A stretch of DNA of 64,000 nt, taken from contig PAQY01000008.1 in assembly GCA_002709955.1 (NCBI GenBank), positions 30,472 to 94,471 on the forward strand. The letters run 5' to 3'. The first letter of the stretch is position 1; each line of letters starts with the position of its first letter. Positions 1 through 64,000 of this stretch are shown piece after piece. Under the pieces are notes generated by a model, which worked only from the letters and a program-made list of their open reading frames with translations, searched no databases and had not been told where the DNA came from. The DNA is from Rhodospirillaceae bacterium (lineage in GTDB: Bacteria > Pseudomonadota > Alphaproteobacteria > UBA8366 > Aestuariispiraceae). The translations under genes were made by a program, and so were the position numbers.

Positions 1-132
1 TTACACATCTAATTGGAAGTTCTTCCTTGGTATTATGCTTGTCCTCTTTGTCCTTAGGGTGCGCGGCGGCGCTTGGCCATGGATAGCTGCAAGGGCAGAG
101 AACTTGAAACGACGTGACGGGGAGGCGCGGCC

Positions 133-873
133 ATGAGCGCAGTTCTCGTCGCCGATCGGCTGACCCGTCGCTACGGCGGGTTGACCGCGATCAATTCGGT
201 CTGCTGGACGCTCGAGCAGGGGGAGATCCACGCGGTCATCGGGCCGAATGGGGCAGGTAAAACCACCTTCCTCAACCTCCTGTCCGGCGTTACCCGACCT
301 GACGGCGGAACGATCGAGGTCGTGGGCAAACGGCTAGAGGGGAGACCCGCTCATGTCTTCGCCCGGCACGGCGTCGGTCGGTCCTTCCAGCGCACCAACA
401 TCTTCGATTCCATGACTGCACAAGAGAATGTGAAGACCGCCGCTCTCGTGCATCTCGACCATGCCTTCCGTTTCGTGAAGCCCTTCGCCGCCTACCGTCG
501 CTTGGAGGAAGAAGCCGAACGCGCCCTATCCCTGGTCGGACTACAGGAACGTTGTCACGTTCAGGCACGCGCGCTGAGTTACGGCGAACAGCGCATGCTG
601 GAGATCGCTATGGTCCTTGCCACCCGTCCCTCCATCGTGCTGCTCGACGAACCGATGTCGGGTATCGGCTATGACGAGACACGCCGCGTCACCGAATTGA
701 TTGCTGGCCTGAAGCACGATCATTCCGTCATCCTTATCGAACACGATCTCAGCGCCGTCTTCTCGCTGGCAGATCGACTAACCGTACTTGTCAACGGGAC
801 GGTCGCCGCTTGCGGCTCGGTTGAAGAGGTCCGGGCCGACAAGGCGGTTCAAGAAGCCTATTTGGGAGAATAG
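133..873 (+). CDS. Branched-chain amino acid-type ABC transporter ATP-binding protein (LivG-like)
   Basis: Walker A GPNGAGKT, LSYGEQRMLEIA signature-like, LLDEP Walker B. Confidence 0.9.
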   Translation: MSAVLVADRLTRRYGGLTAINSVCWTLEQGEIHAVIGPNGAGKTTFLNLLSGVTRPDGGTIEVVGKRLEGRPAHVFARHGVGRSFQRTNIFDSMTAQENVKTAALVHLDHAFRFVKPFAAYRRLEEEAERALSLVGLQERCHVQARALSYGEQRMLEIAMVLATRPSIVLLDEPMSGIGYDETRRVTELIAGLKHDHSVILIEHDLSAVFSLADRLTVLVNGTVAACGSVEEVRADKAVQEAYLGE

Positions 874-876
874 CCG

Positions 877-1587
877 GTGACGCTCCACATCGATAACATC
901 CATACCTCTTACGGGCATGTCAAAGTCCTGCATGGCGTGTCCCTGAAGATCGGAGAAGGCCAGATCGTAACCCTGCTCGGCCGCAATGGTATGGGCAAGA
1001 CGACGACGATCCGCTCGATCATGGGTTTGACCACGACCGCGCAAGGGGAAATCACCTTCCGGGGTACAGCGCTTACCGGCAAGACGCCTTACAGCATCGC
1101 GCGGTTAGGTATCGGCCTAGTGCCGGAAGGTCGACGCATTTTCCCGACACTGACGGTTGAGGAGAATCTGTTGCTCGCCCAGCGCAGCCTACCCGATGCC
1201 TCACCGAGTAAAGTCTGGAAGTTGGAGGATTGCTACCGACTTTTCCCCCGCCTGAGAGAGAGGCGGAACAATTGGGGCGACCATCTGTCGGGCGGGGAAC
1301 AGCAGATGCTGGCGATCGCGCGCGCCATGATGCTGAACCCCAGCCTCTTGATTCTCGACGAAGCAACCGAGGGTCTAGCGCCGATCATCCGTCAAGAAGT
1401 CTGGAAGGGCATCAAGTCGATCTGCAGCAGAGGAATTTCCGCCCTGGTTGTCGACAAACACTTGTCCGACCTAATGGCTATTGCTTCCTACAATTATATC
1501 TTGGAGAATGGGCTCGTTGTCTTTGACGGTACCACCGAGGCGCTACAATCCGACTTGGCAGTCCAATCACGATATCTCGGAGTCTAG
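877..1587 (+). CDS. Branched-chain amino acid-type ABC transporter ATP-binding protein (LivF-like)
   Basis: GRNGMGKTT Walker A, LSGGEQQMLAIARA signature, directly follows LivG-like gene. Confidence 0.9.
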   Translation: MTLHIDNIHTSYGHVKVLHGVSLKIGEGQIVTLLGRNGMGKTTTIRSIMGLTTTAQGEITFRGTALTGKTPYSIARLGIGLVPEGRRIFPTLTVEENLLLAQRSLPDASPSKVWKLEDCYRLFPRLRERRNNWGDHLSGGEQQMLAIARAMMLNPSLLILDEATEGLAPIIRQEVWKGIKSICSRGISALVVDKHLSDLMAIASYNYILENGLVVFDGTTEALQSDLAVQSRYLGV

Positions 1588-1655
1588 GGAGAGCGGGTTG
1601 ATTTTGATCTTTCGCTAGATATACTCGCGCCCAAACAGTCGCAGATACCCTATAT

Positions 1656-2291
1656 TTGAAAGAATTTGGCAAGCATATGGCACCGAATGCGCCCAAGAAA
1701 ACAACTCGCAAATCCATGGTGCGCCGAAATCAGATTTTACAATCCGCGATTGTCCTGTTCGATCAGCGCGGATATTCATCCACTTCCCTTGACGACATCG
1801 CAAAGGACGTCGGCTTTACGCGCGAGGGCGTCTACTATTATTTCAAGAACCGCTCTGAAATTCTCTACGAAATCATTGAACCTCAAAGTGCATCGCTGCT
1901 GTTCGGACTTAAGGAAATTGTAGAGGATGATGCATTGAGCTATGAGGAGAAACTGCGCGGCGCGGTGCGCAATCACCTCGCCCGGTTCGACCGCTACTGC
2001 TTGGAAATGACAGTCTGCCTGCGCGACGGTCTGGTTGATGTGGATTCCGACGTGCGTAAAAAGATGATGTTGTTCTGGAAACATTACGAAGCCATGTGGT
2101 GCGACCTAATTAAAGCAGGTCAGCATGACGGCAGTTTCCGCGAGATCGGCGACCCTAAACTACTCGCATTCGGCATTCTCGGCATGTGTAACTGGATGGC
2201 CCGTTGGTATGATCAAGGCGGTCCATTTACGGTCGAGAAGATCATCGAATGCTTTTGTGAGTTGACTATGGGGGGCATAAAATCCCCATAG
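1656..2291 (+). CDS. TetR/AcrR family transcriptional regulator
   Basis: N-terminal TetR HTH: ILQSAIVLFDQRGYSSTSLDDIAKDVGFTREGVYYYFKNRSEIL. Confidence 0.88.
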   Translation: MKEFGKHMAPNAPKKTTRKSMVRRNQILQSAIVLFDQRGYSSTSLDDIAKDVGFTREGVYYYFKNRSEILYEIIEPQSASLLFGLKEIVEDDALSYEEKLRGAVRNHLARFDRYCLEMTVCLRDGLVDVDSDVRKKMMLFWKHYEAMWCDLIKAGQHDGSFREIGDPKLLAFGILGMCNWMARWYDQGGPFTVEKIIECFCELTMGGIKSP

Positions 2292-2581
2292 CCACGATAT
2301 GACTTTCCCCTGATGAGAATTTACACCAAAGGTCAAATAGCCCTTTAATTAAGTTCAGTCCGACGGCTTCGTGAAGGGGGGCGCTGTCGAATATTCTCTT
2401 GACTTCGTGCGGTTCGACATTCTCACGTGCCTTCGATACTGTTTATCTCTAACTGTGTAACAAGTGTTGTGTAGCAGCAATCTACATACATGTTTCGATC
2501 AAGCGGTGAATTGGACTTGGACTTGGACTTGTAACGGTTTGGTTCCGGTCACTTGTCTCGGGGAAACTGGCTCCGTCAGAG

Positions 2582-2839
2582 GTGCCTCTTCCTGAAGACG
2601 AGACGATCAACGCGTTGGTCAGCGCGGCTTCGCTGCCCACTCGGCTTTACGCCGCTTTGCCTTCGGGAATCTGGGAATCGCAGGATGCCGGAGTCGTGTG
2701 GTCGCAACGGTCGAGCGCAAGCGCGCTGGCCGTCGCTGTCCATCCCACCAATGCCGATCATGTCGTCGCCGTCACCGGCAACGGCCTTTTTGAGAGCCGC
2801 GATGGCGGCGCGAATTGGACCGCGCTCGCACGCGCATAA
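2582..2839 (+). pseudogene. C-terminal fragment of a BNR/sialidase-like repeat protein
   Basis: Repeats GIWESQDAGVVW / GLFESRDGGANW; no N-terminal part upstream. Confidence 0.5.
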
Positions 2840-2850
2840 TGGAGAATATC

Positions 2851-3339
2851 ATGAACAAGAACACAATTGCCGTCGCCGTCATCGCCGTGGCTGCCGCTGT
2901 CGGTATCGCCTACTGGTCGCTGGGCTCGGCGAACTCGCCTCTGCAAGGTTCCGCCATCGCGGCAGCCTCAGGCAGCAAGGCGATCACCATCTGGCGCGAT
3001 CCGGGCTGCGGTTGCTGCGATGCCTATGCCGACTATCTGGAAGGCAACGGCTACATGGTGACGCGCGTCGATGATCGCGATTTTGACAAGCGCTCGGTTG
3101 ACATGGGTGTTCCCGAGAGGGGTATCGGGTGCCACCTTGCCGAGATCGACGGCTACGTCGTGAGCGGCCTCGTACCTGTGGAGATCATCGAGCGGCTGGT
3201 CAGTGACCGCCCTGACATCACCGGGATCACACTGCCCGGTATGCCGGGGAACGCTCCCGGTATGGCACGCGAAAAGACCGGCACCTTGAAGACCTACGCG
3301 TTCGGCGAGGGCGGGGTCTCCGTTTATTCCGATGAATGA
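2851..3339 (+). CDS. DUF411 domain-containing metal-associated periplasmic protein
   Basis: ITIWRDPGCGCCDAYADYLEGNGY motif and GIGCHLAEIDGYVVSGLVP typical of DUF411; N-terminal TM/signal. Confidence 0.85.
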   Translation: MNKNTIAVAVIAVAAAVGIAYWSLGSANSPLQGSAIAAASGSKAITIWRDPGCGCCDAYADYLEGNGYMVTRVDDRDFDKRSVDMGVPERGIGCHLAEIDGYVVSGLVPVEIIERLVSDRPDITGITLPGMPGNAPGMAREKTGTLKTYAFGEGGVSVYSDE

Positions 3340-3469
3340 GTTCATGGGCGGAATGGACGGCTTCATGGGTTGGATGATGGTCGGCAGCGGTCTCGTAGTG
3401 CTTCTGGTCCTTGCTGTCCTGATCCTCGGCCTCCTGGCGCTGGTGAAATATCTGCGGGGACCGCAATGA
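3332..3469 (+). CDS. 45-aa Met/Gly-rich single-TM small protein
   Basis: Read directly: MNEFMGGMDGFMGWMMVGSGLVVLLVLAVLILGLLALVKYLRGPQ; start overlaps DUF411 stop, stop overlaps next start (ATGA). Confidence 0.6.
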   Translation: MNEFMGGMDGFMGWMMVGSGLVVLLVLAVLILGLLALVKYLRGPQ

Positions 3470-3579
3470 GGCGCAACGCGGTCCTCCTTTCCGCTGTCGC
3501 TGTTGCGTGCCTGGCGGCCATCGCCTCGTTTGCGCAAGTGCAGGGTGGCAATGTGCGAGCGGAGGACGTGAACAGGTGA
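3466..3579 (+). CDS. 37-aa small secreted/membrane peptide
   Basis: MRRNAVLLSAVAVACLAAIASFAQVQGGNVRAEDVNR; ATGA overlap upstream, GTGA overlap downstream. Confidence 0.45.
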   Translation: MRRNAVLLSAVAVACLAAIASFAQVQGGNVRAEDVNR

Positions 3580-3923
3580 ATGTTTCGCCAATGAGGCAAA
3601 TGGTCACGTTCGTAACCGTTCACGATGCTGACGCGTCAATCGAAGCACCGTGGGACGAGGCGAACTGGCGGCTCGTGATCCCATCGGACGACGAGACAAC
3701 TGCCGTTGCAGCGGATCGATTTGCCGTGCTGAGTGGCCGTAGCCAGGAGTTGCCGATGGCGCATGTCATCGACCGCAACGGACGGCATGCCGGAATCTTT
3801 CATGGTTCCGATTTCAGCAAGACAAATCTGACCCTCTACATCAACGGGCTCACCAACAACGCGCATGCGCCAAAGCCGCCTACCGAAAAGGGGTGGTGGG
3901 AATGGCTGACGGACTGGTTCTGA
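3576..3923 (+). CDS. Hypothetical protein in the metal-resistance gene chain
   Basis: GTG start overlapping preceding TGA; MNVSPMRQMVTFVTVHDADASIEAPWDEANWRLV... Confidence 0.55.
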   Translation: MNVSPMRQMVTFVTVHDADASIEAPWDEANWRLVIPSDDETTAVAADRFAVLSGRSQELPMAHVIDRNGRHAGIFHGSDFSKTNLTLYINGLTNNAHAPKPPTEKGWWEWLTDWF

Positions 3924-3942
3924 AAGGCGGGAGAAAAGAAAC

Positions 3943-4743
3943 ATGCACCATCTGAACTTCACGAGCCGACGCCTCGGCTTTCTCCTCCTGCCCCTGCTGC
4001 TGATTATCGCGGCGGGCGCCTGGTATCTGCTCGATCCAGGGTTCAGGGCAGGCCGGCAACCCACGACCGCGTCGGCGAACCTGCCGCAGGACACGTTCGA
4101 GCGGCGGGTGCGCGACTATCTTGTCGCCAGCCCTGAAGTCATCGTCGAGGCCATGCAGAACCTCGAACGGAAGCAACGGGAGGCGGAACAGACGGAAGCT
4201 CAGGCGGCCCTTACTGCGCACCGTGACGAATTGCTCAACAGCCCCGAAAGCCCGGTCGGCGGCAATCCGCAAGGCGACGTGACCCTGGTCGAGTTCTTCG
4301 ACTACAATTGCCCCTATTGCCGGCAGGTCGCGCCCTCGATGGTGGCGGCCGAAGACGGCGATCCCCAATTGCGGATCGTCTACAAGGAGTTTCCCATTCT
4401 GGGGCCGAATTCCGTGTTCGCGGCAAGGGCAGCGCTCGCGGCCCGCAACCAGAACCTCTATCCACAGTTCCACAAGGCGATGATGCAGGCGTCGGGCTCT
4501 GCCGACGAAGCGCAGGTCGTCGCTGTCGCCGAAGAGATCGGCCTTGATGTCGACCAACTCCGGACCGACATGCAAGATCCCACGATCGACGCCGAGATCG
4601 AGCTCAATCTTGCTCTCGCCCGGGCACTACGGATCAACGGTACGCCGGGCTTCGTCATCGGAGACGAGATCCTGCGCGGCGCTACCGACTTGCAAACCAT
4701 GCATCGGCTGATCGACCAGGCCCGGAAGGATCAGAATCGATGA
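3943..4743 (+). CDS. DsbA family thiol:disulfide interchange protein
   Basis: VTLVEFFDYNCPYCRQVAPSM (CPYC), N-terminal TM, GTPGFVIGDEIL cis-Pro region. Confidence 0.92.
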   Translation: MHHLNFTSRRLGFLLLPLLLIIAAGAWYLLDPGFRAGRQPTTASANLPQDTFERRVRDYLVASPEVIVEAMQNLERKQREAEQTEAQAALTAHRDELLNSPESPVGGNPQGDVTLVEFFDYNCPYCRQVAPSMVAAEDGDPQLRIVYKEFPILGPNSVFAARAALAARNQNLYPQFHKAMMQASGSADEAQVVAVAEEIGLDVDQLRTDMQDPTIDAEIELNLALARALRINGTPGFVIGDEILRGATDLQTMHRLIDQARKDQNR

Positions 4744-4773
4744 AGCCGGAGTCGCCTCTGAAAGTTTATCCAA

Positions 4774-5514
4774 ATGCCTGAACTCTCCAATATCGGGATC
4801 CTCAGCGCCTTCCTGGCCGGCATTATCTCGTTCCTGTCGCCCTGCGTGCTGCCGTTGGTGCCGGGATACGTTTCCTATGTCGCCGGCCGATCAACTTTTG
4901 CTTCGCCCTCCGGTGAGATCGCTGTCGCCCGAAGCATGACGCTCGGCCTGAGCCTCTGTTTCGTGCTCGGTTTCACCACGGTATTCGTGATCCTCGGAGC
5001 CAGTGCCTCGGCGCTTGGCCAGTTGCTGCTCAGTTACCGGTTCGAGTTGAACATCGTCGGGGGCGGGATCGTCACGCTGTTCGGGCTGTTCATGCTCGGA
5101 ACGATCCGCCCGGCATGGATGATGCGCGAGGCACGCTTCCACATCGATCTGCCCGGCGGACGCACCGTCTCGGCCTATGTCCTCGGCTTGGCCTTCGCGT
5201 TTGGCTGGACACCGTGCATTGGCCCGATCCTCGGCGCCATTCTGACGGTCGGCGCCGCGTCGGCGACACTCGCCGATGGTATTGCGCTGCTCACGATCTA
5301 TTCGCTGGGTCTCGGCGTGCCATTCCTGCTTGCCGCGCTGTTCACCGATACGCTATCCGCCAAGTTGAAGGCATTTGGGCGCCTCGGACGCTGTCTGAGA
5401 GTGCTGGCCGGAGTGGTGATGATCGCGATGGGCGTTGCCATGATGACGGGATATCTCTCCACGTTCGCCTTCTGGCTTTTGGAGACCTTTCCGATACTGT
5501 CTTCGATCGGCTGA
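4774..5514 (+). CDS. ccdA: Cytochrome c biogenesis protein CcdA family
   Basis: GIISFLSPCVLPLVPGYVSY and FGWTPCIGPILGAIL motifs. Confidence 0.9.
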   Translation: MPELSNIGILSAFLAGIISFLSPCVLPLVPGYVSYVAGRSTFASPSGEIAVARSMTLGLSLCFVLGFTTVFVILGASASALGQLLLSYRFELNIVGGGIVTLFGLFMLGTIRPAWMMREARFHIDLPGGRTVSAYVLGLAFAFGWTPCIGPILGAILTVGAASATLADGIALLTIYSLGLGVPFLLAALFTDTLSAKLKAFGRLGRCLRVLAGVVMIAMGVAMMTGYLSTFAFWLLETFPILSSIG

Positions 5515-5604
5515 GTTCGACCGGGGGAGAGTTGAAGAAATCGTGATTTGACCTTGCTCTTGCTGGATAGCGCAGGCTTGCATCTAGGCAAGGAGAAGAC
5601 GGCG

Positions 5605-5808
5605 ATGACCTCGAATGCCGAGCAGTTGGAGTGTGATATCCTGCGCGTCTTCAGGTGTGCCTGCCAGCAAGACCGACCGGACATCGCCGAATTCATGCTC
5701 GCAGCGCTCGAGAAACTCGATCGCGATAGGCCGGTATGTGAGCAGGAACATCGCGCCCTGAACGATGCCTACCGGGAGATTGCTGGCATCGGTATGTCGC
5801 CGCGGTAG
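5605..5808 (+). CDS. Small hypothetical protein
   Basis: 67 aa ORF MTSNAEQLECDILRVFRCACQQDRP... Confidence 0.4.
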   Translation: MTSNAEQLECDILRVFRCACQQDRPDIAEFMLAALEKLDRDRPVCEQEHRALNDAYREIAGIGMSPR

Positions 5809-5838
5809 CCACACTACGTCAGCTATTTGTTCTTGTGC

Positions 5839-5856
5839 CCCTGATTCCGATCAGGG
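5839..5856. terminator. Hairpin between convergent genes (CCCTGAT-TCCG-ATCAGGG)
   Basis: 7-bp perfect stem, 4-nt loop, intergenic; no clear T-run. Confidence 0.35.
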
Positions 5857-5947
5857 CATTCCCGACTTTCGACCGAACGGATCGTTCGATCGAGTAGGAG
5901 CCGAATTCAGGCCGCGGGCGTCGGGAGCACCGTGACGGCGGGGACCA

Positions 5948-7006
5948 TCAGCCGTGCCCGTGCCGATGATGCAGGTCGGGGTAGTGCGGGTGGCGGTGGC
6001 GCAAGGGTTGATGCCGATGCCTGTGCGAATGCGGTTCGCTCACCGGTCCATCATGGTCATGTTGATGATGTGCGTCATGAACATGAAGATGATCATGCTC
6101 CAGAGTTTCGTGAACGTGCTCGTGGTCGTGCCGTTCTGCCAGATGGAGATAGAGCCCCAAGGTCATCAGCACACCGGCCGCCAGGAGTTGCAGCGTCAGC
6201 GGCTCGTGCAGGAAGATGATAGCCAACAGCGCACCGATGAACGGCGCCAGCGAAAAATAGGCCCCGGTCCGGGCGGTGCCGAGATGGCGTAGCCCCAGCA
6301 TGAACATCACAAGGCTGACGCCGACTCCGAAAAATCCGGTCAGGGCGCCGGATGCAATGATACTCGCGCTCGGAAGGACGGCACCCGAAGCCAGGGCGAG
6401 GACGAGGTTCACGGTCCCGGCCACGAGTCCTTTGAGCATGGCGATCTGGACAGGATCCGCCGAGGACAGTTTGCGGGTCAGATTGTTGTCGATGCCCCAA
6501 CTCAGGCACGCTGCCGTGATGAAGAGGCTTCCGGTGTCGAAGCGCAGGCCGGTTCCGGACCAGGACAGCAGGACGGCTCCGGCAAGGATCGCGCCCGCTC
6601 CGAGGATCAGTCGTCGATCGACGTTTTCACGAAAGACGACCCAGGCGATTGCCATCGTGGCCAGCCCCTCGAGATTGAGCAGCAGTGACCCCGATGATGC
6701 GGTCGTCTGGGACAGGCCGAGCATCAGAAAAAGTGGTCCGATCATGCCGCCGAAGACGATGACCGCCGCCAGCCACGGCCAGTCCGCTCGGTGGAGCGGT
6801 GCCTCGAGATTCTCGATCCCAACGAACGAGCGCCCCCATTGCATGATCGCAAGGCCCGCTCCGGCCCCGAGATAGAGGATGCCTGCGAGCAGCCAGGGAT
6901 CGATCGATCCCATGAGCAGCTTGGAGAGCGGTGCGGAGGTGCCGAAAAGAACGGCCGAGCCGAGGGCGAGCGGTACGCCCGGCCAAAGATGAGATGCCTT
7001 GATCAT
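5948..7006 (-). CDS. DMT/EamA family transporter with His-rich C-terminal tail
   Basis: Two EamA-like halves; tail ERHDHEHVHETLEHDHLHVHDAHHQHDHDGPVSEPHSHRHRHQPLRHRHPHYPDLHHRHGHG; start overlaps merR-type gene stop. Confidence 0.85.
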   Translation of the reverse strand: MIKASHLWPGVPLALGSAVLFGTSAPLSKLLMGSIDPWLLAGILYLGAGAGLAIMQWGRSFVGIENLEAPLHRADWPWLAAVIVFGGMIGPLFLMLGLSQTTASSGSLLLNLEGLATMAIAWVVFRENVDRRLILGAGAILAGAVLLSWSGTGLRFDTGSLFITAACLSWGIDNNLTRKLSSADPVQIAMLKGLVAGTVNLVLALASGAVLPSASIIASGALTGFFGVGVSLVMFMLGLRHLGTARTGAYFSLAPFIGALLAIIFLHEPLTLQLLAAGVLMTLGLYLHLAERHDHEHVHETLEHDHLHVHDAHHQHDHDGPVSEPHSHRHRHQPLRHRHPHYPDLHHRHGHG

Positions 7007-7461
7007 CCTCGAACATTCGCCGATAGAGGGGTAGTCTGTAACGATCGGTGTTCCGATCGGCAATGTCCGTGGTCGGCCAGCACCTCGATGATCCGGCAAT
7101 CGCAGACGCGGCCGCGACCGCACTCGCTGATCATGCGCGCCAGCTCGGCCTTCAACGTTGTCAGGCTGGCGATCCGGCGGTCGATTTCGATCAGGTGGCT
7201 GTTGGCGATGCTGTCGACCTTGTGACACGAGGACTGTGGCTGCTCTGACATGGCCAGCAATTCCCGGATGTTTTCGATCTCAAAGCCCAACTCGCGGGAA
7301 TGCCGGATGAAGTTCAGGCGGTCGACCTCGGCTTGCCCATAGAGGCGCCGGTTGCTGTCGGTGCGCGGTGCCGCGGGCAGCAACCCGATCTGCTCATAGT
7401 ACCGAATAGTCGGCACCTTGACTGCGGTGCGACGCGAGAGTTCGCCAATCGGAAAAGCCAT
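7003..7461 (-). CDS. MerR family metal-responsive regulator (CadR/ZntR/PbrR type)
   Basis: FPIGELSRRTAVKVPTIRYYEQIGLLPAAPRTDSNRRLY HTH; C-terminal CGRGRVCDC Cys cluster. Confidence 0.9.
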   Translation of the reverse strand: MAFPIGELSRRTAVKVPTIRYYEQIGLLPAAPRTDSNRRLYGQAEVDRLNFIRHSRELGFEIENIRELLAMSEQPQSSCHKVDSIANSHLIEIDRRIASLTTLKAELARMISECGRGRVCDCRIIEVLADHGHCRSEHRSLQTTPLSANVRG

Positions 7462-7471
7462 GGAATACCTC

Positions 7472-7502
7472 TTGATCCTCTAGTGGCTAGAGGGTTTAGC
7501 AT
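7472..7502 (+). promoter_or_regulatory. MerR-type promoter/operator
   Basis: -35 TTGATC, 19-bp spacer holding CCTCTAG-TGG-CTAGAGG, -10 TAGCAT; between divergent merR-type gene and P-ATPase. Confidence 0.8.
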
Positions 7503-7530
7503 GGCGCGGTATCGAATGGAAGGACCGAAG

Positions 7531-9717
7531 ATGGCAGAACCGATCAAGACCAAATACCGCGTCGGAGGAATGGACTGCGCGGCATGTGCGAGCAAGATCG
7601 AGACTGCGGTAAGCCGGATCCCGGGCGTTTCCGAAGTCGGTGCCAGCTATACCGCCGGCACGTTGAACGTGATCCATGACGCGGTTCAGTTCAGCGCCAT
7701 CCAAAGCGCCGTCAAATCGCTGGGCTACAGCATCTCGCTGGACGGTCCCGCACCGCGGGCAGGGGTCGATGAGACCCTTGATCATGGCCGCGAGCACGGT
7801 GCTGGTCACCTCGATCTCGGCGACGGCCCTTGGTGGAGGACACGCAAGGCGATACTTACCCTGGCCTGCGGCCTTGCGCTGATCGTGGCCTATCTGGCCG
7901 GACGGCTTGTGCCCGATACCGGTCATTTCGCATTCCTGGCAGCGCTGCTCGTCGGCTTGATACCGATCGGGCGGCGTGCACTGGCCGGCGCCATGGCTGG
8001 TACGCCGTTCTCCATCGAATCCCTGATGACCATTGCCGCCACCGGAGCTGTCATCATCGGCGCGACCGAGGAAGCGGCGACGGTGGTCTTGCTGTTCCTT
8101 GTCGGTGAACTGCTCGAAGGTGTGGCCGCGGGCCGCGCCCGCGCCAGCATCAAGGGGCTGGCCGATCTGGTGCCCAAAACGGCGCTCCTCGTCGAAGGCG
8201 ATCAGACCCGTGAAGTACCGGCAGCAGGCCTCGCAGTGAACGCGATCGTCATGGTGCGTCCCGGAGACCGGATCCCTGCCGATGGCGACATCGTCGAAGG
8301 GCACAGCGCGATCGACGAATCCCCTGTCACCGGTGAGAGCGTGGCCAAATCCAAGCAGGTGGGCGATCAGGTGTTCGCAGGCACGATCAATACCGATGCC
8401 GTCCTCAAGGTGCGGGTCACGGCGAGCGCGAGCGACAATACCATCGCGCGGGTCGTGCGGCTGGTCGAGGAAGCCCAGGAGAGCAAGGCGCCGACAGCCC
8501 GTTTCATAGATCGTTTCTCGACCTACTACACACCCGGCGTGCTCGTCGTCAGTGCCCTGGTGGCGATTGTACCTCCTCTCCTGTTCGGGCAGGCGTGGAG
8601 CGAATGGGTCTACAAGGGCCTCGCGATCCTGCTGATCGGGTGCCCATGTGCCCTCGTCATCTCGACGCCGGCCGCAATCGCCGCCGCGTTGTCGGCTGGC
8701 GCGCGCCAGGGCCTGCTCCTCAAGGGCGGCGCGGTGCTCGAACGCCTGCGTTCGATTTCGACGGTCGCGCTCGACAAGACCGGAACACTCACCGAAGGCA
8801 AGCCACAGGTGACAGACATCATTGGGGTCGGCCGTTCGCAGAGCAAAGTGCTGTCGCTTGCGGCTGCGCTCGAGACGGGATCGAGCCATCCGCTGGCAAT
8901 TGCAATTCTTGCCAGGGCACAAACCGACAAGGCGCCGATTCCACCCGCTGCATCAGCCGGGGCCATCGCCGGCAAGGGGGTCTCGGGTAAGGTCGGCGGC
9001 GAGGACGTATTCCTTGCATCGCCCGCGGCTGCAGCGGGACGTGCCATGATCGAGCCGGAACTGCAGGCAGTGATCGACGGGTTCAATGACGACGGCAAGA
9101 CCGTTTCCGTTCTCGTTGTCGGTTCAGAAGTCGCCGGCATACTGGCGATACGCGATGAACCTCGTACCGACGCTCAGGCCGGCCTTCATGCGCTCAAGGC
9201 CGCCGGCGTCGGTGTCGTCATGCTGACCGGCGACAACGCGCGGACCGCTCGGGCAATCGGCGCGAAGCTCGGCATCGAGGTTCGGGCCGGCCTGTTGCCC
9301 GAGGACAAACAGCGCATCGTTCGCGAGTTGCAGTCCGAGGGCAAAGTGGTGGCCAAGGTCGGCGACGGTATCAACGACGCTCCGGCGCTGGCGGCGGCAG
9401 ATATCGGCATCGCCATGGGTGGCGGCGCGGACGTCGCGCTGGAAACCGCCGACGCCGCGGTGCTGCATGCTCGCGTGCTCGACATCGCCGGAATGATCGA
9501 CCTGTCCAAGGCGACCATGGCCAACATTTGGCAGAACATCGCGGTCTCCCTTGGTCTCAAGGCCGCCTTTTTCGTGACCACCATCGTGGGTATAACCGGG
9601 CTCTGGCCGGCCATCCTGGCCGATACCGGTGCAACGGTGCTTGTCACCCTCAACGCGATGCGCCTGTTGGGTTGGGGCGTTCGCCGCCTCCCTACCGCCA
9701 CTGCTGCGGCAACCTAG
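7531..9717 (+). CDS. Heavy-metal translocating P-type ATPase (Cd/Zn/Pb type)
   Basis: HMA GGMDCAACASKIE, CPC (IGCPCALVISTPAAI), DKTGTLTEGKP, GDGINDAPALAAADIGIAMG. Confidence 0.95.
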   Translation: MAEPIKTKYRVGGMDCAACASKIETAVSRIPGVSEVGASYTAGTLNVIHDAVQFSAIQSAVKSLGYSISLDGPAPRAGVDETLDHGREHGAGHLDLGDGPWWRTRKAILTLACGLALIVAYLAGRLVPDTGHFAFLAALLVGLIPIGRRALAGAMAGTPFSIESLMTIAATGAVIIGATEEAATVVLLFLVGELLEGVAAGRARASIKGLADLVPKTALLVEGDQTREVPAAGLAVNAIVMVRPGDRIPADGDIVEGHSAIDESPVTGESVAKSKQVGDQVFAGTINTDAVLKVRVTASASDNTIARVVRLVEEAQESKAPTARFIDRFSTYYTPGVLVVSALVAIVPPLLFGQAWSEWVYKGLAILLIGCPCALVISTPAAIAAALSAGARQGLLLKGGAVLERLRSISTVALDKTGTLTEGKPQVTDIIGVGRSQSKVLSLAAALETGSSHPLAIAILARAQTDKAPIPPAASAGAIAGKGVSGKVGGEDVFLASPAAAAGRAMIEPELQAVIDGFNDDGKTVSVLVVGSEVAGILAIRDEPRTDAQAGLHALKAAGVGVVMLTGDNARTARAIGAKLGIEVRAGLLPEDKQRIVRELQSEGKVVAKVGDGINDAPALAAADIGIAMGGGADVALETADAAVLHARVLDIAGMIDLSKATMANIWQNIAVSLGLKAAFFVTTIVGITGLWPAILADTGATVLVTLNAMRLLGWGVRRLPTATAAAT

Positions 9718-9763
9718 GCATGCTGTGACCGCGCTGATCGAGCCAGCGCGGTCCGCCAGGGCT

Positions 9764-10942
9764 TCAGACTTTGACCAACATGGCCGTGCCGTACATGAAG
9801 GTGACACCAAAGGCGAGCCCGGCCATGACCGGCCATGATAGCAGAGCTGCTGCCCCGCGGCCGTCGGATCTTGCCAGATAGGCGCCGGCTCCGATCGCTA
9901 GCGCCAGCGCCGACCATTGCGGCGCATAGGCGAGACTTCCGATCCACAGGCCCAGGACGGCCGGGCCGCCGGCAAGCAGGGTCAGCGCCGGGAAGGTCCA
10001 CAGCGGCGGGCGCTTCTTCAGCATCGGCGCGGCAATGTCGATACCCTCGGTGATGTTGTGAATGGTGAAGCCCAGCACGAGGAAGGTGCCAAGCCCGGCC
10101 GCCCCGGCGGCGAAGGCGGCGCCGATCGCCAGTCCTTCGCCGAGGTTATGCAGGCCGATCCCGAGAGCGATGAAGGTTGCAAGCGTCAGCCCGGCCGGCG
10201 TGCCGCCACGACGCCCGGCGGCTATGAGCAACAGAAAGCTCGCCGCCGCCGCAAGCGCCACCATGGCTTGCCCCTGGAAGATGGCTGCGGACTCACCGGC
10301 AAGGTCGAAGGCCTCGCCCGCCGCGTCGATCATCAGGAAGGCGAGCAGACCGACCGTCATGGCGAGCAGGAAATTCATGCCGTTGCGGCCGACGCCGCGC
10401 AACGCCGGATAGAACATCAACCCGATGGCCACCGGCACGATCCCGACGATCACCCCCAGGAGTGCCTGGGCGCTCAACATCGACACGCTGCTGACCGGTG
10501 TCGGAACCGCAACGGCGATCTCGTGCTCGAATGTGGCGCCCGTGTTGGTGATGATCTTGAACGCGTGTGCTTCACCGAGAACCCATGGATAGGGCAAACG
10601 GATCCAGGCAGTAGCACCACGGGCGAGCGGACCTGACGGTTCCTGCGCGAACTGCCAGTAGGCATCGTCAACGAGAACCTGGGCGATCGTCATCGGCTCT
10701 GACCCGCCCGCGCGAACGAGGATCTCGATGCCATCCGACGAAAGGACCGTCCTTTCGAAGGTGAGGTTTTCGACGGGTGGCGCGCCGTTGTCGAAGGTTC
10801 GCAAAGGATTGGCGGTGACGAGCCAGGTAATCGCGAGCGCGAGCACGGCGAGCGGGAGGATCAGCCAAGCCAGTGCCACGCGTGAGGGTTGCGGCACGCT
10901 GGGAGCCGCTGTGATCGTCTGGGTTGATGACACGTCGTTCAT
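9764..10942 (-). CDS. ZIP family metal transporter with an extracytoplasmic N-terminal insertion
   Basis: IALGIGLHNLGEGLAIGAAFAAG and LGFTIHNITEGIDIA ZIP motifs; soluble domain between TM1 and the ZIP core. Confidence 0.8.
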   Translation of the reverse strand: MNDVSSTQTITAAPSVPQPSRVALAWLILPLAVLALAITWLVTANPLRTFDNGAPPVENLTFERTVLSSDGIEILVRAGGSEPMTIAQVLVDDAYWQFAQEPSGPLARGATAWIRLPYPWVLGEAHAFKIITNTGATFEHEIAVAVPTPVSSVSMLSAQALLGVIVGIVPVAIGLMFYPALRGVGRNGMNFLLAMTVGLLAFLMIDAAGEAFDLAGESAAIFQGQAMVALAAAASFLLLIAAGRRGGTPAGLTLATFIALGIGLHNLGEGLAIGAAFAAGAAGLGTFLVLGFTIHNITEGIDIAAPMLKKRPPLWTFPALTLLAGGPAVLGLWIGSLAYAPQWSALALAIGAGAYLARSDGRGAAALLSWPVMAGLAFGVTFMYGTAMLVKV

Positions 10943-11925
10943 GCGACCTGCTCCACAACTTCGAACATGCTCATCCAGCCGAGCTCGGCGAACTCCGACT
11001 GGTGGGCATGGAACATGTAAAGACCCGGCTCATGGTCCTTGAACGAGAATTCCAAGATGCCGCGCTGTCCCTGGCACTGCGTGATCAGATCGACCGTCCT
11101 GGAAGTCGGCGTGAGTGTAGTGCCTTGGTCGAAATAGTCGAAAAAGTTCCCGTGCAGATGGAACGAATTGATCGGGTCGAACTCGACCGCGTTGGCGAGA
11201 TAAATGCGCACCGGTTTGTCGCGCAGGATGCGGATCGGCCGCTTCGTATAGGCATGCGCGACGGTGTTGACGGCATAAACCTCGTTTTCGTCGTCGAAGT
11301 TCGTGTCGAAGGCATTCATCACCATGGCGAGTTCCTGCCAGCCGGCATTCTCCGGGGTGCCGAGCAGGCGTGAGCGAGCAACATCGGCATGCTCGGCATG
11401 GCGTGCCGGGTCGGGATCGACAACGAAAAGCCCGTAGAGCCCCTTGTGGATATGCCGTTTCAGCGGCAGCGCGTGACAGTGATAGAAATGGCAGCCGAAC
11501 GGCTTGGCATCGAACTCATAGACGAACTCCTCGCCCGGATTGACCACACCAGCGCCGGGGACACCGTCCATGCGCGCGGAGTGGATGCCGTGAAAATGGA
11601 TCGAATGGGGCTGCGAGTCGTAATTGCGGAAGACGATCTTTCGCCTTTCACCTTCGGTTGCTCTCAGCGCCGGGCCGGGCACCTTGCCATTGTAGGTCCA
11701 GGCCGGAAACATGACGCCGGGCGCGATCTCGATTTCTTTGTCGACGGCTTCCATGACGAAGGTGTGTTGTGTCCGCCCATCGGGAAGATCGGAAACGGTT
11801 CCGGTCTCCCACTCTGTCAGCATCTTCGACGTGTCGAACCCGTTCCGCGTCTCATCGACGTCGCCGACCGTCATCATCGCGCCGTGGCTGGATCCGTGAC
11901 CGGACTGATGGCCCGAACCTGCCAT
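10939..11925 (-). CDS. Two-domain multicopper oxidase (leader separated by a stop codon, see findings)
   Basis: HSIHFHGIH, GCHFYHCHALPLKRHIHKGL, HLHGNFFDYF, GLYMFHAHQSEFAELGWM copper-ligand motifs. Confidence 0.85.
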   Translation of the reverse strand: MAGSGHQSGHGSSHGAMMTVGDVDETRNGFDTSKMLTEWETGTVSDLPDGRTQHTFVMEAVDKEIEIAPGVMFPAWTYNGKVPGPALRATEGERRKIVFRNYDSQPHSIHFHGIHSARMDGVPGAGVVNPGEEFVYEFDAKPFGCHFYHCHALPLKRHIHKGLYGLFVVDPDPARHAEHADVARSRLLGTPENAGWQELAMVMNAFDTNFDDENEVYAVNTVAHAYTKRPIRILRDKPVRIYLANAVEFDPINSFHLHGNFFDYFDQGTTLTPTSRTVDLITQCQGQRGILEFSFKDHEPGLYMFHAHQSEFAELGWMSMFEVVEQVA

Positions 11926-11961
11926 CCCTTGATGCGGCTTGCCGCCGGCATATCCGGGTTA

Positions 11962-12081
11962 ATTGACCTCCTGCGCACTGCCCACCGCGGCGACAGCGGA
12001 CCCGCCTGCGGCCGCAAGGCCCGCTCCCATAACCATACGCCGGCTCAATCGTGTTCGCAGCCAGTCGGAAATCTCGAGCAT
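11962..12081 (-). pseudogene. Detached Tat signal peptide of the multicopper oxidase
   Basis: MLEISDWLRTRLSRRMVMGAGLAAAGGSAVAAVGSAQEVN then TAA (11959-11961), same frame as the MCO ORF. Confidence 0.7.
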
Positions 12082-12264
12082 TCAACGTTCCTGCAATTGA
12101 GAATTATTTGGAATTTTGCAGGAGCTATAATTTGAAGCAACGACTAAGATTATTGAAGCCAAGCCTCGTCGCTGCGCGGACTGCGGACGAAGCTCCGGCT
12201 GGCGTGTCGGAGGTGATGGAAAAGCGGCGTACCGAGAGAAGGCTGGCCGTGTGGCCGCGTGCCG

Positions 12265-12591
12265 TCAGGCGGGACGCGGCCCCCAGATGATGATCGCCGC
12301 ACCAAGGAGACAAACCGTGGCGCCGGTCACGTCCCAACGATCCGGGCGTTGCGCTTCGACTACCCAGAGCCACAAGAGCGACGCGCCAATATAGAAGCCG
12401 CCATAGGCAGCGTAGGCGCGGCCCGCGAAATCGCTGTCGATGCGTGTCAGCAGCCAGGCAAAGAGAGCAAGGCCGGCCATACCGGGAACGAGCCAGAGCG
12501 GCGAGCGGTCCAGACGCAGCCAGGCCCAGAAGGCGAAGCAGCCGGCAATTTCCGCCAGTGCCGCTCCTATGTAGATTGCAAGTGTCGCCAT
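12265..12591 (-). CDS. ynfA: YnfA family (UPF0060) small membrane protein
   Basis: [34 protein letters not shown]...[16 protein letters not shown]...IIIWGPR. Confidence 0.88.
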
Positions 12592-13004
12592 CACGATGCC
12601 AGCGCCTCCAGTACCGGGCATTCAGGCACCTCCTCGCCGGAGCACTGCGCGGCGGTCCCCGCCAGCACCTTCTCGATCCGCTTGAGGTCGGCGATCTTGG
12701 CACGGACGTCGGCGAGGTGCCGCTCGGTCCGTTCCTTCACCTCGGCGCAGGTCTGCGTGCCGCCATCGACGAGATCGAGCAGGCCTCGGATCCCATAGAT
12801 GGAAAAGCCGAGTTCGCGAGCGCGCAGGATGAAACGCAGCCGCGAGACGTGGGCTTCGTCATAGACGCGATAGCCGGACGCCGTGCGCGGCGGATCGGGC
12901 ATCATGCCTGTCTTCTCGTAATAGCGGATGGTTTCGAGATTGCAGCCCGTGCGCCTCGCCAGTTCGGCGCGTTGCAATGTCTTCCCGGAAACGTGATCGG
13001 TCAT
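12591..13004 (-). CDS. merR: MerR family regulator of the mer operon
   Basis: [41 protein letters not shown]; divergent from merTPFA. Confidence 0.88.
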
Positions 13005-13017
13005 CTCAAAATACCTC

Positions 13018-13048
13018 TTGAGTCTGTAGTTGCTACAGACTGTAGCTT
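13018..13048 (+). promoter_or_regulatory. mer promoter/operator
   Basis: -35 TTGAGT, 9-bp dyad AGTCTGTAG-TTG-CTACAGACT, 19-bp spacer, -10-like TAGCTT. Confidence 0.75.
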
Positions 13049-13078
13049 GCATTCAATTGAACTTCGAGGGAAAACCGC

Positions 13079-13477
13079 ATGAGCGATATGGAAATTGAAA
13101 CAACAATGCCGGACGCGGCGTTGGAAACCAGCGATCGGCGCAAGGGCTGGTTCGCAACCGGCGGCGTCATCGGCGCAATCCTTGCCTCCACCTGCTGCAT
13201 TGCACCGCTCGTGCTGCTGACACTTGGCATATCCGGCGCGTGGATCGGCAACCTCACCGCGCTTGAGCCCTACAAGCCGATTTTCGCGGGCGTGGCGCTC
13301 GTCTTCATCGGGCTCGGCTTCCGACAGGTCTATTTCAAGGCCAAACCAGCCTGTGAGGACGGCTCCTATTGCGCACGGCCTGAATCCGCTCTCATCACCA
13401 AATCCGCCCTGTGGCTCTCGACGGTACTAGTCGTCCTGGCACTGACCATCAATTGGTGGGCGCCGTTTTTCTATTAA
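13079..13477 (+). CDS. merT: Mercuric ion transporter MerT
   Basis: GGVIGAILASTCCIAPLVLLTLGISGAWIGNLTALEPYKPIF. Confidence 0.93.
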   Translation: MSDMEIETTMPDAALETSDRRKGWFATGGVIGAILASTCCIAPLVLLTLGISGAWIGNLTALEPYKPIFAGVALVFIGLGFRQVYFKAKPACEDGSYCARPESALITKSALWLSTVLVVLALTINWWAPFFY

Positions 13478-13490
13478 GGAGAAGACCCCA

Positions 13491-13826
13491 ATGAAATCGA
13501 AGTTCTTTATTACCGCTGGATTGCTTGTTCTGGGCATATCCGGACTACCTCTCGTCGCCACTATCGCGTCGCCGGTCCTTGTTTCAGCGGCTCAGGCTGC
13601 TTCGAGCGAACAGACCGCCACCTTCGATGTGCCGGGTATGACCTGCGCGCTCTGTCCTGTCACGGTGAGAAAGGCAATGGAAAGCGTTGAGGGTGTTCGG
13701 TTGGTGACGGTCGATTTCGATGCCAGGACGGCAACCGTCGTGTTCGATCCGTCCGAGGCGAGCATCGATTCCATCGCGACCGCCTCGGAGAACGCCGGCT
13801 ATCCGGCACATATCGCCGGAGAATGA
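13491..13826 (+). CDS. merP: Periplasmic mercury-binding protein MerP
   Basis: Signal peptide; VPGMTCALCPVTVRKAMESVEGV. Confidence 0.92.
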   Translation: MKSKFFITAGLLVLGISGLPLVATIASPVLVSAAQAASSEQTATFDVPGMTCALCPVTVRKAMESVEGVRLVTVDFDARTATVVFDPSEASIDSIATASENAGYPAHIAGE

Positions 13827-13830
13827 GCCG

Positions 13831-14061
13831 ATGAGCGATCCGTCCCATGTAAGCCTTGGGTTGATCGGTGGAGCGGTTGCGGTGCTGTGCTGCCTTGTTC
13901 CCCTGTTGCTGGTATCAAGCGGCGGCGTCGTGCTCGCCGCCCTGGCTAGCTATCTCGGCTATGTATGGATCGCTCTCCCCATTCTGGTGGCCGGACTGGC
14001 AGCCTACCTTCTGTTACGGCGCGCAAAGCTCCGCAACAATCGCGCTGAAAGGAGCCACTGA
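13831..14061 (+). CDS. merF: MerF-like mercury transport protein
   Basis: Two-TM 76-aa protein with LCCLVPLLL between merP and merA. Confidence 0.75.
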   Translation: MSDPSHVSLGLIGGAVAVLCCLVPLLLVSSGGVVLAALASYLGYVWIALPILVAGLAAYLLLRRAKLRNNRAERSH

Positions 14062-15485
14062 TGAACGATTGCTGCGCGCCGCGAGCTGACCGCACCTACG
14101 ATCTTGCCGTTATCGGGGCTGGTTCAGCAGGCTTTTCCGCCGCGATCACGGCCGTCGGAGAGGGGGCGAAGGTCGCCCTCATCGGGCACGGCACGATCGG
14201 CGGTACCTGTGTCAATGTCGGCTGTGTACCCTCCAAGACCATGATCCGCGCCGCTGAGGCGGTGCATGGCGCAGGCGCTTCGAGTCGGTTTCCGGGGCTT
14301 GCCGGAGAGGCCCATGTCAGCGATTGGCGCGCACTGGTCGCGGCCAAGGACGATCTGGTCGGGACGCTCAGGCAGAAGAAATATATCGACCTGCTGCCCG
14401 AATACGATGGTGTCGCATATCTGGAAGGCGCCGCACGGCTCAATGGTTCGGGCGTGCTGGTGGACGGAAGTCCGATCAGCACCGGCAAGATCATCATCGC
14501 CACGGGTGCATCGCCGGCGATTCCTTCCATCCCCGGCATGGAGCGCGTTCCTTACCTCACCAGCACCACTGCGCTGGAGCTTAAGGAACAGCCGCGCTCG
14601 CTACTGGTCATCGGGGGCGGCTATATAGGCTGCGAACTGGCGCAGATGTTCGCGCGCCTCGGCACCAGGGTGACGCTGGTCACGCGCTCGCGCCTGTTGC
14701 CTGAGGCGGAACCGGAAATTGCCGAGGCGCTTACCGGCTATCTGGTCGGCGAAGGCATCACTGTACGCGCTGGCCTCAGCTATTCCGGGATCAAAAGCGG
14801 TGACGGCGAAATCGCGTTAAGCGTTGACGTGGATGGTCGAATTGAAACGTTAACCGCCGAAAAGGTTCTTGTGACCACTGGGCGCGTACCTAACACCGCC
14901 GACCTTGGTCTTGTCGAAAGTAGTGTGGAATTGGCCCGCAACGGCGGCGTTGTTGTCGATGACCGTATGCGCACCACCCGCGAGGGTGTCTACGCCGCGG
15001 GTGACGTCACCGGGCGCGACCAGTTCGTCCATATGGCTGCTTATGGCGCCAAGCTCGCCGCGAAGAACGCTTTGAACGGCGACAGCCTCATCTATGACAA
15101 TTCCGCCATGCCTTGGGTGGTGTTCACCGATCCACAGGTGGCTGGAGTCGGCTTTTCGGAGAAACAGGCTCGCGAACGCGGTTTCGAGATCAAGACATCG
15201 GTTGCGCCGCTCGATCAGGTGCCGCGCGCGCTGGCCGCCCGCGATACGCGCGGGCTGATCAAGCTAACGGCCGATGCAAAGTCAGATCGGTTGCTGGGAG
15301 CGCAGATTCTCGCTCCTGAAGGTGCGGACAGCATCCAGACCATAGTGCTGGCGATCAAGTATGGAATGACGACCAAGGAACTGGGTGAGACGATCTTTCC
15401 CTATCTCACCACCGTGGAAGGGCTCAAGCTCGCCGCCCAAGGCTTCGACAAGGACGTCGCAAAGCTCTCCTGCTGCGCGGGATGA
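14061..15485 (+). CDS. merA: Mercuric reductase MerA (no N-terminal HMA domain)
   Basis: GGTCVNVGCVPSK redox motif, FAD/NAD GxGxxG motifs, C-terminal SCCAG vicinal cysteines. Confidence 0.95.
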   Translation: MNDCCAPRADRTYDLAVIGAGSAGFSAAITAVGEGAKVALIGHGTIGGTCVNVGCVPSKTMIRAAEAVHGAGASSRFPGLAGEAHVSDWRALVAAKDDLVGTLRQKKYIDLLPEYDGVAYLEGAARLNGSGVLVDGSPISTGKIIIATGASPAIPSIPGMERVPYLTSTTALELKEQPRSLLVIGGGYIGCELAQMFARLGTRVTLVTRSRLLPEAEPEIAEALTGYLVGEGITVRAGLSYSGIKSGDGEIALSVDVDGRIETLTAEKVLVTTGRVPNTADLGLVESSVELARNGGVVVDDRMRTTREGVYAAGDVTGRDQFVHMAAYGAKLAAKNALNGDSLIYDNSAMPWVVFTDPQVAGVGFSEKQARERGFEIKTSVAPLDQVPRALAARDTRGLIKLTADAKSDRLLGAQILAPEGADSIQTIVLAIKYGMTTKELGETIFPYLTTVEGLKLAAQGFDKDVAKLSCCAG

Positions 15486-15531
15486 CAACATTTGATCCGG
15501 TCAAAACTGTCGTGAACCGCCTCTTCAATTG

Positions 15532-15563
15532 TTGACCCCGTACCAATATACGGAGTCTATTGT
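15532..15563 (+). promoter_or_regulatory. MerR-type promoter/operator upstream of MerR-HMA
   Basis: TTGACC CCGTA-N6-TACGGAG, about 20-bp spacer, TATTGT. Confidence 0.7.
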
Positions 15564-15583
15564 TTATGGGGAGATGAGACAGC

Positions 15584-16258
15584 ATGGCAAGAGCGATGAC
15601 CATAGCCCGCGCCGCCGAACAGGCCGGTGTCGGCGTCGAGACGATCCGGTTTTACGAACGACGAGGATTGATCGAACAGCCATTGCGTCCAAGCGGCGGC
15701 GGCTATCGCCATTATGAACGCGAGACTGTCGAGCGCATCCGCTTCATCCGGCAGGCACAGGAACTCGGATTCTCGTTGTGCGAGATTGCCGAACTCCTGG
15801 CGTTGAAGACGGATCCGAATGCAGACTGTTCTGATGTGCGTATGCAGGCTGTCGCCAAGCGCCAGGATGTGGACGGCAAGATCGCACAATTGGAGGACAT
15901 TCGCTCGGCGCTCGATGTGCTCATCGCCAGATGTCCCGGTGGCGGGGATTTGAGCGCCTGCACGATCATGGACGCGATCAGCGAGCGACCAACGATGAAC
16001 ACTGCGCCTCACCTGGACGATGCGGCATCCAGAACACAATTGGTCAGGACCATCTTCGGGATCGATGGAATGCATTGTGTGGGCTGCGCGCGGACCGTCG
16101 AGGCGCTGCTTGGCGCCGAACCGGGTGTCGGCGAGGCCAGCGTCTCGTTCGAACGCCGGGAAGTTAGCGTCAGTTTTGACAAGGGCATCACGAGCGTCGG
16201 GCGGTTGAGGGAAGCGGCCGCAAAGGCCGGATATCACATCAGCGAAAGCGGGCTATAA
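15584..16258 (+). CDS. MerR family regulator fused to a C-terminal HMA (MerP-like) domain
   Basis: MerR HTH VGVETIRFYERRGLIEQPLRPSGGGYRHY, C-x8-C (CPGGGDLSAC), then FGIDGMHCVGCARTVEALLG. Confidence 0.88.
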   Translation: MARAMTIARAAEQAGVGVETIRFYERRGLIEQPLRPSGGGYRHYERETVERIRFIRQAQELGFSLCEIAELLALKTDPNADCSDVRMQAVAKRQDVDGKIAQLEDIRSALDVLIARCPGGGDLSACTIMDAISERPTMNTAPHLDDAASRTQLVRTIFGIDGMHCVGCARTVEALLGAEPGVGEASVSFERREVSVSFDKGITSVGRLREAAAKAGYHISESGL

Positions 16259-16935
16259 TGGAATTCAGTTTGTTCAATCTTCTCATTCTACCGGCAGGGC
16301 TTGGCCTGTTCGGCTTCATTGAACCCTGCTCAATCGGTTCCAGCCTGATCTTTATCAAATATCTGGAAGGCAAGGAGAGAGCGCAGAAATTCACCGAGAC
16401 GGCGGTTTTCGCGCTCACGCGCGCGCTTTTCATCGGCGCTCTTGGCGTGGCGGCGGTGCTGGTCGGGTCTGCATTTATCGGGTTCCAGCGCGGAGCCTGG
16501 ATCGTGCTCGGTCTTGTTTATGCGGCAATCGGGATTCTCTATCTCATCGGGCGCGCCGGATTTCTCATGCGTTCGATCGGGCCGCGGCTCGCCGGTTTGA
16601 GTGGTGCGCGCGGTTCGGTTGGGCTCGGTCTTATCTTCGGTCTCAACATTCCCGCCTGTGCCGCGCCATTGCTTCTGGTTCTGCTCGGCGTTGCAGGGGC
16701 CGATGGCGCCAGCGGCGACGCGGCTCTGAGTGGGTTCATATCGCTTGGAGTGTTCGGTCTGGCCTTGTCCCTGCCGCTCGTTGCGGCTGTGGCATTCAAA
16801 CCGGCGCGCCGTCTGTTCGACCATCTCGCGGGGCTTTCCGCCAAAATACCGTTCTGGGCAGGGGGGTTGCTCATCGCGCTTGGCCTTTGGTCGATCTGGT
16901 TCGGCCTGTTTTCCGCTGTGCCGGAACTGGCCTGA
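16258..16935 (+). CDS. CcdA/DsbD-like transmembrane protein
   Basis: GFIEPCSIGSSLIFIKYL and GLNIPACAAPLLLVLLG Cys positions; TAATG overlap with the regulator. Confidence 0.75.
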   Translation: MEFSLFNLLILPAGLGLFGFIEPCSIGSSLIFIKYLEGKERAQKFTETAVFALTRALFIGALGVAAVLVGSAFIGFQRGAWIVLGLVYAAIGILYLIGRAGFLMRSIGPRLAGLSGARGSVGLGLIFGLNIPACAAPLLLVLLGVAGADGASGDAALSGFISLGVFGLALSLPLVAAVAFKPARRLFDHLAGLSAKIPFWAGGLLIALGLWSIWFGLFSAVPELA

Positions 16936-16956
16936 CAGTCCGGCAGAAGAAAGCGC

Positions 16957-16988
16957 TTGACTCCGTAGTTTAGTACGGAGGGTAGGCT
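16957..16988 (+). promoter_or_regulatory. Second MerR-type promoter/operator of the same class
   Basis: TTGACT CCGTA-N6-TACGGAG, about 20-bp spacer, TAGGCT. Confidence 0.75.
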
Positions 16989-17040
16989 GGCCCCTGAGAT
17001 CATCCCGCATGGTTGCGGGATCACCGTACCGGAGGCCGCC

Positions 17041-18524
17041 ATGACCCTATTTTCCGCTTTGACGAGAACAATCGCTGCGTACGCCGTTCCCGCCTCGCTC
17101 GTTACAAACCTTGCATTTGCGCCGTCTGCACGGGCTGCCGACGAATTCCATTATGACGAAAGCAATGTCCGCCCGGCGGTGTATTTCGCCGCGCTATCCA
17201 ACCTTGCCAACGCGGTGATGTTTTCCGGCCTCGGCGAGGCGCTGGTGATTTCACCCTATGAGCGCGACGAATGGTTGCGCCGTGCCGGTTTCGTCACCCG
17301 GCCCGAGATGCCGGACATGGCGGCGGTTGGCCCGGTTTACGCTGGTGCTCGGCCGGCCTTCGTGGGCACGCCGGATTTCGCCGTACCTCGGACGCTGGCC
17401 TGGGACGCGTCCACCTTCGACCGCACACTCGACCCGGCCGCACAGGCCTGGGCGATGATCAAGATCACGAGCCCCGAGTTCCACATGCAGTTCCATGACC
17501 TACCGGACAATAAATTGGCGGCCCTGATGGTGATTCCGCAGGCACGCGCCCAGGCGCAGACGCTTGGCGCGCGGCTGACGAGCGCCGATGGGCTGTTCGC
17601 GCCGCTGGCATCTAGCGGCAACCTTGGCGCGGCGGTTCCACGCGACCAGATTGCCGTGCTGTGGGCGGCGTCGAACATGGTGCTGGCCGGAACGAGTGCG
17701 CGCGATGACTACTGGCACGCCGCCTACCGGGACTTGACGGCTGCCGAGAACTATCGCCCGCTCTTGAGGTAAGCCTTCGCGGACGTCACGGCAATGCCAC
17801 CTGAGACCCCAGCCGAGCGCGGCCTTGCGGTAGTGGCATTGGGGCGTTTCGCCCTGGCCACCGATGATTCGGCGCTCAGAGGCGAGGCGCTGACGCTGGC
17901 GCGCACCTATGCGGAAAGCCTGGCCAAAAACCTGACGGGGAGCCCGGCACGGCCATCGAGGATATAGCGCTTGCCATCTACGGGTTGACAGAGGCCAGGC
18001 GGCTGTTGGCCGAACCAGCCTTTGCCGAGGCGGCGCAGAATTTGTTTAGCGACCGGCTGATACCGCTTTGGGATGACGAGGCAGAGCTGTTTCGCCGTGG
18101 CGAGGCGCCGGTGACCTATGACCCGCGATCCGCCGGTGCGGTCGTGGCAGCTCTCAATGCCGTGCGCTGGCACGGTTCCGATGCTGAGGCTGAGCAGGCT
18201 TCTGCGCTGTTTCCCCGCTTTTTCGAAAGCGTGATTGTTCGCTCCGGCCTCATGCAGGCGAGCCCGCTGCCACTGGTGGTCGCGCCTTATCTGGAAGGAG
18301 AGCCGGCGGAGCACTTCGCCCATCCCATATTGCCCGGAGCAGTATCGACAGCGCCGGTCTTTGCCTCTGAAGTGATCTTCGAGGACGGTGTCTGGCGGGT
18401 GAGCGACCCGACCTTCCACACCGGCGACGCACTGTTCCTGGCCAATATGCTGGCGATCCGCAGCGAGAATGGCCGCAGCGACCTGTTCCTCTCCGACGAC
18501 CTGCTGACCGGCTTGAAGAGGTGA
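17041..18524 (+). pseudogene. Secreted uncharacterised protein, interrupted by a nonsense codon and a frameshift
   Basis: Signal peptide ORF 17041-17772, in-frame TAA 17770-17772, continuation to about 17940, -1 nt in a G-run restores ORF ending at 18524. Confidence 0.75.
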
Positions 18525-18528
18525 CACC

Positions 18529-20073
18529 ATGAATGCGACAGCATCTGCCCCAACATCTACCTCTGGCACGCTCCAGCTCAAGATCGGTGGCATGAGTTGT
18601 TCGTTCTGTGCCAATTCGATCTCCTCGGCGCTCATGAGGGACAAGGGCGTGCGCGAGGCGCATGTCTCACTCGCCCATGAAGAGGTGTTGATCCGCTTCG
18701 ATCGGCAAGAGACCGACGAAGCGCGGATCAAGCATACGCTGACCGACCTCGGCTTCACCATCCGCGATCCGCGCAAGGCGAGCGCCTTCGAGGAGCAGAA
18801 ACGCGCGATCCGCGAGGAAGCAACCGATCTTGCCATGGCCGCCACCGCCGCGCTTATCCTGTTCATGGCGATGAGCGCTATGTGGCTGGGGCTGTGGCAG
18901 ATGCGCGACTGGCATGTATGGACCGCCTGGGCCATCGCCACTTTCGTGCTCTTGTGGAACGGACGGCGTATCGTCCGCATGGCCTGGGGCGCGGGCAAGC
19001 GCGGCATCACCAATCAGCATGTGCTCTTATCTGTCGGGTGCGCATTCCGGGGCCATCGGCGCCTATATCGGCGGTCTGCTCGGTGCGCCCATGCCCTGGT
19101 TCGGCTGGTATGGTTTCGTCGGCTTTCCGGCCGTCGATTTCTTCGGGGTGGTCGTGTTCCTCACCGCCTATCATCTGCTGTCGGGTTTCGTGTCGATTAT
19201 CGTGCGCACCAAGGCGTCGGAAAGCGTGCGTCAGCTCTTGTCCATGCAGCCACCGACAGCGAATGTCATCCGCGACGGGACCGAGCGGGAAGTGCCCATC
19301 GAAGAAGTCGCCGTGGGCGATCATGTGCGTGTGCGCCCCGGCGAGCGGGTGCCGGTGGATGGAAAGGTCATAGAGGGTGAAAGCGCCATCGACGAGGCGA
19401 TCGTCACCGGCGAGTCGGTGCCGGTGGAAAAGGCCGTTGGCGCCGAGGTCATCGGTGGGTCGATCAACCAGACCGGTGCGCTTCTAATCGAGACAACGCG
19501 CATCGGCGAGGACAGTTTCCTGCATCAGGTCGCCCGCCATGTCGAAGAAACCAAGGCGATGAAGCCCGGCATCGTCGTGCTGGTGGACAGGGTGCTCAAG
19601 CACTACGTGCCAGCCGTTCTCGTCGTTTCCCTCGCTGCGTTCCTGTTCTGGGGCCTCAGCCCGGATAGCTGGAGCCGCGAGCCGCATTGGGTGCGCGCCA
19701 TCTATGCCGCCGTTACCGTGCTGGTGATGGGCTATCCTTGCGCCCTCGGCATGGCCACGCCTCTGGCGCTGATCCGGGGCGGCGGTATTGCCGCAACACG
19801 CGGTATCCTGATCCGTTCGGGCGAAGCGTTCCAGGTCCTCAAGGACATTACGCATGTGGTGCTCGACAAGACCGGGACCCTGACTGAGGGCAAGCCGAAG
19901 CTCGTCGATGTCGTTGCTTTAAACGATATGAGCCGCGAAAGGGCGCTCGTGCTCGCCGCCGCGGCGGAAGAGCAATCGGAACATCCACTGGCCAGGGCAA
20001 TCGTGGCCGGCGCGCGGGATACGGGCGTCAGTTGGACAGTGGCTGAGGATTTTCAGTCCGTGACAGGCGGTGA
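18529..20073 (+). pseudogene. Heavy-metal P-type ATPase, frameshifted and 3'-truncated
   Basis: HMA GGMSCSFCANSI; VMGYPCALGMATPLALIRG; DKTGTLTEGKP; +1 G at 19036-19038; homology ends at IS110 junction near 20073. Confidence 0.8.
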
Positions 20074-20371
20074 CGGCCTCACAGATTGCTTCTGCATCAG
20101 CCGCATCGTTCTTTTGTCGTTTGACGTAAGGCTTCACATAGGAAGGTGGTATCAAGCGCACCGTATGCCCAAGGGCTGCAATCTCACGCGCCCAATAATG
20201 TGATGTGGCGCAAGCCTCCATGCCGATCAGGCAAGGCTTGAGCTTACCCAGAAAAGAAAGAACCGCTCCGCGCCGAAGTTTCTTCTGCAAAACAATGGCG
20301 CCTTGCGCATTCACACCGTGCAACTGGAAAACTGACTTGGCGAGATCAATCCCGAGTGTTGTAGTCGTCAT
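20074..20371 (-). mobile_element. IS110 family transposase, N-terminal fragment
   Basis: MTTTTLGIDLAKSVFQLHGVNAQGAIVLQKKLRRGAVLSFLGKLKPCLIGMEACATSHYWAREI... ends after ADAEAICEAV. Confidence 0.85.
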
Positions 20372-21203
20372 GTGGATGGCTCCTTCCCACTGTTGGTTTC
20401 AAACAGCACCAATATGGCACATCGTGATGCCGTTCGGGTGGAGCCGTCCACACCATCAGACAAATGCGAACTCGTCTCAGTTTGCCCGTAGGTCGGTCGA
20501 ATGACGCAGCACAACGCTGCTGCCATTCAATTAGGGAAGCGTCACGTTGAATTTTGAATTCGTCTCTTGAGACAAGGTGCCTTTGAAAGTTGAAGCGGTT
20601 GAAGATGGCAGAGTGGATGGACGAGAGTTTCTGCAAACTTCGTCTGAGCCTAAACCTGGACACGGCTCGCTCTCGTCGACGAAATGGCAAGTGGGAGTTC
20701 TCGGCGCGATTGTTTTTCCAACGACCAACTTCCTGGGCTGCTTGATTACCAACGACCTTCATTGCCGCCCGGTAGGACTTCAGTCGATCCGTCGCAATGA
20801 CCTTCGGTTGGCCATATCGTTTCATTGCTTTCTTTAAGAATGCTAATGCAGCCTTACGGTTGCGGCGTTTCGTAACAAAGGATTCCAGCACTTCTCCTTC
20901 GTGGTCAACAGCCCGCCACAGATAGTGGGTTTCTCCATTGATCTTCACGAACACCTCATCGAGATGCCACCGCCAGTTTGAATATGAACAGTTTGTAACG
21001 CGACGTTTCCGGATTTCAGCGGCAAACATTGGCCCGAAACGGTTCCACCAATAGCGCACCTTCTCATGGCAGATTTCGATCCCGCGCTCATGGAGCAGGT
21101 CTTCAACATTGCGAAGTGACAGTGGAAACCGAACGTAAATCATGACCGCGAGCCGGATGATCTCGGGTGACGTCTTGAAATAACGGAATGGGGAACTTGT
21201 CAT
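20346..21203 (-). CDS. IS6 family DDE transposase (ORF extends past the usual C-terminus)
   Basis: FPLSLRNVEDLLHERGIEICHEKVRYWWNRFGP, WRWHLDEVFVKINGETHYLWRAVDHEGEVLE, VIATDRLKSYRAA. Confidence 0.85.
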   Translation of the reverse strand: MTSSPFRYFKTSPEIIRLAVMIYVRFPLSLRNVEDLLHERGIEICHEKVRYWWNRFGPMFAAEIRKRRVTNCSYSNWRWHLDEVFVKINGETHYLWRAVDHEGEVLESFVTKRRNRKAALAFLKKAMKRYGQPKVIATDRLKSYRAAMKVVGNQAAQEVGRWKNNRAENSHLPFRRRERAVSRFRLRRSLQKLSSIHSAIFNRFNFQRHLVSRDEFKIQRDASLIEWQQRCAASFDRPTGKLRRVRICLMVWTAPPERHHDVPYWCCLKPTVGRSHPHDDYNTRD

Positions 21204-21256
21204 CTAAGGAAGCTGTCCGGATACTCAAATTGCCTCAATCTAGTTTCTTCTGACAA

Positions 21257-21732
21257 AGCCAGGTGTGAAGGCGAGGCCGTTGATCGGGCCGTCAAGGACC
21301 AGCGGCGCAGCGGTCTTCGACCCATTCCGCTCGCTCGCCAGCAGCGCTTTTTTTATAGCTGAGGCCCTCGCGGCGCATGAACCGCCCCACCGAGCGGACA
21401 TGCACCACCGTCCCCTGTGCCTGCAACTCCGTCGTCAATGCCCGCAAGGTGATATCCGGCTTCTCGCGTATCCGCGCACGCAGCCAGGCCGCAACATCGC
21501 CAACCAACAGGCTCGGTCGGTGGCCGCCCCGTTTACTGGGCATAAGACTGAGCCCCGCACGCCCCCGCTGCGACCAGCGCATCGCCGTCGCAACCGAAAA
21601 GCCATAACGGGCCGCCGCCGACCGCGTCGTTGCACCACCGAGAACCGCCGCAACAACACGCTCCCGAAGATCAAGAGAATATGACCGAGACATCATGGCT
21701 GGCCTCCTATCCCAGCCATCATGATGAATCAC
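21257..21732 (-). mobile_element. IS630 family transposase remnant (two frames, truncated)
   Basis: MSRSYSLDLRERVVAAVLGGATTRSAAARYGFSVATAMRWSQR; second-frame KTAAPLVLDGPINGLAF stops at the IS6-side boundary. Confidence 0.7.
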
Positions 21733-21759
21733 AATTCGTCCCCTTTGGGAATCCCGATT

Positions 21760-23370
21760 CTAATTAAACGCTTCCGACACTAGAGTTTGTCTCGTCCTGC
21801 TCAACGGTATTTCTACACGACAGACCGTCCCCGATCCTTTAATGCTTTCGATAACGAACCCCATCTCGTGATGCCTTAATAGACTTGCGGTCATCGTAAG
21901 GCCAAGTCCGAATCCAGTCGATTTACGCTTGGAATAAGCGGAGCGTCCGATATTGGGTCCGGCCTGGAAATATGCCTCGGTAATCCGTGCGACCACGTCC
22001 TGATCAATGCCGCATCCATTGTCGCCTATCTCGATGTAAAATCGCCCTTCGCTTGTCCCAAAGATGACCACACGCGTTTTCGCTGTCGGACCCGCGTGAT
22101 CAAGGCTGTTGCCGACAAGGTTTGTAAGTATCCGGTTCATTGCCTTCTGGTCGGCGAAAATTTCTAAACCTGGATTTACATTCCCAGTATGCATCTGTAT
22201 CGTTTTTGCAGGCACTCCAGAATAGGTTGACTCGCACTTAAAAACTGCACGTCGAACGGTATCCAGTAGGTTATCCCATTGCTCGTCCAATTCAAAGGTG
22301 CCCGCTTCAATACGACCTAAATCAAGAAGGTCATCTACCAAAAATTTTAATTGACTGGCAGATTCTAGTATATCCTGGATATACTCACGATATCGTTCGC
22401 TTCCGACAGGCCCGAAGATTTCCATATTTATCGTTTCAGAATATCCAATTATCGCATTCAGCGGGGTGCGAAGATCATGGCTCATATTGGCGAGGAAATC
22501 TGACTTGGCATCGCTTATCTTTTTGATTTTTTCCGCTTCAGCTAACTGATCCTGTTGCTCCTTGATATCTAAAAAAGCCTGTCGAAGGCATCGGGTCAGG
22601 AAAATCAAGTTTTTTCGAACATCGACCCATTCGTCGACCTGGCGCTTTCCCATTTTTACGAACAGGGCGTCTTCCGATGTATTTCCGGGGTTACGGGCGA
22701 TATCAGAAAGCACCGTATTCACGCAGCGTATCGGGCGTAAAAGCACGCGCTCGAGAATGATCATAGAAGTAAGAGTCAGCGATAGGGAAATTAATAAGAC
22801 CAACCCGACAATTTTCAGAACATGTGCCTGAACCATTTCCGGTATATGTGTCACATCGACACGACCTGCGACAAAGCGAGATCCATCCATTCTTTTCGGT
22901 TTCCATAGAATATCCATGGTTCCATCAATAGATAAACGTGAATCCTTTTCATCGAATGGTGTAATGGTCGGTCGGTCGCCAAAACTCGCACTCGGCATTC
23001 CGCTTTCATCGAAAACGACCGCTCCCGACAGTAATGAATTTTTACGAAGAATAGGACCTATTTCTTCGAATGCGCTGTAGGATATTGCGCTATCGGTTAA
23101 TGTGTTATCTAGGCTATGCATATCATCGATTATCAGAGATGCCCTGATTATCGTTCTAGCGGTGACAAGCGCTTCTCTCTCTGCCTCGGCCAGTCGCGCT
23201 TTCTCGAACTGGTTTGCAGAAAATACGAGCAAGATTGCCTCAATCGTCAGAATCGAAACGAACAGAAGAAATGTAACTCTCCAACAGAGACCACAGGTCT
23301 TCAGCCCCCGCGCAATTTCCGATATTTCTTTAAAAATAATCCCGGTTGTATTGCAATGAATGGTGCTCAT
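21760..23370 (-). CDS. Membrane-bound sensor histidine kinase
   Basis: FLANMSHDLRTPLNAIIGYSE H-box; NLVGNSLDHA, IGDNGCGID, GFGLGLTM. Confidence 0.92.
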   Translation of the reverse strand: MSTIHCNTTGIIFKEISEIARGLKTCGLCWRVTFLLFVSILTIEAILLVFSANQFEKARLAEAEREALVTARTIIRASLIIDDMHSLDNTLTDSAISYSAFEEIGPILRKNSLLSGAVVFDESGMPSASFGDRPTITPFDEKDSRLSIDGTMDILWKPKRMDGSRFVAGRVDVTHIPEMVQAHVLKIVGLVLLISLSLTLTSMIILERVLLRPIRCVNTVLSDIARNPGNTSEDALFVKMGKRQVDEWVDVRKNLIFLTRCLRQAFLDIKEQQDQLAEAEKIKKISDAKSDFLANMSHDLRTPLNAIIGYSETINMEIFGPVGSERYREYIQDILESASQLKFLVDDLLDLGRIEAGTFELDEQWDNLLDTVRRAVFKCESTYSGVPAKTIQMHTGNVNPGLEIFADQKAMNRILTNLVGNSLDHAGPTAKTRVVIFGTSEGRFYIEIGDNGCGIDQDVVARITEAYFQAGPNIGRSAYSKRKSTGFGLGLTMTASLLRHHEMGFVIESIKGSGTVCRVEIPLSRTRQTLVSEAFN

Positions 23371-23553
23371 AGATGTCAGTTTCCTGATATAGGTTCCTTT
23401 ACAATCCGGAAGACATAAAGGTGGCACTTCATATCCGGAAACAGCCTGTGCCATGTCGGCTGAATACAAGTGCATAGGCCTATACTCAAGGAAGGACACC
23501 ATCAGTGAATCGATGGTGCCCTTTCCAGTTCGGTACGTCCGCGCGGCCGCCTC

Positions 23554-24471
23554 CTACTTTCTAAAGTCCTCTGGCAAGAAAAACAGGTAATCGGACTCTT
23601 CGCCCGCGATATGGCATTCATGGCAGAAGTCCATATTGGCGGCATTAGGACCCTTGGTTACGCCCACGGTGGAGCCGCCCGGCATGACCATTGAATATCG
23701 CCAGTCACCCGTCTCGGGGTTCCATCCCTCTTCCATCTTTGTCATGGTGAAGAGGGGACCGATTGCCGCCTTGCCATCTTCCAGAATGGCAAAACTGTTC
23801 TTTGCCAGAATGGACCCGACAGGTGCTTTGCCGATCTCCTCATATTTCATATAGGCGACGACGGCGACATCGTTGGCCGTATTGCTGACATAACGACCGC
23901 CATGGGTGATGGACTGATAGGGTCCGGTGCTGACATGCGGCCAGTTCAAATGGGCGGCACCGGCTGCTTCCGTTGATCCGGCAAAGGCTGCGGTCATTTC
24001 CGGTTTCAGGCAGTCATAGGCAGCGCGCGCTTCTGCATCACTTACTTCTACCGCTGCGACCGAACCGCCACATGGGTTGCTGGGATTTGCCGCACAGGGA
24101 TTGCAGGGGTTGCAAGCCTTGGCAGCGCAAGGGTTACAGGGGTTGCCCGCTTTTGCCGCACAGGGATTGCAGGGGTTATAAGCCTTCGCCTTGACGCTTG
24201 GTACGACACAACTTGCACTGACCTTTAACGCACCACCGGCGCAGGGGTTACAGGGATTGGCTGCACAGGGATTGCAGGGGTTGCATGCTTTTGCCGCGCA
24301 GGGGTTGCAGGACCCGCCACCGTCCATCTGTGCATCGATGGAGACATGTTCTGCGGAAACGGCATCTGCCAGTTCTATCTCCCCGGAACCTGCATGCCCT
24401 GTTGTTACAAGGCTTGCCACTGCCATCAGGGATACGGCGCTTGTCGACAGTAGATAGGTTTTGAAACTCAT
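23554..24471 (-). CDS. Cytochrome P460-like protein with CNPC Cys-repeat region
   Basis: Signal peptide; repeats CNPCAAKACNPCNPCAANPCNPC...; C-terminal DFCHECH heme-type motif. Confidence 0.75.
   Translation of the reverse strand: MSFKTYLLSTSAVSLMAVASLVTTGHAGSGEIELADAVSAEHVSIDAQMDGGGSCNPCAAKACNPCNPCAANPCNPCAGGALKVSASCVVPSVKAKAYNPCNPCAAKAGNPCNPCAAKACNPCNPCAANPSNPCGGSVAAVEVSDAEARAAYDCLKPEMTAAFAGSTEAAGAAHLNWPHVSTGPYQSITHGGRYVSNTANDVAVVAYMKYEEIGKAPVGSILAKNSFAILEDGKAAIGPLFTMTKMEEGWNPETGDWRYSMVMPGGSTVGVTKGPNAANMDFCHECHIAGEESDYLFFLPEDFRK
24066..24315 (-). repeat. 33-bp-period coding repeats encoding xNPCNPCAAKA units
   Basis: YNPCNPCAAKA-GNPCNPCAAKA-CNPCNPCAANP and a related block, interrupted by KVSASCVVPSVKAKA. 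Confidence 0.8.
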
Positions 24472-24721
24472 TGGTGTCACTCCCTTGAATGGATGTTCGC
24501 TTTCTGCGAACTGTAGAATTGGAACCGGCATTCCAATAACAGGCGACCGATCCGTACATACCCATAACCGATTGTCGGGAATGCCTGGCATCAAGTTGTC
24601 TCACGATGCTGTGACGATTCCGAATCGAGATGGTTTTTTGTTGTATAGGAAGCTGGATGCTCTGGGTCAGAAGGCATTCCGGCCAATGCAGGCAGGCTTG
24701 GTTTGAGAAAGGCGCGTGTGA

Positions 24722-25777
24722 GTGATGTCATCCTGTTATCGAGTTTTATTTATAATCGGCATGCCTGATCGGTATCTTGCAGCGGGTTCGTTGCTTGCAT
24801 TTCTGTGCATGATTGTTGTTGGCCCACTTCAGGCACAGGAGAATGGCCTCCCTCCACGCGATTGGTTGCAGGAATGGCCGAATACAGATTTCAGCCGCGC
24901 GGAAGTCGCCTTCCGGGAGATTCTGTCGGGTGGTCCGCCAAAGGATGGCATCCTTGCCATAGACGATCCCCATTTCTCGCCGGTCCCTCAGGGGGGAGAT
25001 CTCTATGCTGACAGGGAACCGGTGATGAGCGTGCGTATCGATGGAGAGGCCCGCGCCTATCCATTGAGCATTCTGATGTGGCATGAGATCGTCAATGATA
25101 CGCTTGCTGATACCCCGATTTCAGTGACTTTCTGTCCATTGTGCAATTCTGGTATCGTCTTCGACCGACGCGTCGAGGGTATCGAGACGACCTTTGGTAC
25201 GACTGGAAAACTGCGCAATTCGGACATGGTCATGTATGACCGGCTGACAGAAAGCTGGTGGCAGCAGTTCGAGGGCCGAGCGATCATCGGTGCGAAAACC
25301 GGTGTCGAACTGGCACGTCTTCCTGCGAGACTGGAGAGTTTCGGCGAATTCGCTGCGCGAAATCCGACGGGCCGTGTTTTGGTTCCGAGGGACTCAACCA
25401 TCCGTGATTATGGGCGGAATCCCTATGTCGGATATGACGGATTGCCACGCCCATTTCTGTATGATGGCGAATATGATGGACCTGGATTACCCCTGATGCG
25501 GGTGGTGAGCGTGGTCGGGCGCGATGAGGCCTGGAGCCTGGGTTTGCTGCGTCAGTGTGGAGAAATCATTGTCGATGATCTTGTTCTGCGCTGGCGGTCG
25601 GGTCAGGCATCAGCCCTGGACAGAGCCCGTATCGACAAGGGCCGGGATGTTGGAATCGTCACAGTTCAACGCCAACAGGCGGAGGGTGGTCTTGTCGATG
25701 TTTCCTATGACGTGCCTTTCGCCTTCGCCTTTCGTGCATTTCATCCAGGTGCCCCGATCCATCACAATGCACCATAA
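24722..25777 (+). CDS. DUF3179 domain-containing protein
   Basis: ARAYPLSILMWHEIVNDTL, SVTFCPLCNSGIVFDRRV, FGTTGKLRNSDMVMYDRLTESWWQQ. Confidence 0.88.
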   Translation: MMSSCYRVLFIIGMPDRYLAAGSLLAFLCMIVVGPLQAQENGLPPRDWLQEWPNTDFSRAEVAFREILSGGPPKDGILAIDDPHFSPVPQGGDLYADREPVMSVRIDGEARAYPLSILMWHEIVNDTLADTPISVTFCPLCNSGIVFDRRVEGIETTFGTTGKLRNSDMVMYDRLTESWWQQFEGRAIIGAKTGVELARLPARLESFGEFAARNPTGRVLVPRDSTIRDYGRNPYVGYDGLPRPFLYDGEYDGPGLPLMRVVSVVGRDEAWSLGLLRQCGEIIVDDLVLRWRSGQASALDRARIDKGRDVGIVTVQRQQAEGGLVDVSYDVPFAFAFRAFHPGAPIHHNAP

Positions 25778-25806
25778 GCCGTCTCTGACCTAAGGAGTCC
25801 TTCTTC

Positions 25807-26295
25807 ATGTATCGTATCGTCGCTTTCGCCGTGTTCATGATGCTGATGGTGTCCTCTGCCCAGGCTTTGCAGCCGCGCGAAGGTTGGGTAATCCAGCACA
25901 GTCAGAAACCCTTTGATCTTCTGCTGGCGGACCTCAAACAGGCAGTGACGGACAATAAAATGGGGCTCGTGACAGAAGCGGGACCGACCGCTGCCGCTGC
26001 GTCACGTGGCGTTGAGCTTCCAGGTAATCGAGTGGTGGGCGTTTTTCGCGTGGATTTTGCGATCCGGATATTGCCGCTCAGTGAGGCGGCAATGATTGAG
26101 GCCCCAATTCGGTTCTATGTCACCGAAGATCCGGACGGCGGGGCGACCTTGTCTTATAAGGCACCGTCATTTGTATTCTCCCCGTATCTGTCGGAAGGGG
26201 GCGAGGGCCTTGCTGAAGTCGCATCGGAACTTGATGCGATATTCTCCCGGATCGCGGAAAAGGCAATCCAACTCACGAGCTACACGCAGCCCTGA
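25807..26295 (+). CDS. DUF302 domain-containing periplasmic protein
   Basis: Signal peptide; SQKPFDLLLADLKQAVTDNKMGLV; EAPIRFYVTEDPDGGATLSYKAPS. Confidence 0.75.
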   Translation: MYRIVAFAVFMMLMVSSAQALQPREGWVIQHSQKPFDLLLADLKQAVTDNKMGLVTEAGPTAAAASRGVELPGNRVVGVFRVDFAIRILPLSEAAMIEAPIRFYVTEDPDGGATLSYKAPSFVFSPYLSEGGEGLAEVASELDAIFSRIAEKAIQLTSYTQP

Positions 26296-26433
26296 CAACG
26301 AAGTATCTGCGACAAGCGCCAGGTTCTCGCGCGTGCAATCATCGACGACGGCCAGAATCCGAAAGCGGCGACTGGCCGTGAACTGATCGGAGACGAAGTC
26401 CATTGACCAGTCGCCCCTCACACAGGGGCGCGC
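26269..26433 (-). mobile_element. IS3 family transposase OrfB remnant
   Basis: WSMDFVSDQFTASRRFRILAVVDDCTRENLALVADTSLSGLRVARELD. Confidence 0.8.
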
Positions 26434-26440
26434 CTTTTCA

Positions 26441-27361
26441 CTATTTCCAGGGACCGCCGACGACCCATTTACACTCGAGCGGCTTATCGACGACGAGTGA
26501 CTGGACGGGTGGCAAAACAAATGCTGACACCTTGGTCTGCATCTCAACGAACGACCCTGGTGCGATGGAAAGGGCTGTTCTGCGAAGAAATCCCTGCCAT
26601 TGTGCCCGCTTCGCGGCGTCTTCGGCAAAGGCTGGCGTCAGCGCGACGGGCGTCTCCACAGGGATGGTCGTGTGGCGGCGATCAAAGGTCGCTGCGATTG
26701 CATCCGCGAGGATCGATCCATCGAAGGCAAACGTCTCCGAGATCGCCCAGAGATCGAAGAAATCCTTCATGCGGCTGTTGAGCATGCCGAGTGCGACCAG
26801 CGCCTGGAACTTCTCGGCTACGACCGTCTCTGGCGGATAGGCGCGTAATCGCGGCGCTGGCATGTCGAGTAGCGAGGGATAGTTGATTTCCAGCACTGCC
26901 GGGGTCACGGCATCGCCAAATCCGATGTCGATCTGGATAGGCAGGCGCGCACCGGCGATCTCGGCGGTCATGGTGATCCGGACGCCGCTATACTCGTCTT
27001 CAGCCCGGGCCGGCTCGGCCTGCAGGGTTTCCGGCTTGAAGACCACGCCGTCGTCCTCGACGTCGATCCCGCAGACCGCGCGGAAGTTAGCAGCAATCCG
27101 CTCCGGCGACGCATCGCCATATCCCAGAAGATCGAGATCGCCGGTCGCTCGATACGGCGTGGGTGTCCAGAGACTGAACAGCATGGCACCCTTGAGGACG
27201 AATTGATCTTTGTGGGGCGACAGACTCAGCCGGTAGAGAAGTCGTTCGATGGCGAAACGGGTCAGCGCAAGCTGAACGTTTTCCTTGCGCTCACGGGCAG
27301 CGTGAGTGAGTCGTGCACGGACCGAGGCGCCGACATTCTTGAGGGGTGGCTTCGGGGTCAC
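26441..27361 (-). CDS. AbiEii-type nucleotidyltransferase toxin
   Basis: FVLKGAMLFSLWTPTPYRATGDLDLLGYG; VVAEKFQALVALGMLNSRMKDFFDLW. Confidence 0.88.
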   Translation of the reverse strand: MTPKPPLKNVGASVRARLTHAARERKENVQLALTRFAIERLLYRLSLSPHKDQFVLKGAMLFSLWTPTPYRATGDLDLLGYGDASPERIAANFRAVCGIDVEDDGVVFKPETLQAEPARAEDEYSGVRITMTAEIAGARLPIQIDIGFGDAVTPAVLEINYPSLLDMPAPRLRAYPPETVVAEKFQALVALGMLNSRMKDFFDLWAISETFAFDGSILADAIAATFDRRHTTIPVETPVALTPAFAEDAAKRAQWQGFLRRTALSIAPGSFVEMQTKVSAFVLPPVQSLVVDKPLECKWVVGGPWK

Positions 27362-27972
27362 AGGGTCGCCTCGATATAGGGCCGTATGACATTCTGCACG
27401 CGGTCGATGGCAGCGAAATGCCAGAGGTCGTCAATTGTGGCGCGGCGGTTTCGGATACAGTCTCTCAGCGCTTCGATAGCGACATCGAGACCGATCTGGT
27501 TGCGGTATTTGAAGCAGTCTGCAACCGTCTTGGCCGGATTGGTGATGGGGACGTCTACCTGCTCGATTGTATGAAACGTCACACCGGCCGTCAGGGCTTC
27601 GCCGGTGGCGCGCATAATACGGAGGGATACAGGCGGGTTCTTCGGTGCCCATTTCTTGTGACCGATCAGCATCCAGACCTGATGCGGCAGTTGGGTCGTG
27701 AGTTCGTGGAATCTGAGCGCGGAGAGCAGGCAGATGGTGCCATGGGGCACTGTTCGGCTGGCTTCCGCAAGGCTATGAGACTCGGACCATTCCGCATCGG
27801 CAAGCTGATAGAGACCGCGCCCCATGCGCACCAGAAGCCCCTGATCCTGCAGTCGCCGCAGATAGGCACGGGGAACGCCCCCTGCATCGAAATCGCGGGC
27901 GCGCGCGATGCCGCGTTCCCTGGCGATTGTCAGCGCGCGATCCTTCAGCGTTCCTTGGGTCGGTTCAGTCAT
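27358..27972 (-). CDS. AbiEi-type antitoxin (wHTH)
   Basis: GVPRAYLRRLQDQGLLVRMGRGLYQL; ITNPAKTVADCFKYRNQIGLDVAIEALRD; overlaps toxin start. Confidence 0.85.
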   Translation of the reverse strand: MTEPTQGTLKDRALTIARERGIARARDFDAGGVPRAYLRRLQDQGLLVRMGRGLYQLADAEWSESHSLAEASRTVPHGTICLLSALRFHELTTQLPHQVWMLIGHKKWAPKNPPVSLRIMRATGEALTAGVTFHTIEQVDVPITNPAKTVADCFKYRNQIGLDVAIEALRDCIRNRRATIDDLWHFAAIDRVQNVIRPYIEATL

Positions 27973-28132
27973 GTTCCTTAAACTCGGCAATAGAATGTAA
28001 GTGCCAAGCTTTAGTATCATCATCTGCGATCCTCCGCAACAGGAGCCGGGCACCACAATGACAAGTATGGTGGTCATATGTGATACTTTCCAACGTCTGG
28101 TCGGCAGCCATTGGGAAAGGACACGTCCATCC

Positions 28133-29023
28133 TCAATACAGAACAACCTGGCAAATCGACAGACTTTTACCATTCGTTGCCTGGATCGTTCGCACGATAC
28201 TGAGGCAGGGGAACGGGGTAGGGCCATGATTGGCGTATTTGCCCCTGTAGGCCAGTTCTATCCGATAAAGACTATCCAGACGCTCTGGAGCGACCGCCAG
28301 AAGGTTCGTCAGGATTCGGGCATTGGCGCTGGTCGCGGCACGCACAAGGTCGAGCCCCGGCCGCTGTAGCGCCGCCACCGTTTGCAGCAGATCGCGGCCT
28401 TCCCGGGTGCCCAAATACTCGATTGTCGTCTTGTCCAGGTCGGCGCGCTGTTCCGGTGTCAGTGAAAGCAGCCAGCGTAACAGTGTTGGTGCGTTCCCAA
28501 CTGCCGTGACGGCGTCGTTGATCAGGACAAGAACCGGACCGATCTTGGATTCAGGTAGGTTGGCGATATGACGAACAAATATCTGGATGGCACCATCCTT
28601 GCCGATCAGAGCCTCGTCCTTGAGGCCTGTCCATTCCGGCAGATAGTGGCGCCATTGCGTGCCCTCGACCGGTCGATCCAGATTCATCGTCAATGCCATG
28701 GCCTCGTTGGAGAGACCCAGCCGGGCCTCCAGTTCCGGTTCTGACAGATCGAAGCGATCCAACCCAATGGCCTGCAATCGTTTGAGAATCTGTCGTTCGC
28801 TTCCGCTCATCGCACGGAGATTGTCCAGATGATCGGAAGGAGGATGTAAACTCCATATGACCGCGCCGAGCGAGCAGGCGCCCAGTACAAAGCTCCCGAC
28901 AAGGAGACCCAACAGCCGTCGTGATTTTGTCCGGACACGCGTGACGAACTCCTGCTGGGCTTCTGACGCTGCCATCCGCAGCGGAACGGGCATTTGACTA
29001 TTCATCACCGCCTCCCTGCTCAA
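28133..29023 (-). CDS. Hypothetical single-TM protein of the mobile module
   Basis: Long ORF overlapping the upstream ParA-like ORF; TM LLGLLVGSFVLGACSLGAVIWSL. Confidence 0.6.
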   Translation of the reverse strand: MSREAVMNSQMPVPLRMAASEAQQEFVTRVRTKSRRLLGLLVGSFVLGACSLGAVIWSLHPPSDHLDNLRAMSGSERQILKRLQAIGLDRFDLSEPELEARLGLSNEAMALTMNLDRPVEGTQWRHYLPEWTGLKDEALIGKDGAIQIFVRHIANLPESKIGPVLVLINDAVTAVGNAPTLLRWLLSLTPEQRADLDKTTIEYLGTREGRDLLQTVAALQRPGLDLVRAATSANARILTNLLAVAPERLDSLYRIELAYRGKYANHGPTPFPCLSIVRTIQATNGKSLSICQVVLY

Positions 29024-29894
29024 GGGGGATCAATCCGGCAACACGGAAGCTTTCGATGGCGTGCGAGATCCATTGCAGCAGATCCGCCCGCGCCCCGCTG
29101 GCCGCGAACATGTCGAGATGAAACTCCTGCGCCACATCCTGAGTGGTCATTGGGATGATGGAGCGCAGGGGTGTGTAATTGCGTTCCAGAGAGGGCCATA
29201 TCTCGCTGCGGCACTGTGGCAGGCGGACGATCTTCAGACCTGCATTGTGCTTCATTGCGCTCAGTCGCTCGAAATCACCACTGCTGCCATATCGCTCGAA
29301 ACCGCCGCTGGCTTCGTTCAGGACAAGAATACGGGCTGCAATCGGAAGGAAGGCATCCTCGCGGATGGAACGCTCCAGGACGGCAAGCGCATCCTCGATA
29401 GCCTGTGCCTGTGCACGCACCGGGACGACCAGGACAATCTGTGGCGCCTTTGCACTGCGCAGCACTTCCCCGGCATTGCGGGCATGGGCCCAGTTCCAGA
29501 CTGTATCCACCAGGTTCGCACCGATATCGACGAGTGCATTGCCCGAGGCCAGAATGCTGCCGAGTTGGTCCCAGTGGGAAACAACTTTCGACGAATCCGA
29601 CCGTACCGCATCGAATTCAGCGCCGATGCCGAGTTCCAGGACAGAACCGCGGTGGATCTTGCCAAGTTTTGATACCGCGTCGGCGGTCGACGAATCTGCG
29701 GAGGCAAGAAATTTGGAAATTCCCACCTCTTCGAAGGCGAGAGCAATCAACTGAGTGATAAGGGTCTTCCCCTGACCCCCGGTCCTGTTGCAGACAATCA
29801 CAGAACAGGATTTAGGATCAATCTTCTCACCCCATTGTGGTGAGGTAAGGGTCCGGTACAGTCTTTTCGATGAGGATGTGTCGTGCGTATTCAT
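28998..29894 (-). CDS. ParA/MinD-like ATPase
   Basis: Deviant Walker A NRTGGQGKTLITQLIALAF. Confidence 0.7.
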   Translation of the reverse strand: MNTHDTSSSKRLYRTLTSPQWGEKIDPKSCSVIVCNRTGGQGKTLITQLIALAFEEVGISKFLASADSSTADAVSKLGKIHRGSVLELGIGAEFDAVRSDSSKVVSHWDQLGSILASGNALVDIGANLVDTVWNWAHARNAGEVLRSAKAPQIVLVVPVRAQAQAIEDALAVLERSIREDAFLPIAARILVLNEASGGFERYGSSGDFERLSAMKHNAGLKIVRLPQCRSEIWPSLERNYTPLRSIIPMTTQDVAQEFHLDMFAASGARADLLQWISHAIESFRVAGLIPLEQGGGDE

Positions 29895-29912
29895 GGGGGG
29901 TTCCTTTATATA

Positions 29913-30317
29913 TCAGGTATCGAGGAGATCGGAGAGGCCGCGTATCGGTTTTTGTTGCGGACTATCCCGGCTCCTTGGCCGCATGTTCTGGATCAAGGGT
30001 TTCGACGGTAACGGTCCGGTAACAAGGTTATCTGCGCTAGGTTGGCTAGCTACTTTGTTTAGTCGCGTTCGGGTCCGTGACAGGAGCGATCGCAACTGGC
30101 TGCCCGTCACTGGTCTACCGGTTTTCCATCGCAGGCCTTCGCCCGAAAGCAGTTCCGCGACATTCGACCAGGTGCCCAGTTCCGCATGGAGTGTCAGGAG
30201 CAGATCGCGGTTCAACCGCACGAACGGCCCCACACCCTGACGCAGACTTTGTTCCCGCTTTTGGTTGGCAAGCTCTTCCGCTGCTCGCTTCAATCGGATT
30301 TCGAAGGGCTCTTTCAT
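29913..30317 (-). CDS. Hypothetical protein of the mobile module
   Basis: ORF MKEPFEIRLKRAAEELANQKREQSLRQGVGPFVRLNRDLLLTLHAELGTWSNVAELL. Confidence 0.5.
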   Translation of the reverse strand: MKEPFEIRLKRAAEELANQKREQSLRQGVGPFVRLNRDLLLTLHAELGTWSNVAELLSGEGLRWKTGRPVTGSQLRSLLSRTRTRLNKVASQPSADNLVTGPLPSKPLIQNMRPRSRDSPQQKPIRGLSDLLDT

Positions 30318-30486
30318 GGCAGCGCCCCGGAATTCGCTGCGCAGATCGATGTGCCAGTTGCTGCGGTTTTCGCTGTGGCTCGCGCTGTACATAATGATGC
30401 GGTTGCCGCTGCGATAAGGTCCCCTGATTTGTGAGAGGGACTTACACCGTATCGCACTACATTTTTGGCCCGGGGCATCATTCACC

Positions 30487-31128
30487 TCACATCTCGAAAT
30501 CATCGCGCACGCGCCGACGCTTTTTGCGGGGTGGTGTTACTGGGCGAGGGGGTTCGAAGGGGACAACGGGCGGCGGAGGCGCCTCACTCTTGACCTCTTC
30601 CTTTTTGACCTCATTGTCCGAGGCGACTTCAATCTCCATCTCGAACGGACAGGCTTCGTTAAGCCGCTCCCGAATGCGGTGCATGGAAACGCTTCGCCCT
30701 GTTTCAGGAGAGGGAAGGGCGATAACGGCATGGAGATGGACCGATGGGGTACTTGCTGCAGCCGGAATGTTTGGTTGATGGAAGGCCAGAAGGGTCACTC
30801 TATCCGTTACGCCAAGCGCATCCGTCGCAGCGAAGAACGACTGAATCAGGGTATCCTTTGTATCTTCCAGATACCGGCCTTCCTCCGCTCGGGAGGGAGA
30901 GAAGGTGAGGTGCAGGACCGTGTGCTTCAGGTCGTCGCGAGTCTTCGATATTTCCGATACGATCTGCATGGCCTCAGAGGCTTTCATGGGCCCCAGTACC
31001 GATAATCCACTGTTCAGCAGATAGATGTCCGTGACTTTGGTATCGTCCTGATCGTCATGGGCTCCTGTACGGAGCACATAGCGCAATACATTGGCGGCGG
31101 TCCGCCCGCGTGTTTCACGGGTGATCAT
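30487..31128 (-). CDS. Small relaxase-like protein
   Basis: ITRETRGRTAANVLRYVLR, VLHLTFSPSR, SVHLHAVIAL; Pro/Lys-rich tail. Confidence 0.5.
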   Translation of the reverse strand: MITRETRGRTAANVLRYVLRTGAHDDQDDTKVTDIYLLNSGLSVLGPMKASEAMQIVSEISKTRDDLKHTVLHLTFSPSRAEEGRYLEDTKDTLIQSFFAATDALGVTDRVTLLAFHQPNIPAAASTPSVHLHAVIALPSPETGRSVSMHRIRERLNEACPFEMEIEVASDNEVKKEEVKSEAPPPPVVPFEPPRPVTPPRKKRRRVRDDFEM

Positions 31129-31558
31129 GATTGTTGATCCTTTCTATGATGGTCGCGACAAGGCGCGGGTGTGGGGTGTTCGGTGGTGGCAGCACATGGG
31201 GATCCAGCACGGAAGCGATTGACCCACCGCCCGTTCGTGCACGGTTATGACGTTTGATGAGTGTGGCCGCGTGGATCAGTAGCGTTCGGGCAAGCTCGCT
31301 GTTCTCTTCGTCGGCTTTGCCAGATACGACAAGAGAGTGAGCCGCCCGAGTAAGGACAATAGTATCGGCCATTGAATGGTGCCTGGCATTCTGCCGTGAC
31401 TGCAATTTCCCAGATGAGCGGCGTTGCTTTGAGCTGCTTTGGCCCAAAAGCATCCATTCTATAACTTCTGTGCGGGAGCAGCCTTGCTCAATACAAAGCA
31501 ATTCCAGCGCAGCTAGTGCGTCCGAGGACAGCCGAAAACTTGTTGGATTGCGGGCCAT
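31115..31558 (-). CDS. Ribbon-helix-helix-type accessory protein (MobC-like)
   Basis: FRLSSDALAALELLCIEQGCSRTEVIEWML; overlaps the relaxase-like ORF start. Confidence 0.5.
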   Translation of the reverse strand: MARNPTSFRLSSDALAALELLCIEQGCSRTEVIEWMLLGQSSSKQRRSSGKLQSRQNARHHSMADTIVLTRAAHSLVVSGKADEENSELARTLLIHAATLIKRHNRARTGGGSIASVLDPHVLPPPNTPHPRLVATIIERINNHDHP

Positions 31559-31562
31559 GCCG

Positions 31563-31772
31563 CTAGCCCGCCGTGGATGTACGTCTTTGCTTTTCGAGCC
31601 ATTCAAGCAAGTCGTTGGCGGAGTAGCGAATGGCTCGGCCACCTACTCGAATAAAAGGAGGGCCATCACTTCTGGTAACGCGCCAATTGGCGAGAGTTGA
31701 TTTTGATATTCCAATTATCTTGGACACTTCAGAAGGCGTATATAAAACACCCATTTGAACATTCTCATTCAT
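31563..31772 (-). CDS. AlpA/excisionase-like helix-turn-helix protein
   Basis: LYTPSEVSKIIGISKSTLANWRVTRSDGPPFIRVGGRAIRYSANDLLEWLEKQ. Confidence 0.85.
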   Translation of the reverse strand: MNENVQMGVLYTPSEVSKIIGISKSTLANWRVTRSDGPPFIRVGGRAIRYSANDLLEWLEKQRRTSTAG

Positions 31773-32119
31773 AGCGGAAGTCCCTTCTGTTGAGAGACTT
31801 TACGCAATATCAAATGCTAACAATCAAAACTACCGAATAATTCAATATAAAATTAGAATTATTCGCAAAATATCAAATATAAAATTAGAATTATACGACA
31901 AAATTGAATTTTATTGATATGAAATTAAAAATTTTTCTTTGGTAAAGGTGTGAATACAACAATATATACTGACAGTTAACCTAGGCCATACCTAAGTCAG
32001 GGAATGGAGGCGAATAGTACTTTACTTGATGGGTGAGAGTGGACTACCGATTTCGAACTGCTTTGTGAAACTTTGGTCGTTAGGCCGCCACGCGAGTGGC
32101 CGATACAGCGATCCAGGTT

Positions 32120-32426
32120 ACTTTTTTGAGTTGGCGGCATGTTGATGGATGCGCACTGAGGTGCTGTCGGTCATCTGGATATCGCCGTCATAACCTGCGG
32201 GCAATCCGATGCTGAAGCCACCGCTCGTGCGAACGCCAAAAGCCCTCGATCCGCGCCAGCATCGACCATGTTTTTGCACACCAGAAGAACCGCTATAGCT
32301 TGTTCATTCGAACCATCAAGATCAAGCGGGCCGACGTGATACTGACCTCGGCAAATCTCACCTACAATATGGATCGACTGATCTTCCATGAATGCCGACG
32401 AATTGCAGGATCAGTCTGCCCCTGAT
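32120..32426. mobile_element. IS5 family transposase remnants in opposite orientations
   Basis: minus 32120-32190 DGDIQMTDSTSVRIHQHAANSK; plus 32258-32426 SIDHVFAHQKNRYSLFIRTIKIKRADVILTSANLTYNMDRLIFHE. Confidence 0.75.
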
Positions 32427-32601
32427 CGCAGATCCTAACCCGACCGACACCAAAACCTAAGCGTTGGAACTCAAAAACTGATACTTCAAGCCGTCAGGCT
32501 GAAGATCGCATGATCCATTTAGCAAAATTGTTGGGTTAATGCGGATGTCCAGCTTGGAGCAGTAGGAGTAATTTGAATTACAGCTTTTCATACATAAACC
32601 C

Positions 32602-33594
32602 TCATTTTCCATCTTTAGGTAAAGCTTTTTCTTCGAGCATTTTTTTTGCCGTTTCAACATGCGATCGGATGGCAGAAGAACTAAATCCTTTATAGTATGT
32701 GTTAAAAAGAATTATAGTATAGTGATTTATGCACTTCTCAATCTCACCATTTTCTTTTAATTTTTCCATTACTTTCATTAATGCTGTTTTATTTCTAATA
32801 TGGTCAACAGCATTGTTCTTTTCGCCTTTATTTACACGTATTGCGCCGTTCTGTGAGAGCATGTCTAGAATTCTACGCTCTTCTGTGGTTAAATTTACAC
32901 CTGAGAATGGATAATCTAATTTACTCGTATTCTCCGTCTCTTGCTCTTTGTTTTGGGATGCAATGGTATCGTGTTTTGTATCGACCCTATCAGAGTTTTC
33001 GATTTGATTGACCGCCTCTGCATTACGGGCATTTACTGTAGATTCGGAATGGCGTTCACCAGTACGCTTGTAAATACAAATCCAAGAATATAGCGCAGTT
33101 TCTAAGGCGAGATCATCACATCTTATTTCAATTGTTCGTAATGAAGTCGCGGATTTGTCCGTTAATATTACCATCGTGGGAATACCAAAATTCTTCTTAG
33201 TTTTTAGTATCCTAATTTTATTTCGTTCATGCTTATGTAACCAACCATTTACTATTAGGTAAACAATCTGTTTATTTTTTGATAAACTCTCCAAGGCAAT
33301 ACCATTGCCATTTTGATCAACGGTCCATTTTTCTCTAGAAATACCAGATTTACGAATGCTCCACTGGAAGAGAAAGTGCCTGCTCATAAAATACACAGAA
33401 GAAAGAGATCCTATTGCAAACAAAAGTGGAAAAAATGCTAAAGCTACCATTGCATTGTGCGGAGCAAGGAAATTACTTGAGTATATTGCGAATACTATCG
33501 GTGTTGCGGCCAGGACAATAGCCGAGTTAAGAAGTGGTGTCTTCTCGAACGTATTTGGAAAGTAGAACTCAAAATTTTGTGGGACGCGAAACAT
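32602..33594 (-). CDS. AT-rich orphan membrane protein
   Basis: 330-aa ORF with two N-terminal TM segments; no recognised family. Confidence 0.65.
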   Translation of the reverse strand: MFRVPQNFEFYFPNTFEKTPLLNSAIVLAATPIVFAIYSSNFLAPHNAMVALAFFPLLFAIGSLSSVYFMSRHFLFQWSIRKSGISREKWTVDQNGNGIALESLSKNKQIVYLIVNGWLHKHERNKIRILKTKKNFGIPTMVILTDKSATSLRTIEIRCDDLALETALYSWICIYKRTGERHSESTVNARNAEAVNQIENSDRVDTKHDTIASQNKEQETENTSKLDYPFSGVNLTTEERRILDMLSQNGAIRVNKGEKNNAVDHIRNKTALMKVMEKLKENGEIEKCINHYTIILFNTYYKGFSSSAIRSHVETAKKMLEEKALPKDGK

Positions 33595-33759
33595 CGAAAT
33601 CCTCCTAATGATCAGGTTCCAATCTGATAATAAAAAATCGTAGAAATGATTCTTTCAAAATGTGAAGAGCATAAAATATGCAAATCCTGATTGAATGTGG
33701 ATTGTGTCGACGTCTATGGATGTTTGAATTTTTTGGTTTGGCACACATGGTCCTCAAGG

Positions 33760-33816
33760 ATGAGTTTGAAGTCCGCTTGTTCTCTCAGGATGCAGGGAGA
33801 TGGATAGAGATACTTT
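33760..33816 (-). repeat. 57-bp perfect inverted repeat, left copy
   Basis: Reverse complement is AAAGTATCTCTATCCATCTCCCTGCATCCTGAGAGAACAAGCGGACTTCAAACTCAT. Confidence 0.95.
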
Positions 33817-33885
33817 GAGATGGCAACGCCCTGCACCCGGTTGATTGGTTGTGTTACATTGAGTTGCACTGCGCATGACCTCGAG

Positions 33886-33903
33886 TGCTTACCCTTGCTT
33901 ACC
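33886..33903 (-). repeat. GGTAAGCA pair (10-bp period)
   Basis: tgcttacccttgcttacc. Confidence 0.75.
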
Positions 33904-33915
33904 TAATTTTGAGAT

Positions 33916-34110
33916 TCAATCGGCGGGTGGCTTCTTGCTCACAAAGGACTCTGTTGTAACCATTTCTGTTTCGCCGTCTTTCTTGGTTAGCATGAAGCCA
34001 CCGGTAAATTGGCCGCTGGCACTGCGGTAATGCCCTAAAGCCACGATGTTTTTGTGAGGGTTAGTTTCTTCTGGCTTGTCGTCCTTAGTCTGATCATCAT
34101 CACCGTCCAT
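33916..34110 (-). CDS. Small hypothetical protein beside the integrase
   Basis: MDGDDDQTKDDKPEETNPHKNIVALGHYRSASGQFTGGFMLTKKDGETEMVTTESFVSKKPPAD. Confidence 0.5.
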   Translation of the reverse strand: MDGDDDQTKDDKPEETNPHKNIVALGHYRSASGQFTGGFMLTKKDGETEMVTTESFVSKKPPAD

Positions 34111-34286
34111 GGAACATCTCCTGTTTTTGGCTAAGGGTTGATCCGAAAAACTGGTGGCTGTCTGAGAGTTGAAGCTGCCTTTGGCACTTCGACATGCAAT
34201 CCTGCCTTCAGCCAACCTGTAAACTACCACAGATTACAGGATTTTACCGTGTCATCGCTATATAATTGCCTCCAACAGCTTGATCA

Positions 34287-35492
34287 TCAAAGCACCGCTT
34301 TGGGACGCATAATGTCTCCGACCAATACCCCCACCTTGTCAGATGCATCCCGAAGCGGATCTTGAGATAGATGGGCATATGTAGACGTGGCCGACATGGA
34401 CCGATGGCCCAGCAATCCGCCAATAACAGGAAGCGATGCTCCAGTTGTTACGCCGAAGCTTGCAAAAGAATGGCGCAGGTCATGTATACGAACATCGTCC
34501 AAGCCAGCTCTTTTCCGAATCCTGCGCCATGGCTTTTGCAAATTGACCAGGGGTGCATTTTTTCTGAGCCCTGTGATCACATAGGGGTTTTCTGGGTCAC
34601 GGGGTATCTCCTTTAGAATATCGAGCGCAATCGCATTGAGAGGAAGTGCCTTTATGCCGCTAACATCTGTTTTGTGTTCGCGCAGGATAAGCAAACGTCG
34701 ATCCCAATCGATATCACTCCAGCACATGTTTATGATTTCACCGGATCGTGCGCCGGTTACGATTAACAGGCGGATCGCCCCTGCAACATGCGGTGAGATA
34801 AGACGTTCATTCTCGCTGTCATCAATTGCTTTCGCCAGCCTGGCAAGCTCTTCCCGGGAGAGGAACCGCTGGCGCTTCTTTTCTCTGAATGGGCGGATGG
34901 ATACTGCTGGATTGCCACCCTTTTCCAACAAGCCCCACAACTCGGCATGTCCCAGCATGGCCTTTAGAAGTCCAAGGACCCGGTTTGCGTTGTAGGGCGT
35001 ACCTATTAAGGATTGGTGTAGATGACCAATATCAGCACTGGTCAGTTCGGAAAGTAGAAACCGTCCCATTTTTGGCAATATGAACTTATTCAGCAGCCAG
35101 TTGTGCGCTTCGATGGTTGACGGCTTGCAGCGTCCCTCACAGTGCTCTTGCATGTACCGGGCTGCCAGATCTGCGACTGAGTTCTCGTTTCGCTTGCGCA
35201 GGCGATCTGCTCGAGGGTCTCTACCCCGGCTCGATGCGCTGAGAAGGGTTCGGGCTTCGGTCCTGGCTTCCTCCAGTGTCATTATGCCAAAGCGGCCAAT
35301 CGTATGGCGGCGTGATTTGTTGTATTCATTGCGGTACTGGATCATGAAACTCACCGTGCCCGACGGTTTAACCCGAATGCCAAAGCCTGGCATCGTGGTG
35401 TCCCATGCAACGATCTCCTGACCTTGTATGCGGGCCGCTTCACGTGTCTTATCGATCGTGGCCTTGGCGAGCTTTGACATTACTCCCTCCAT
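34287..35492 (-). CDS. int: Tyrosine-type site-specific integrase
   Basis: LLIVTGARSGEIINMCWSDID, IHDLRHSFASFGVTTGASLPVIGGLLGHRSMSATSTYAHLS (R..HxxR..H..Y). Confidence 0.95.
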   Translation of the reverse strand: MEGVMSKLAKATIDKTREAARIQGQEIVAWDTTMPGFGIRVKPSGTVSFMIQYRNEYNKSRRHTIGRFGIMTLEEARTEARTLLSASSRGRDPRADRLRKRNENSVADLAARYMQEHCEGRCKPSTIEAHNWLLNKFILPKMGRFLLSELTSADIGHLHQSLIGTPYNANRVLGLLKAMLGHAELWGLLEKGGNPAVSIRPFREKKRQRFLSREELARLAKAIDDSENERLISPHVAGAIRLLIVTGARSGEIINMCWSDIDWDRRLLILREHKTDVSGIKALPLNAIALDILKEIPRDPENPYVITGLRKNAPLVNLQKPWRRIRKRAGLDDVRIHDLRHSFASFGVTTGASLPVIGGLLGHRSMSATSTYAHLSQDPLRDASDKVGVLVGDIMRPKAVL

Positions 35493-35494
35493 TG

Positions 35495-35513
35495 GGTAAG
35501 CAATAGGTAAGCA
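35495..35513 (+). repeat. GGTAAGCA pair (11-bp period) just upstream of int
   Basis: ggtaagcaataggtaagca. Confidence 0.75.
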
Positions 35514-35591
35514 AGATATCTGTATCTTGAGCCATCATGGTGTGACATGGTCAATCATCGAGTCAATAAAAAAGATAATGATATCAATAAG

Positions 35592-35648
35592 AAAGTATCT
35601 CTATCCATCTCCCTGCATCCTGAGAGAACAAGCGGACTTCAAACTCAT
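35592..35648 (+). repeat. 57-bp perfect inverted repeat, right copy (att-proximal)
   Basis: AAAGTATCTCTATCCATCTCCCTGCATCCTGAGAGAACAAGCGGACTTCAAACTCAT. Confidence 0.95.
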
Positions 35649-35688
35649 AACCTGAAGGTCGTAGGTTCAAATCCTACCCCCGCAACCA
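35644..35688 (+). other. 3' portion of an initiator tRNA(fMet)-like gene, anticodon loop to CCA; probable attachment site
   Basis: CTCATAACCTGAAGGTCGTAGGTTCAAATCCTACCCCCGCAACCA; CAT anticodon, T-arm GTAGG-TTCAAAT-CCTAC; no matching 5' half upstream. Confidence 0.8.
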
Positions 35689-35702
35689 GCTTCACTTGCG
35701 AT

Positions 35703-35734
35703 AGCCTCTCGGGCGATAATCCCGAGGGGCTTTT
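35703..35734 (+). terminator. Rho-independent terminator after the tRNA end
   Basis: agcctctcggg-cgataat-cccgaggggcttttgcttttt. Confidence 0.75.
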
Positions 35735-35764
35735 GCTTTTTGCCCATAGGGACAGAATGCCAGC

Positions 35765-35890
35765 CAGGTCTCCTTTAAGCTCTATCTTAAGGTCCCCCTC
35801 TTCGGGTATAAGGGTGATCTCATCGACCAGGCTGCGAATGACGTCAAAGGCTTCTGATTTAGTGGGATCTGATTGAAGTGCGGTATGAAG
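35765..35890 (-). pseudogene. C-terminal remnant of a serine recombinase
   Basis: LHTALQSDPTKSEAFDVIRSLVDEITLIPEEGDLKIELKGDLAGILSL. Confidence 0.6.
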
Positions 35891-35908
35891 CTCTTCTGGG
35901 AGGCAATG

Positions 35909-36358
35909 ATGGCGAAGAAACCGAACGGCAAGTCTGGCAAGTCCGGCGCGAAACGCGTCGCGGCGAAGACGACGCCCGGTAATTCCACAACCGGAACGGG
36001 GCCGCAATCGGGTGCTCCTTTTGCCGACCCGGTCGCCGCCCAGTCGGCGCAACAGGTCGGCCAATTGCCGCAGGAGTTGCGGAAGTGGCAGGAACAGGCG
36101 GAGCGCGGCCACCAACCGGTGACGTCAGAGACCGCGGGCAAGCCGACCGTGTCGCAAATGCTGGGCGAGATCACCTGGCTCCTGTCCATGAGCCCGGCGA
36201 CCCGCCTGTGGGTCGTCGACCTGATCGACCTCACCGGTAACAGCCAGCAGAACATCGTCGCCGAATTGAAGGCCACCGTCTTCAAGGGCCAGACTTTCAA
36301 ATACCACCGCATGGAACCCGACGGGCGCCGAGTGACGGTGACGGAGCAGGTGGGATGA
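35909..36358 (+). CDS. Hypothetical protein
   Basis: MAKKPNGKSGKSGAKRVAAKTTPGN... PTVSQMLGEITWLLSMSPATRLWVVDLIDLTG. Confidence 0.5.
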   Translation: MAKKPNGKSGKSGAKRVAAKTTPGNSTTGTGPQSGAPFADPVAAQSAQQVGQLPQELRKWQEQAERGHQPVTSETAGKPTVSQMLGEITWLLSMSPATRLWVVDLIDLTGNSQQNIVAELKATVFKGQTFKYHRMEPDGRRVTVTEQVG

Positions 36359-36931
36359 ATTTGCCCCTCCGCCAAAGTTGGTATGATGATGCCAATGCGA
36401 GATGAGCGTGTCCGAGGATCAGGTGTTGATCTGCACCCAAAAACAGTTGATACAAACTCAAGGTTTCATGCTGGGTCCTCCAGGGACGTTATCATAAATT
36501 ATTGAAAGTAAGGCAGTTCTCCCAAAGGTTTCCAAGGCGAAGGCAAAAATTTACCTCTTCAACACCGTAGGAAAGAAATAAGTAATTTTGTAATTCACAC
36601 TTCTGGGTGTATACCATTTAGTTGAATCGCTTCTGGGGAAGCAATCTGCGAAGCAAATCGGGTTCGTTGCACCTTCGTGCGCAAGTATGAAATTTGGCGT
36701 GGGGGGCGTTTGATTTTACATATACTGGCGAAGGTCGTTTTGGGTCCTGTTGTGGGAGGGAGCGATAAATGTAATGAACATAATTGAGGCAGATTCCGCT
36801 TTGTGGAAGTGGTATAGGGCCGTCATCATTTTCATTCCAGTTTTTGTTTATTTTTTTTCAGTGTTTTTAAGTGGTTTTTTGTGATTCTGATAACATAATG
36901 ATTTTTCCTGTTTTTTGTATTTGTATATGCG

Positions 36932-37201
36932 TTGTCATTTATATTTATATTTTTGTATTATGGAGTTTTGTATCTCCCCCAGGTTTACGGGATAGATATT
37001 ACTAATTTTAAAGTTTTCCACAGGTTTCCAGATTCCAAAGATGTACCAGGCGAGTATATTTGCTCTGAAGCGAAGGGGCGTATTGCGTTGGTTAGAGAGC
37101 GTTGTTTTCAGGTTTTCTGGATTTGCTGGGCTTGCTTTGCGCTGTATGCGGTTTTGTTGCCAACAGTGTTCGCGTTTGTGTTGATTGCTGTGTATCGGTG
37201 A
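36932..37201 (+). CDS. Hypothetical small membrane protein
   Basis: AT-rich ORF with TM segments at both ends. Confidence 0.3.
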   Translation: MSFIFIFLYYGVLYLPQVYGIDITNFKVFHRFPDSKDVPGEYICSEAKGRIALVRERCFQVFWICWACFALYAVLLPTVFAFVLIAVYR

Positions 37202-37288
37202 GTGGGGGTTGACCTATTTGGGAGGGGAAAATGGGGACGATTAGTACGGTGGACTTTGAACGATACCAGGTGGTTATGGCGCAGATAC

Positions 37289-37307
37289 GGTAAGCAATTG
37301 GTAAGCA
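37289..37307 (+). repeat. GGTAAGCA pair (11-bp period), outside the tRNA end
   Basis: ggtaagcaattggtaagca. Confidence 0.7.
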
Positions 37308-37498
37308 GCGGGGAGGGAACATCAGATTATATTGGCTGCTGTGTGGTGCCGCATTGGAGCCAGTGAAGGCACTTTTTTATATATAGAAAGCCAAGTTTGG
37401 CAGTTTGGAAGTATTGGAGGCGAAAGCTGTTAAGGCTTTGGAAGCGGAGTGCAGGCCGACGCCATTGTGATGGCATCGGCCTTTGGTTAACTCTGTGC

Positions 37499-38749
37499 TT
37501 AGGAAAGTGTTTGCACGAATTCGTTCTTACCGTCTTTGATGACGCGGTGGAGGAAGTGGCGGTTTAGTTGATCCCCTTGGCTGTCAAAATCACAATCTGC
37601 GCCGGCACCGACATAGGCAATTTTTTCGCCAGCCCGCAGCATCTTTAACGCTTCGATCCCGTCGCTGACCAGTGCTCCAGGAGGATTGGCGATTTCGGGG
37701 ATGGATTTTGTCCAGACGGCGCTTTCGTCGGTTCCCGCCTTTTCGATGGCAAGTGCGGCGGTCCACACCTGATCAAAGGCATTTCCGGCAAAGAGGAATA
37801 CCGTATCCTCCGGCTCCCCCATATCCTTGATGAACTTCTTGTAAACTGGACTCTTCAGTGGCGGTGCCGGTTGGTAGTGATCGATGCCTTCGGCGACTTC
37901 CGCACCAACGCTTTCCAGGAAACGGCCATTTGCGTCTGCCGCAATCGACAGCGAACAAATCTTGCTGGTAAAGCCACCGCGATAGACTTCCTTCATGATC
38001 GAAGAAAAATCGGTCAGCAGGCCGGGGATGAATACGGCATCTGGTTCCGCGCTGAAAATCTTTTCGACTTCCGCACGATAAGAGGGTTGTTCCGGCAGAT
38101 AGGTGAGGTTGTCTACGATCTCGCCGCCGCCCTTTTGGACTTCTGCAACAAAGGGGTCAATCATGCTGTCGATGAAGGGGTTCTGCTGTGACAGAACGGA
38201 TATTTTCTTATGGCCGCGCTGTAACAGGATTTTGCCACCAACTGGGCCCCATTGGGTTGATTTGGCCTGAAAGCGCCAGATCAAACCACCATGTTCCTGC
38301 TCTGTCACGGCATTGGCTGCACAACTGATCATCATTACTTTTTTGGCATCAATCAGAAGCTGTTTGGACGCCATGGCAATCGGGCTGCCCCAATAGCCAA
38401 TGATGCAATTCACATCATTCACTTCCAGCAACTTCTTAGTCGCTGCTGCACCGGCTGTCGGGTTGGATTCTGAGTCTTCGATAAAGAGCTCAATCATCCG
38501 TCCGCCCAGCAATCCACCATTTTTGTTGATGGTATCAACTGCCAGTTTTGCCGCTTTCTCCATTTCAGGCCCATAGGCACCCGTGGATCCCGTAAAGGGG
38601 ATAACCATGCCAATTTTGATGGGGCCTTCCGCTGCCCAGGAGGGCCGAATGAAAGGCGTTGCGAGGGCTGCGACACCGGCCGCTGCGACGCCTGTTTTTA
38701 AGAGGTGACGGCGGCTGAGAGCGGAAAGGAAAACATCTTTAGTCTTCAT
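37499..38749 (-). CDS. ABC transporter substrate-binding protein (branched-chain amino acid type)
   Basis: Tat-like leader; IKIGMVIPFTGSTGAYGPEMEKAAKLAVDTINKNGGLLGGRMIEL. Confidence 0.9.
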   Translation of the reverse strand: MKTKDVFLSALSRRHLLKTGVAAAGVAALATPFIRPSWAAEGPIKIGMVIPFTGSTGAYGPEMEKAAKLAVDTINKNGGLLGGRMIELFIEDSESNPTAGAAATKKLLEVNDVNCIIGYWGSPIAMASKQLLIDAKKVMMISCAANAVTEQEHGGLIWRFQAKSTQWGPVGGKILLQRGHKKISVLSQQNPFIDSMIDPFVAEVQKGGGEIVDNLTYLPEQPSYRAEVEKIFSAEPDAVFIPGLLTDFSSIMKEVYRGGFTSKICSLSIAADANGRFLESVGAEVAEGIDHYQPAPPLKSPVYKKFIKDMGEPEDTVFLFAGNAFDQVWTAALAIEKAGTDESAVWTKSIPEIANPPGALVSDGIEALKMLRAGEKIAYVGAGADCDFDSQGDQLNRHFLHRVIKDGKNEFVQTLS

Positions 38750-38798
38750 ATCGGCTATTCCTTTGTTTGAGTGTAGGGAAGGTACGTGGAATGGGTCA

Positions 38799-39344
38799 TC
38801 AGGTTGGTGCTTGGGTAAGTTCTGGTTCGATTTCCAGCATCAAGGCATCGTTGAAACGATTGAAGAAGCCACACAGGGCGATGCGCAGCGTCAGTTCGAC
38901 GATTTCCGCCTCGGTAAATTCCGCCCGAAGTCGGTCAAACATGGCATCCCGGATACGCCCAGGTGTGTTGGTAACAGCGATTGTGTATTCGACGACAAGC
39001 TTGTCGACAGGGCTAAGTTCCGGATGGTCGTGATAGTCTAGGAGTGTTTCGATTCCGGCTTCTGAGAGGCCATCTACCCGCAAATGCGGTGAATGATGGG
39101 CGACGCAGTAATCGCAGGCGTTCAGTTTTGAGACGCAGACGACGGCAAGTTCAATGTAACGCCAGGTAATGCCCTGGCGCTGTTTCAATTCCATCAGCAT
39201 GGCGGCCAGATGCTGTGTTGGGGGAACATGGGCCAGAACCTGGGCCTGATTGTTGAATGGTCCGTATTCCGTACCGTATTTTTTCAGCACGGCCCCTGCA
39301 TCTGGGGGCAGGTTCTCGTAAGGCATAGGGCTGATACGGGTCAT
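38799..39344 (-). CDS. Carboxymuconolactone decarboxylase/AhpD-like protein
   Basis: ELAVVCVSKLNACDYCVAHHSPHLR. Confidence 0.88.
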   Translation of the reverse strand: MTRISPMPYENLPPDAGAVLKKYGTEYGPFNNQAQVLAHVPPTQHLAAMLMELKQRQGITWRYIELAVVCVSKLNACDYCVAHHSPHLRVDGLSEAGIETLLDYHDHPELSPVDKLVVEYTIAVTNTPGRIRDAMFDRLRAEFTEAEIVELTLRIALCGFFNRFNDALMLEIEPELTQAPT

Positions 39345-40276
39345 GGATGATCCTTCCGGTCATTTGGCAATTGTGTGGGGGTCGTGGGGGCGGTGGCTCT
39401 ATATTCACGGACCAAACCTTGAGGGCGGTAGATCAACAGCAGGATCAGGCCGCCCCCGATCAAAATCAGGCGAATTGCTGCAATCTGACTGTTGTCCAGA
39501 ATGTCGATGACATCCTTCAGGAAGCGGGTTGCTTCCAGCAGCACCATGATGGAACAGGCACCCAGAATAAGGCCCGAATGCGACCCGCGCCCGCCGGCGA
39601 TAACAGCCATAAAGGCATAGACGGTCATGATGGCACTGAACTGGCTGGGATCAATGTAACTGAACTGAAACGCCTGCAGAGATCCCGCAATACCGGTTAT
39701 TCCGCCCCCGATCGCGAAAGCCTTCACCCGCATAAGCAGGACATTCCGGCCAAGGCTTGCGGCGACAACCTCATCATCGCGAATGGCGCGCAATGCCCGC
39801 CCGAATGGCGCGCGGGTTGCCAGTTCAAGGCCAGCAAACACAACAAGAACGACCAGAACACAGACTGCCAGATAAAATTTCTCGTAATGATCGGTTCCAA
39901 TGACCTCCACCAGAGGGCGGGGAATGCCCGGCAATCCAAGGGCGCCGCCGGTCAACCAAGCCTCATTCAGAGTAATAAGGCGGATCACCTCCCCAAAGCC
40001 AAGGGTGACGATGGCGAGATAATCATCCGATAATCGAAGGGATATCAGCGATAACAGCGCCCCCATCACGGAACAGATCACAATCGCGGCGGCAACTGCC
40101 ACGAAAACGCCTGTGCCATTCAGCATCAGAATTGCCGTTGTATAGGCACCCAGCGCGACAAAGCCTGACAGTCCAAAATTGACCATGCCGCACATGCCCC
40201 ATTGGACATTCAAGGCCATGGCGATCAGGACCGCGATAGAAACCAGGGTCATGATTGTTGTCAGATATCCGATCAT
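39341..40276 (-). CDS. Branched-chain amino acid ABC permease (LivM-like)
   Basis: CGMVNFGLSGFVALGAYTTAIL; LSDDYLAIVTLGFGEVIRL. Confidence 0.92.
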   Translation of the reverse strand: MIGYLTTIMTLVSIAVLIAMALNVQWGMCGMVNFGLSGFVALGAYTTAILMLNGTGVFVAVAAAIVICSVMGALLSLISLRLSDDYLAIVTLGFGEVIRLITLNEAWLTGGALGLPGIPRPLVEVIGTDHYEKFYLAVCVLVVLVVFAGLELATRAPFGRALRAIRDDEVVAASLGRNVLLMRVKAFAIGGGITGIAGSLQAFQFSYIDPSQFSAIMTVYAFMAVIAGGRGSHSGLILGACSIMVLLEATRFLKDVIDILDNSQIAAIRLILIGGGLILLLIYRPQGLVREYRATAPTTPTQLPNDRKDHP

Positions 40277-41133
40277 TTGACGATCTCCCGCCGTCCCAGA
40301 AGGCCTGTTGGACGCACAAGCAGGACCAGGGCTACGACCATAAAGGCAATGGCGCTGCGATAATTTGGATCGACGATCAGTGTCGCCAGTTCCCCTACAA
40401 TACCTAAAGTCAGGGCACCAATGACGGCCCCTACAGGACTGCCAAGACCGCCCAGGATGGCTGCGGCGAAACAGACGATGATGTAATTCCACCCCAATTG
40501 TGGGTCGATCGCACGGTCCATACCGATCAAAACACCAGACGCGGCGATCAGCATTCCAGACAGGCACCAGGTGGCACCAATTACCCAATTGGCATCAATA
40601 CCACGGGCCGCGGCCAGATTTGGGTTGTCTGCCACGGCCCGCATCGCCCGCCCCAGAGAGGTGTGCTGAAGAATGAAATAGACCATTGCCATGGCACTGA
40701 TGCTGACCCCGGCGGTCACCAGCAACTCATAATTTATCCGCAGCCCCATAACGCGATAGGGGCGTGCCAGCGGTATTTCAAAACTGCGTGCATCATTGCC
40801 AAAGAACAGCCTGCAAATATTTTCCAATACAAAGGACAGGCCCATGCTGGCCACCAACAACGTGACGGGTCCCCGGATCCGTAAAGGTTTAAAAACGGAC
40901 AGGTCACAGATCAGGGCGATCAGCGGGAACAGCAGCAGTGTCAGGGCGGCAGCCAGGATCAGGGGCATTCCCAGAAGTGTGTTGAAACTCCATGCCATAT
41001 ATGCGGCCATGGTCAACATCGCGCCAATCGCAAAATTGGGGAATCGTAAAATCCCGAATGTCAGCGAAAGGGCCATTGCTGGTAGTGCAATGATCAATCC
41101 TGTTCCCAAACCATTGATAATCAGCTGACCCAC
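40273..41133 (-). CDS. Branched-chain amino acid ABC permease (LivH-like)
   Basis: GLIIALPAMALSLTFGILRFPNFAIGAM; RAMRAVADNPNLAAARGID. Confidence 0.92.
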   Translation of the reverse strand: MGQLIINGLGTGLIIALPAMALSLTFGILRFPNFAIGAMLTMAAYMAWSFNTLLGMPLILAAALTLLLFPLIALICDLSVFKPLRIRGPVTLLVASMGLSFVLENICRLFFGNDARSFEIPLARPYRVMGLRINYELLVTAGVSISAMAMVYFILQHTSLGRAMRAVADNPNLAAARGIDANWVIGATWCLSGMLIAASGVLIGMDRAIDPQLGWNYIIVCFAAAILGGLGSPVGAVIGALTLGIVGELATLIVDPNYRSAIAFMVVALVLLVRPTGLLGRREIVK

Positions 41134-41136
41134 GTC

Positions 41137-41859
41137 TTATGACTCCCGAAGAAATAGTTCATGCAGATCACCTCGTTCGCGCAGTGTTTTTGCATCGGAT
41201 TGATATCGGACCGATCCATTGACCAGGACCAGCGCGCGATCTGAATAGGGCAGGGCCATGGCCACATTCTGTTCGACCATGATCACGGTGGTGCCCAGAG
41301 TGTTGACAGCTTTGACCTTGTCGAAAATCTCGATTACCAGTTTTGGTGAAAGACCTGCGGAAGGTTCGTCCAGCAACAGGATATCGGGAGAGGATATAAG
41401 CGCGCAGGCAAATGCCAGCATTTGCCGTTGCCCCCCGCTCAAGTTTCCAGCCAGAAGAGTCTGTCGGTTGGCTATGTCTGGAAACAGTTCCAGAACGCGC
41501 TCTCGCTCCAGGTAGCCGGCGCGCCCCCTGAGCCCCAGAAACTCTGTCGACAGCTTCAGGTTTTCGGCAATTGTCATATTCCGGAATACATTGAATTCCT
41601 GAGGAACATAGGCCATGCCCTCACCGATACGCTGGGGTGCCTTGAACGCTGTCACATCTTTCCCAAACAGCGTGATGGCGCCTTTCCGAATGGGAACGAT
41701 CCCGGCCAGCACCTTGATCAGGGTGGATTTTCCTGAACCATTCGGGCCAATGATGGTGAAGATTTCTCCTGGAACCACCGACAGACTGACACCGTTGACG
41801 ATGTCATCACCGCCATATCCTGCGCGCAAATCTGATGCGATCAACAAGGGAGCCGTCAT
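41137..41859 (-). CDS. ABC ATP-binding protein (LivF-like)
   Basis: GPNGSGKSTLIKVLAG; LSGGQRQMLAFACAL; LLLDEPSAGLSP. Confidence 0.92.
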   Translation of the reverse strand: MTAPLLIASDLRAGYGGDDIVNGVSLSVVPGEIFTIIGPNGSGKSTLIKVLAGIVPIRKGAITLFGKDVTAFKAPQRIGEGMAYVPQEFNVFRNMTIAENLKLSTEFLGLRGRAGYLERERVLELFPDIANRQTLLAGNLSGGQRQMLAFACALISSPDILLLDEPSAGLSPKLVIEIFDKVKAVNTLGTTVIMVEQNVAMALPYSDRALVLVNGSVRYQSDAKTLRERGDLHELFLRES

Positions 41860-42611
41860 AGCACACCCCCCAGATACGCATCTGCAACCCTGCGATCACT
41901 GGTCACATCTTTGAAGGTGCCCTCAACAAGCTTTTTTCCTTCAGCCATAACGACGACATGGTCGCTCAACGCGGCAACCATATCCATGTTGTGTTCGACC
42001 AGGATGAAGCTGACACCCTTGCCCTGCAGTCCTTTGATCACCTCAATCAGAACCTGAACCATCGGGGGGGCGACGCCCGCAGCGGGCTCATCCAACAGCA
42101 CGACCCTGGGGTTCAGCATCAATGCGCGGGCAAGTTCCAGCAGCTTCTTCTGCCCGCCTGACAGGACGCTGGCGGTTTCATCTGCCAGTCGTTCCAGGCC
42201 GACCCGGGTCAGCAGTTGCATCGCGCGCTGTGTGGCTTCCTTTTCTTCCTTCAAGATTCGGCCGCGCAGAAAGATCGGGGCAAAAAAGTGTTCATCGGAT
42301 TGACTTTGCTGCGCCAGAAGAACGTTTTCTAACAGCGTCAGGCTGGAAAGCTCGCGTGAAATCTGGAACGTCCTGGCAAGGCCAGCGCGGGCCAGCCGAT
42401 GCGGCTTTTCAGCGGTGACATTGTTATCGAACAATGTGATCCGACCGCGATCCGGTTTGGTTGCACCGCTGATACAATTCAGCAATGTGGATTTTCCCGC
42501 ACCGTTTGGGCCAATAATGGCCGTGATATGCGACTCTGCGGCGTTGAAGGAACAACCATCCAGTGCCGCAACACCACCAAAACTCTTTTGTAACTGTTCA
42601 ACCATCAACAC
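41856..42611 (-). CDS. ABC ATP-binding protein (LivG-like)
   Basis: GPNGAGKSTLLNCISG; LSGGQKKLLELARAL; VLLDEPAAGVAP. Confidence 0.92.
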   Translation of the reverse strand: MLMVEQLQKSFGGVAALDGCSFNAAESHITAIIGPNGAGKSTLLNCISGATKPDRGRITLFDNNVTAEKPHRLARAGLARTFQISRELSSLTLLENVLLAQQSQSDEHFFAPIFLRGRILKEEKEATQRAMQLLTRVGLERLADETASVLSGGQKKLLELARALMLNPRVVLLDEPAAGVAPPMVQVLIEVIKGLQGKGVSFILVEHNMDMVAALSDHVVVMAEGKKLVEGTFKDVTSDRRVADAYLGGVL

Positions 42612-42750
42612 AGACAGGCAATCCTTTCTGGAAAATATCCAGGCTTACGGACCCCATGATCCGCAGCGTTTATTGCCCGCATTGGTAATTTCTATCCCAG
42701 AAGGCCGAAGCCTCTCCATGACATTCCGTCAGTCATTGGTGCTGACGGTT

Positions 42751-43743
42751 TTAACCGGTGTAGGATCGATCCCCTACATCACGCATCCACAGTCGTATCA
42801 AATGTCTCCTGTTTTCAGGTTCTTCGAAATCTTCGAATTCTGTCCGGCTATGACCGATGACCTTGTTGTTCACATATTGGAACTGGCCAGCGGACATTGT
42901 AAAATGGAACTGCAGATCTGGATCCGCAAACACCCTTTCCAGTGCCGATATGGCCTTGCGGGTAGACTCGTCCATTTCTACATTTGCCATCTCATAGCCA
43001 TTCCTGACCTGATGAATACCCAGCCGCGCGGTGAGACCACCCTGGTTGATAAAGACCGGCTCTGAAATCGTGGGGGCATCATTTTCCAAATGCTCTCTTT
43101 GACGGTCGAAAATGAAGGGATCATAGAGACGCGGCAGCACATCAGGATCACGCTTTAACAGCGCATTATGGGCCGTTTCAAAACTCATCACGCGACTGAC
43201 GCCCCCGCTTTTCGCGGGCTTCAAACATAACAGACCTACAAAATCAGGCATTGGATTGTTGTAGGAATTATCGTTGTGGAAGGTAAGGTCGATATTCGTT
43301 TTATCCGGTCGAACGCCTGATCCCGCGACGGCCTTTTTGCCTGTATCCTGGACATCATAGATCATTGTGCCATCCAGCTTTTGAGCCACCGGACGGCTGA
43401 TCATAGAAGACAGTAACCAATAGGACAATTTTGCGTCTTCGCTGTTAAGCCGATCCATCGGCAATCGGTCTACCAGGGCAAATCCACATCCAGAGACAAG
43501 CGCTTCTCGCACTTTAGACATCACAATCTGGCAGCGGGGCATGTCAAATCGATCAGCGTCCAGCAGCTCTATTGGCAGACGATGACTTTTGTGATGGGCA
43601 ACGGCCAATTCAATTTCATTCAGGCACGCCTCGTCCAGGCAAAACTTCCAATCATCCTCTTTCAGGTCAGCGGCGCGCCATACCAGGGGGCCAGTTAAGA
43701 CTGAAGTGATTGGTTCGCCGTGCGTGACTTTCTTGGTACCCAT
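42751..43743 (-). CDS. TauD/TfdA-like Fe(II)/2-oxoglutarate dioxygenase
   Basis: LTFHNDNSYNNPMPDFVGLLCLKPAKSGGVSRVMSFETAHNALL. Confidence 0.75.
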   Translation of the reverse strand: MGTKKVTHGEPITSVLTGPLVWRAADLKEDDWKFCLDEACLNEIELAVAHHKSHRLPIELLDADRFDMPRCQIVMSKVREALVSGCGFALVDRLPMDRLNSEDAKLSYWLLSSMISRPVAQKLDGTMIYDVQDTGKKAVAGSGVRPDKTNIDLTFHNDNSYNNPMPDFVGLLCLKPAKSGGVSRVMSFETAHNALLKRDPDVLPRLYDPFIFDRQREHLENDAPTISEPVFINQGGLTARLGIHQVRNGYEMANVEMDESTRKAISALERVFADPDLQFHFTMSAGQFQYVNNKVIGHSRTEFEDFEEPENRRHLIRLWMRDVGDRSYTG

Positions 43744-43857
43744 TAAGGATTAACTTTCCGCTTTCAGGTGAAGGAGTGTCTGACTTTGGAAGAACCTTAA
43801 CAGTCGAATTTCATAAAAAGAAATTATTTTTCTTTAATACAAATATAACATATTCTT

Positions 43858-44718
43858 ATGATTATGTCCTATCGCAACCTTGATTTGTCCTTGCTTCGAA
43901 CCTTCTCTACCGTTGTGGAGTCTGGCAGCGTTACAGCCAGCGCCAGGCGCTTGAATGTCAGTCAGCCCGCGGTTAGCCAACAACTGCGGCGGTTGGAAGA
44001 ACTGGTGCAAAAGCCCTTGTTCAAGGCAATAAGAAGGCCCAGTGATCTTACCTCAGAGGGGGAAATTCTTCTTGGCTATTGTCGCGCCATCCTTCGCCTG
44101 AATGATGAGGCGTTAAGTCGGTTCGCGCGGCCAGAGGTGACGGGTCGCATTGTTTTGGGAAGCCCGGATCTTTATGCGAGCTTTTTTCTGCCAGACATTC
44201 TGGCAGATTTTGGCCGCGCCTATCCAACAGTCCAGATTGATTTGAGATGCGCCCTGACCGTTCCATTGTTGAAAGATTATGCGGCGGGACGGATGGATCT
44301 GGTCCTCGCCACCCAAATGCCAGATAACATACCTGGTCGATTTCTAAGGGCTGAGCCACTGCATTTTGTCACGGGAGAGAGCAGCACGGCCCATTCCAGG
44401 TCACCGCTGCCTTTGGCGATGTTGCCTCCCGGCAATTTATATAGGGATCATGCGATTGCCGCTCTTGAAGCACATGGCAGACCCTGGCGGATTGCCTGTG
44501 AAAGTGAGAGCATCGCTGGTCTATTGGCGTCGGTGCAAGCAGGCTTGGCAATCACAGTTCTCACCCGACCCGCCGTCGGCGCAGGTCTGAGGATCTGTTC
44601 AGGGTTTGATGGGGTGCCCGCCCTGCCCAGCGTTGACCTAGTCCTGTATCACGAGTTTTCCGAAACCAATGAGCCTGCGGGCCATCTCGCCGATTATCTC
44701 ATCACCCGCTTGGCTTGA
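43858..44718 (+). CDS. LysR family regulator
   Basis: LSLLRTFSTVVESGSVTASARRLNVSQPAVSQQLRRLEELVQKPLF. Confidence 0.93.
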   Translation: MIMSYRNLDLSLLRTFSTVVESGSVTASARRLNVSQPAVSQQLRRLEELVQKPLFKAIRRPSDLTSEGEILLGYCRAILRLNDEALSRFARPEVTGRIVLGSPDLYASFFLPDILADFGRAYPTVQIDLRCALTVPLLKDYAAGRMDLVLATQMPDNIPGRFLRAEPLHFVTGESSTAHSRSPLPLAMLPPGNLYRDHAIAALEAHGRPWRIACESESIAGLLASVQAGLAITVLTRPAVGAGLRICSGFDGVPALPSVDLVLYHEFSETNEPAGHLADYLITRLA

Positions 44719-44968
44719 GGGCGTGAATTCTGAATTGCAAAAAGGGCACCGCCAAACCAATTCAACGTGATCGCAGATTACCCATCGCCTAATTCAGGAA
44801 TCCGAGCATTCATAGGCAAATCAGGGTTCAGGACACAAGGACCCGCCGTGCCGCACTGTCATGATTAATTGGATGTTAGAGATAGTAAATCTGTCATCTT
44901 CACTTTAACTGACAAACGAGTAACAGAAAGCAAATAAAGCTGGTTGCAAGCCCCAAAACAAAATAATA

Positions 44969-44998
44969 AGCCACTAACTCAATACGTTAGGGGCTTTT
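44969..44998. terminator. Terminator-like hairpin
   Basis: AGCCACTAAC-TCAATAC-GTTAGGGGCTTTT (one mismatch). Confidence 0.6.
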
Positions 44999-45116
44999 GC
45001 TGTCTCAACCCTCACACTAATTTTATCCGACAAAGTTAAATCCCAGTAGAAGCAAAAAGGGGCAGGTCGATTTTGCGCGGCCTGCCCCCATCTTAAAACT
45101 TACCCGATGCTAGAGA

Positions 45117-46190
45117 CTAGCGGTATGGGTAGCCTGCTTTCTGCATAACGGACGCATATTTCTTGAACGCATCGACAACGCGCTTCGGGCGTTCGCCCTG
45201 GGTTGCGATTTCGTCCCAGAATTTTTCTGCATCCGCGACAACCGTAGCCCATTCCTCTGGTGGAATGGATGTGAGTTCCATTTTCTCACCTTCAACACGC
45301 AATCGTGCTTCGCCGCCCCAATACCAGGTCGCGCGATAATAATGCGATTGGTCGATGGTGATCTTGAACAATTCTTGCAGGTGGGCTGGTACTTTTTCCC
45401 AACTGGCCGAGTTTGCGAAGTAAGACCCGAACCACGCGCCGGTCACTGAGTTGGTCAGTGCATAGTTACAGATGTCCGCCCAACCGACTTCATAGGCTTC
45501 GGTAAAGCCACACCATGCAACGCCGTCAAGCTCCCCAGTTTGAAGGGCGACTTCGACGTCATCCCAAGGAACCGTGACAGGGATCAACCCGTATTGGGAA
45601 AGGAACTTACCAGCGGTCGGTACGCCAAAGACGCGCTTGCCTTTCATGTCGGCAAGGGAGCGGATCGGCTCTTTTGTGAAGATGTGCAGCGGATCCCAGG
45701 CACCGGCAGACAACCAAGTGACATTGTCAACTTCGTCATAGGCTTCTTTCCAGATCTCATTCAACCCATAGTAATTGAACATCGCGGGCACATCGAGCGA
45801 GTAGCGCGTGGCGAAGGGGAAATATCCACCAAAGACTGAGATATCCACCGGTGAGGCCATGGTGGCTTCATCCGACTGAACCGCATCCAATGTGCCATTC
45901 TGAAGCGCACGGAACAGCTCCGACGTTGGTACGAGCTGGTCTGCATAATACAGCTCGATCTCCATTTCGCCATTTGCGGCGGCATTGAAGGCATCGATCT
46001 GTGGTTTGATCACATGCGCACCAAGAGGGGCACCTGAATAGGTTTGCAAACGCCATTTGATCGGCCCCGACTGGGCATGGACCGCTGGCGCGGCCAGAGC
46101 GGATGCCGCCCCGACAACCGATCCGGCCAAGAACTTACGGCGGGTTGAGAGAATCTGTTCGGATGGACTTTTCTTTGTATCTTCAGTCAT
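45117..46190 (-). CDS. TRAP transporter substrate-binding protein (DctP family)
   Basis: Tat-like leader RRKFLAGSVVGAASALAAPAVHA; DctP-type TSELFRALQNGTLDAVQ; adjacent DctQ/DctM. Confidence 0.9.
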   Translation of the reverse strand: MTEDTKKSPSEQILSTRRKFLAGSVVGAASALAAPAVHAQSGPIKWRLQTYSGAPLGAHVIKPQIDAFNAAANGEMEIELYYADQLVPTSELFRALQNGTLDAVQSDEATMASPVDISVFGGYFPFATRYSLDVPAMFNYYGLNEIWKEAYDEVDNVTWLSAGAWDPLHIFTKEPIRSLADMKGKRVFGVPTAGKFLSQYGLIPVTVPWDDVEVALQTGELDGVAWCGFTEAYEVGWADICNYALTNSVTGAWFGSYFANSASWEKVPAHLQELFKITIDQSHYYRATWYWGGEARLRVEGEKMELTSIPPEEWATVVADAEKFWDEIATQGERPKRVVDAFKKYASVMQKAGYPYR

Positions 46191-46243
46191 GTTCTACACC
46201 TTCTCTGTTAGTAAATGATGGCCTTGCACTGGCCATTCTGGGG

Positions 46244-47575
46244 TTAACCTCTGACCAATTCGGGCAGCCAGAGCGCGATTTGCGGGAACAAAAGCACAAG
46301 TGCGATTGTGAATGTCATCATAGCCACAAAGGGCCAGATGGATCTGTAGATATCGGGCAGTGAAATCTCCTTCGGTGCCATCGCCCGCATCAGGAACAGG
46401 TTATATCCGAAGGGGGGCGTTATATAGGCAATCTGGCATGTCATCGTGTAGAGCACGCCAAACCAGATCAATTGGTTCTCAAAGCCGAGATCAAGGACTT
46501 TGACCAATGGAATGTAAAGCGGGGCGACAATAACCAGCATCGCAGTATCATCCAGGAACATACCCATCACGATGAAGCTGACCTGCATCATGATAATGAC
46601 CTGCCAGGGCGTCAGGTCCCAACGGTTGAGGAAAATATCTTCGACCGCACGCACCGCGCCGATCCCGTCGAACACCGCCCCAAATGCCAAGGCCGCCAGG
46701 ATCAACCAAAGAAACATACAGGAAACGCCCAGTGTCTTGCGCGCCGTTTCATGGACCATCTTGAAGCTGAGGCGCCCCTTGACGGCAGCCGCTAACGTCG
46801 CCGCAGACGCGCCCACGGCAGCGCTTTCAACAAGGCTGGTCACACCCATGACAAAGAGCCCTGTCATCGCAAAGAAAATCAGGAACGGGATGATACCCGC
46901 GCGCAGTAGCTTCAGCTTCTCGCGCATCGGCATATTGAGTTCTTCGTCTGACACAATCGGCGCAAGTTCAGGTTTGAGCTTCACGCGGACAACGACATAG
47001 ATCACGAACATCGTTGCCATCAACAGCCCCGGGATCATCCCGGCCAGCCAAAGCTGAGAGACAGGTTGGCGGGCAATCATGCCATACAGCACCATGACGA
47101 CGGATGGCGGCACCAGAATACCAAGCGACGATCCGCCCTGAACCACACCCGTGATCAATACCTTGTCATATCCCCGGCGCAACATTTCAGGCAGGGCAAT
47201 TGTTGCCCCAATCGCCATGCCAGCGACCGACAATCCGTTCATCGCCGATATGATCACCATCAGGAAAATGGTCCCAATGGCCAAGCCACCGCCAACGCGA
47301 CCGAACCAGACATGCAGCATCTTATAAAGATCTTCGGCGATACCGGATTCCGAAAGGACATAACCCATATAGACAAACAAGGGCAGGGTGAGCATCGGGA
47401 ACCAGTTGAACAGCTTGAACGCTGAAGAAAATGGGATTTCGATACCGCCGGTTCCATAGAGCATCAGCACCATTGCGGATGCGACAAAACCAATTGCCGC
47501 AAAAACACGCTGTCCGGTCAGAAGCAGGACAAGCATGGATGCGAACATGAGAAGGGCAATCAACTCGTGGGTCAT
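46244..47575 (-). CDS. TRAP transporter large permease (DctM)
   Basis: GMAIGATIALPEMLRRGYDKVLITGVVQGGSSLGILVPPSVVMVLYG. Confidence 0.93.
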   Translation of the reverse strand: MTHELIALLMFASMLVLLLTGQRVFAAIGFVASAMVLMLYGTGGIEIPFSSAFKLFNWFPMLTLPLFVYMGYVLSESGIAEDLYKMLHVWFGRVGGGLAIGTIFLMVIISAMNGLSVAGMAIGATIALPEMLRRGYDKVLITGVVQGGSSLGILVPPSVVMVLYGMIARQPVSQLWLAGMIPGLLMATMFVIYVVVRVKLKPELAPIVSDEELNMPMREKLKLLRAGIIPFLIFFAMTGLFVMGVTSLVESAAVGASAATLAAAVKGRLSFKMVHETARKTLGVSCMFLWLILAALAFGAVFDGIGAVRAVEDIFLNRWDLTPWQVIIMMQVSFIVMGMFLDDTAMLVIVAPLYIPLVKVLDLGFENQLIWFGVLYTMTCQIAYITPPFGYNLFLMRAMAPKEISLPDIYRSIWPFVAMMTFTIALVLLFPQIALWLPELVRG

Positions 47576-48084
47576 TGAACGGCTTCTCCACGTAAGTCAT
47601 TTATATGTTTAAATATCTGGGAAATCGTTTGCAGGATCATCAGCACGATACAGGCGACCATCAGCGATTTAATCGGGATCATGGATGGGTTCCACATCGA
47701 GAACCGCGTTTCGTTCGTATCAATGGCATAGTCTAAACTGGAGATAGATCCGTAGAGCAGCACCGACAGATAAAACAGCAGGCAGGAAATTGTGACCAAA
47801 TCCATCAGCGTTTTGCCCCGGTGCGATAGGCGTTCATAGAACAGGTCCATGCGCACATGGTCACCGTCCTTGATGGTCATCGCGCCACCCATGAAATAAT
47901 AGGCGGCCAGGGTGAATTGTGCGAATTCAACGCACCAATGCAGCGGAATATCGATGATATTGCGGGTGATGGCGTCCAGCAGCAACACCCCGACCATCAA
48001 AAAAATCAGATACATAGCAACAATGCCGACATACTGTGCCGCGCCATCAACCAAGCGCACATAGCTGCGCATTACATTTTGCAT
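47572..48084 (-). CDS. TRAP transporter small permease (DctQ)
   Basis: Four-TM protein; WCVEFAQFTLAAYYFMGGAMTIKDGDHVRMD; overlaps dctM. Confidence 0.88.
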   Translation of the reverse strand: MQNVMRSYVRLVDGAAQYVGIVAMYLIFLMVGVLLLDAITRNIIDIPLHWCVEFAQFTLAAYYFMGGAMTIKDGDHVRMDLFYERLSHRGKTLMDLVTISCLLFYLSVLLYGSISSLDYAIDTNETRFSMWNPSMIPIKSLMVACIVLMILQTISQIFKHINDLRGEAVQ

Positions 48085-48235
48085 TCGATAGTCCCCATTC
48101 TGTAACCCCCTTATTTTCTCGGGATTTGCTGCTAGAGCATCATGCGCTCGCATGAGCTCACACATGATACTCTTACCAATTGTTCTTTCAGCAAATACGT
48201 CGTCGCAAACGAGTCCGTTTGCTCGGGATTTGCTG

Positions 48236-48997
48236 TTAAGGTACCGAAACTCCCGCGCGTAAGAATGCTTCCATCATTGCCGGGCCTGGCGGCATCTCAC
48301 TCAATACAGTACCAACACCATCCAATTCACAAACCCTGAAGGCAGCACGCCGCCCAATTTTCGAAGACGTCGCCAACACCACCGTGTTGTTTGCGCGCTT
48401 CATCATGGCGCGGGCAATATGTGCCTCATCCACATTGGCATCAGTTGCTCCAATGTCTGCATCAAGACCCGCAACCGTTATAATTGCATGGTCGACTTGA
48501 AATTGGGTAATTTGTTCGAGCGCTGTTGGCCCAATTGTTTGATCGTTCCCAGGCGCATACTTTCCCCCCAGAAGGTATATATGAGTATCCACATCCGCAC
48601 GCCCGAAGACCATTGCTATGCTGAGTGAGTTAGTAATTACTGTCAATCCATGCGTCATGACCAATGCTTCGGCGGCGATCAAAGTGGTTGACCCTGTATC
48701 CATAAATACAGTGTCGCCAGGTTGAATGATGTCCCGGAGTTTCTTTGCAATAATTTGCTTGGCTTTCGGGTCTTCGACCATACGTTCCGAGAACGTGCCT
48801 TCGGAATGCAAAAGGGGCGGTGATGCCCCGCCATGGACTTTTCGCAACAGCCCGCGTGCATCCAGATCGCTCAGGTCGCGTCGAATGGTTTCAGGCGAAA
48901 CCCCAAATTCCTGTGCCAGATAATCGACGCTCGTCCTGCCATTGTTGGCGATGAACTCGATAATACCTGTTCTGCGACCTGATGTTTTCTTTGACAC
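48236..48997 (-). CDS. DeoR family regulator
   Basis: IIEFIANNGRTSVDYLAQEFGVSPETIRRDLSDLDARGLLRKVHGGA. Confidence 0.93.
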   Translation of the reverse strand: MSKKTSGRRTGIIEFIANNGRTSVDYLAQEFGVSPETIRRDLSDLDARGLLRKVHGGASPPLLHSEGTFSERMVEDPKAKQIIAKKLRDIIQPGDTVFMDTGSTTLIAAEALVMTHGLTVITNSLSIAMVFGRADVDTHIYLLGGKYAPGNDQTIGPTALEQITQFQVDHAIITVAGLDADIGATDANVDEAHIARAMMKRANNTVVLATSSKIGRRAAFRVCELDGVGTVLSEMPPGPAMMEAFLRAGVSVP

Positions 48998-49161
48998 CCA
49001 GTTCCCCTCTGCTTGTGTTAATTAGCGGGTTTCATACTTTGCTCGTCAACAATAAAATGCCCGATCGGTCATTCTTTTTGACCAGTTGTTGACTGTTTTG
49101 GTGTGTTTGATCATAAATTGCAGAGAACATAGTCAAAACCGCTCCCACAGAAAGACTCCAG

Positions 49162-50580
49162 ATGTCGCCCCAGATGTCGCGCTCGACGAACAATACAGGC
49201 GAAGTGTTTGATGTTGCCGTGATTGGAGCGGGGGTCGTCGGCTGTGCCATCGCGCGACGTTTTACGCTGGAAGGCGCGCGAACAATCGTGCTTGAAAAAG
49301 GTCATGATATTCTCGATGGGGCCTCAAAATCGAATAGTGCCATTCTGCATACCGGGTTCGATGCCCCACCAGGGTCGCGGGAGGCGCGCTGTATTCAGGC
49401 TGGATATCAGGAATATGAGAGAATTCGCGGCGCGTTGAACCTGCCGCTTGATCGGTGCGGTGCTTTGGTCCTGGCCTGGACGGAAGAGCAGGAGGCGCGT
49501 CTTCCAACCCTCATGCAGCAAGCCCGCGACAATGCGGTCGATGATGTCAAATTGTTGTCGCGGTCTGAAACAATCCACCTGGAACCCAATCTGGCCACCC
49601 ATATTCGCGCTAGTTTTCGGGTGCCCCGTGAGGCGTTGATTGATCCCTGGTCTGCGCCCCATGCTTATCTGGAACAGGCGCTGTTGAATGGGGCTACGCT
49701 AAAGCGCAATTGTGCCGTCCAGGCGGGCAATTTTGATGGTCAGCGGTGGCATCTTGAAACCAGTCAAGGCACGATCCATACCAAGTTTGTAATCAATGCG
49801 GCGGGCCTTTTTGGGGATCACATAGACAAAGCATTGTTGGGACGAACCGATTTTGAAATCCACCCCCGGAAAGGCCAATTCATCGTCTTTGATAAAACTG
49901 CAGCACGGCTCAGCCGCCATATTCTGCTGCCTGTTCCCACCGAAACGACAAAAGGGATTGTGGTTTGCCGCACCATCTGGGGCAATCTGTTGGTTGGTCC
50001 GACTGCTGAAGAACAAAGCGATCGGGAAACGGCGGCTCTGGTACCTGAAACGCTGGACTATCTGCACCAGAAAGGCATTGAAATTCTGCCGGCTCTCGCG
50101 ACGGAGGATATCACCGCAATTTATGCTGGGTTGCGTCCCGCCAGCGGTCAAAAAGAATATCAAATTCGGGCGCATGCCGGTCAAAATATGATCACCGTTG
50201 GCGCGATCCGCTCGACTGGATTAAGTGCGGCCCTGGGGATTGCGAAATACGTTTTCGACCTTGGGCAAGAGGCAGGGCTCCAATGCACGCCGCTGGTCGA
50301 TCCTGTGCAACAGCCAATCGAAAACATGTCGGAGGATCTTGAGCGGGATTGGCAACGGCCCGGCAATGGCGGCATTATATGCCATTGTGAGCGGGTCACC
50401 CGACGCGAGATAGAGGTGGCGATGTCCGGGCCATTGGCACCAAATTCACTTGCTGGATTGAAACGCCGAACACGGGTTACGATGGGACGGTGTCAGGGCT
50501 TCTATTGCACCGCTGCGCTGGCGGAGTGTACGAAGGGTAAGCTTGCGCACCCCATCGCAGGGGCCAGCCATGACGACTGA
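49162..50580 (+). CDS. GlpA-like FAD-dependent glycerol-3-phosphate dehydrogenase family with C-terminal BFD-type [2Fe-2S] region
   Basis: VAVIGAGVVGCAIARRFTLEGARTIVLEKG; C-terminal ICHCERVTRREI...GRCQGFYC. Confidence 0.85.
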   Translation: MSPQMSRSTNNTGEVFDVAVIGAGVVGCAIARRFTLEGARTIVLEKGHDILDGASKSNSAILHTGFDAPPGSREARCIQAGYQEYERIRGALNLPLDRCGALVLAWTEEQEARLPTLMQQARDNAVDDVKLLSRSETIHLEPNLATHIRASFRVPREALIDPWSAPHAYLEQALLNGATLKRNCAVQAGNFDGQRWHLETSQGTIHTKFVINAAGLFGDHIDKALLGRTDFEIHPRKGQFIVFDKTAARLSRHILLPVPTETTKGIVVCRTIWGNLLVGPTAEEQSDRETAALVPETLDYLHQKGIEILPALATEDITAIYAGLRPASGQKEYQIRAHAGQNMITVGAIRSTGLSAALGIAKYVFDLGQEAGLQCTPLVDPVQQPIENMSEDLERDWQRPGNGGIICHCERVTRREIEVAMSGPLAPNSLAGLKRRTRVTMGRCQGFYCTAALAECTKGKLAHPIAGASHDD

Positions 50581-51784
50581 GCTTCCCAAAACATGTGACG
50601 TCCTGATCGTGGGGGGAGGGCCCGCCGGTCTGTCCGCCGCCTATGCCCTTCGTGCGGCTGGTGCGGGCGATGTCCATGTGATTGAGCGGGAGCCTGAAAT
50701 GGGCGGTATTCCGCGACATTGCGGTCATTCGCCCTATGGCATGCGCGAATTTCACCGTTTGATGGGCGGGGCCCGTTATGCCAGGCAACTGACCGAACGC
50801 GCACATCAAGTGGGTGCTGCTCTTCATTGCAATGTAACCGTGATGGCGCTTCATCCGGGGGGGCGTGTTTCGGTGTCGGGTCCTGAGGGTCTCTGTGACA
50901 TTCAAGCCCGTGCTGTATTGCTGGCCACCGGGGCGCGCGAAAGCTCCCGCGTTGCCCGGTTTGTTGGCGGCACAAAGCCGGGTGGCGTGCTCAATACGGG
51001 CAGCCTGCAAGGCCTGGTCTATCTGGACGGATTACAGCCTGTTCGCCGCCCGCTGATTGTGGGCAGCGAGCTTGTTTCATTTTCCGCCTTCTTGACCTGC
51101 CGCCATGCTGGGGCAAGGCCGGTGGCAATGATAGAAGCGGGCAATTGCCCGACCGCCCTGTGGCCCGCGCATTGGATGCCAAGGGTTTTGGGCACGCCAG
51201 TCTATTTCAATACCGAATTGACGCAGATCCATGGCAAGGCCCGCGTTGAAGCGGTGACCCTTTGCCGGGATGGCATTTCGCGTGATATCGAGGCCGACAG
51301 CGTCATCTTTACGGGCAAGTTTCGCCCGGAAAATGCATTGTTGCGCCAGTCCCATATTCGTGTGGATGCCGCAACCAATGGCCCGGAAGTGGACCAGTTT
51401 GGGCGCTGCTCCGATCCGTCCTACTTTGCGGCGGGGAATGTTTTGCGCGCCATAGAAACCGCTGGATGGTGCTGGCAGGAAGGACGCAGCGTTGCCACGG
51501 CAATCCTCGCGGCTCTAAAGGGACGACTTCCCGATCGCAGCAACGCGCATCGACTATCCAATCTGGGCGACCCGATTGCCTATGCCGTGCCGCAATTGCG
51601 TGTCGCCAGCGCGGTGCCCCCCGCGTTCGAGGCGGTGCAGCTACGCTTCAGCAGGCCCGCGCGTGGCACTGCCAAATTCGGGGCGACGTCTTATCGCTTA
51701 AAATCGCGCCCAGAACGTCGTATCACTGTGCCATTGCCACAGGATGATACCCCAATGACTTTAAGTTTTGATGAGGCGACATGA
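50570..51784 (+). CDS. FAD/NAD(P)-dependent oxidoreductase
   Basis: DVLIVGGGPAGLSAAYALRAAG; overlaps genes on both sides. Confidence 0.85.
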   Translation: MTTELPKTCDVLIVGGGPAGLSAAYALRAAGAGDVHVIEREPEMGGIPRHCGHSPYGMREFHRLMGGARYARQLTERAHQVGAALHCNVTVMALHPGGRVSVSGPEGLCDIQARAVLLATGARESSRVARFVGGTKPGGVLNTGSLQGLVYLDGLQPVRRPLIVGSELVSFSAFLTCRHAGARPVAMIEAGNCPTALWPAHWMPRVLGTPVYFNTELTQIHGKARVEAVTLCRDGISRDIEADSVIFTGKFRPENALLRQSHIRVDAATNGPEVDQFGRCSDPSYFAAGNVLRAIETAGWCWQEGRSVATAILAALKGRLPDRSNAHRLSNLGDPIAYAVPQLRVASAVPPAFEAVQLRFSRPARGTAKFGATSYRLKSRPERRITVPLPQDDTPMTLSFDEAT

Positions 51785-53190
51785 CCTTTCTTGCGATTGA
51801 TCAGGGAACAACCAGCACGCGCGGTCTCATCGTGGATGAACAGGGACGCACAGACGTCATTTTCAGCAAACCACACCGTCAAATATATCCACACTCTCAA
51901 TGGGTTGAGCATGATCCAGAAGAATTGCTCACCCATATTCTGGCTTGTATCGATCTGGGGCGAGGGCGGGGCGTCCGTGCGTTTGGCATCGCCAATCAAG
52001 GGGAAAGCTGCCTTGCATGGGACGCACAGACGGGAAAGGCGCTATCTCCCGTTATCGTATGGCAAGACGCCCGGACCCAGGAGAAAATAGAACATCTGCG
52101 CGCCGATGGTTCTGAAGCCACAGTTTTGCAGCGTGCGCGGTTGCCACTCGATCCCTATTTCTCCGCCTCTAAACTGGGCTGGATATTGGAAAACGTTCCA
52201 GCCGCCTCTGAATGCGCCGGACAGGGCCGATTGCGGCTCGGCACCACCGATGCCTTTTTTCGGGACCGTTTGACTGGGGATTTTGCGACCGACCTTGCAA
52301 CAGCCTCCAGGACATCTCTTCTCAACATTGCAGACGGTGTTTGGGATCCCGATCTCTGTGCGCTTTTTGGGGTGCCGATAGAGGCATTGCCGCGCATCAC
52401 GGCCTGCAATGGACGTTTTGGCGATGTCGATGGCTTGCCGCTGACGGCCAGCATTGTTGATCAGCAAGCAGCGCTCTATGGCAATTGCGTCGCGAATATT
52501 GGGGATGCAAAGGTGACCCTGGGGACCGGGGCCTTCGTGCTCGCCTTGTCTGGTGACACAATCAAATCGAACAGCGGTGGGGCGCTGCCAACAGTTGCCT
52601 GGCAGGAAGACGGTCATTCACCAATCTATGCCTTGGAAGGGGGTGTATATGCGGCCGCGGCTGCGGTGAACTGGGCGCAAGGGATCGGATTGTTCACCGA
52701 TTTTGATGAATTGATGCGATTTGAGGAGTCCAGCATGCTGGATCGCGGTCTCGCCTTTGTGCCTGCACTGGCAGGCTTGGCTTGCCCCTATTGGGATCGC
52801 ACTGCCAAGGGCAGTTGGCTCGGTTTAACCTTGGATACGACGCAGGCCAATATGATGCAGGCTGTTCTGGAAGGGATCGCCTATCGTGTCGCACAAGTGC
52901 TCACAGCCATGGACTCTCAGATACCGCTGAATTCCAGTCTGCGGGTTGATGGCGGTATGTCTGCCAACCCATGGTTCTGCCAGTTGCTGGCGGATGTGAC
53001 CGGGAAAGACGTGTTGGCTGGCACCGAAACGGAATTGACCGCCATCGGCGTCGCCCGATTGGCAGCCCGGGCCATGGGAGAAGACATCGTCCCCACCTTC
53101 GATTTAAACAAAACCGCCCCCCGAAAAAATGCCGCCATGCACCCGGACCGCTTTGCAACCGCCTGCAAAATCGTCCAACAATGGGGATAG
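51781..53190 (+). CDS. FGGY family kinase (glycerol kinase-like)
   Basis: FLAIDQGTTSTRGLIVDEQG; VTLGTGAFVLAL; LRVDGGMSANPWFCQLLADVTG. Confidence 0.9.
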   Translation: MTFLAIDQGTTSTRGLIVDEQGRTDVIFSKPHRQIYPHSQWVEHDPEELLTHILACIDLGRGRGVRAFGIANQGESCLAWDAQTGKALSPVIVWQDARTQEKIEHLRADGSEATVLQRARLPLDPYFSASKLGWILENVPAASECAGQGRLRLGTTDAFFRDRLTGDFATDLATASRTSLLNIADGVWDPDLCALFGVPIEALPRITACNGRFGDVDGLPLTASIVDQQAALYGNCVANIGDAKVTLGTGAFVLALSGDTIKSNSGGALPTVAWQEDGHSPIYALEGGVYAAAAAVNWAQGIGLFTDFDELMRFEESSMLDRGLAFVPALAGLACPYWDRTAKGSWLGLTLDTTQANMMQAVLEGIAYRVAQVLTAMDSQIPLNSSLRVDGGMSANPWFCQLLADVTGKDVLAGTETELTAIGVARLAARAMGEDIVPTFDLNKTAPRKNAAMHPDRFATACKIVQQWG

Positions 53191-53265
53191 GACGTCGCGT
53201 TGAATGTCTGCAACCGCCGTTTCCTCATCCGCAAACTCAAAATGGTTCGACTCTACGGGCGCAGG

Positions 53266-53595
53266 TCAGCCGATCTCTTCAAGGTTGGGGTTTGCGGGCA
53301 GGGGGTCGGGGAGGCCGTCTTGCCAGGTGACGTTTAGGTCTTCCCTCCAGGCAAATTTAACGAGATGCTGGTCCAGGACGGATTGCATCATTCCGACACC
53401 TTCCGGCTTTTGAGCTTTGCAGTAAAATGACAGCACAGTCTGATCTGCTGTCATCAGGCATAGGCCGCCTGGAAACTCCACGCGACCGAACGTCTTATTG
53501 TATTCGACCGTCACTTTGTGCCGGAAATGCTTGCACAGCTGTTGCAGGTACTTGCTGGCATTTTCTGTTTCAATGTTTGTGTGACAGTGAAGCAT
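53266..53595 (-). CDS. DUF2218-like protein
   Basis: ENASKYLQQLCKHFRHKVTVEYNKTFGRVEFPGGLCLM...VLDQHLVKFAWRED. Confidence 0.75.
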   Translation of the reverse strand: MLHCHTNIETENASKYLQQLCKHFRHKVTVEYNKTFGRVEFPGGLCLMTADQTVLSFYCKAQKPEGVGMMQSVLDQHLVKFAWREDLNVTWQDGLPDPLPANPNLEEIG

Positions 53596-53685
53596 TTCTG
53601 TCTGGTCTCCTGTTGCCTGCGCGTTGTGTTAAGAGCGAAAGTCCGCCAATCAAATCTGATGGCTACGGCTGTAAGCTCAGATAAG

Positions 53686-54681
53686 TTATGACGATACTTG
53701 GCGTGGTGTACGCCCAAAAGCTTTGCGAAACGCTGTTGAGAAATTTGCGGCACTGGAATAACCCGCCAGGAACGCGGCTTCCTTTATGGAAATTCGATCC
53801 CGGTCCAGCGCGACCATGGCGCGTTCCAGGTTGCGTTGACGTATGTATTTGAAGGCGCTCATGCCGTGGACGGTCTGGAATAAGCGTTGCAGTGTGCTGA
53901 TGCTCAGACCCGTCGCCTCCGCTATTTCCTGAAGGGGGGTGAAGCCATCACAGGTTTCAAGGAATTGCTCAACCTTGCGAATGCGGCGCTGATCAAGTGC
54001 GACAAGGGAGGGCTGAGAGGGTCCCTCAGCGCCATTTGTCAGCTGTTTCAGGCTTTCCGCCAGCAATTCCAACGCCAGGCTTTCCAGATGAAGATTTGCC
54101 ATTGGCGCTGAAGAGATCGCTGCCTCCAGAATAAGTTCTGCCAGAGAGATCAGCCGGGGGGAGGGAGTCCAGACATGCTGTGCAAGATGTTTGCGGGTAA
54201 AGCGATCAATCGCACTGCCCTTTTCATCATGACGCCAATCACTTTGCGATAACCACTCGCTTGTCACCCGAAGGCTGACCTTGCGAATGTGATCGCCCCG
54301 ATGACCACGTCGTTCCAACAGCGATGTTTTGTTGCGCGAAATGATCAGCGCGCGCGGTCGGTTTGAATCCGCCCCTATTTCCCTGTCCATCAGCGGTTGA
54401 CCGTCTACGGTGGCATCCACCGTACCTTTCAGAAATATCTGCAAGGTCAACCCGGGTTGCTGTTCAGAATGTGTTACAAGATCATATTGATCGATGGCGT
54501 CAGATACGTGCAGCACCAGTCCTGGACGCAGACAGCGCATTTCAAAACTGCCCTGTAGAACGGGACCCTGCACTGTCTGTGGTGCGATGATCTGGAACTT
54601 TGAACTGACACTGGTCGCACTTTTGGTCAGTGCGTTCACATCAACTGAATGCATTCCGTCTGCTTTCTGTTTCGCTGACAT
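53686..54681 (-). CDS. AraC family regulator
   Basis: LQEIAEATGLSISTLQRLFQTVHGMSAFKYIRQRNLERA... AGYSSAANFSTAFRKAFGRTPRQ. Confidence 0.92.
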   Translation of the reverse strand: MSAKQKADGMHSVDVNALTKSATSVSSKFQIIAPQTVQGPVLQGSFEMRCLRPGLVLHVSDAIDQYDLVTHSEQQPGLTLQIFLKGTVDATVDGQPLMDREIGADSNRPRALIISRNKTSLLERRGHRGDHIRKVSLRVTSEWLSQSDWRHDEKGSAIDRFTRKHLAQHVWTPSPRLISLAELILEAAISSAPMANLHLESLALELLAESLKQLTNGAEGPSQPSLVALDQRRIRKVEQFLETCDGFTPLQEIAEATGLSISTLQRLFQTVHGMSAFKYIRQRNLERAMVALDRDRISIKEAAFLAGYSSAANFSTAFRKAFGRTPRQVSS

Positions 54682-54872
54682 TAAGATAACCCTTTAAAAC
54701 GCAAGCTATTGAGTCTCAACCCTATCTCTGATGCGTGGACTGACCCCGGCATGTGGCACAGGAGGCTGGGAAGGTGCGTTTCCAACCATTTTGGCGCATC
54801 TTGCACGAATGTTTTGCAAACAAGAATGATGCCGTCGCAAAGAGCGGGGTGATGGTCTGCCTCTCTCGTCTC

Positions 54873-54891
54873 TCATATGATTATAATAATT
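54873..54891. promoter_or_regulatory. Possible Fur-like box upstream of the TonB receptor
   Basis: Reverse complement AATTATTATAATCATATGA, 12/19 to GATAATGATAATCATTATC by hand. Confidence 0.3.
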
Positions 54892-55039
54892 AATCGCAAC
54901 TCAAGGCAAGCCTTGCTTCGCCAGAGTGAATAGTGGTGCGCGATGGGCGCGCAATTAATGCATTGGATGATGAAGGGGCGGCTGAAAAGCAATGCCGTCG
55001 CTGGGGTCTGATGCTGTTTGGAAAAGTGGGGTATTTAGC

Positions 55040-57181
55040 ATGAGAAAGAATCGTTCCTTCTGGAATAGCCACGTTTCAGCGCTGGCGCTGATTGGTGGTT
55101 TTATCGCCGCAACCTCTTTGGGTCCGATCGGACTGGCAAAAGCAGAAGAGGCATCCTCTAAAGAAGCCATCATTCTAAGCCCGCTCAGTGTCATTGGGTC
55201 TGGTTATGAAACGGAGGAGTCCGGCAGCTATGCCTCAAACCTGATAAGCGTCGGTGAAAAGGATGCGCGAACGGTAAAAGAGGTTCCCCAGTCCACGACG
55301 GTTCTTACCAACCAGTATCTGAAAGACCGCAATGTCACGTCGCTGGATACGGCGATGCGCAAGACGCCTGGCATTGTTGTGCTGGACAATGACAATGGGC
55401 GCTCCAGCATATTCTCACGCGGTTTTGAGGTTGATAAGCTGTATTTCAACGGCCTGTCGGCACCGGTTTCCAGTCGTAATGGAACCCAGCCAGATATGTC
55501 GATTATCGACCATGCGGAAGTCCTGAAAGGACCGGCAGGCCTGTTTGATGGTGCGGGGGATCCGGGGGGCGCGATCAATATGAGCCTGAAACGGCCAACC
55601 CGTGAATTTGCGGCGTCTGTTGAGGCGTCGGGCAACACCTGGGGCGGCATTCGTGGGGTTGGCGACATATCCTCTCCCCTGACCGAAAACGGGGCTTTGC
55701 GCGGTCGCGTCGTTGCAACCCGCGATCAGGGGAAAACCTGGGTTGATAACAATGACAACGATTTGAGCCTTGGCTACCTGGTCATCGAGGGGGATGTTAC
55801 GGAATCCGATATGCTGACCTTCAGCGTCAGCCGGACAGAGCGTGATTTGAAGCCCTTTAACGGCCTTCCAAGCTTTGCGGATGGAACGTTGATCAATCTG
55901 GATCCCTCAACAACGACCGGTGCCGATTGGAACACGTTTGAAAGCGGTATCACGGATCTGATGGGGGAGTATGAGCATTTCTTCGATAATGGTGGGCATT
56001 TCAAATTATCCGGTCTGTATTCCGAGCGCACCGCTGAATCATTGTATGCCTATTCCAGATCAGCAGCAGCCGCGAACGGGAATATTACAGGCGTCACAGT
56101 TTATGCCGACGATTTTGAAGAAAGCTCGTTAAGCCTGGATGCGCATGTCAGCCAGCCGGTGCAGCTGTTTGGCCAAGAACACAATGTCCTGGCCGGCGTT
56201 GATTACAAACAGAATGACAGCACATCCCTGAACAATGGTCGCGGTGTTGCCAATGGAGATACGAATAACATCTTCAACTGGAATACAAACCTGACCATTC
56301 CGGCAATCACCTACACAACCCAGGAACAGATTGAAACAACCCAGTATGGCGTTTATGGGCAGGTCCGGGTCAAACCCATTGATCCTTTGACCGTGATTGG
56401 GGGATTACGCAGCACCTGGTATGAAAGCACCAACACGAACCTCCTGACGCGCACGGAAACGTCCCAATCGGTGGATGCGGAACTGACCCCCTATGCAGGC
56501 GTGGTTTATGATTTCACCCAGAATCTTTCTGCATATGGAAGTTATACCGAAATTTTTCAGCCGCAAACCGATACGGATGCGAATGGCAATCTGATTGGAT
56601 CCCGAACAGGCCGCCAATATGAAATTGGCGTTAAAGGAAACTATCAGGGGTTAAATGCATCTGCGGCTGTGTTTGATCTTGTGAATGAAAACTATGCGAC
56701 GGACGCGGATGGCATCAACGCGACGGTTGGCGATGCCGGGGCAGATATCAATGTCCGCGGTTTTGAATTGGAAGCCAGCGGTTCTGTTATGCCCGGTCTG
56801 GAAGTTATGGCGGGATATACCTATAGCTTGATCACCTATGTCAGTGGTCCAGACAGCATTCAGTCCTTCGTCTTGCGCGGTCAAACGCCGAAGCATCAGC
56901 TTCAGGTTTGGGCAAAACAGGACATTGATATCGTTGATGGGCTGTATGTCGGTGGTGGGGTGAAGGCATTCTCCGGTGCTAATAACGGCACGATCAAACG
57001 CCACGGCTATGCCATTTTTGACGTGATGGCCGGATATGATGTGACGGAGAATTTGGCGGCGACCCTGACGGTGAATAACCTGCTGAACAAAGAGTATTAT
57101 TCACGGACGGGATCGACGGCCTTGTTCAACTTTTATGGGGAGCCCCGCAGTGCCTTGCTGAAAATGACGGCAAAGTTCTAG
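55040..57181 (+). CDS. TonB-dependent siderophore receptor
   Basis: Plug domain VKEVPQSTTVLTNQYLKDRNVTSLDTAMRKTPGIVV; C-terminal LLNKEYYSRTG...YGEPRSALLKMTAKF. Confidence 0.95.
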   Translation: MRKNRSFWNSHVSALALIGGFIAATSLGPIGLAKAEEASSKEAIILSPLSVIGSGYETEESGSYASNLISVGEKDARTVKEVPQSTTVLTNQYLKDRNVTSLDTAMRKTPGIVVLDNDNGRSSIFSRGFEVDKLYFNGLSAPVSSRNGTQPDMSIIDHAEVLKGPAGLFDGAGDPGGAINMSLKRPTREFAASVEASGNTWGGIRGVGDISSPLTENGALRGRVVATRDQGKTWVDNNDNDLSLGYLVIEGDVTESDMLTFSVSRTERDLKPFNGLPSFADGTLINLDPSTTTGADWNTFESGITDLMGEYEHFFDNGGHFKLSGLYSERTAESLYAYSRSAAAANGNITGVTVYADDFEESSLSLDAHVSQPVQLFGQEHNVLAGVDYKQNDSTSLNNGRGVANGDTNNIFNWNTNLTIPAITYTTQEQIETTQYGVYGQVRVKPIDPLTVIGGLRSTWYESTNTNLLTRTETSQSVDAELTPYAGVVYDFTQNLSAYGSYTEIFQPQTDTDANGNLIGSRTGRQYEIGVKGNYQGLNASAAVFDLVNENYATDADGINATVGDAGADINVRGFELEASGSVMPGLEVMAGYTYSLITYVSGPDSIQSFVLRGQTPKHQLQVWAKQDIDIVDGLYVGGGVKAFSGANNGTIKRHGYAIFDVMAGYDVTENLAATLTVNNLLNKEYYSRTGSTALFNFYGEPRSALLKMTAKF

Positions 57182-57275
57182 TCACAGGAAAACGTGAAAA
57201 TTGGACAGGGCGGGATTTCATTGTCCCGCTCTGTCGGCCTTTTTTAATGCAGTGTTTATTATAAAGGGGTGGATC

Positions 57276-58211
57276 ATGATTGGTCAGGCGCGTTGGACGC
57301 TAATCATCGGAGGGTTGGTCGGACTGATGACGGTTGCGGATGTTCATGCTGCGGAAAAGATTACAATTCCAAACAGTGAATTGCATACCATAACGTCACG
57401 CGAAACCGGCGACGTGTATCAGATACAAATCCGCTTACCGAATGGTGAGGCACCGGAAGCAGGATTTCCTGTTGTTTATCTTTTAGATAGCAACGCCTGG
57501 TTCGGCATGGCGTCAGATTTGTTGCGCACACGCGCGATGAACACGGATTCTACTGGGATCGCGCCCGCTATCCTGGTCGGTATCGCCTATCCAACGGACG
57601 CGCCGTATGATCTGAAGCGTCGGACCTATGATCTGACCCCACCGTCTGAGATTGTCACGATGCCACCGCGCCCGAATGGCAAGCCGTGGCCCCCGACCGG
57701 CGGGGCGGATGCCTTTTTGCGGCTTATCGAAACACAGGTGAAGCCACTGGTTGACCAGCGTGCCCCCGTGGACAAATCGCAGGAAACGCTGATCGGGCAT
57801 TCTTTTGGCGGATTGTTCGCCCTGCATGTGATGCTGACGCAGCCAGAGGCTTTTGACACGTATCTGGCAGGCAGCCCGTCTATTTGGTTCAATCAGAAAC
57901 AGGTGCTGCACGAAGCCAAGGCGCATTTGGCAGCGGGTGGCTCTGTGAAGGGACGAGTGTATATATGTGTTGGCGGTGAAGAGGAGGATATCACCCCGGC
58001 GGAAGAAGCGCATCCACAGGCAGAAATAAGGCGTCAGTGGAAAAAGCATAACCGCATGATCGGAAATGCGCAGGATTTCGTGGCGTTGATGTCAGATCAG
58101 CCCGAACTGGATATCGCCTTTAAGGTGTTTGAGGGGGAAGATCATGGAACGATTATCCCGCAGTTGATGATCCATGGCCTTCACTTTGCCTTCAATCAGA
58201 AAGCGCCTTAG
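57276..58211 (+). CDS. Siderophore esterase-like alpha/beta hydrolase
   Basis: VVYLLDSNAWFGMASDLLRTR; IGHSFGGLFALHVMLTQPEAFDTYLAGSPSIWF. Confidence 0.85.
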   Translation: MIGQARWTLIIGGLVGLMTVADVHAAEKITIPNSELHTITSRETGDVYQIQIRLPNGEAPEAGFPVVYLLDSNAWFGMASDLLRTRAMNTDSTGIAPAILVGIAYPTDAPYDLKRRTYDLTPPSEIVTMPPRPNGKPWPPTGGADAFLRLIETQVKPLVDQRAPVDKSQETLIGHSFGGLFALHVMLTQPEAFDTYLAGSPSIWFNQKQVLHEAKAHLAAGGSVKGRVYICVGGEEEDITPAEEAHPQAEIRRQWKKHNRMIGNAQDFVALMSDQPELDIAFKVFEGEDHGTIIPQLMIHGLHFAFNQKAP

Positions 58212-58980
58212 GGGTATTGATCGGCTTGAAATAGTAAACCAGCTTTTGTCCCTCAATCTCATGAATGGATGTATCAATTCCATAAATGTCACGAATGACA
58301 GAGGGCACGATAATATCGTTGGAACTGCCATCGTGCAAAATCCGCCCCTCCCGCATGGCAATGATCCTGTCTGCGTAACAGGATGCGAAATTAATGTCAT
58401 GCAGGACGACCACAATGGTCTTGCCAAGGTCTTCCGCCATGCTGCGAAAAACCCCCATCATGGTGACAGCATGTTTGATGTCCAGATTGTTCAGGGGTTC
58501 ATCCAGCAACAGGAAATCGGTATTCTGTGACAGGGACATCGCAATAAAGGCGCGCTGTCTTTGTCCACCGGAAATTTCATCCAGAAAATCTTTGCGGATC
58601 GAACAAAGGTCTAGATACTGCAAGGCTTGTTCGATTTGCTTTCGGTCTTCTGATGTAAGGTGCCCTTTGCTATGTGGGAACCGGCCGAAGCTGACCAGAT
58701 CTTCAACAGACATCCGTGTTGTTAAGGAATTATCCTGCCGCAGCACGGCCAGTTTTTGTGCCAAGATGGATCCAGGCGTGCGCGCGATATCCTGACCGTC
58801 CAGCATTACCTGACCTGATGTTGCTGGAAGCAGGCGGCTGATCAGGGACAGAAGGGTTGATTTCCCGGCCCCGTTGGCACCCACCAGGGCAACGACACCA
58901 CCGCGTTCGATCGTCAAACTGACGTCATCCACGACGGTGGTCTTTCCATAGGCTTTGGTGATGTTTCTGATCTCAATCAT
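58192..58980 (-). CDS. Iron-siderophore ABC ATP-binding protein
   Basis: GANGAGKSTLLSLISRLL; ISGGQRQRAFIAMSLSQNTDFLLLDEPLNNLD. Confidence 0.93.
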   Translation of the reverse strand: MIEIRNITKAYGKTTVVDDVSLTIERGGVVALVGANGAGKSTLLSLISRLLPATSGQVMLDGQDIARTPGSILAQKLAVLRQDNSLTTRMSVEDLVSFGRFPHSKGHLTSEDRKQIEQALQYLDLCSIRKDFLDEISGGQRQRAFIAMSLSQNTDFLLLDEPLNNLDIKHAVTMMGVFRSMAEDLGKTIVVVLHDINFASCYADRIIAMREGRILHDGSSNDIIVPSVIRDIYGIDTSIHEIEGQKLVYYFKPINTPKALSD

Positions 58981-59954
58981 TGTAATCGCCCACGCAGTAA
59001 AAGACTCAGAAAGAACAGGCCCCCGACAAACTCTACCACCACCCCCAGGGCGGTTTCATAGGACAGCACATGTTCCAACACGGTCTGTCCGATAATAAGG
59101 CAGATCGTTGCGGTCAGGGCGGCGGCGGGCAGAAGCAGCGCATGGCGATGGCTGGGGATCACCAGATAGGCCAAATGCGCTGCCAACAGGCCCAAAAACA
59201 GCATGGGCCCAACCAGGGCTGTCGATACTGCGACCAGGATCGATACCGCCATCAGGCCAGTTGTCACGGCACGGCGGTGATTCAGGCCCAGGCTGGTGGC
59301 ATGTTCGCGGCCAAGCGCCAGAACATCCAGCATCGGTAACGTTCGCCACCCCAACAGAAACACAAGTGCCGTGACCCCGGCGGAAATCATCAGGATATCC
59401 GGATCCGGTCGGTTGAAGGATGCGAATATGCGGTCCTGCACAACCGTAAATGCCGTGGGATCAATAAGCCATTTCAGAAATCCAGAGAGGCTTCGAAACA
59501 GAATTCCAAACACGATCCCAATCAGGATCAGAAGGTGCAGGCCCCGCGTTCCACCAGAAAACAGCATCCGATACAAGAATACGGAGAAAAGGGTCAAGGC
59601 AACGGCTTCAAGACTGAACCGCATGGGTGTCGACAGGCTGGCGACTGCGGTCACACCTATAGAAAATACCAGCAGGCTTTGTATTAAGATATATAGCGAA
59701 TCAAACCCCATGATGGAGGGGGTTAAAATTCGGTTCTGGGCCAGGGTTTGAAATATCACCGTTGATGTTCCAATTGCAGTACCGACCAGGATCATGGTCG
59801 CCAATTTTGCGCCCCGGAACGTCATGACGAATTCCCAACTGCCCCGCACGCCAATCGTCATGAATAAGATACCGCTCAGGACGGCGATTGCCGCCAGGAT
59901 TGCCAATCGGATATGCAGGGATGCCCGGCGTGTTGGTCCGACGTTACCGGTCAC
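58977..59954 (-). CDS. Iron-siderophore ABC permease
   Basis: FecCD-like polytopic protein; LALGREHATSLGLNHRR; GPMLFLGLLAAHLAYL; GTG start inferred. Confidence 0.88.
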   Translation of the reverse strand: MTGNVGPTRRASLHIRLAILAAIAVLSGILFMTIGVRGSWEFVMTFRGAKLATMILVGTAIGTSTVIFQTLAQNRILTPSIMGFDSLYILIQSLLVFSIGVTAVASLSTPMRFSLEAVALTLFSVFLYRMLFSGGTRGLHLLILIGIVFGILFRSLSGFLKWLIDPTAFTVVQDRIFASFNRPDPDILMISAGVTALVFLLGWRTLPMLDVLALGREHATSLGLNHRRAVTTGLMAVSILVAVSTALVGPMLFLGLLAAHLAYLVIPSHRHALLLPAAALTATICLIIGQTVLEHVLSYETALGVVVEFVGGLFFLSLLLRGRLQ

Positions 59955-60930
59955 GACGCATGCTCCGCAACAACAGGGCCAGGAAGCCCGCTCCACCAAT
60001 CACGCCCATGGTTGTCCCAACCGGTAATTCATAGGGATGCAGGATCAATCGGCCCGCAATGTCGGATGCCAGCAGCAGACAGGCCCCGGTCAGTGCGACC
60101 CAAGGCAGGTTGCGCCGGACATTGTCGCCCATGACCAGGGTGACCAGGTTGGGGACGATTAACCCAACGAACGGAATCATCCCGCTGGTGACAACGACCA
60201 CGGCGGTTATCAGGGACACGATCACCACGCCGAAAACGACGGTCCGCCGATAGTTCAGGCCTAGGCTGGTGCTGACGGTTTCCCCCATCGCGATGACTGT
60301 GAACCGATCGGCGGCCAGATATGCGCCAATGGTCAGGACAAGCGACAGCCAAAGCAATTCATACCGCCCTTGCAGAATGTTGGAGAAATCCCCAACAGTC
60401 CAATTGCTCAGCGCCTGCATCATATCTGTTCGATAGGCGAAGAAATTGGTCGCCGCTTCTATGACGCCCCCCAGCATCAGACCGACCAGCGGCACAATAT
60501 ACATCGATCCCCAGGAAATCCGCTGAAGCAGCAGCAGAAACAGCACCGTTCCCGCCATGGCAAAGCCCATCGCAACCAACATGCGCCCGGCAATCGGCAT
60601 TTCCGGGGCGACCAGAAGCACGATCAACAATCCGAATGCCGCAGATTCTGACGTCCCAACGGTCTTTGGTTCGACAAATTTATTCCGCGCCAGCATTTGC
60701 ATGATCAGGCCTGAAACCGACAGGCCTACACCGGCCAGAATAAGCGCGATTGTCCGCGGGATACGGCTGGTGACCATCACCGTGACGGCTTCTGCCGTTC
60801 GTTCCTGCATGCCGCCTGTGTTTTGACCAAACCCGTCTATCAGCGCATTTAATGCGCCATTGCTGACCCCGACAAACAAACTGGTGATCGCCAAGCCGAC
60901 CAGAAAGAGGGAGCATAAAAGAAGTTTCAT
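59944..60930 (-). CDS. Iron-siderophore ABC permease
   Basis: FecCD family: RIPRTIALILAGVGLSVSGLIMQMLARNKFVEP; GMIPFVGLIVPNLV. Confidence 0.92.
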   Translation of the reverse strand: MKLLLCSLFLVGLAITSLFVGVSNGALNALIDGFGQNTGGMQERTAEAVTVMVTSRIPRTIALILAGVGLSVSGLIMQMLARNKFVEPKTVGTSESAAFGLLIVLLVAPEMPIAGRMLVAMGFAMAGTVLFLLLLQRISWGSMYIVPLVGLMLGGVIEAATNFFAYRTDMMQALSNWTVGDFSNILQGRYELLWLSLVLTIGAYLAADRFTVIAMGETVSTSLGLNYRRTVVFGVVIVSLITAVVVVTSGMIPFVGLIVPNLVTLVMGDNVRRNLPWVALTGACLLLASDIAGRLILHPYELPVGTTMGVIGGAGFLALLLRSMRRDR

Positions 60931-60968
60931 TGGGGTTCGTATCTCTGGACCGACGCGATCCGTCGTGG

Positions 60969-61892
60969 TTACGGTCTGCGCATGGCCAACAGAATGTCAT
61001 CCATGCTGCGCAGCAAGGCTTCAATGCCTCCGCCGCCCAGATACCAGGCATCCGAAGACAGATAGACGATGTGGTTCTGCTTCCAGGCTGTTGTGCGATG
61101 CATGATCGCATTGTCCAGCAGCGTCCGGGCCGCGGCGCTGTCATGACCGATGGCCGCATCGCGGTCCAACACGAACAGCCAGTCAGGATTTGTTTCCAGC
61201 AGGAACTCATTGGAAATAGCCTGTCCATGGGTCCCGATATCCAGTGCTGGCGCGCTGGGCGTTATGCCGAATTCATCATACAAAAGACCGAAACGGGATC
61301 CGGGTCCGAATGCGCTCATCCGGCCACCGGTGGTCAGGATCAACTGTCCCGTTCCCGCCGATGCGGTCGCCGTGCGAACTTCATTAAGTTTCGCGTCGAT
61401 GGTTGCCAATTGCGCAGCGACCTCTTCCGTCTTGCCAAAGATTTGCCCCAGCAGTTTCGCATGGTCGACGATGCTGCCGATCTGCTTTGACGGATCATAA
61501 CTTAAATCCAGCGTTGGCGCGATTTTCGACAAGTCTTTCAGCTTTGACGCAGATCGTGCGCCCAACAGGATAATGTCGGGTGACAGGGCGTTGACCGCCT
61601 CATAATTGGGCTCAAACAAGGTTCCAACCTTGGCGTATTTATCGTCATTATAGGCCTGAAGATATTCCGGCTTTGGACCGGTGGGAATGCCCGTGACCGG
61701 GATATCCAGACTGTTCAGCAAATCCAGAACACCCAGATCAAAGACCACAACCCTTTTCGGGTTTAAGGGAACCTCTGTTTCGCCCTGGGCATGTTTGACG
61801 ATCATCGTTTCAGCCAAGCCACCATGCGGCATACCGAACAAGCAGGAAAATGCTAAGACTCCAGCCAGAAAATATCTGCGATTAAGATGCAT
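60969..61892 (-). CDS. Siderophore ABC substrate-binding protein
   Basis: KHAQGETEVPLNPKRVVVFDLGVLDLLNSLDIPVTGIP...LSPDIILLGARSA. Confidence 0.92.
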   Translation of the reverse strand: MHLNRRYFLAGVLAFSCLFGMPHGGLAETMIVKHAQGETEVPLNPKRVVVFDLGVLDLLNSLDIPVTGIPTGPKPEYLQAYNDDKYAKVGTLFEPNYEAVNALSPDIILLGARSASKLKDLSKIAPTLDLSYDPSKQIGSIVDHAKLLGQIFGKTEEVAAQLATIDAKLNEVRTATASAGTGQLILTTGGRMSAFGPGSRFGLLYDEFGITPSAPALDIGTHGQAISNEFLLETNPDWLFVLDRDAAIGHDSAAARTLLDNAIMHRTTAWKQNHIVYLSSDAWYLGGGGIEALLRSMDDILLAMRRP

Positions 61893-61946
61893 GATCGACT
61901 CCTGCCGCGGGTGGATGGTGTGGATGGATTGAGGCCGTTCTATAAT

Positions 61947-61965
61947 GTAAATAATAATCATCCTC
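61947..61965. promoter_or_regulatory. Possible Fur-like box upstream of the siderophore ABC operon
   Basis: GTAAATAATAATCATCCTC, 14/19 to GATAATGATAATCATTATC by hand. Confidence 0.4.
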
Positions 61966-62300
61966 AATATAGGGGCGGGCTTTTTCTGGGCATTCGCGCC
62001 GTCTTGCTTGTTATGCAAAGGTTTTTGACCGTCCTGGACAATGCTGTGAACAGACCACTTATGGATCGCCCAAATTCACCAGTGTCACCTGCCTCCTCAT
62101 CCGTGACGGCCCCTGTTCAACTCTGAATGGATATTTAGCCAGTGAGAGGACCCAGGCATTGTTACGTCAGTTCAAGAAATCCTCCTGAGACGTAAAAAAA
62201 CTTATCCCTTACACCCATTTTCCTTCGTTTGCTTTTCCCTGAAGACACCATGAGAGTCCGCCTGATATCACAGTTGGTTTAGGCTTGAGGGGTTGTTTTT

Positions 62301-63911
62301 ATGGAGGCGGATTACATTATCGTGGGAGCCGGGTCGGCTGGATGCGTCCTGGCCGAAAAGTTAAGCGCCCATCCGAACAACCGTGTAATCGTCGTCGAAG
62401 CCGGGGGCGCGGATAGGTCTTTCTGGATATCGACCCCCATCGGCTATGGTCGTCTGTTCTATGATAAGGCCGTTAATTGGTGTTACACAACACAGCCCGA
62501 CCCCAGCTTAGAGGGCCGGACCAGCCATTGGCCTAGAGGGCGTGTTCTGGGGGGATCCAGTTCAATCAATGCCCTGGTCTGTATTCGCGGGCGATCAGAA
62601 GATTATGAAGATTGGGCCACGGCAACGGGGGATACCCGCTGGGGCCCCGACGCGATGGCAGCGCGCTTCCGTTCATTGGACGACACGGATCAAGGGGCGA
62701 ATGAATGGCGCAATACCGGCGGTGTTTTCCCTATCCACAGTATCGAAGGGGCCTCGCATCCTGTTACACAGAATTTTCTGGATGCCTGTGCGGAAATCGG
62801 TGTCCCCCGAAATCCGGATTTCAATGCAGAACGTCAGGAAGGGGCCGGACTGTATCAAATCAATACACGACGCGGTAAACGCGTTTCCGCTGCGGATGCT
62901 TTCTTGCGCCCGGCAATGCGCAGACCAAATCTGACAGTGCTGAAACGAACCCAGGCGCTGCGATTGATCTTCACTGAAAATCAATGCACCGGCATAATGG
63001 TTCAGCGAAATGGTGAGCCGGTAAATCTGGTCGCCCGGAAGGAAGTCATACTGGCGGCCGGTGCCATTGAGTCGCCAAAACTGCTTCAACTGTCGGGCAT
63101 TGGCGATGCGGGCCAGTTATCAAAACTGGGCATAAAGATACAGGTTGATAACCCCAATGTGGGGGCGAATCTACAGGACCATGTCGGCCTGAACTATTAT
63201 TTCCGATCCAGGGTGCCGACATTGAATCAGGAACTTTCCCCCATCATTCGGCGGTTCTGGAATGGGGCGCGGTATTTGCTGACACGATCCGGCCCTCTTT
63301 CTTTATCTGTGAACCAGGGGGGCGCTTTCTTTAAGACATCATCAGACCGCCCCCTGCCAAACATGCAGTTATATCTGCAATTGATCACGACCCTGAATGG
63401 GCGGGGACAATCCCGACCGTTGCTTGCGCCCGATCCATTTCCAGCGTTTGCGCTGGGACTGTCAAATATCCGACCGAAAAGTCGGGGCAGTATTCAGATC
63501 GACAGCGCCGATCCTTTGACTCCGCCGATGATTAACGCCCGTGCCTATAGCGCGTCAGAAGACCTGGATGAGATGCTGGAGGCCGTTCAGTTCATCCGGA
63601 AACTGGTTTCGACCAAAGCCTTCTCTGGCATCATGGATTCTGAGATCGTGCCGGGCCGTGATGTGCAATCGCGTTCGGATTTGTTGGAAGATATCCGACA
63701 ACGGACGGGGACTGTCTATCACCCCAGTTGCACCTGTGCGATGGGGCTGGACCCCAAGACCAGTGTTCTGGACCCGGAATTGAGGGTACGAGGCACGGGT
63801 GGGCTGAGGGTCGTCGATGCTTCCAGCTTTCCCAATATCGTCAGTGGCAACCTGAATGTACCGGTAATGATGCTGGCGCTACAGGCATCAGATATCATTT
63901 TGAAGGACTGA
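62301..63911 (+). CDS. GMC family oxidoreductase (choline dehydrogenase-like)
   Basis: YIIVGAGSAGCVLAEKLSAHPNNRVIVVEAGG; GVLGGSSSINALVCIRGRSEDYEDW-like; YHPSCTCAMG. Confidence 0.93.
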   Translation: MEADYIIVGAGSAGCVLAEKLSAHPNNRVIVVEAGGADRSFWISTPIGYGRLFYDKAVNWCYTTQPDPSLEGRTSHWPRGRVLGGSSSINALVCIRGRSEDYEDWATATGDTRWGPDAMAARFRSLDDTDQGANEWRNTGGVFPIHSIEGASHPVTQNFLDACAEIGVPRNPDFNAERQEGAGLYQINTRRGKRVSAADAFLRPAMRRPNLTVLKRTQALRLIFTENQCTGIMVQRNGEPVNLVARKEVILAAGAIESPKLLQLSGIGDAGQLSKLGIKIQVDNPNVGANLQDHVGLNYYFRSRVPTLNQELSPIIRRFWNGARYLLTRSGPLSLSVNQGGAFFKTSSDRPLPNMQLYLQLITTLNGRGQSRPLLAPDPFPAFALGLSNIRPKSRGSIQIDSADPLTPPMINARAYSASEDLDEMLEAVQFIRKLVSTKAFSGIMDSEIVPGRDVQSRSDLLEDIRQRTGTVYHPSCTCAMGLDPKTSVLDPELRVRGTGGLRVVDASSFPNIVSGNLNVPVMMLALQASDIILKD

Positions 63912-64000
63912 AATCTGGTCTGACGATGCGTTCAGGCTTCGGAATCAAATCGATTGCATCTGATCGATCAACCACGATCTAAACAAAACCATTTCAGGTT

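Follow-up and report, generated by a model that had tools for sequence, protein, structure and literature searches.

The right end of a mobile element lies within a 64,000-nucleotide stretch of Rhodospirillaceae bacterium DNA (the window). The element has integrated into a gene for initiator tRNA-fMet, at the anticodon loop, and carries a third attachment arm. The extra arm is a second, inverted P arm located 1.8 kb inside the element, beyond the tyrosine integrase gene (int). As judged by sequence comparison, the P-arm pair is real, conserved in a clade of related elements, and evolving in concert.

An Inverted P-Arm Pair at the attR Junction

In a repeat search, positions 33760-33816 and 35592-35648 form an inverted repeat of 57 nt that is 100% complementary, with a gap of 1775 nt between the copies. 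A genome-wide sequence search finds no further occurrence of the full 57-mer in the 4.23-Mb genome. An earlier note on this DNA had described a perfect 57-bp inverted repeat at exactly these coordinates, with homology stopping at a tRNA anticodon loop and with an integrase gene and a small ORF between the copies, and each of these observations is confirmed. The right copy (35592-35648, plus strand) is the P arm of attR for the tyrosine integrase. The tract common to both copies runs through ...CAAACTCAT and ends in CTCAT, with which the anticodon loop begins. The displaced 3' half of the tRNA, from the anticodon loop to CCA (CTCATAACC...CCA, 35644-35688, plus strand), lies at the element boundary beside int and constitutes the attR junction; the same segment is found in full tRNA-fMet genes. 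Where the genome has the target tRNA in full, it is encoded as tRNA-Met(cat) directly behind 23S and 5S rRNA, which identifies the target as initiator tRNA-fMet and its anticodon loop as the point of insertion and crossover. The left copy (33760-33816, minus strand) is the inverted internal arm; it ends in the left half of the core (AAACTCAT), after which the sequence is unrelated.

Between the two arms, the minus strand encodes a 401-aa tyrosine integrase (34287-35492) and a 104-aa ORF (33916-34230) without a Pfam or NCBIfam family. The integrase has an arm-binding domain (Arm-DNA-bind_3, PF13356, 1.7e-13) and a catalytic domain (Phage_integrase, PF00589, 2.9e-22). Residues R249, K274, H337, R340, H363 and Y372 are invariant in the integrase alignment, and we take them to be the R-K-HxxR-H-Y catalytic residues. 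On the same strand, the first gene outside the internal arm is a 330-aa ORF of no family (32602-33594). It is followed by an AlpA/excisionase-like HTH protein that is a candidate directionality factor (HTH_17, 31563-31772, minus strand), by a ribbon-helix-helix protein in the MobC position (31115-31642, minus strand; RHH_1 at 20.3 bits, just below the cut-off of 20.5), and by a relaxase-like protein (30487-31128, minus strand). The latter scores 21.4 bits for PF03432, below the cut-off of 24.6, which is exceeded by the relaxase of the related element L048 (34.0). The region between the 330-aa ORF and the HTH gene (∼32080-32440) resembles insertion-sequence debris, and this debris may explain why mobC lies as far as ∼2 kb from the internal arm in the window. 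No promoter signal beyond chance was detected at the internal arm. The cargo region includes an ORF with an AbiEi antitoxin-type domain (27358-28227; PF13338, 3.3e-11).

Arm-Type Sites and an Incomplete Internal Core

Across the integrase family, the region just upstream of int often contains direct repeats of ∼7-9 bp with a spacing of exactly 11 bp, and such repeats are present at some junctions also shortly past the CCA of the tRNA 3' half. Their sequence varies with the integrase, and we infer that they are arm-type integrase sites. In the window, the presumed arm-type sites of the P arm (GGTAAGCAATAGGTAAGC, 35495-35512, plus strand) are directly upstream of int. Those of the internal copy (GGTAAGCAAGGGTAAGC, 33887-33903, minus strand) are inverted and about equally far from the core. 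Specifically, GCTTACC occurs twice in the internal copy, beyond the 57-bp tract and 125-135 bp from the half core, compared with 134 and 145 bp in the attR arm. Outside the clade described below, such an internal GCTTACC copy is unsupported as a family-wide trait. Spacing is nearly always exactly 11 bp at integrase loci such as L076, L143, L144 and L191, where integrase-dependent repeat sequences include GGTAAGCA, TGGAAGCA, GGAATCA and GGTACCA, among others. This co-variation of repeat and integrase is possibly a code that links the arm-binding domain to its site.

The 18-mer GGTAAGCAATAGGTAAGC recurs at position 545 of contig C21 of the same genome (G000), near another tRNA-fMet 3' half. This occurrence is presumably the P' arm and a plausible left end of the element, such that presumed arm-type sites of one sequence are found at both ends. 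The matching left end spans C21:452-562, and the last 119 bp of C21 are identical to the first 119 bp of C7, the contig of the window. An alternative left end at C7:92 was set aside because its presumed P' arm carries TTTGGGAGTAA repeats rather than GGTAAGC. Pairs of GGTAAGC separated by 3-5 bases occupy four sites in the whole genome (the P arm, the presumed P' arm with the same 18-mer, the internal copy, and an unexplained site at window position 37289), and a reversed control pattern gives none. The last of these, an extra GGTAAGCAATTGGTAAGC pair at 37289-37306, lies 1.6 kb to the right of attR with no recognizable tRNA fragment alongside, and is possibly a remnant of another element end.

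In all five elements that carry the pair, the internal copy has the presumed arm-type repeats and the left core half-site, but its core is incomplete, with overlap bases 6-7 and the right half-site absent. The internal overlaps read CTCATCC, CTCACCG, CTCTCCG, CTCACGC and CTCATGC, versus CTCATAA for the complete core. Owing to these missing parts, the internal arm is predicted to bind integrase without completing strand exchange.

The Pair Recurs Within One Integrase Clade

Outside the genus, scans with the window integrase located the nearest relatives of this enzyme. Among them are four divergent clade members at about 48-54% identity, each accompanied by its own perfect inverted P-arm pair, of 50 bp in L048, 32 bp in L049, 48 bp in L192 (located in a 3.98-Mb contig) and 44 bp in L191. 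The search of relatives proposed in the earlier note thus recovers the identical pair in a near-identical element of genome G004 and pairs of different sequence in four divergent clade members. In the four relatives, the attR P arm is matched by an inverted copy beyond int; these pairs, like that of the window, end at AAACTC in the anticodon loop, and the gene order is P arm, int, ORF, HTH gene, inverted P arm, mobC-type gene and relaxase. Across the five elements the copies flank int at a spacing of 1.8-2.8 kb, and the orientation is the same in all six sequenced copies. L048 and L192 have orthologous internal sites: their HTH-to-mobC interval aligns at 62% and int at 84%. In a decaying remnant (L196) attR is gone, and the half core and a hairpin still stand in front of mobC.

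The clade (support 100/100) comprises the window integrase together with L048, L049, L191, L192, L193, L194 and L195, and the pair is present in five of the seven scorable members. L193, from genome G479, was left unscored, having no tRNA junction and a short contig. No repeat is found in L194 and L195. We rejected the pair as a general trait of fMet elements or of this integrase family, because no comparable repeat was found in other fMet elements of the genus or among ∼120 homologues outside the clade (34-46% identity), some of whose loci are short. Viral contigs, plasmids and phages yielded no clade members and nothing above 47% identity.

Could the second copy be an assembly artefact, given that this genome and most of those of the relatives are draft or metagenome assemblies? 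Contig C49 of G004, from another species of the same genus, contains this 2-kb region, in which both arms match at 100%, within 16.8 kb shared with the window element at 99.97% identity. Identical pairs are therefore present in two assemblies with different flanks, and an analogous pair resides within the 3.98-Mb single-contig sequence G520:C1. We rejected this explanation, to which we assign a negligible probability; the second copy, which the earlier note had flagged for such a check, is real.

Further tRNA-fMet 3' halves with different left flanks were also observed in G000 at C7:92-136, C2:206715, C10:16812, C11:42002 and C21:452, and in G004:C49. These many 3' halves mark initiator tRNA genes of the genus at which elements with several different integrases are inserted in tandem or nested within one another. 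At C7:92 in G000, nothing separates an internal tRNA-fMet 3' half from the TTTGGGAGTAA end beyond it, whereas the same 3' half in G004 is followed by a further ∼10-kb element (C49:7846-17796); the two represent empty and occupied states of a secondary site. Both ends of G004:C49 (66,270 bp) fall inside the window element, with another fMet element between its right and left ends, a layout like that of a tandem array, or of a composite circle after excision.

The Two Arms Evolve in Concert

Within each of the five elements the core-proximal 32 bases of the two copies have no mismatches, whereas between elements they differ at 3-18 positions. The between-element mismatch matrix is identical for the attR copies and the internal copies, and the four positions that distinguish L048 from L192 in the attR arm also distinguish them in the internal one. 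Outside the tract, the two sides of one element have little in common except the arm-type repeats. Their spacing from the half core is similar on the two sides, and in L048 and L192 the internal repeats have changed jointly with those of the attR arm, though the internal match there is approximate (GATTCCC versus GATTTCC).

From these patterns we infer that the arm copies exchange sequence through homogenizing recombination. Because many positions vary between elements, arm-to-arm copying would account for the identity, and not selection on fixed binding motifs alone. The design recurs, the copies stay identical within elements, and the arm-type repeats are kept at about the right distance, all of which argue for a maintained feature. 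Most likely, the copies are kept in step because the second copy still has a job.

Alternative Explanations for the Repeat

The earlier note described the structure correctly, as well as the way it is tied to the att core, and suggested that the repeat could be a relic of a second attachment event or bound an invertible int cassette. In the latter case, recombination between the arms would flip the int segment, altering the orientation of int (and in relatives also of the HTH gene) and keeping the arms identical. A recombinase gene between inverted repeats does recall known invertible cassettes and the archaeal pTN3 integrase, for which inversion of DNA between homologous repeats down to 104 bp in length has been reported (PMC5495485). 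Long perfect inverted repeats lie 1.8-2.8 kb apart around int in five elements, and their concerted evolution indicates sequence exchange between copies. Yet the repeat here is shorter than 104 bp, no second orientation is seen among six of six sequenced copies, and integrase-mediated site-specific inversion should be blocked, since the internal site has neither overlap bases 6-7 nor the right half-site in five of five elements. RecA-type inversion across the identical 32-57 bp is possible. Overall, integrase-driven inversion is unsupported by these data, and we regard the cassette as unlikely, if the least so of the rivals considered here. A neutral relic, left by a past integration, a template switch or an element fusion and identical merely through chance conversion, would explain why the copy ends within the att core, where integrase would cut, and conversion between ∼50-bp repeats needs no function. 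Such a remnant fits poorly with a design shared by five clade members, at matching positions in the four outside the window, with copies that are identical within and divergent between elements. The conserved, co-changed arm-type repeats, the zero mismatches in five of five elements, and the half core retained in front of mobC in the decaying L196 also count against it. We consider this origin improbable.

More improbable still, in our estimation, is that the internal arm is part or a mimic of oriT, with inverted copies annealing in single-stranded transfer DNA to give a homogenized, double-stranded P arm. The position of the internal copy in the four relatives, just upstream of a mobC-type gene, is a common location for oriT, and GC-rich hairpins follow the internal copy in L048, L049 and L196. 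Nevertheless, no common nic-like motif was recognized by eye, the hairpin is absent from L191 and from the window, and in the window mobC is ∼2 kb away.

A Possible Role for the Internal Arm

The explanation that we tentatively favor, at slightly less than even confidence, is that the internal arm offers the integrase and/or the candidate HTH directionality factor an additional docking site, which heads the mobilization genes and is kept identical by recombination between copies. Placed like an operator at the head of the genes leading away from int (a mobC-type gene in the relatives; in the window the 330-aa ORF and, beyond it, the HTH, RHH and relaxase-like genes), an occupied site might link excision to expression of the mobilization region, and the int segment might be looped out. 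Changes in one arm would be copied to the other by recombination of the inverted copies, either RecA-type or initiated by integrase at the core and followed by branch migration. Consistent with docking, both repeat-less clade members also lack the HTH-mobC-relaxase block next to int. Counting against it is the window itself, where the gene next to the internal arm is the 330-aa ORF and not mobC; the proposed link is weaker here because this ORF and the insertion-sequence-like debris separate the internal arm from the HTH gene.

It is conceivable, though doubtful, that integrase itself drives the copying by nicking the half core, starting an exchange between attR and the internal arm, and, with the mismatched overlap blocking this exchange, resolving it after branch migration through the arm. 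One arm would then be continually rewritten from the other, and the int cassette would sometimes be flipped. If true, this would be a self-templating spare attachment arm.

Relation to Known Integrative Elements

The window element resembles integrative mobilizable elements whose tyrosine integrase targets a tRNA anticodon loop. It has an arm-type integrase beside attR and a displaced tRNA 3' half, its presumed P and P' arms bear direct arm-type repeats at a spacing of 11 bp, it encodes HTH, mobC-type and relaxase-like proteins, and insertion at one tRNA is in tandem. It is unlike them in having an additional inverted internal P arm identical to the attR arm; we found no report of an inverted second attachment arm in the literature searched. 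In ICEMlSymR7A, RdfS binds attP and its own promoter, which heads an operon upstream of oriT and rlxS (PMC11963761). There too an HTH directionality factor gene lies near the relaxase gene, and its product occupies the att region as well as a promoter at the head of transfer genes, a dual binding that we postulate by analogy here. The regions bound in ICEMlSymR7A have no obvious common motif, in contrast to the tract of 32-57 bp that is duplicated exactly, and inverted, in the present elements.

The usual picture of an attachment site is one P and one P' arm around a core, and the present clade adds a third, inverted, co-evolving P arm near mobilization genes. This arm suggests a route by which occupancy by integrase or directionality factor may be coupled to transfer functions. 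It also provides a natural case of concerted evolution in short attachment DNA, and makes testable how an integrase and its arm sites might change together without loss of function, as a spare arm could template the repair of the other.
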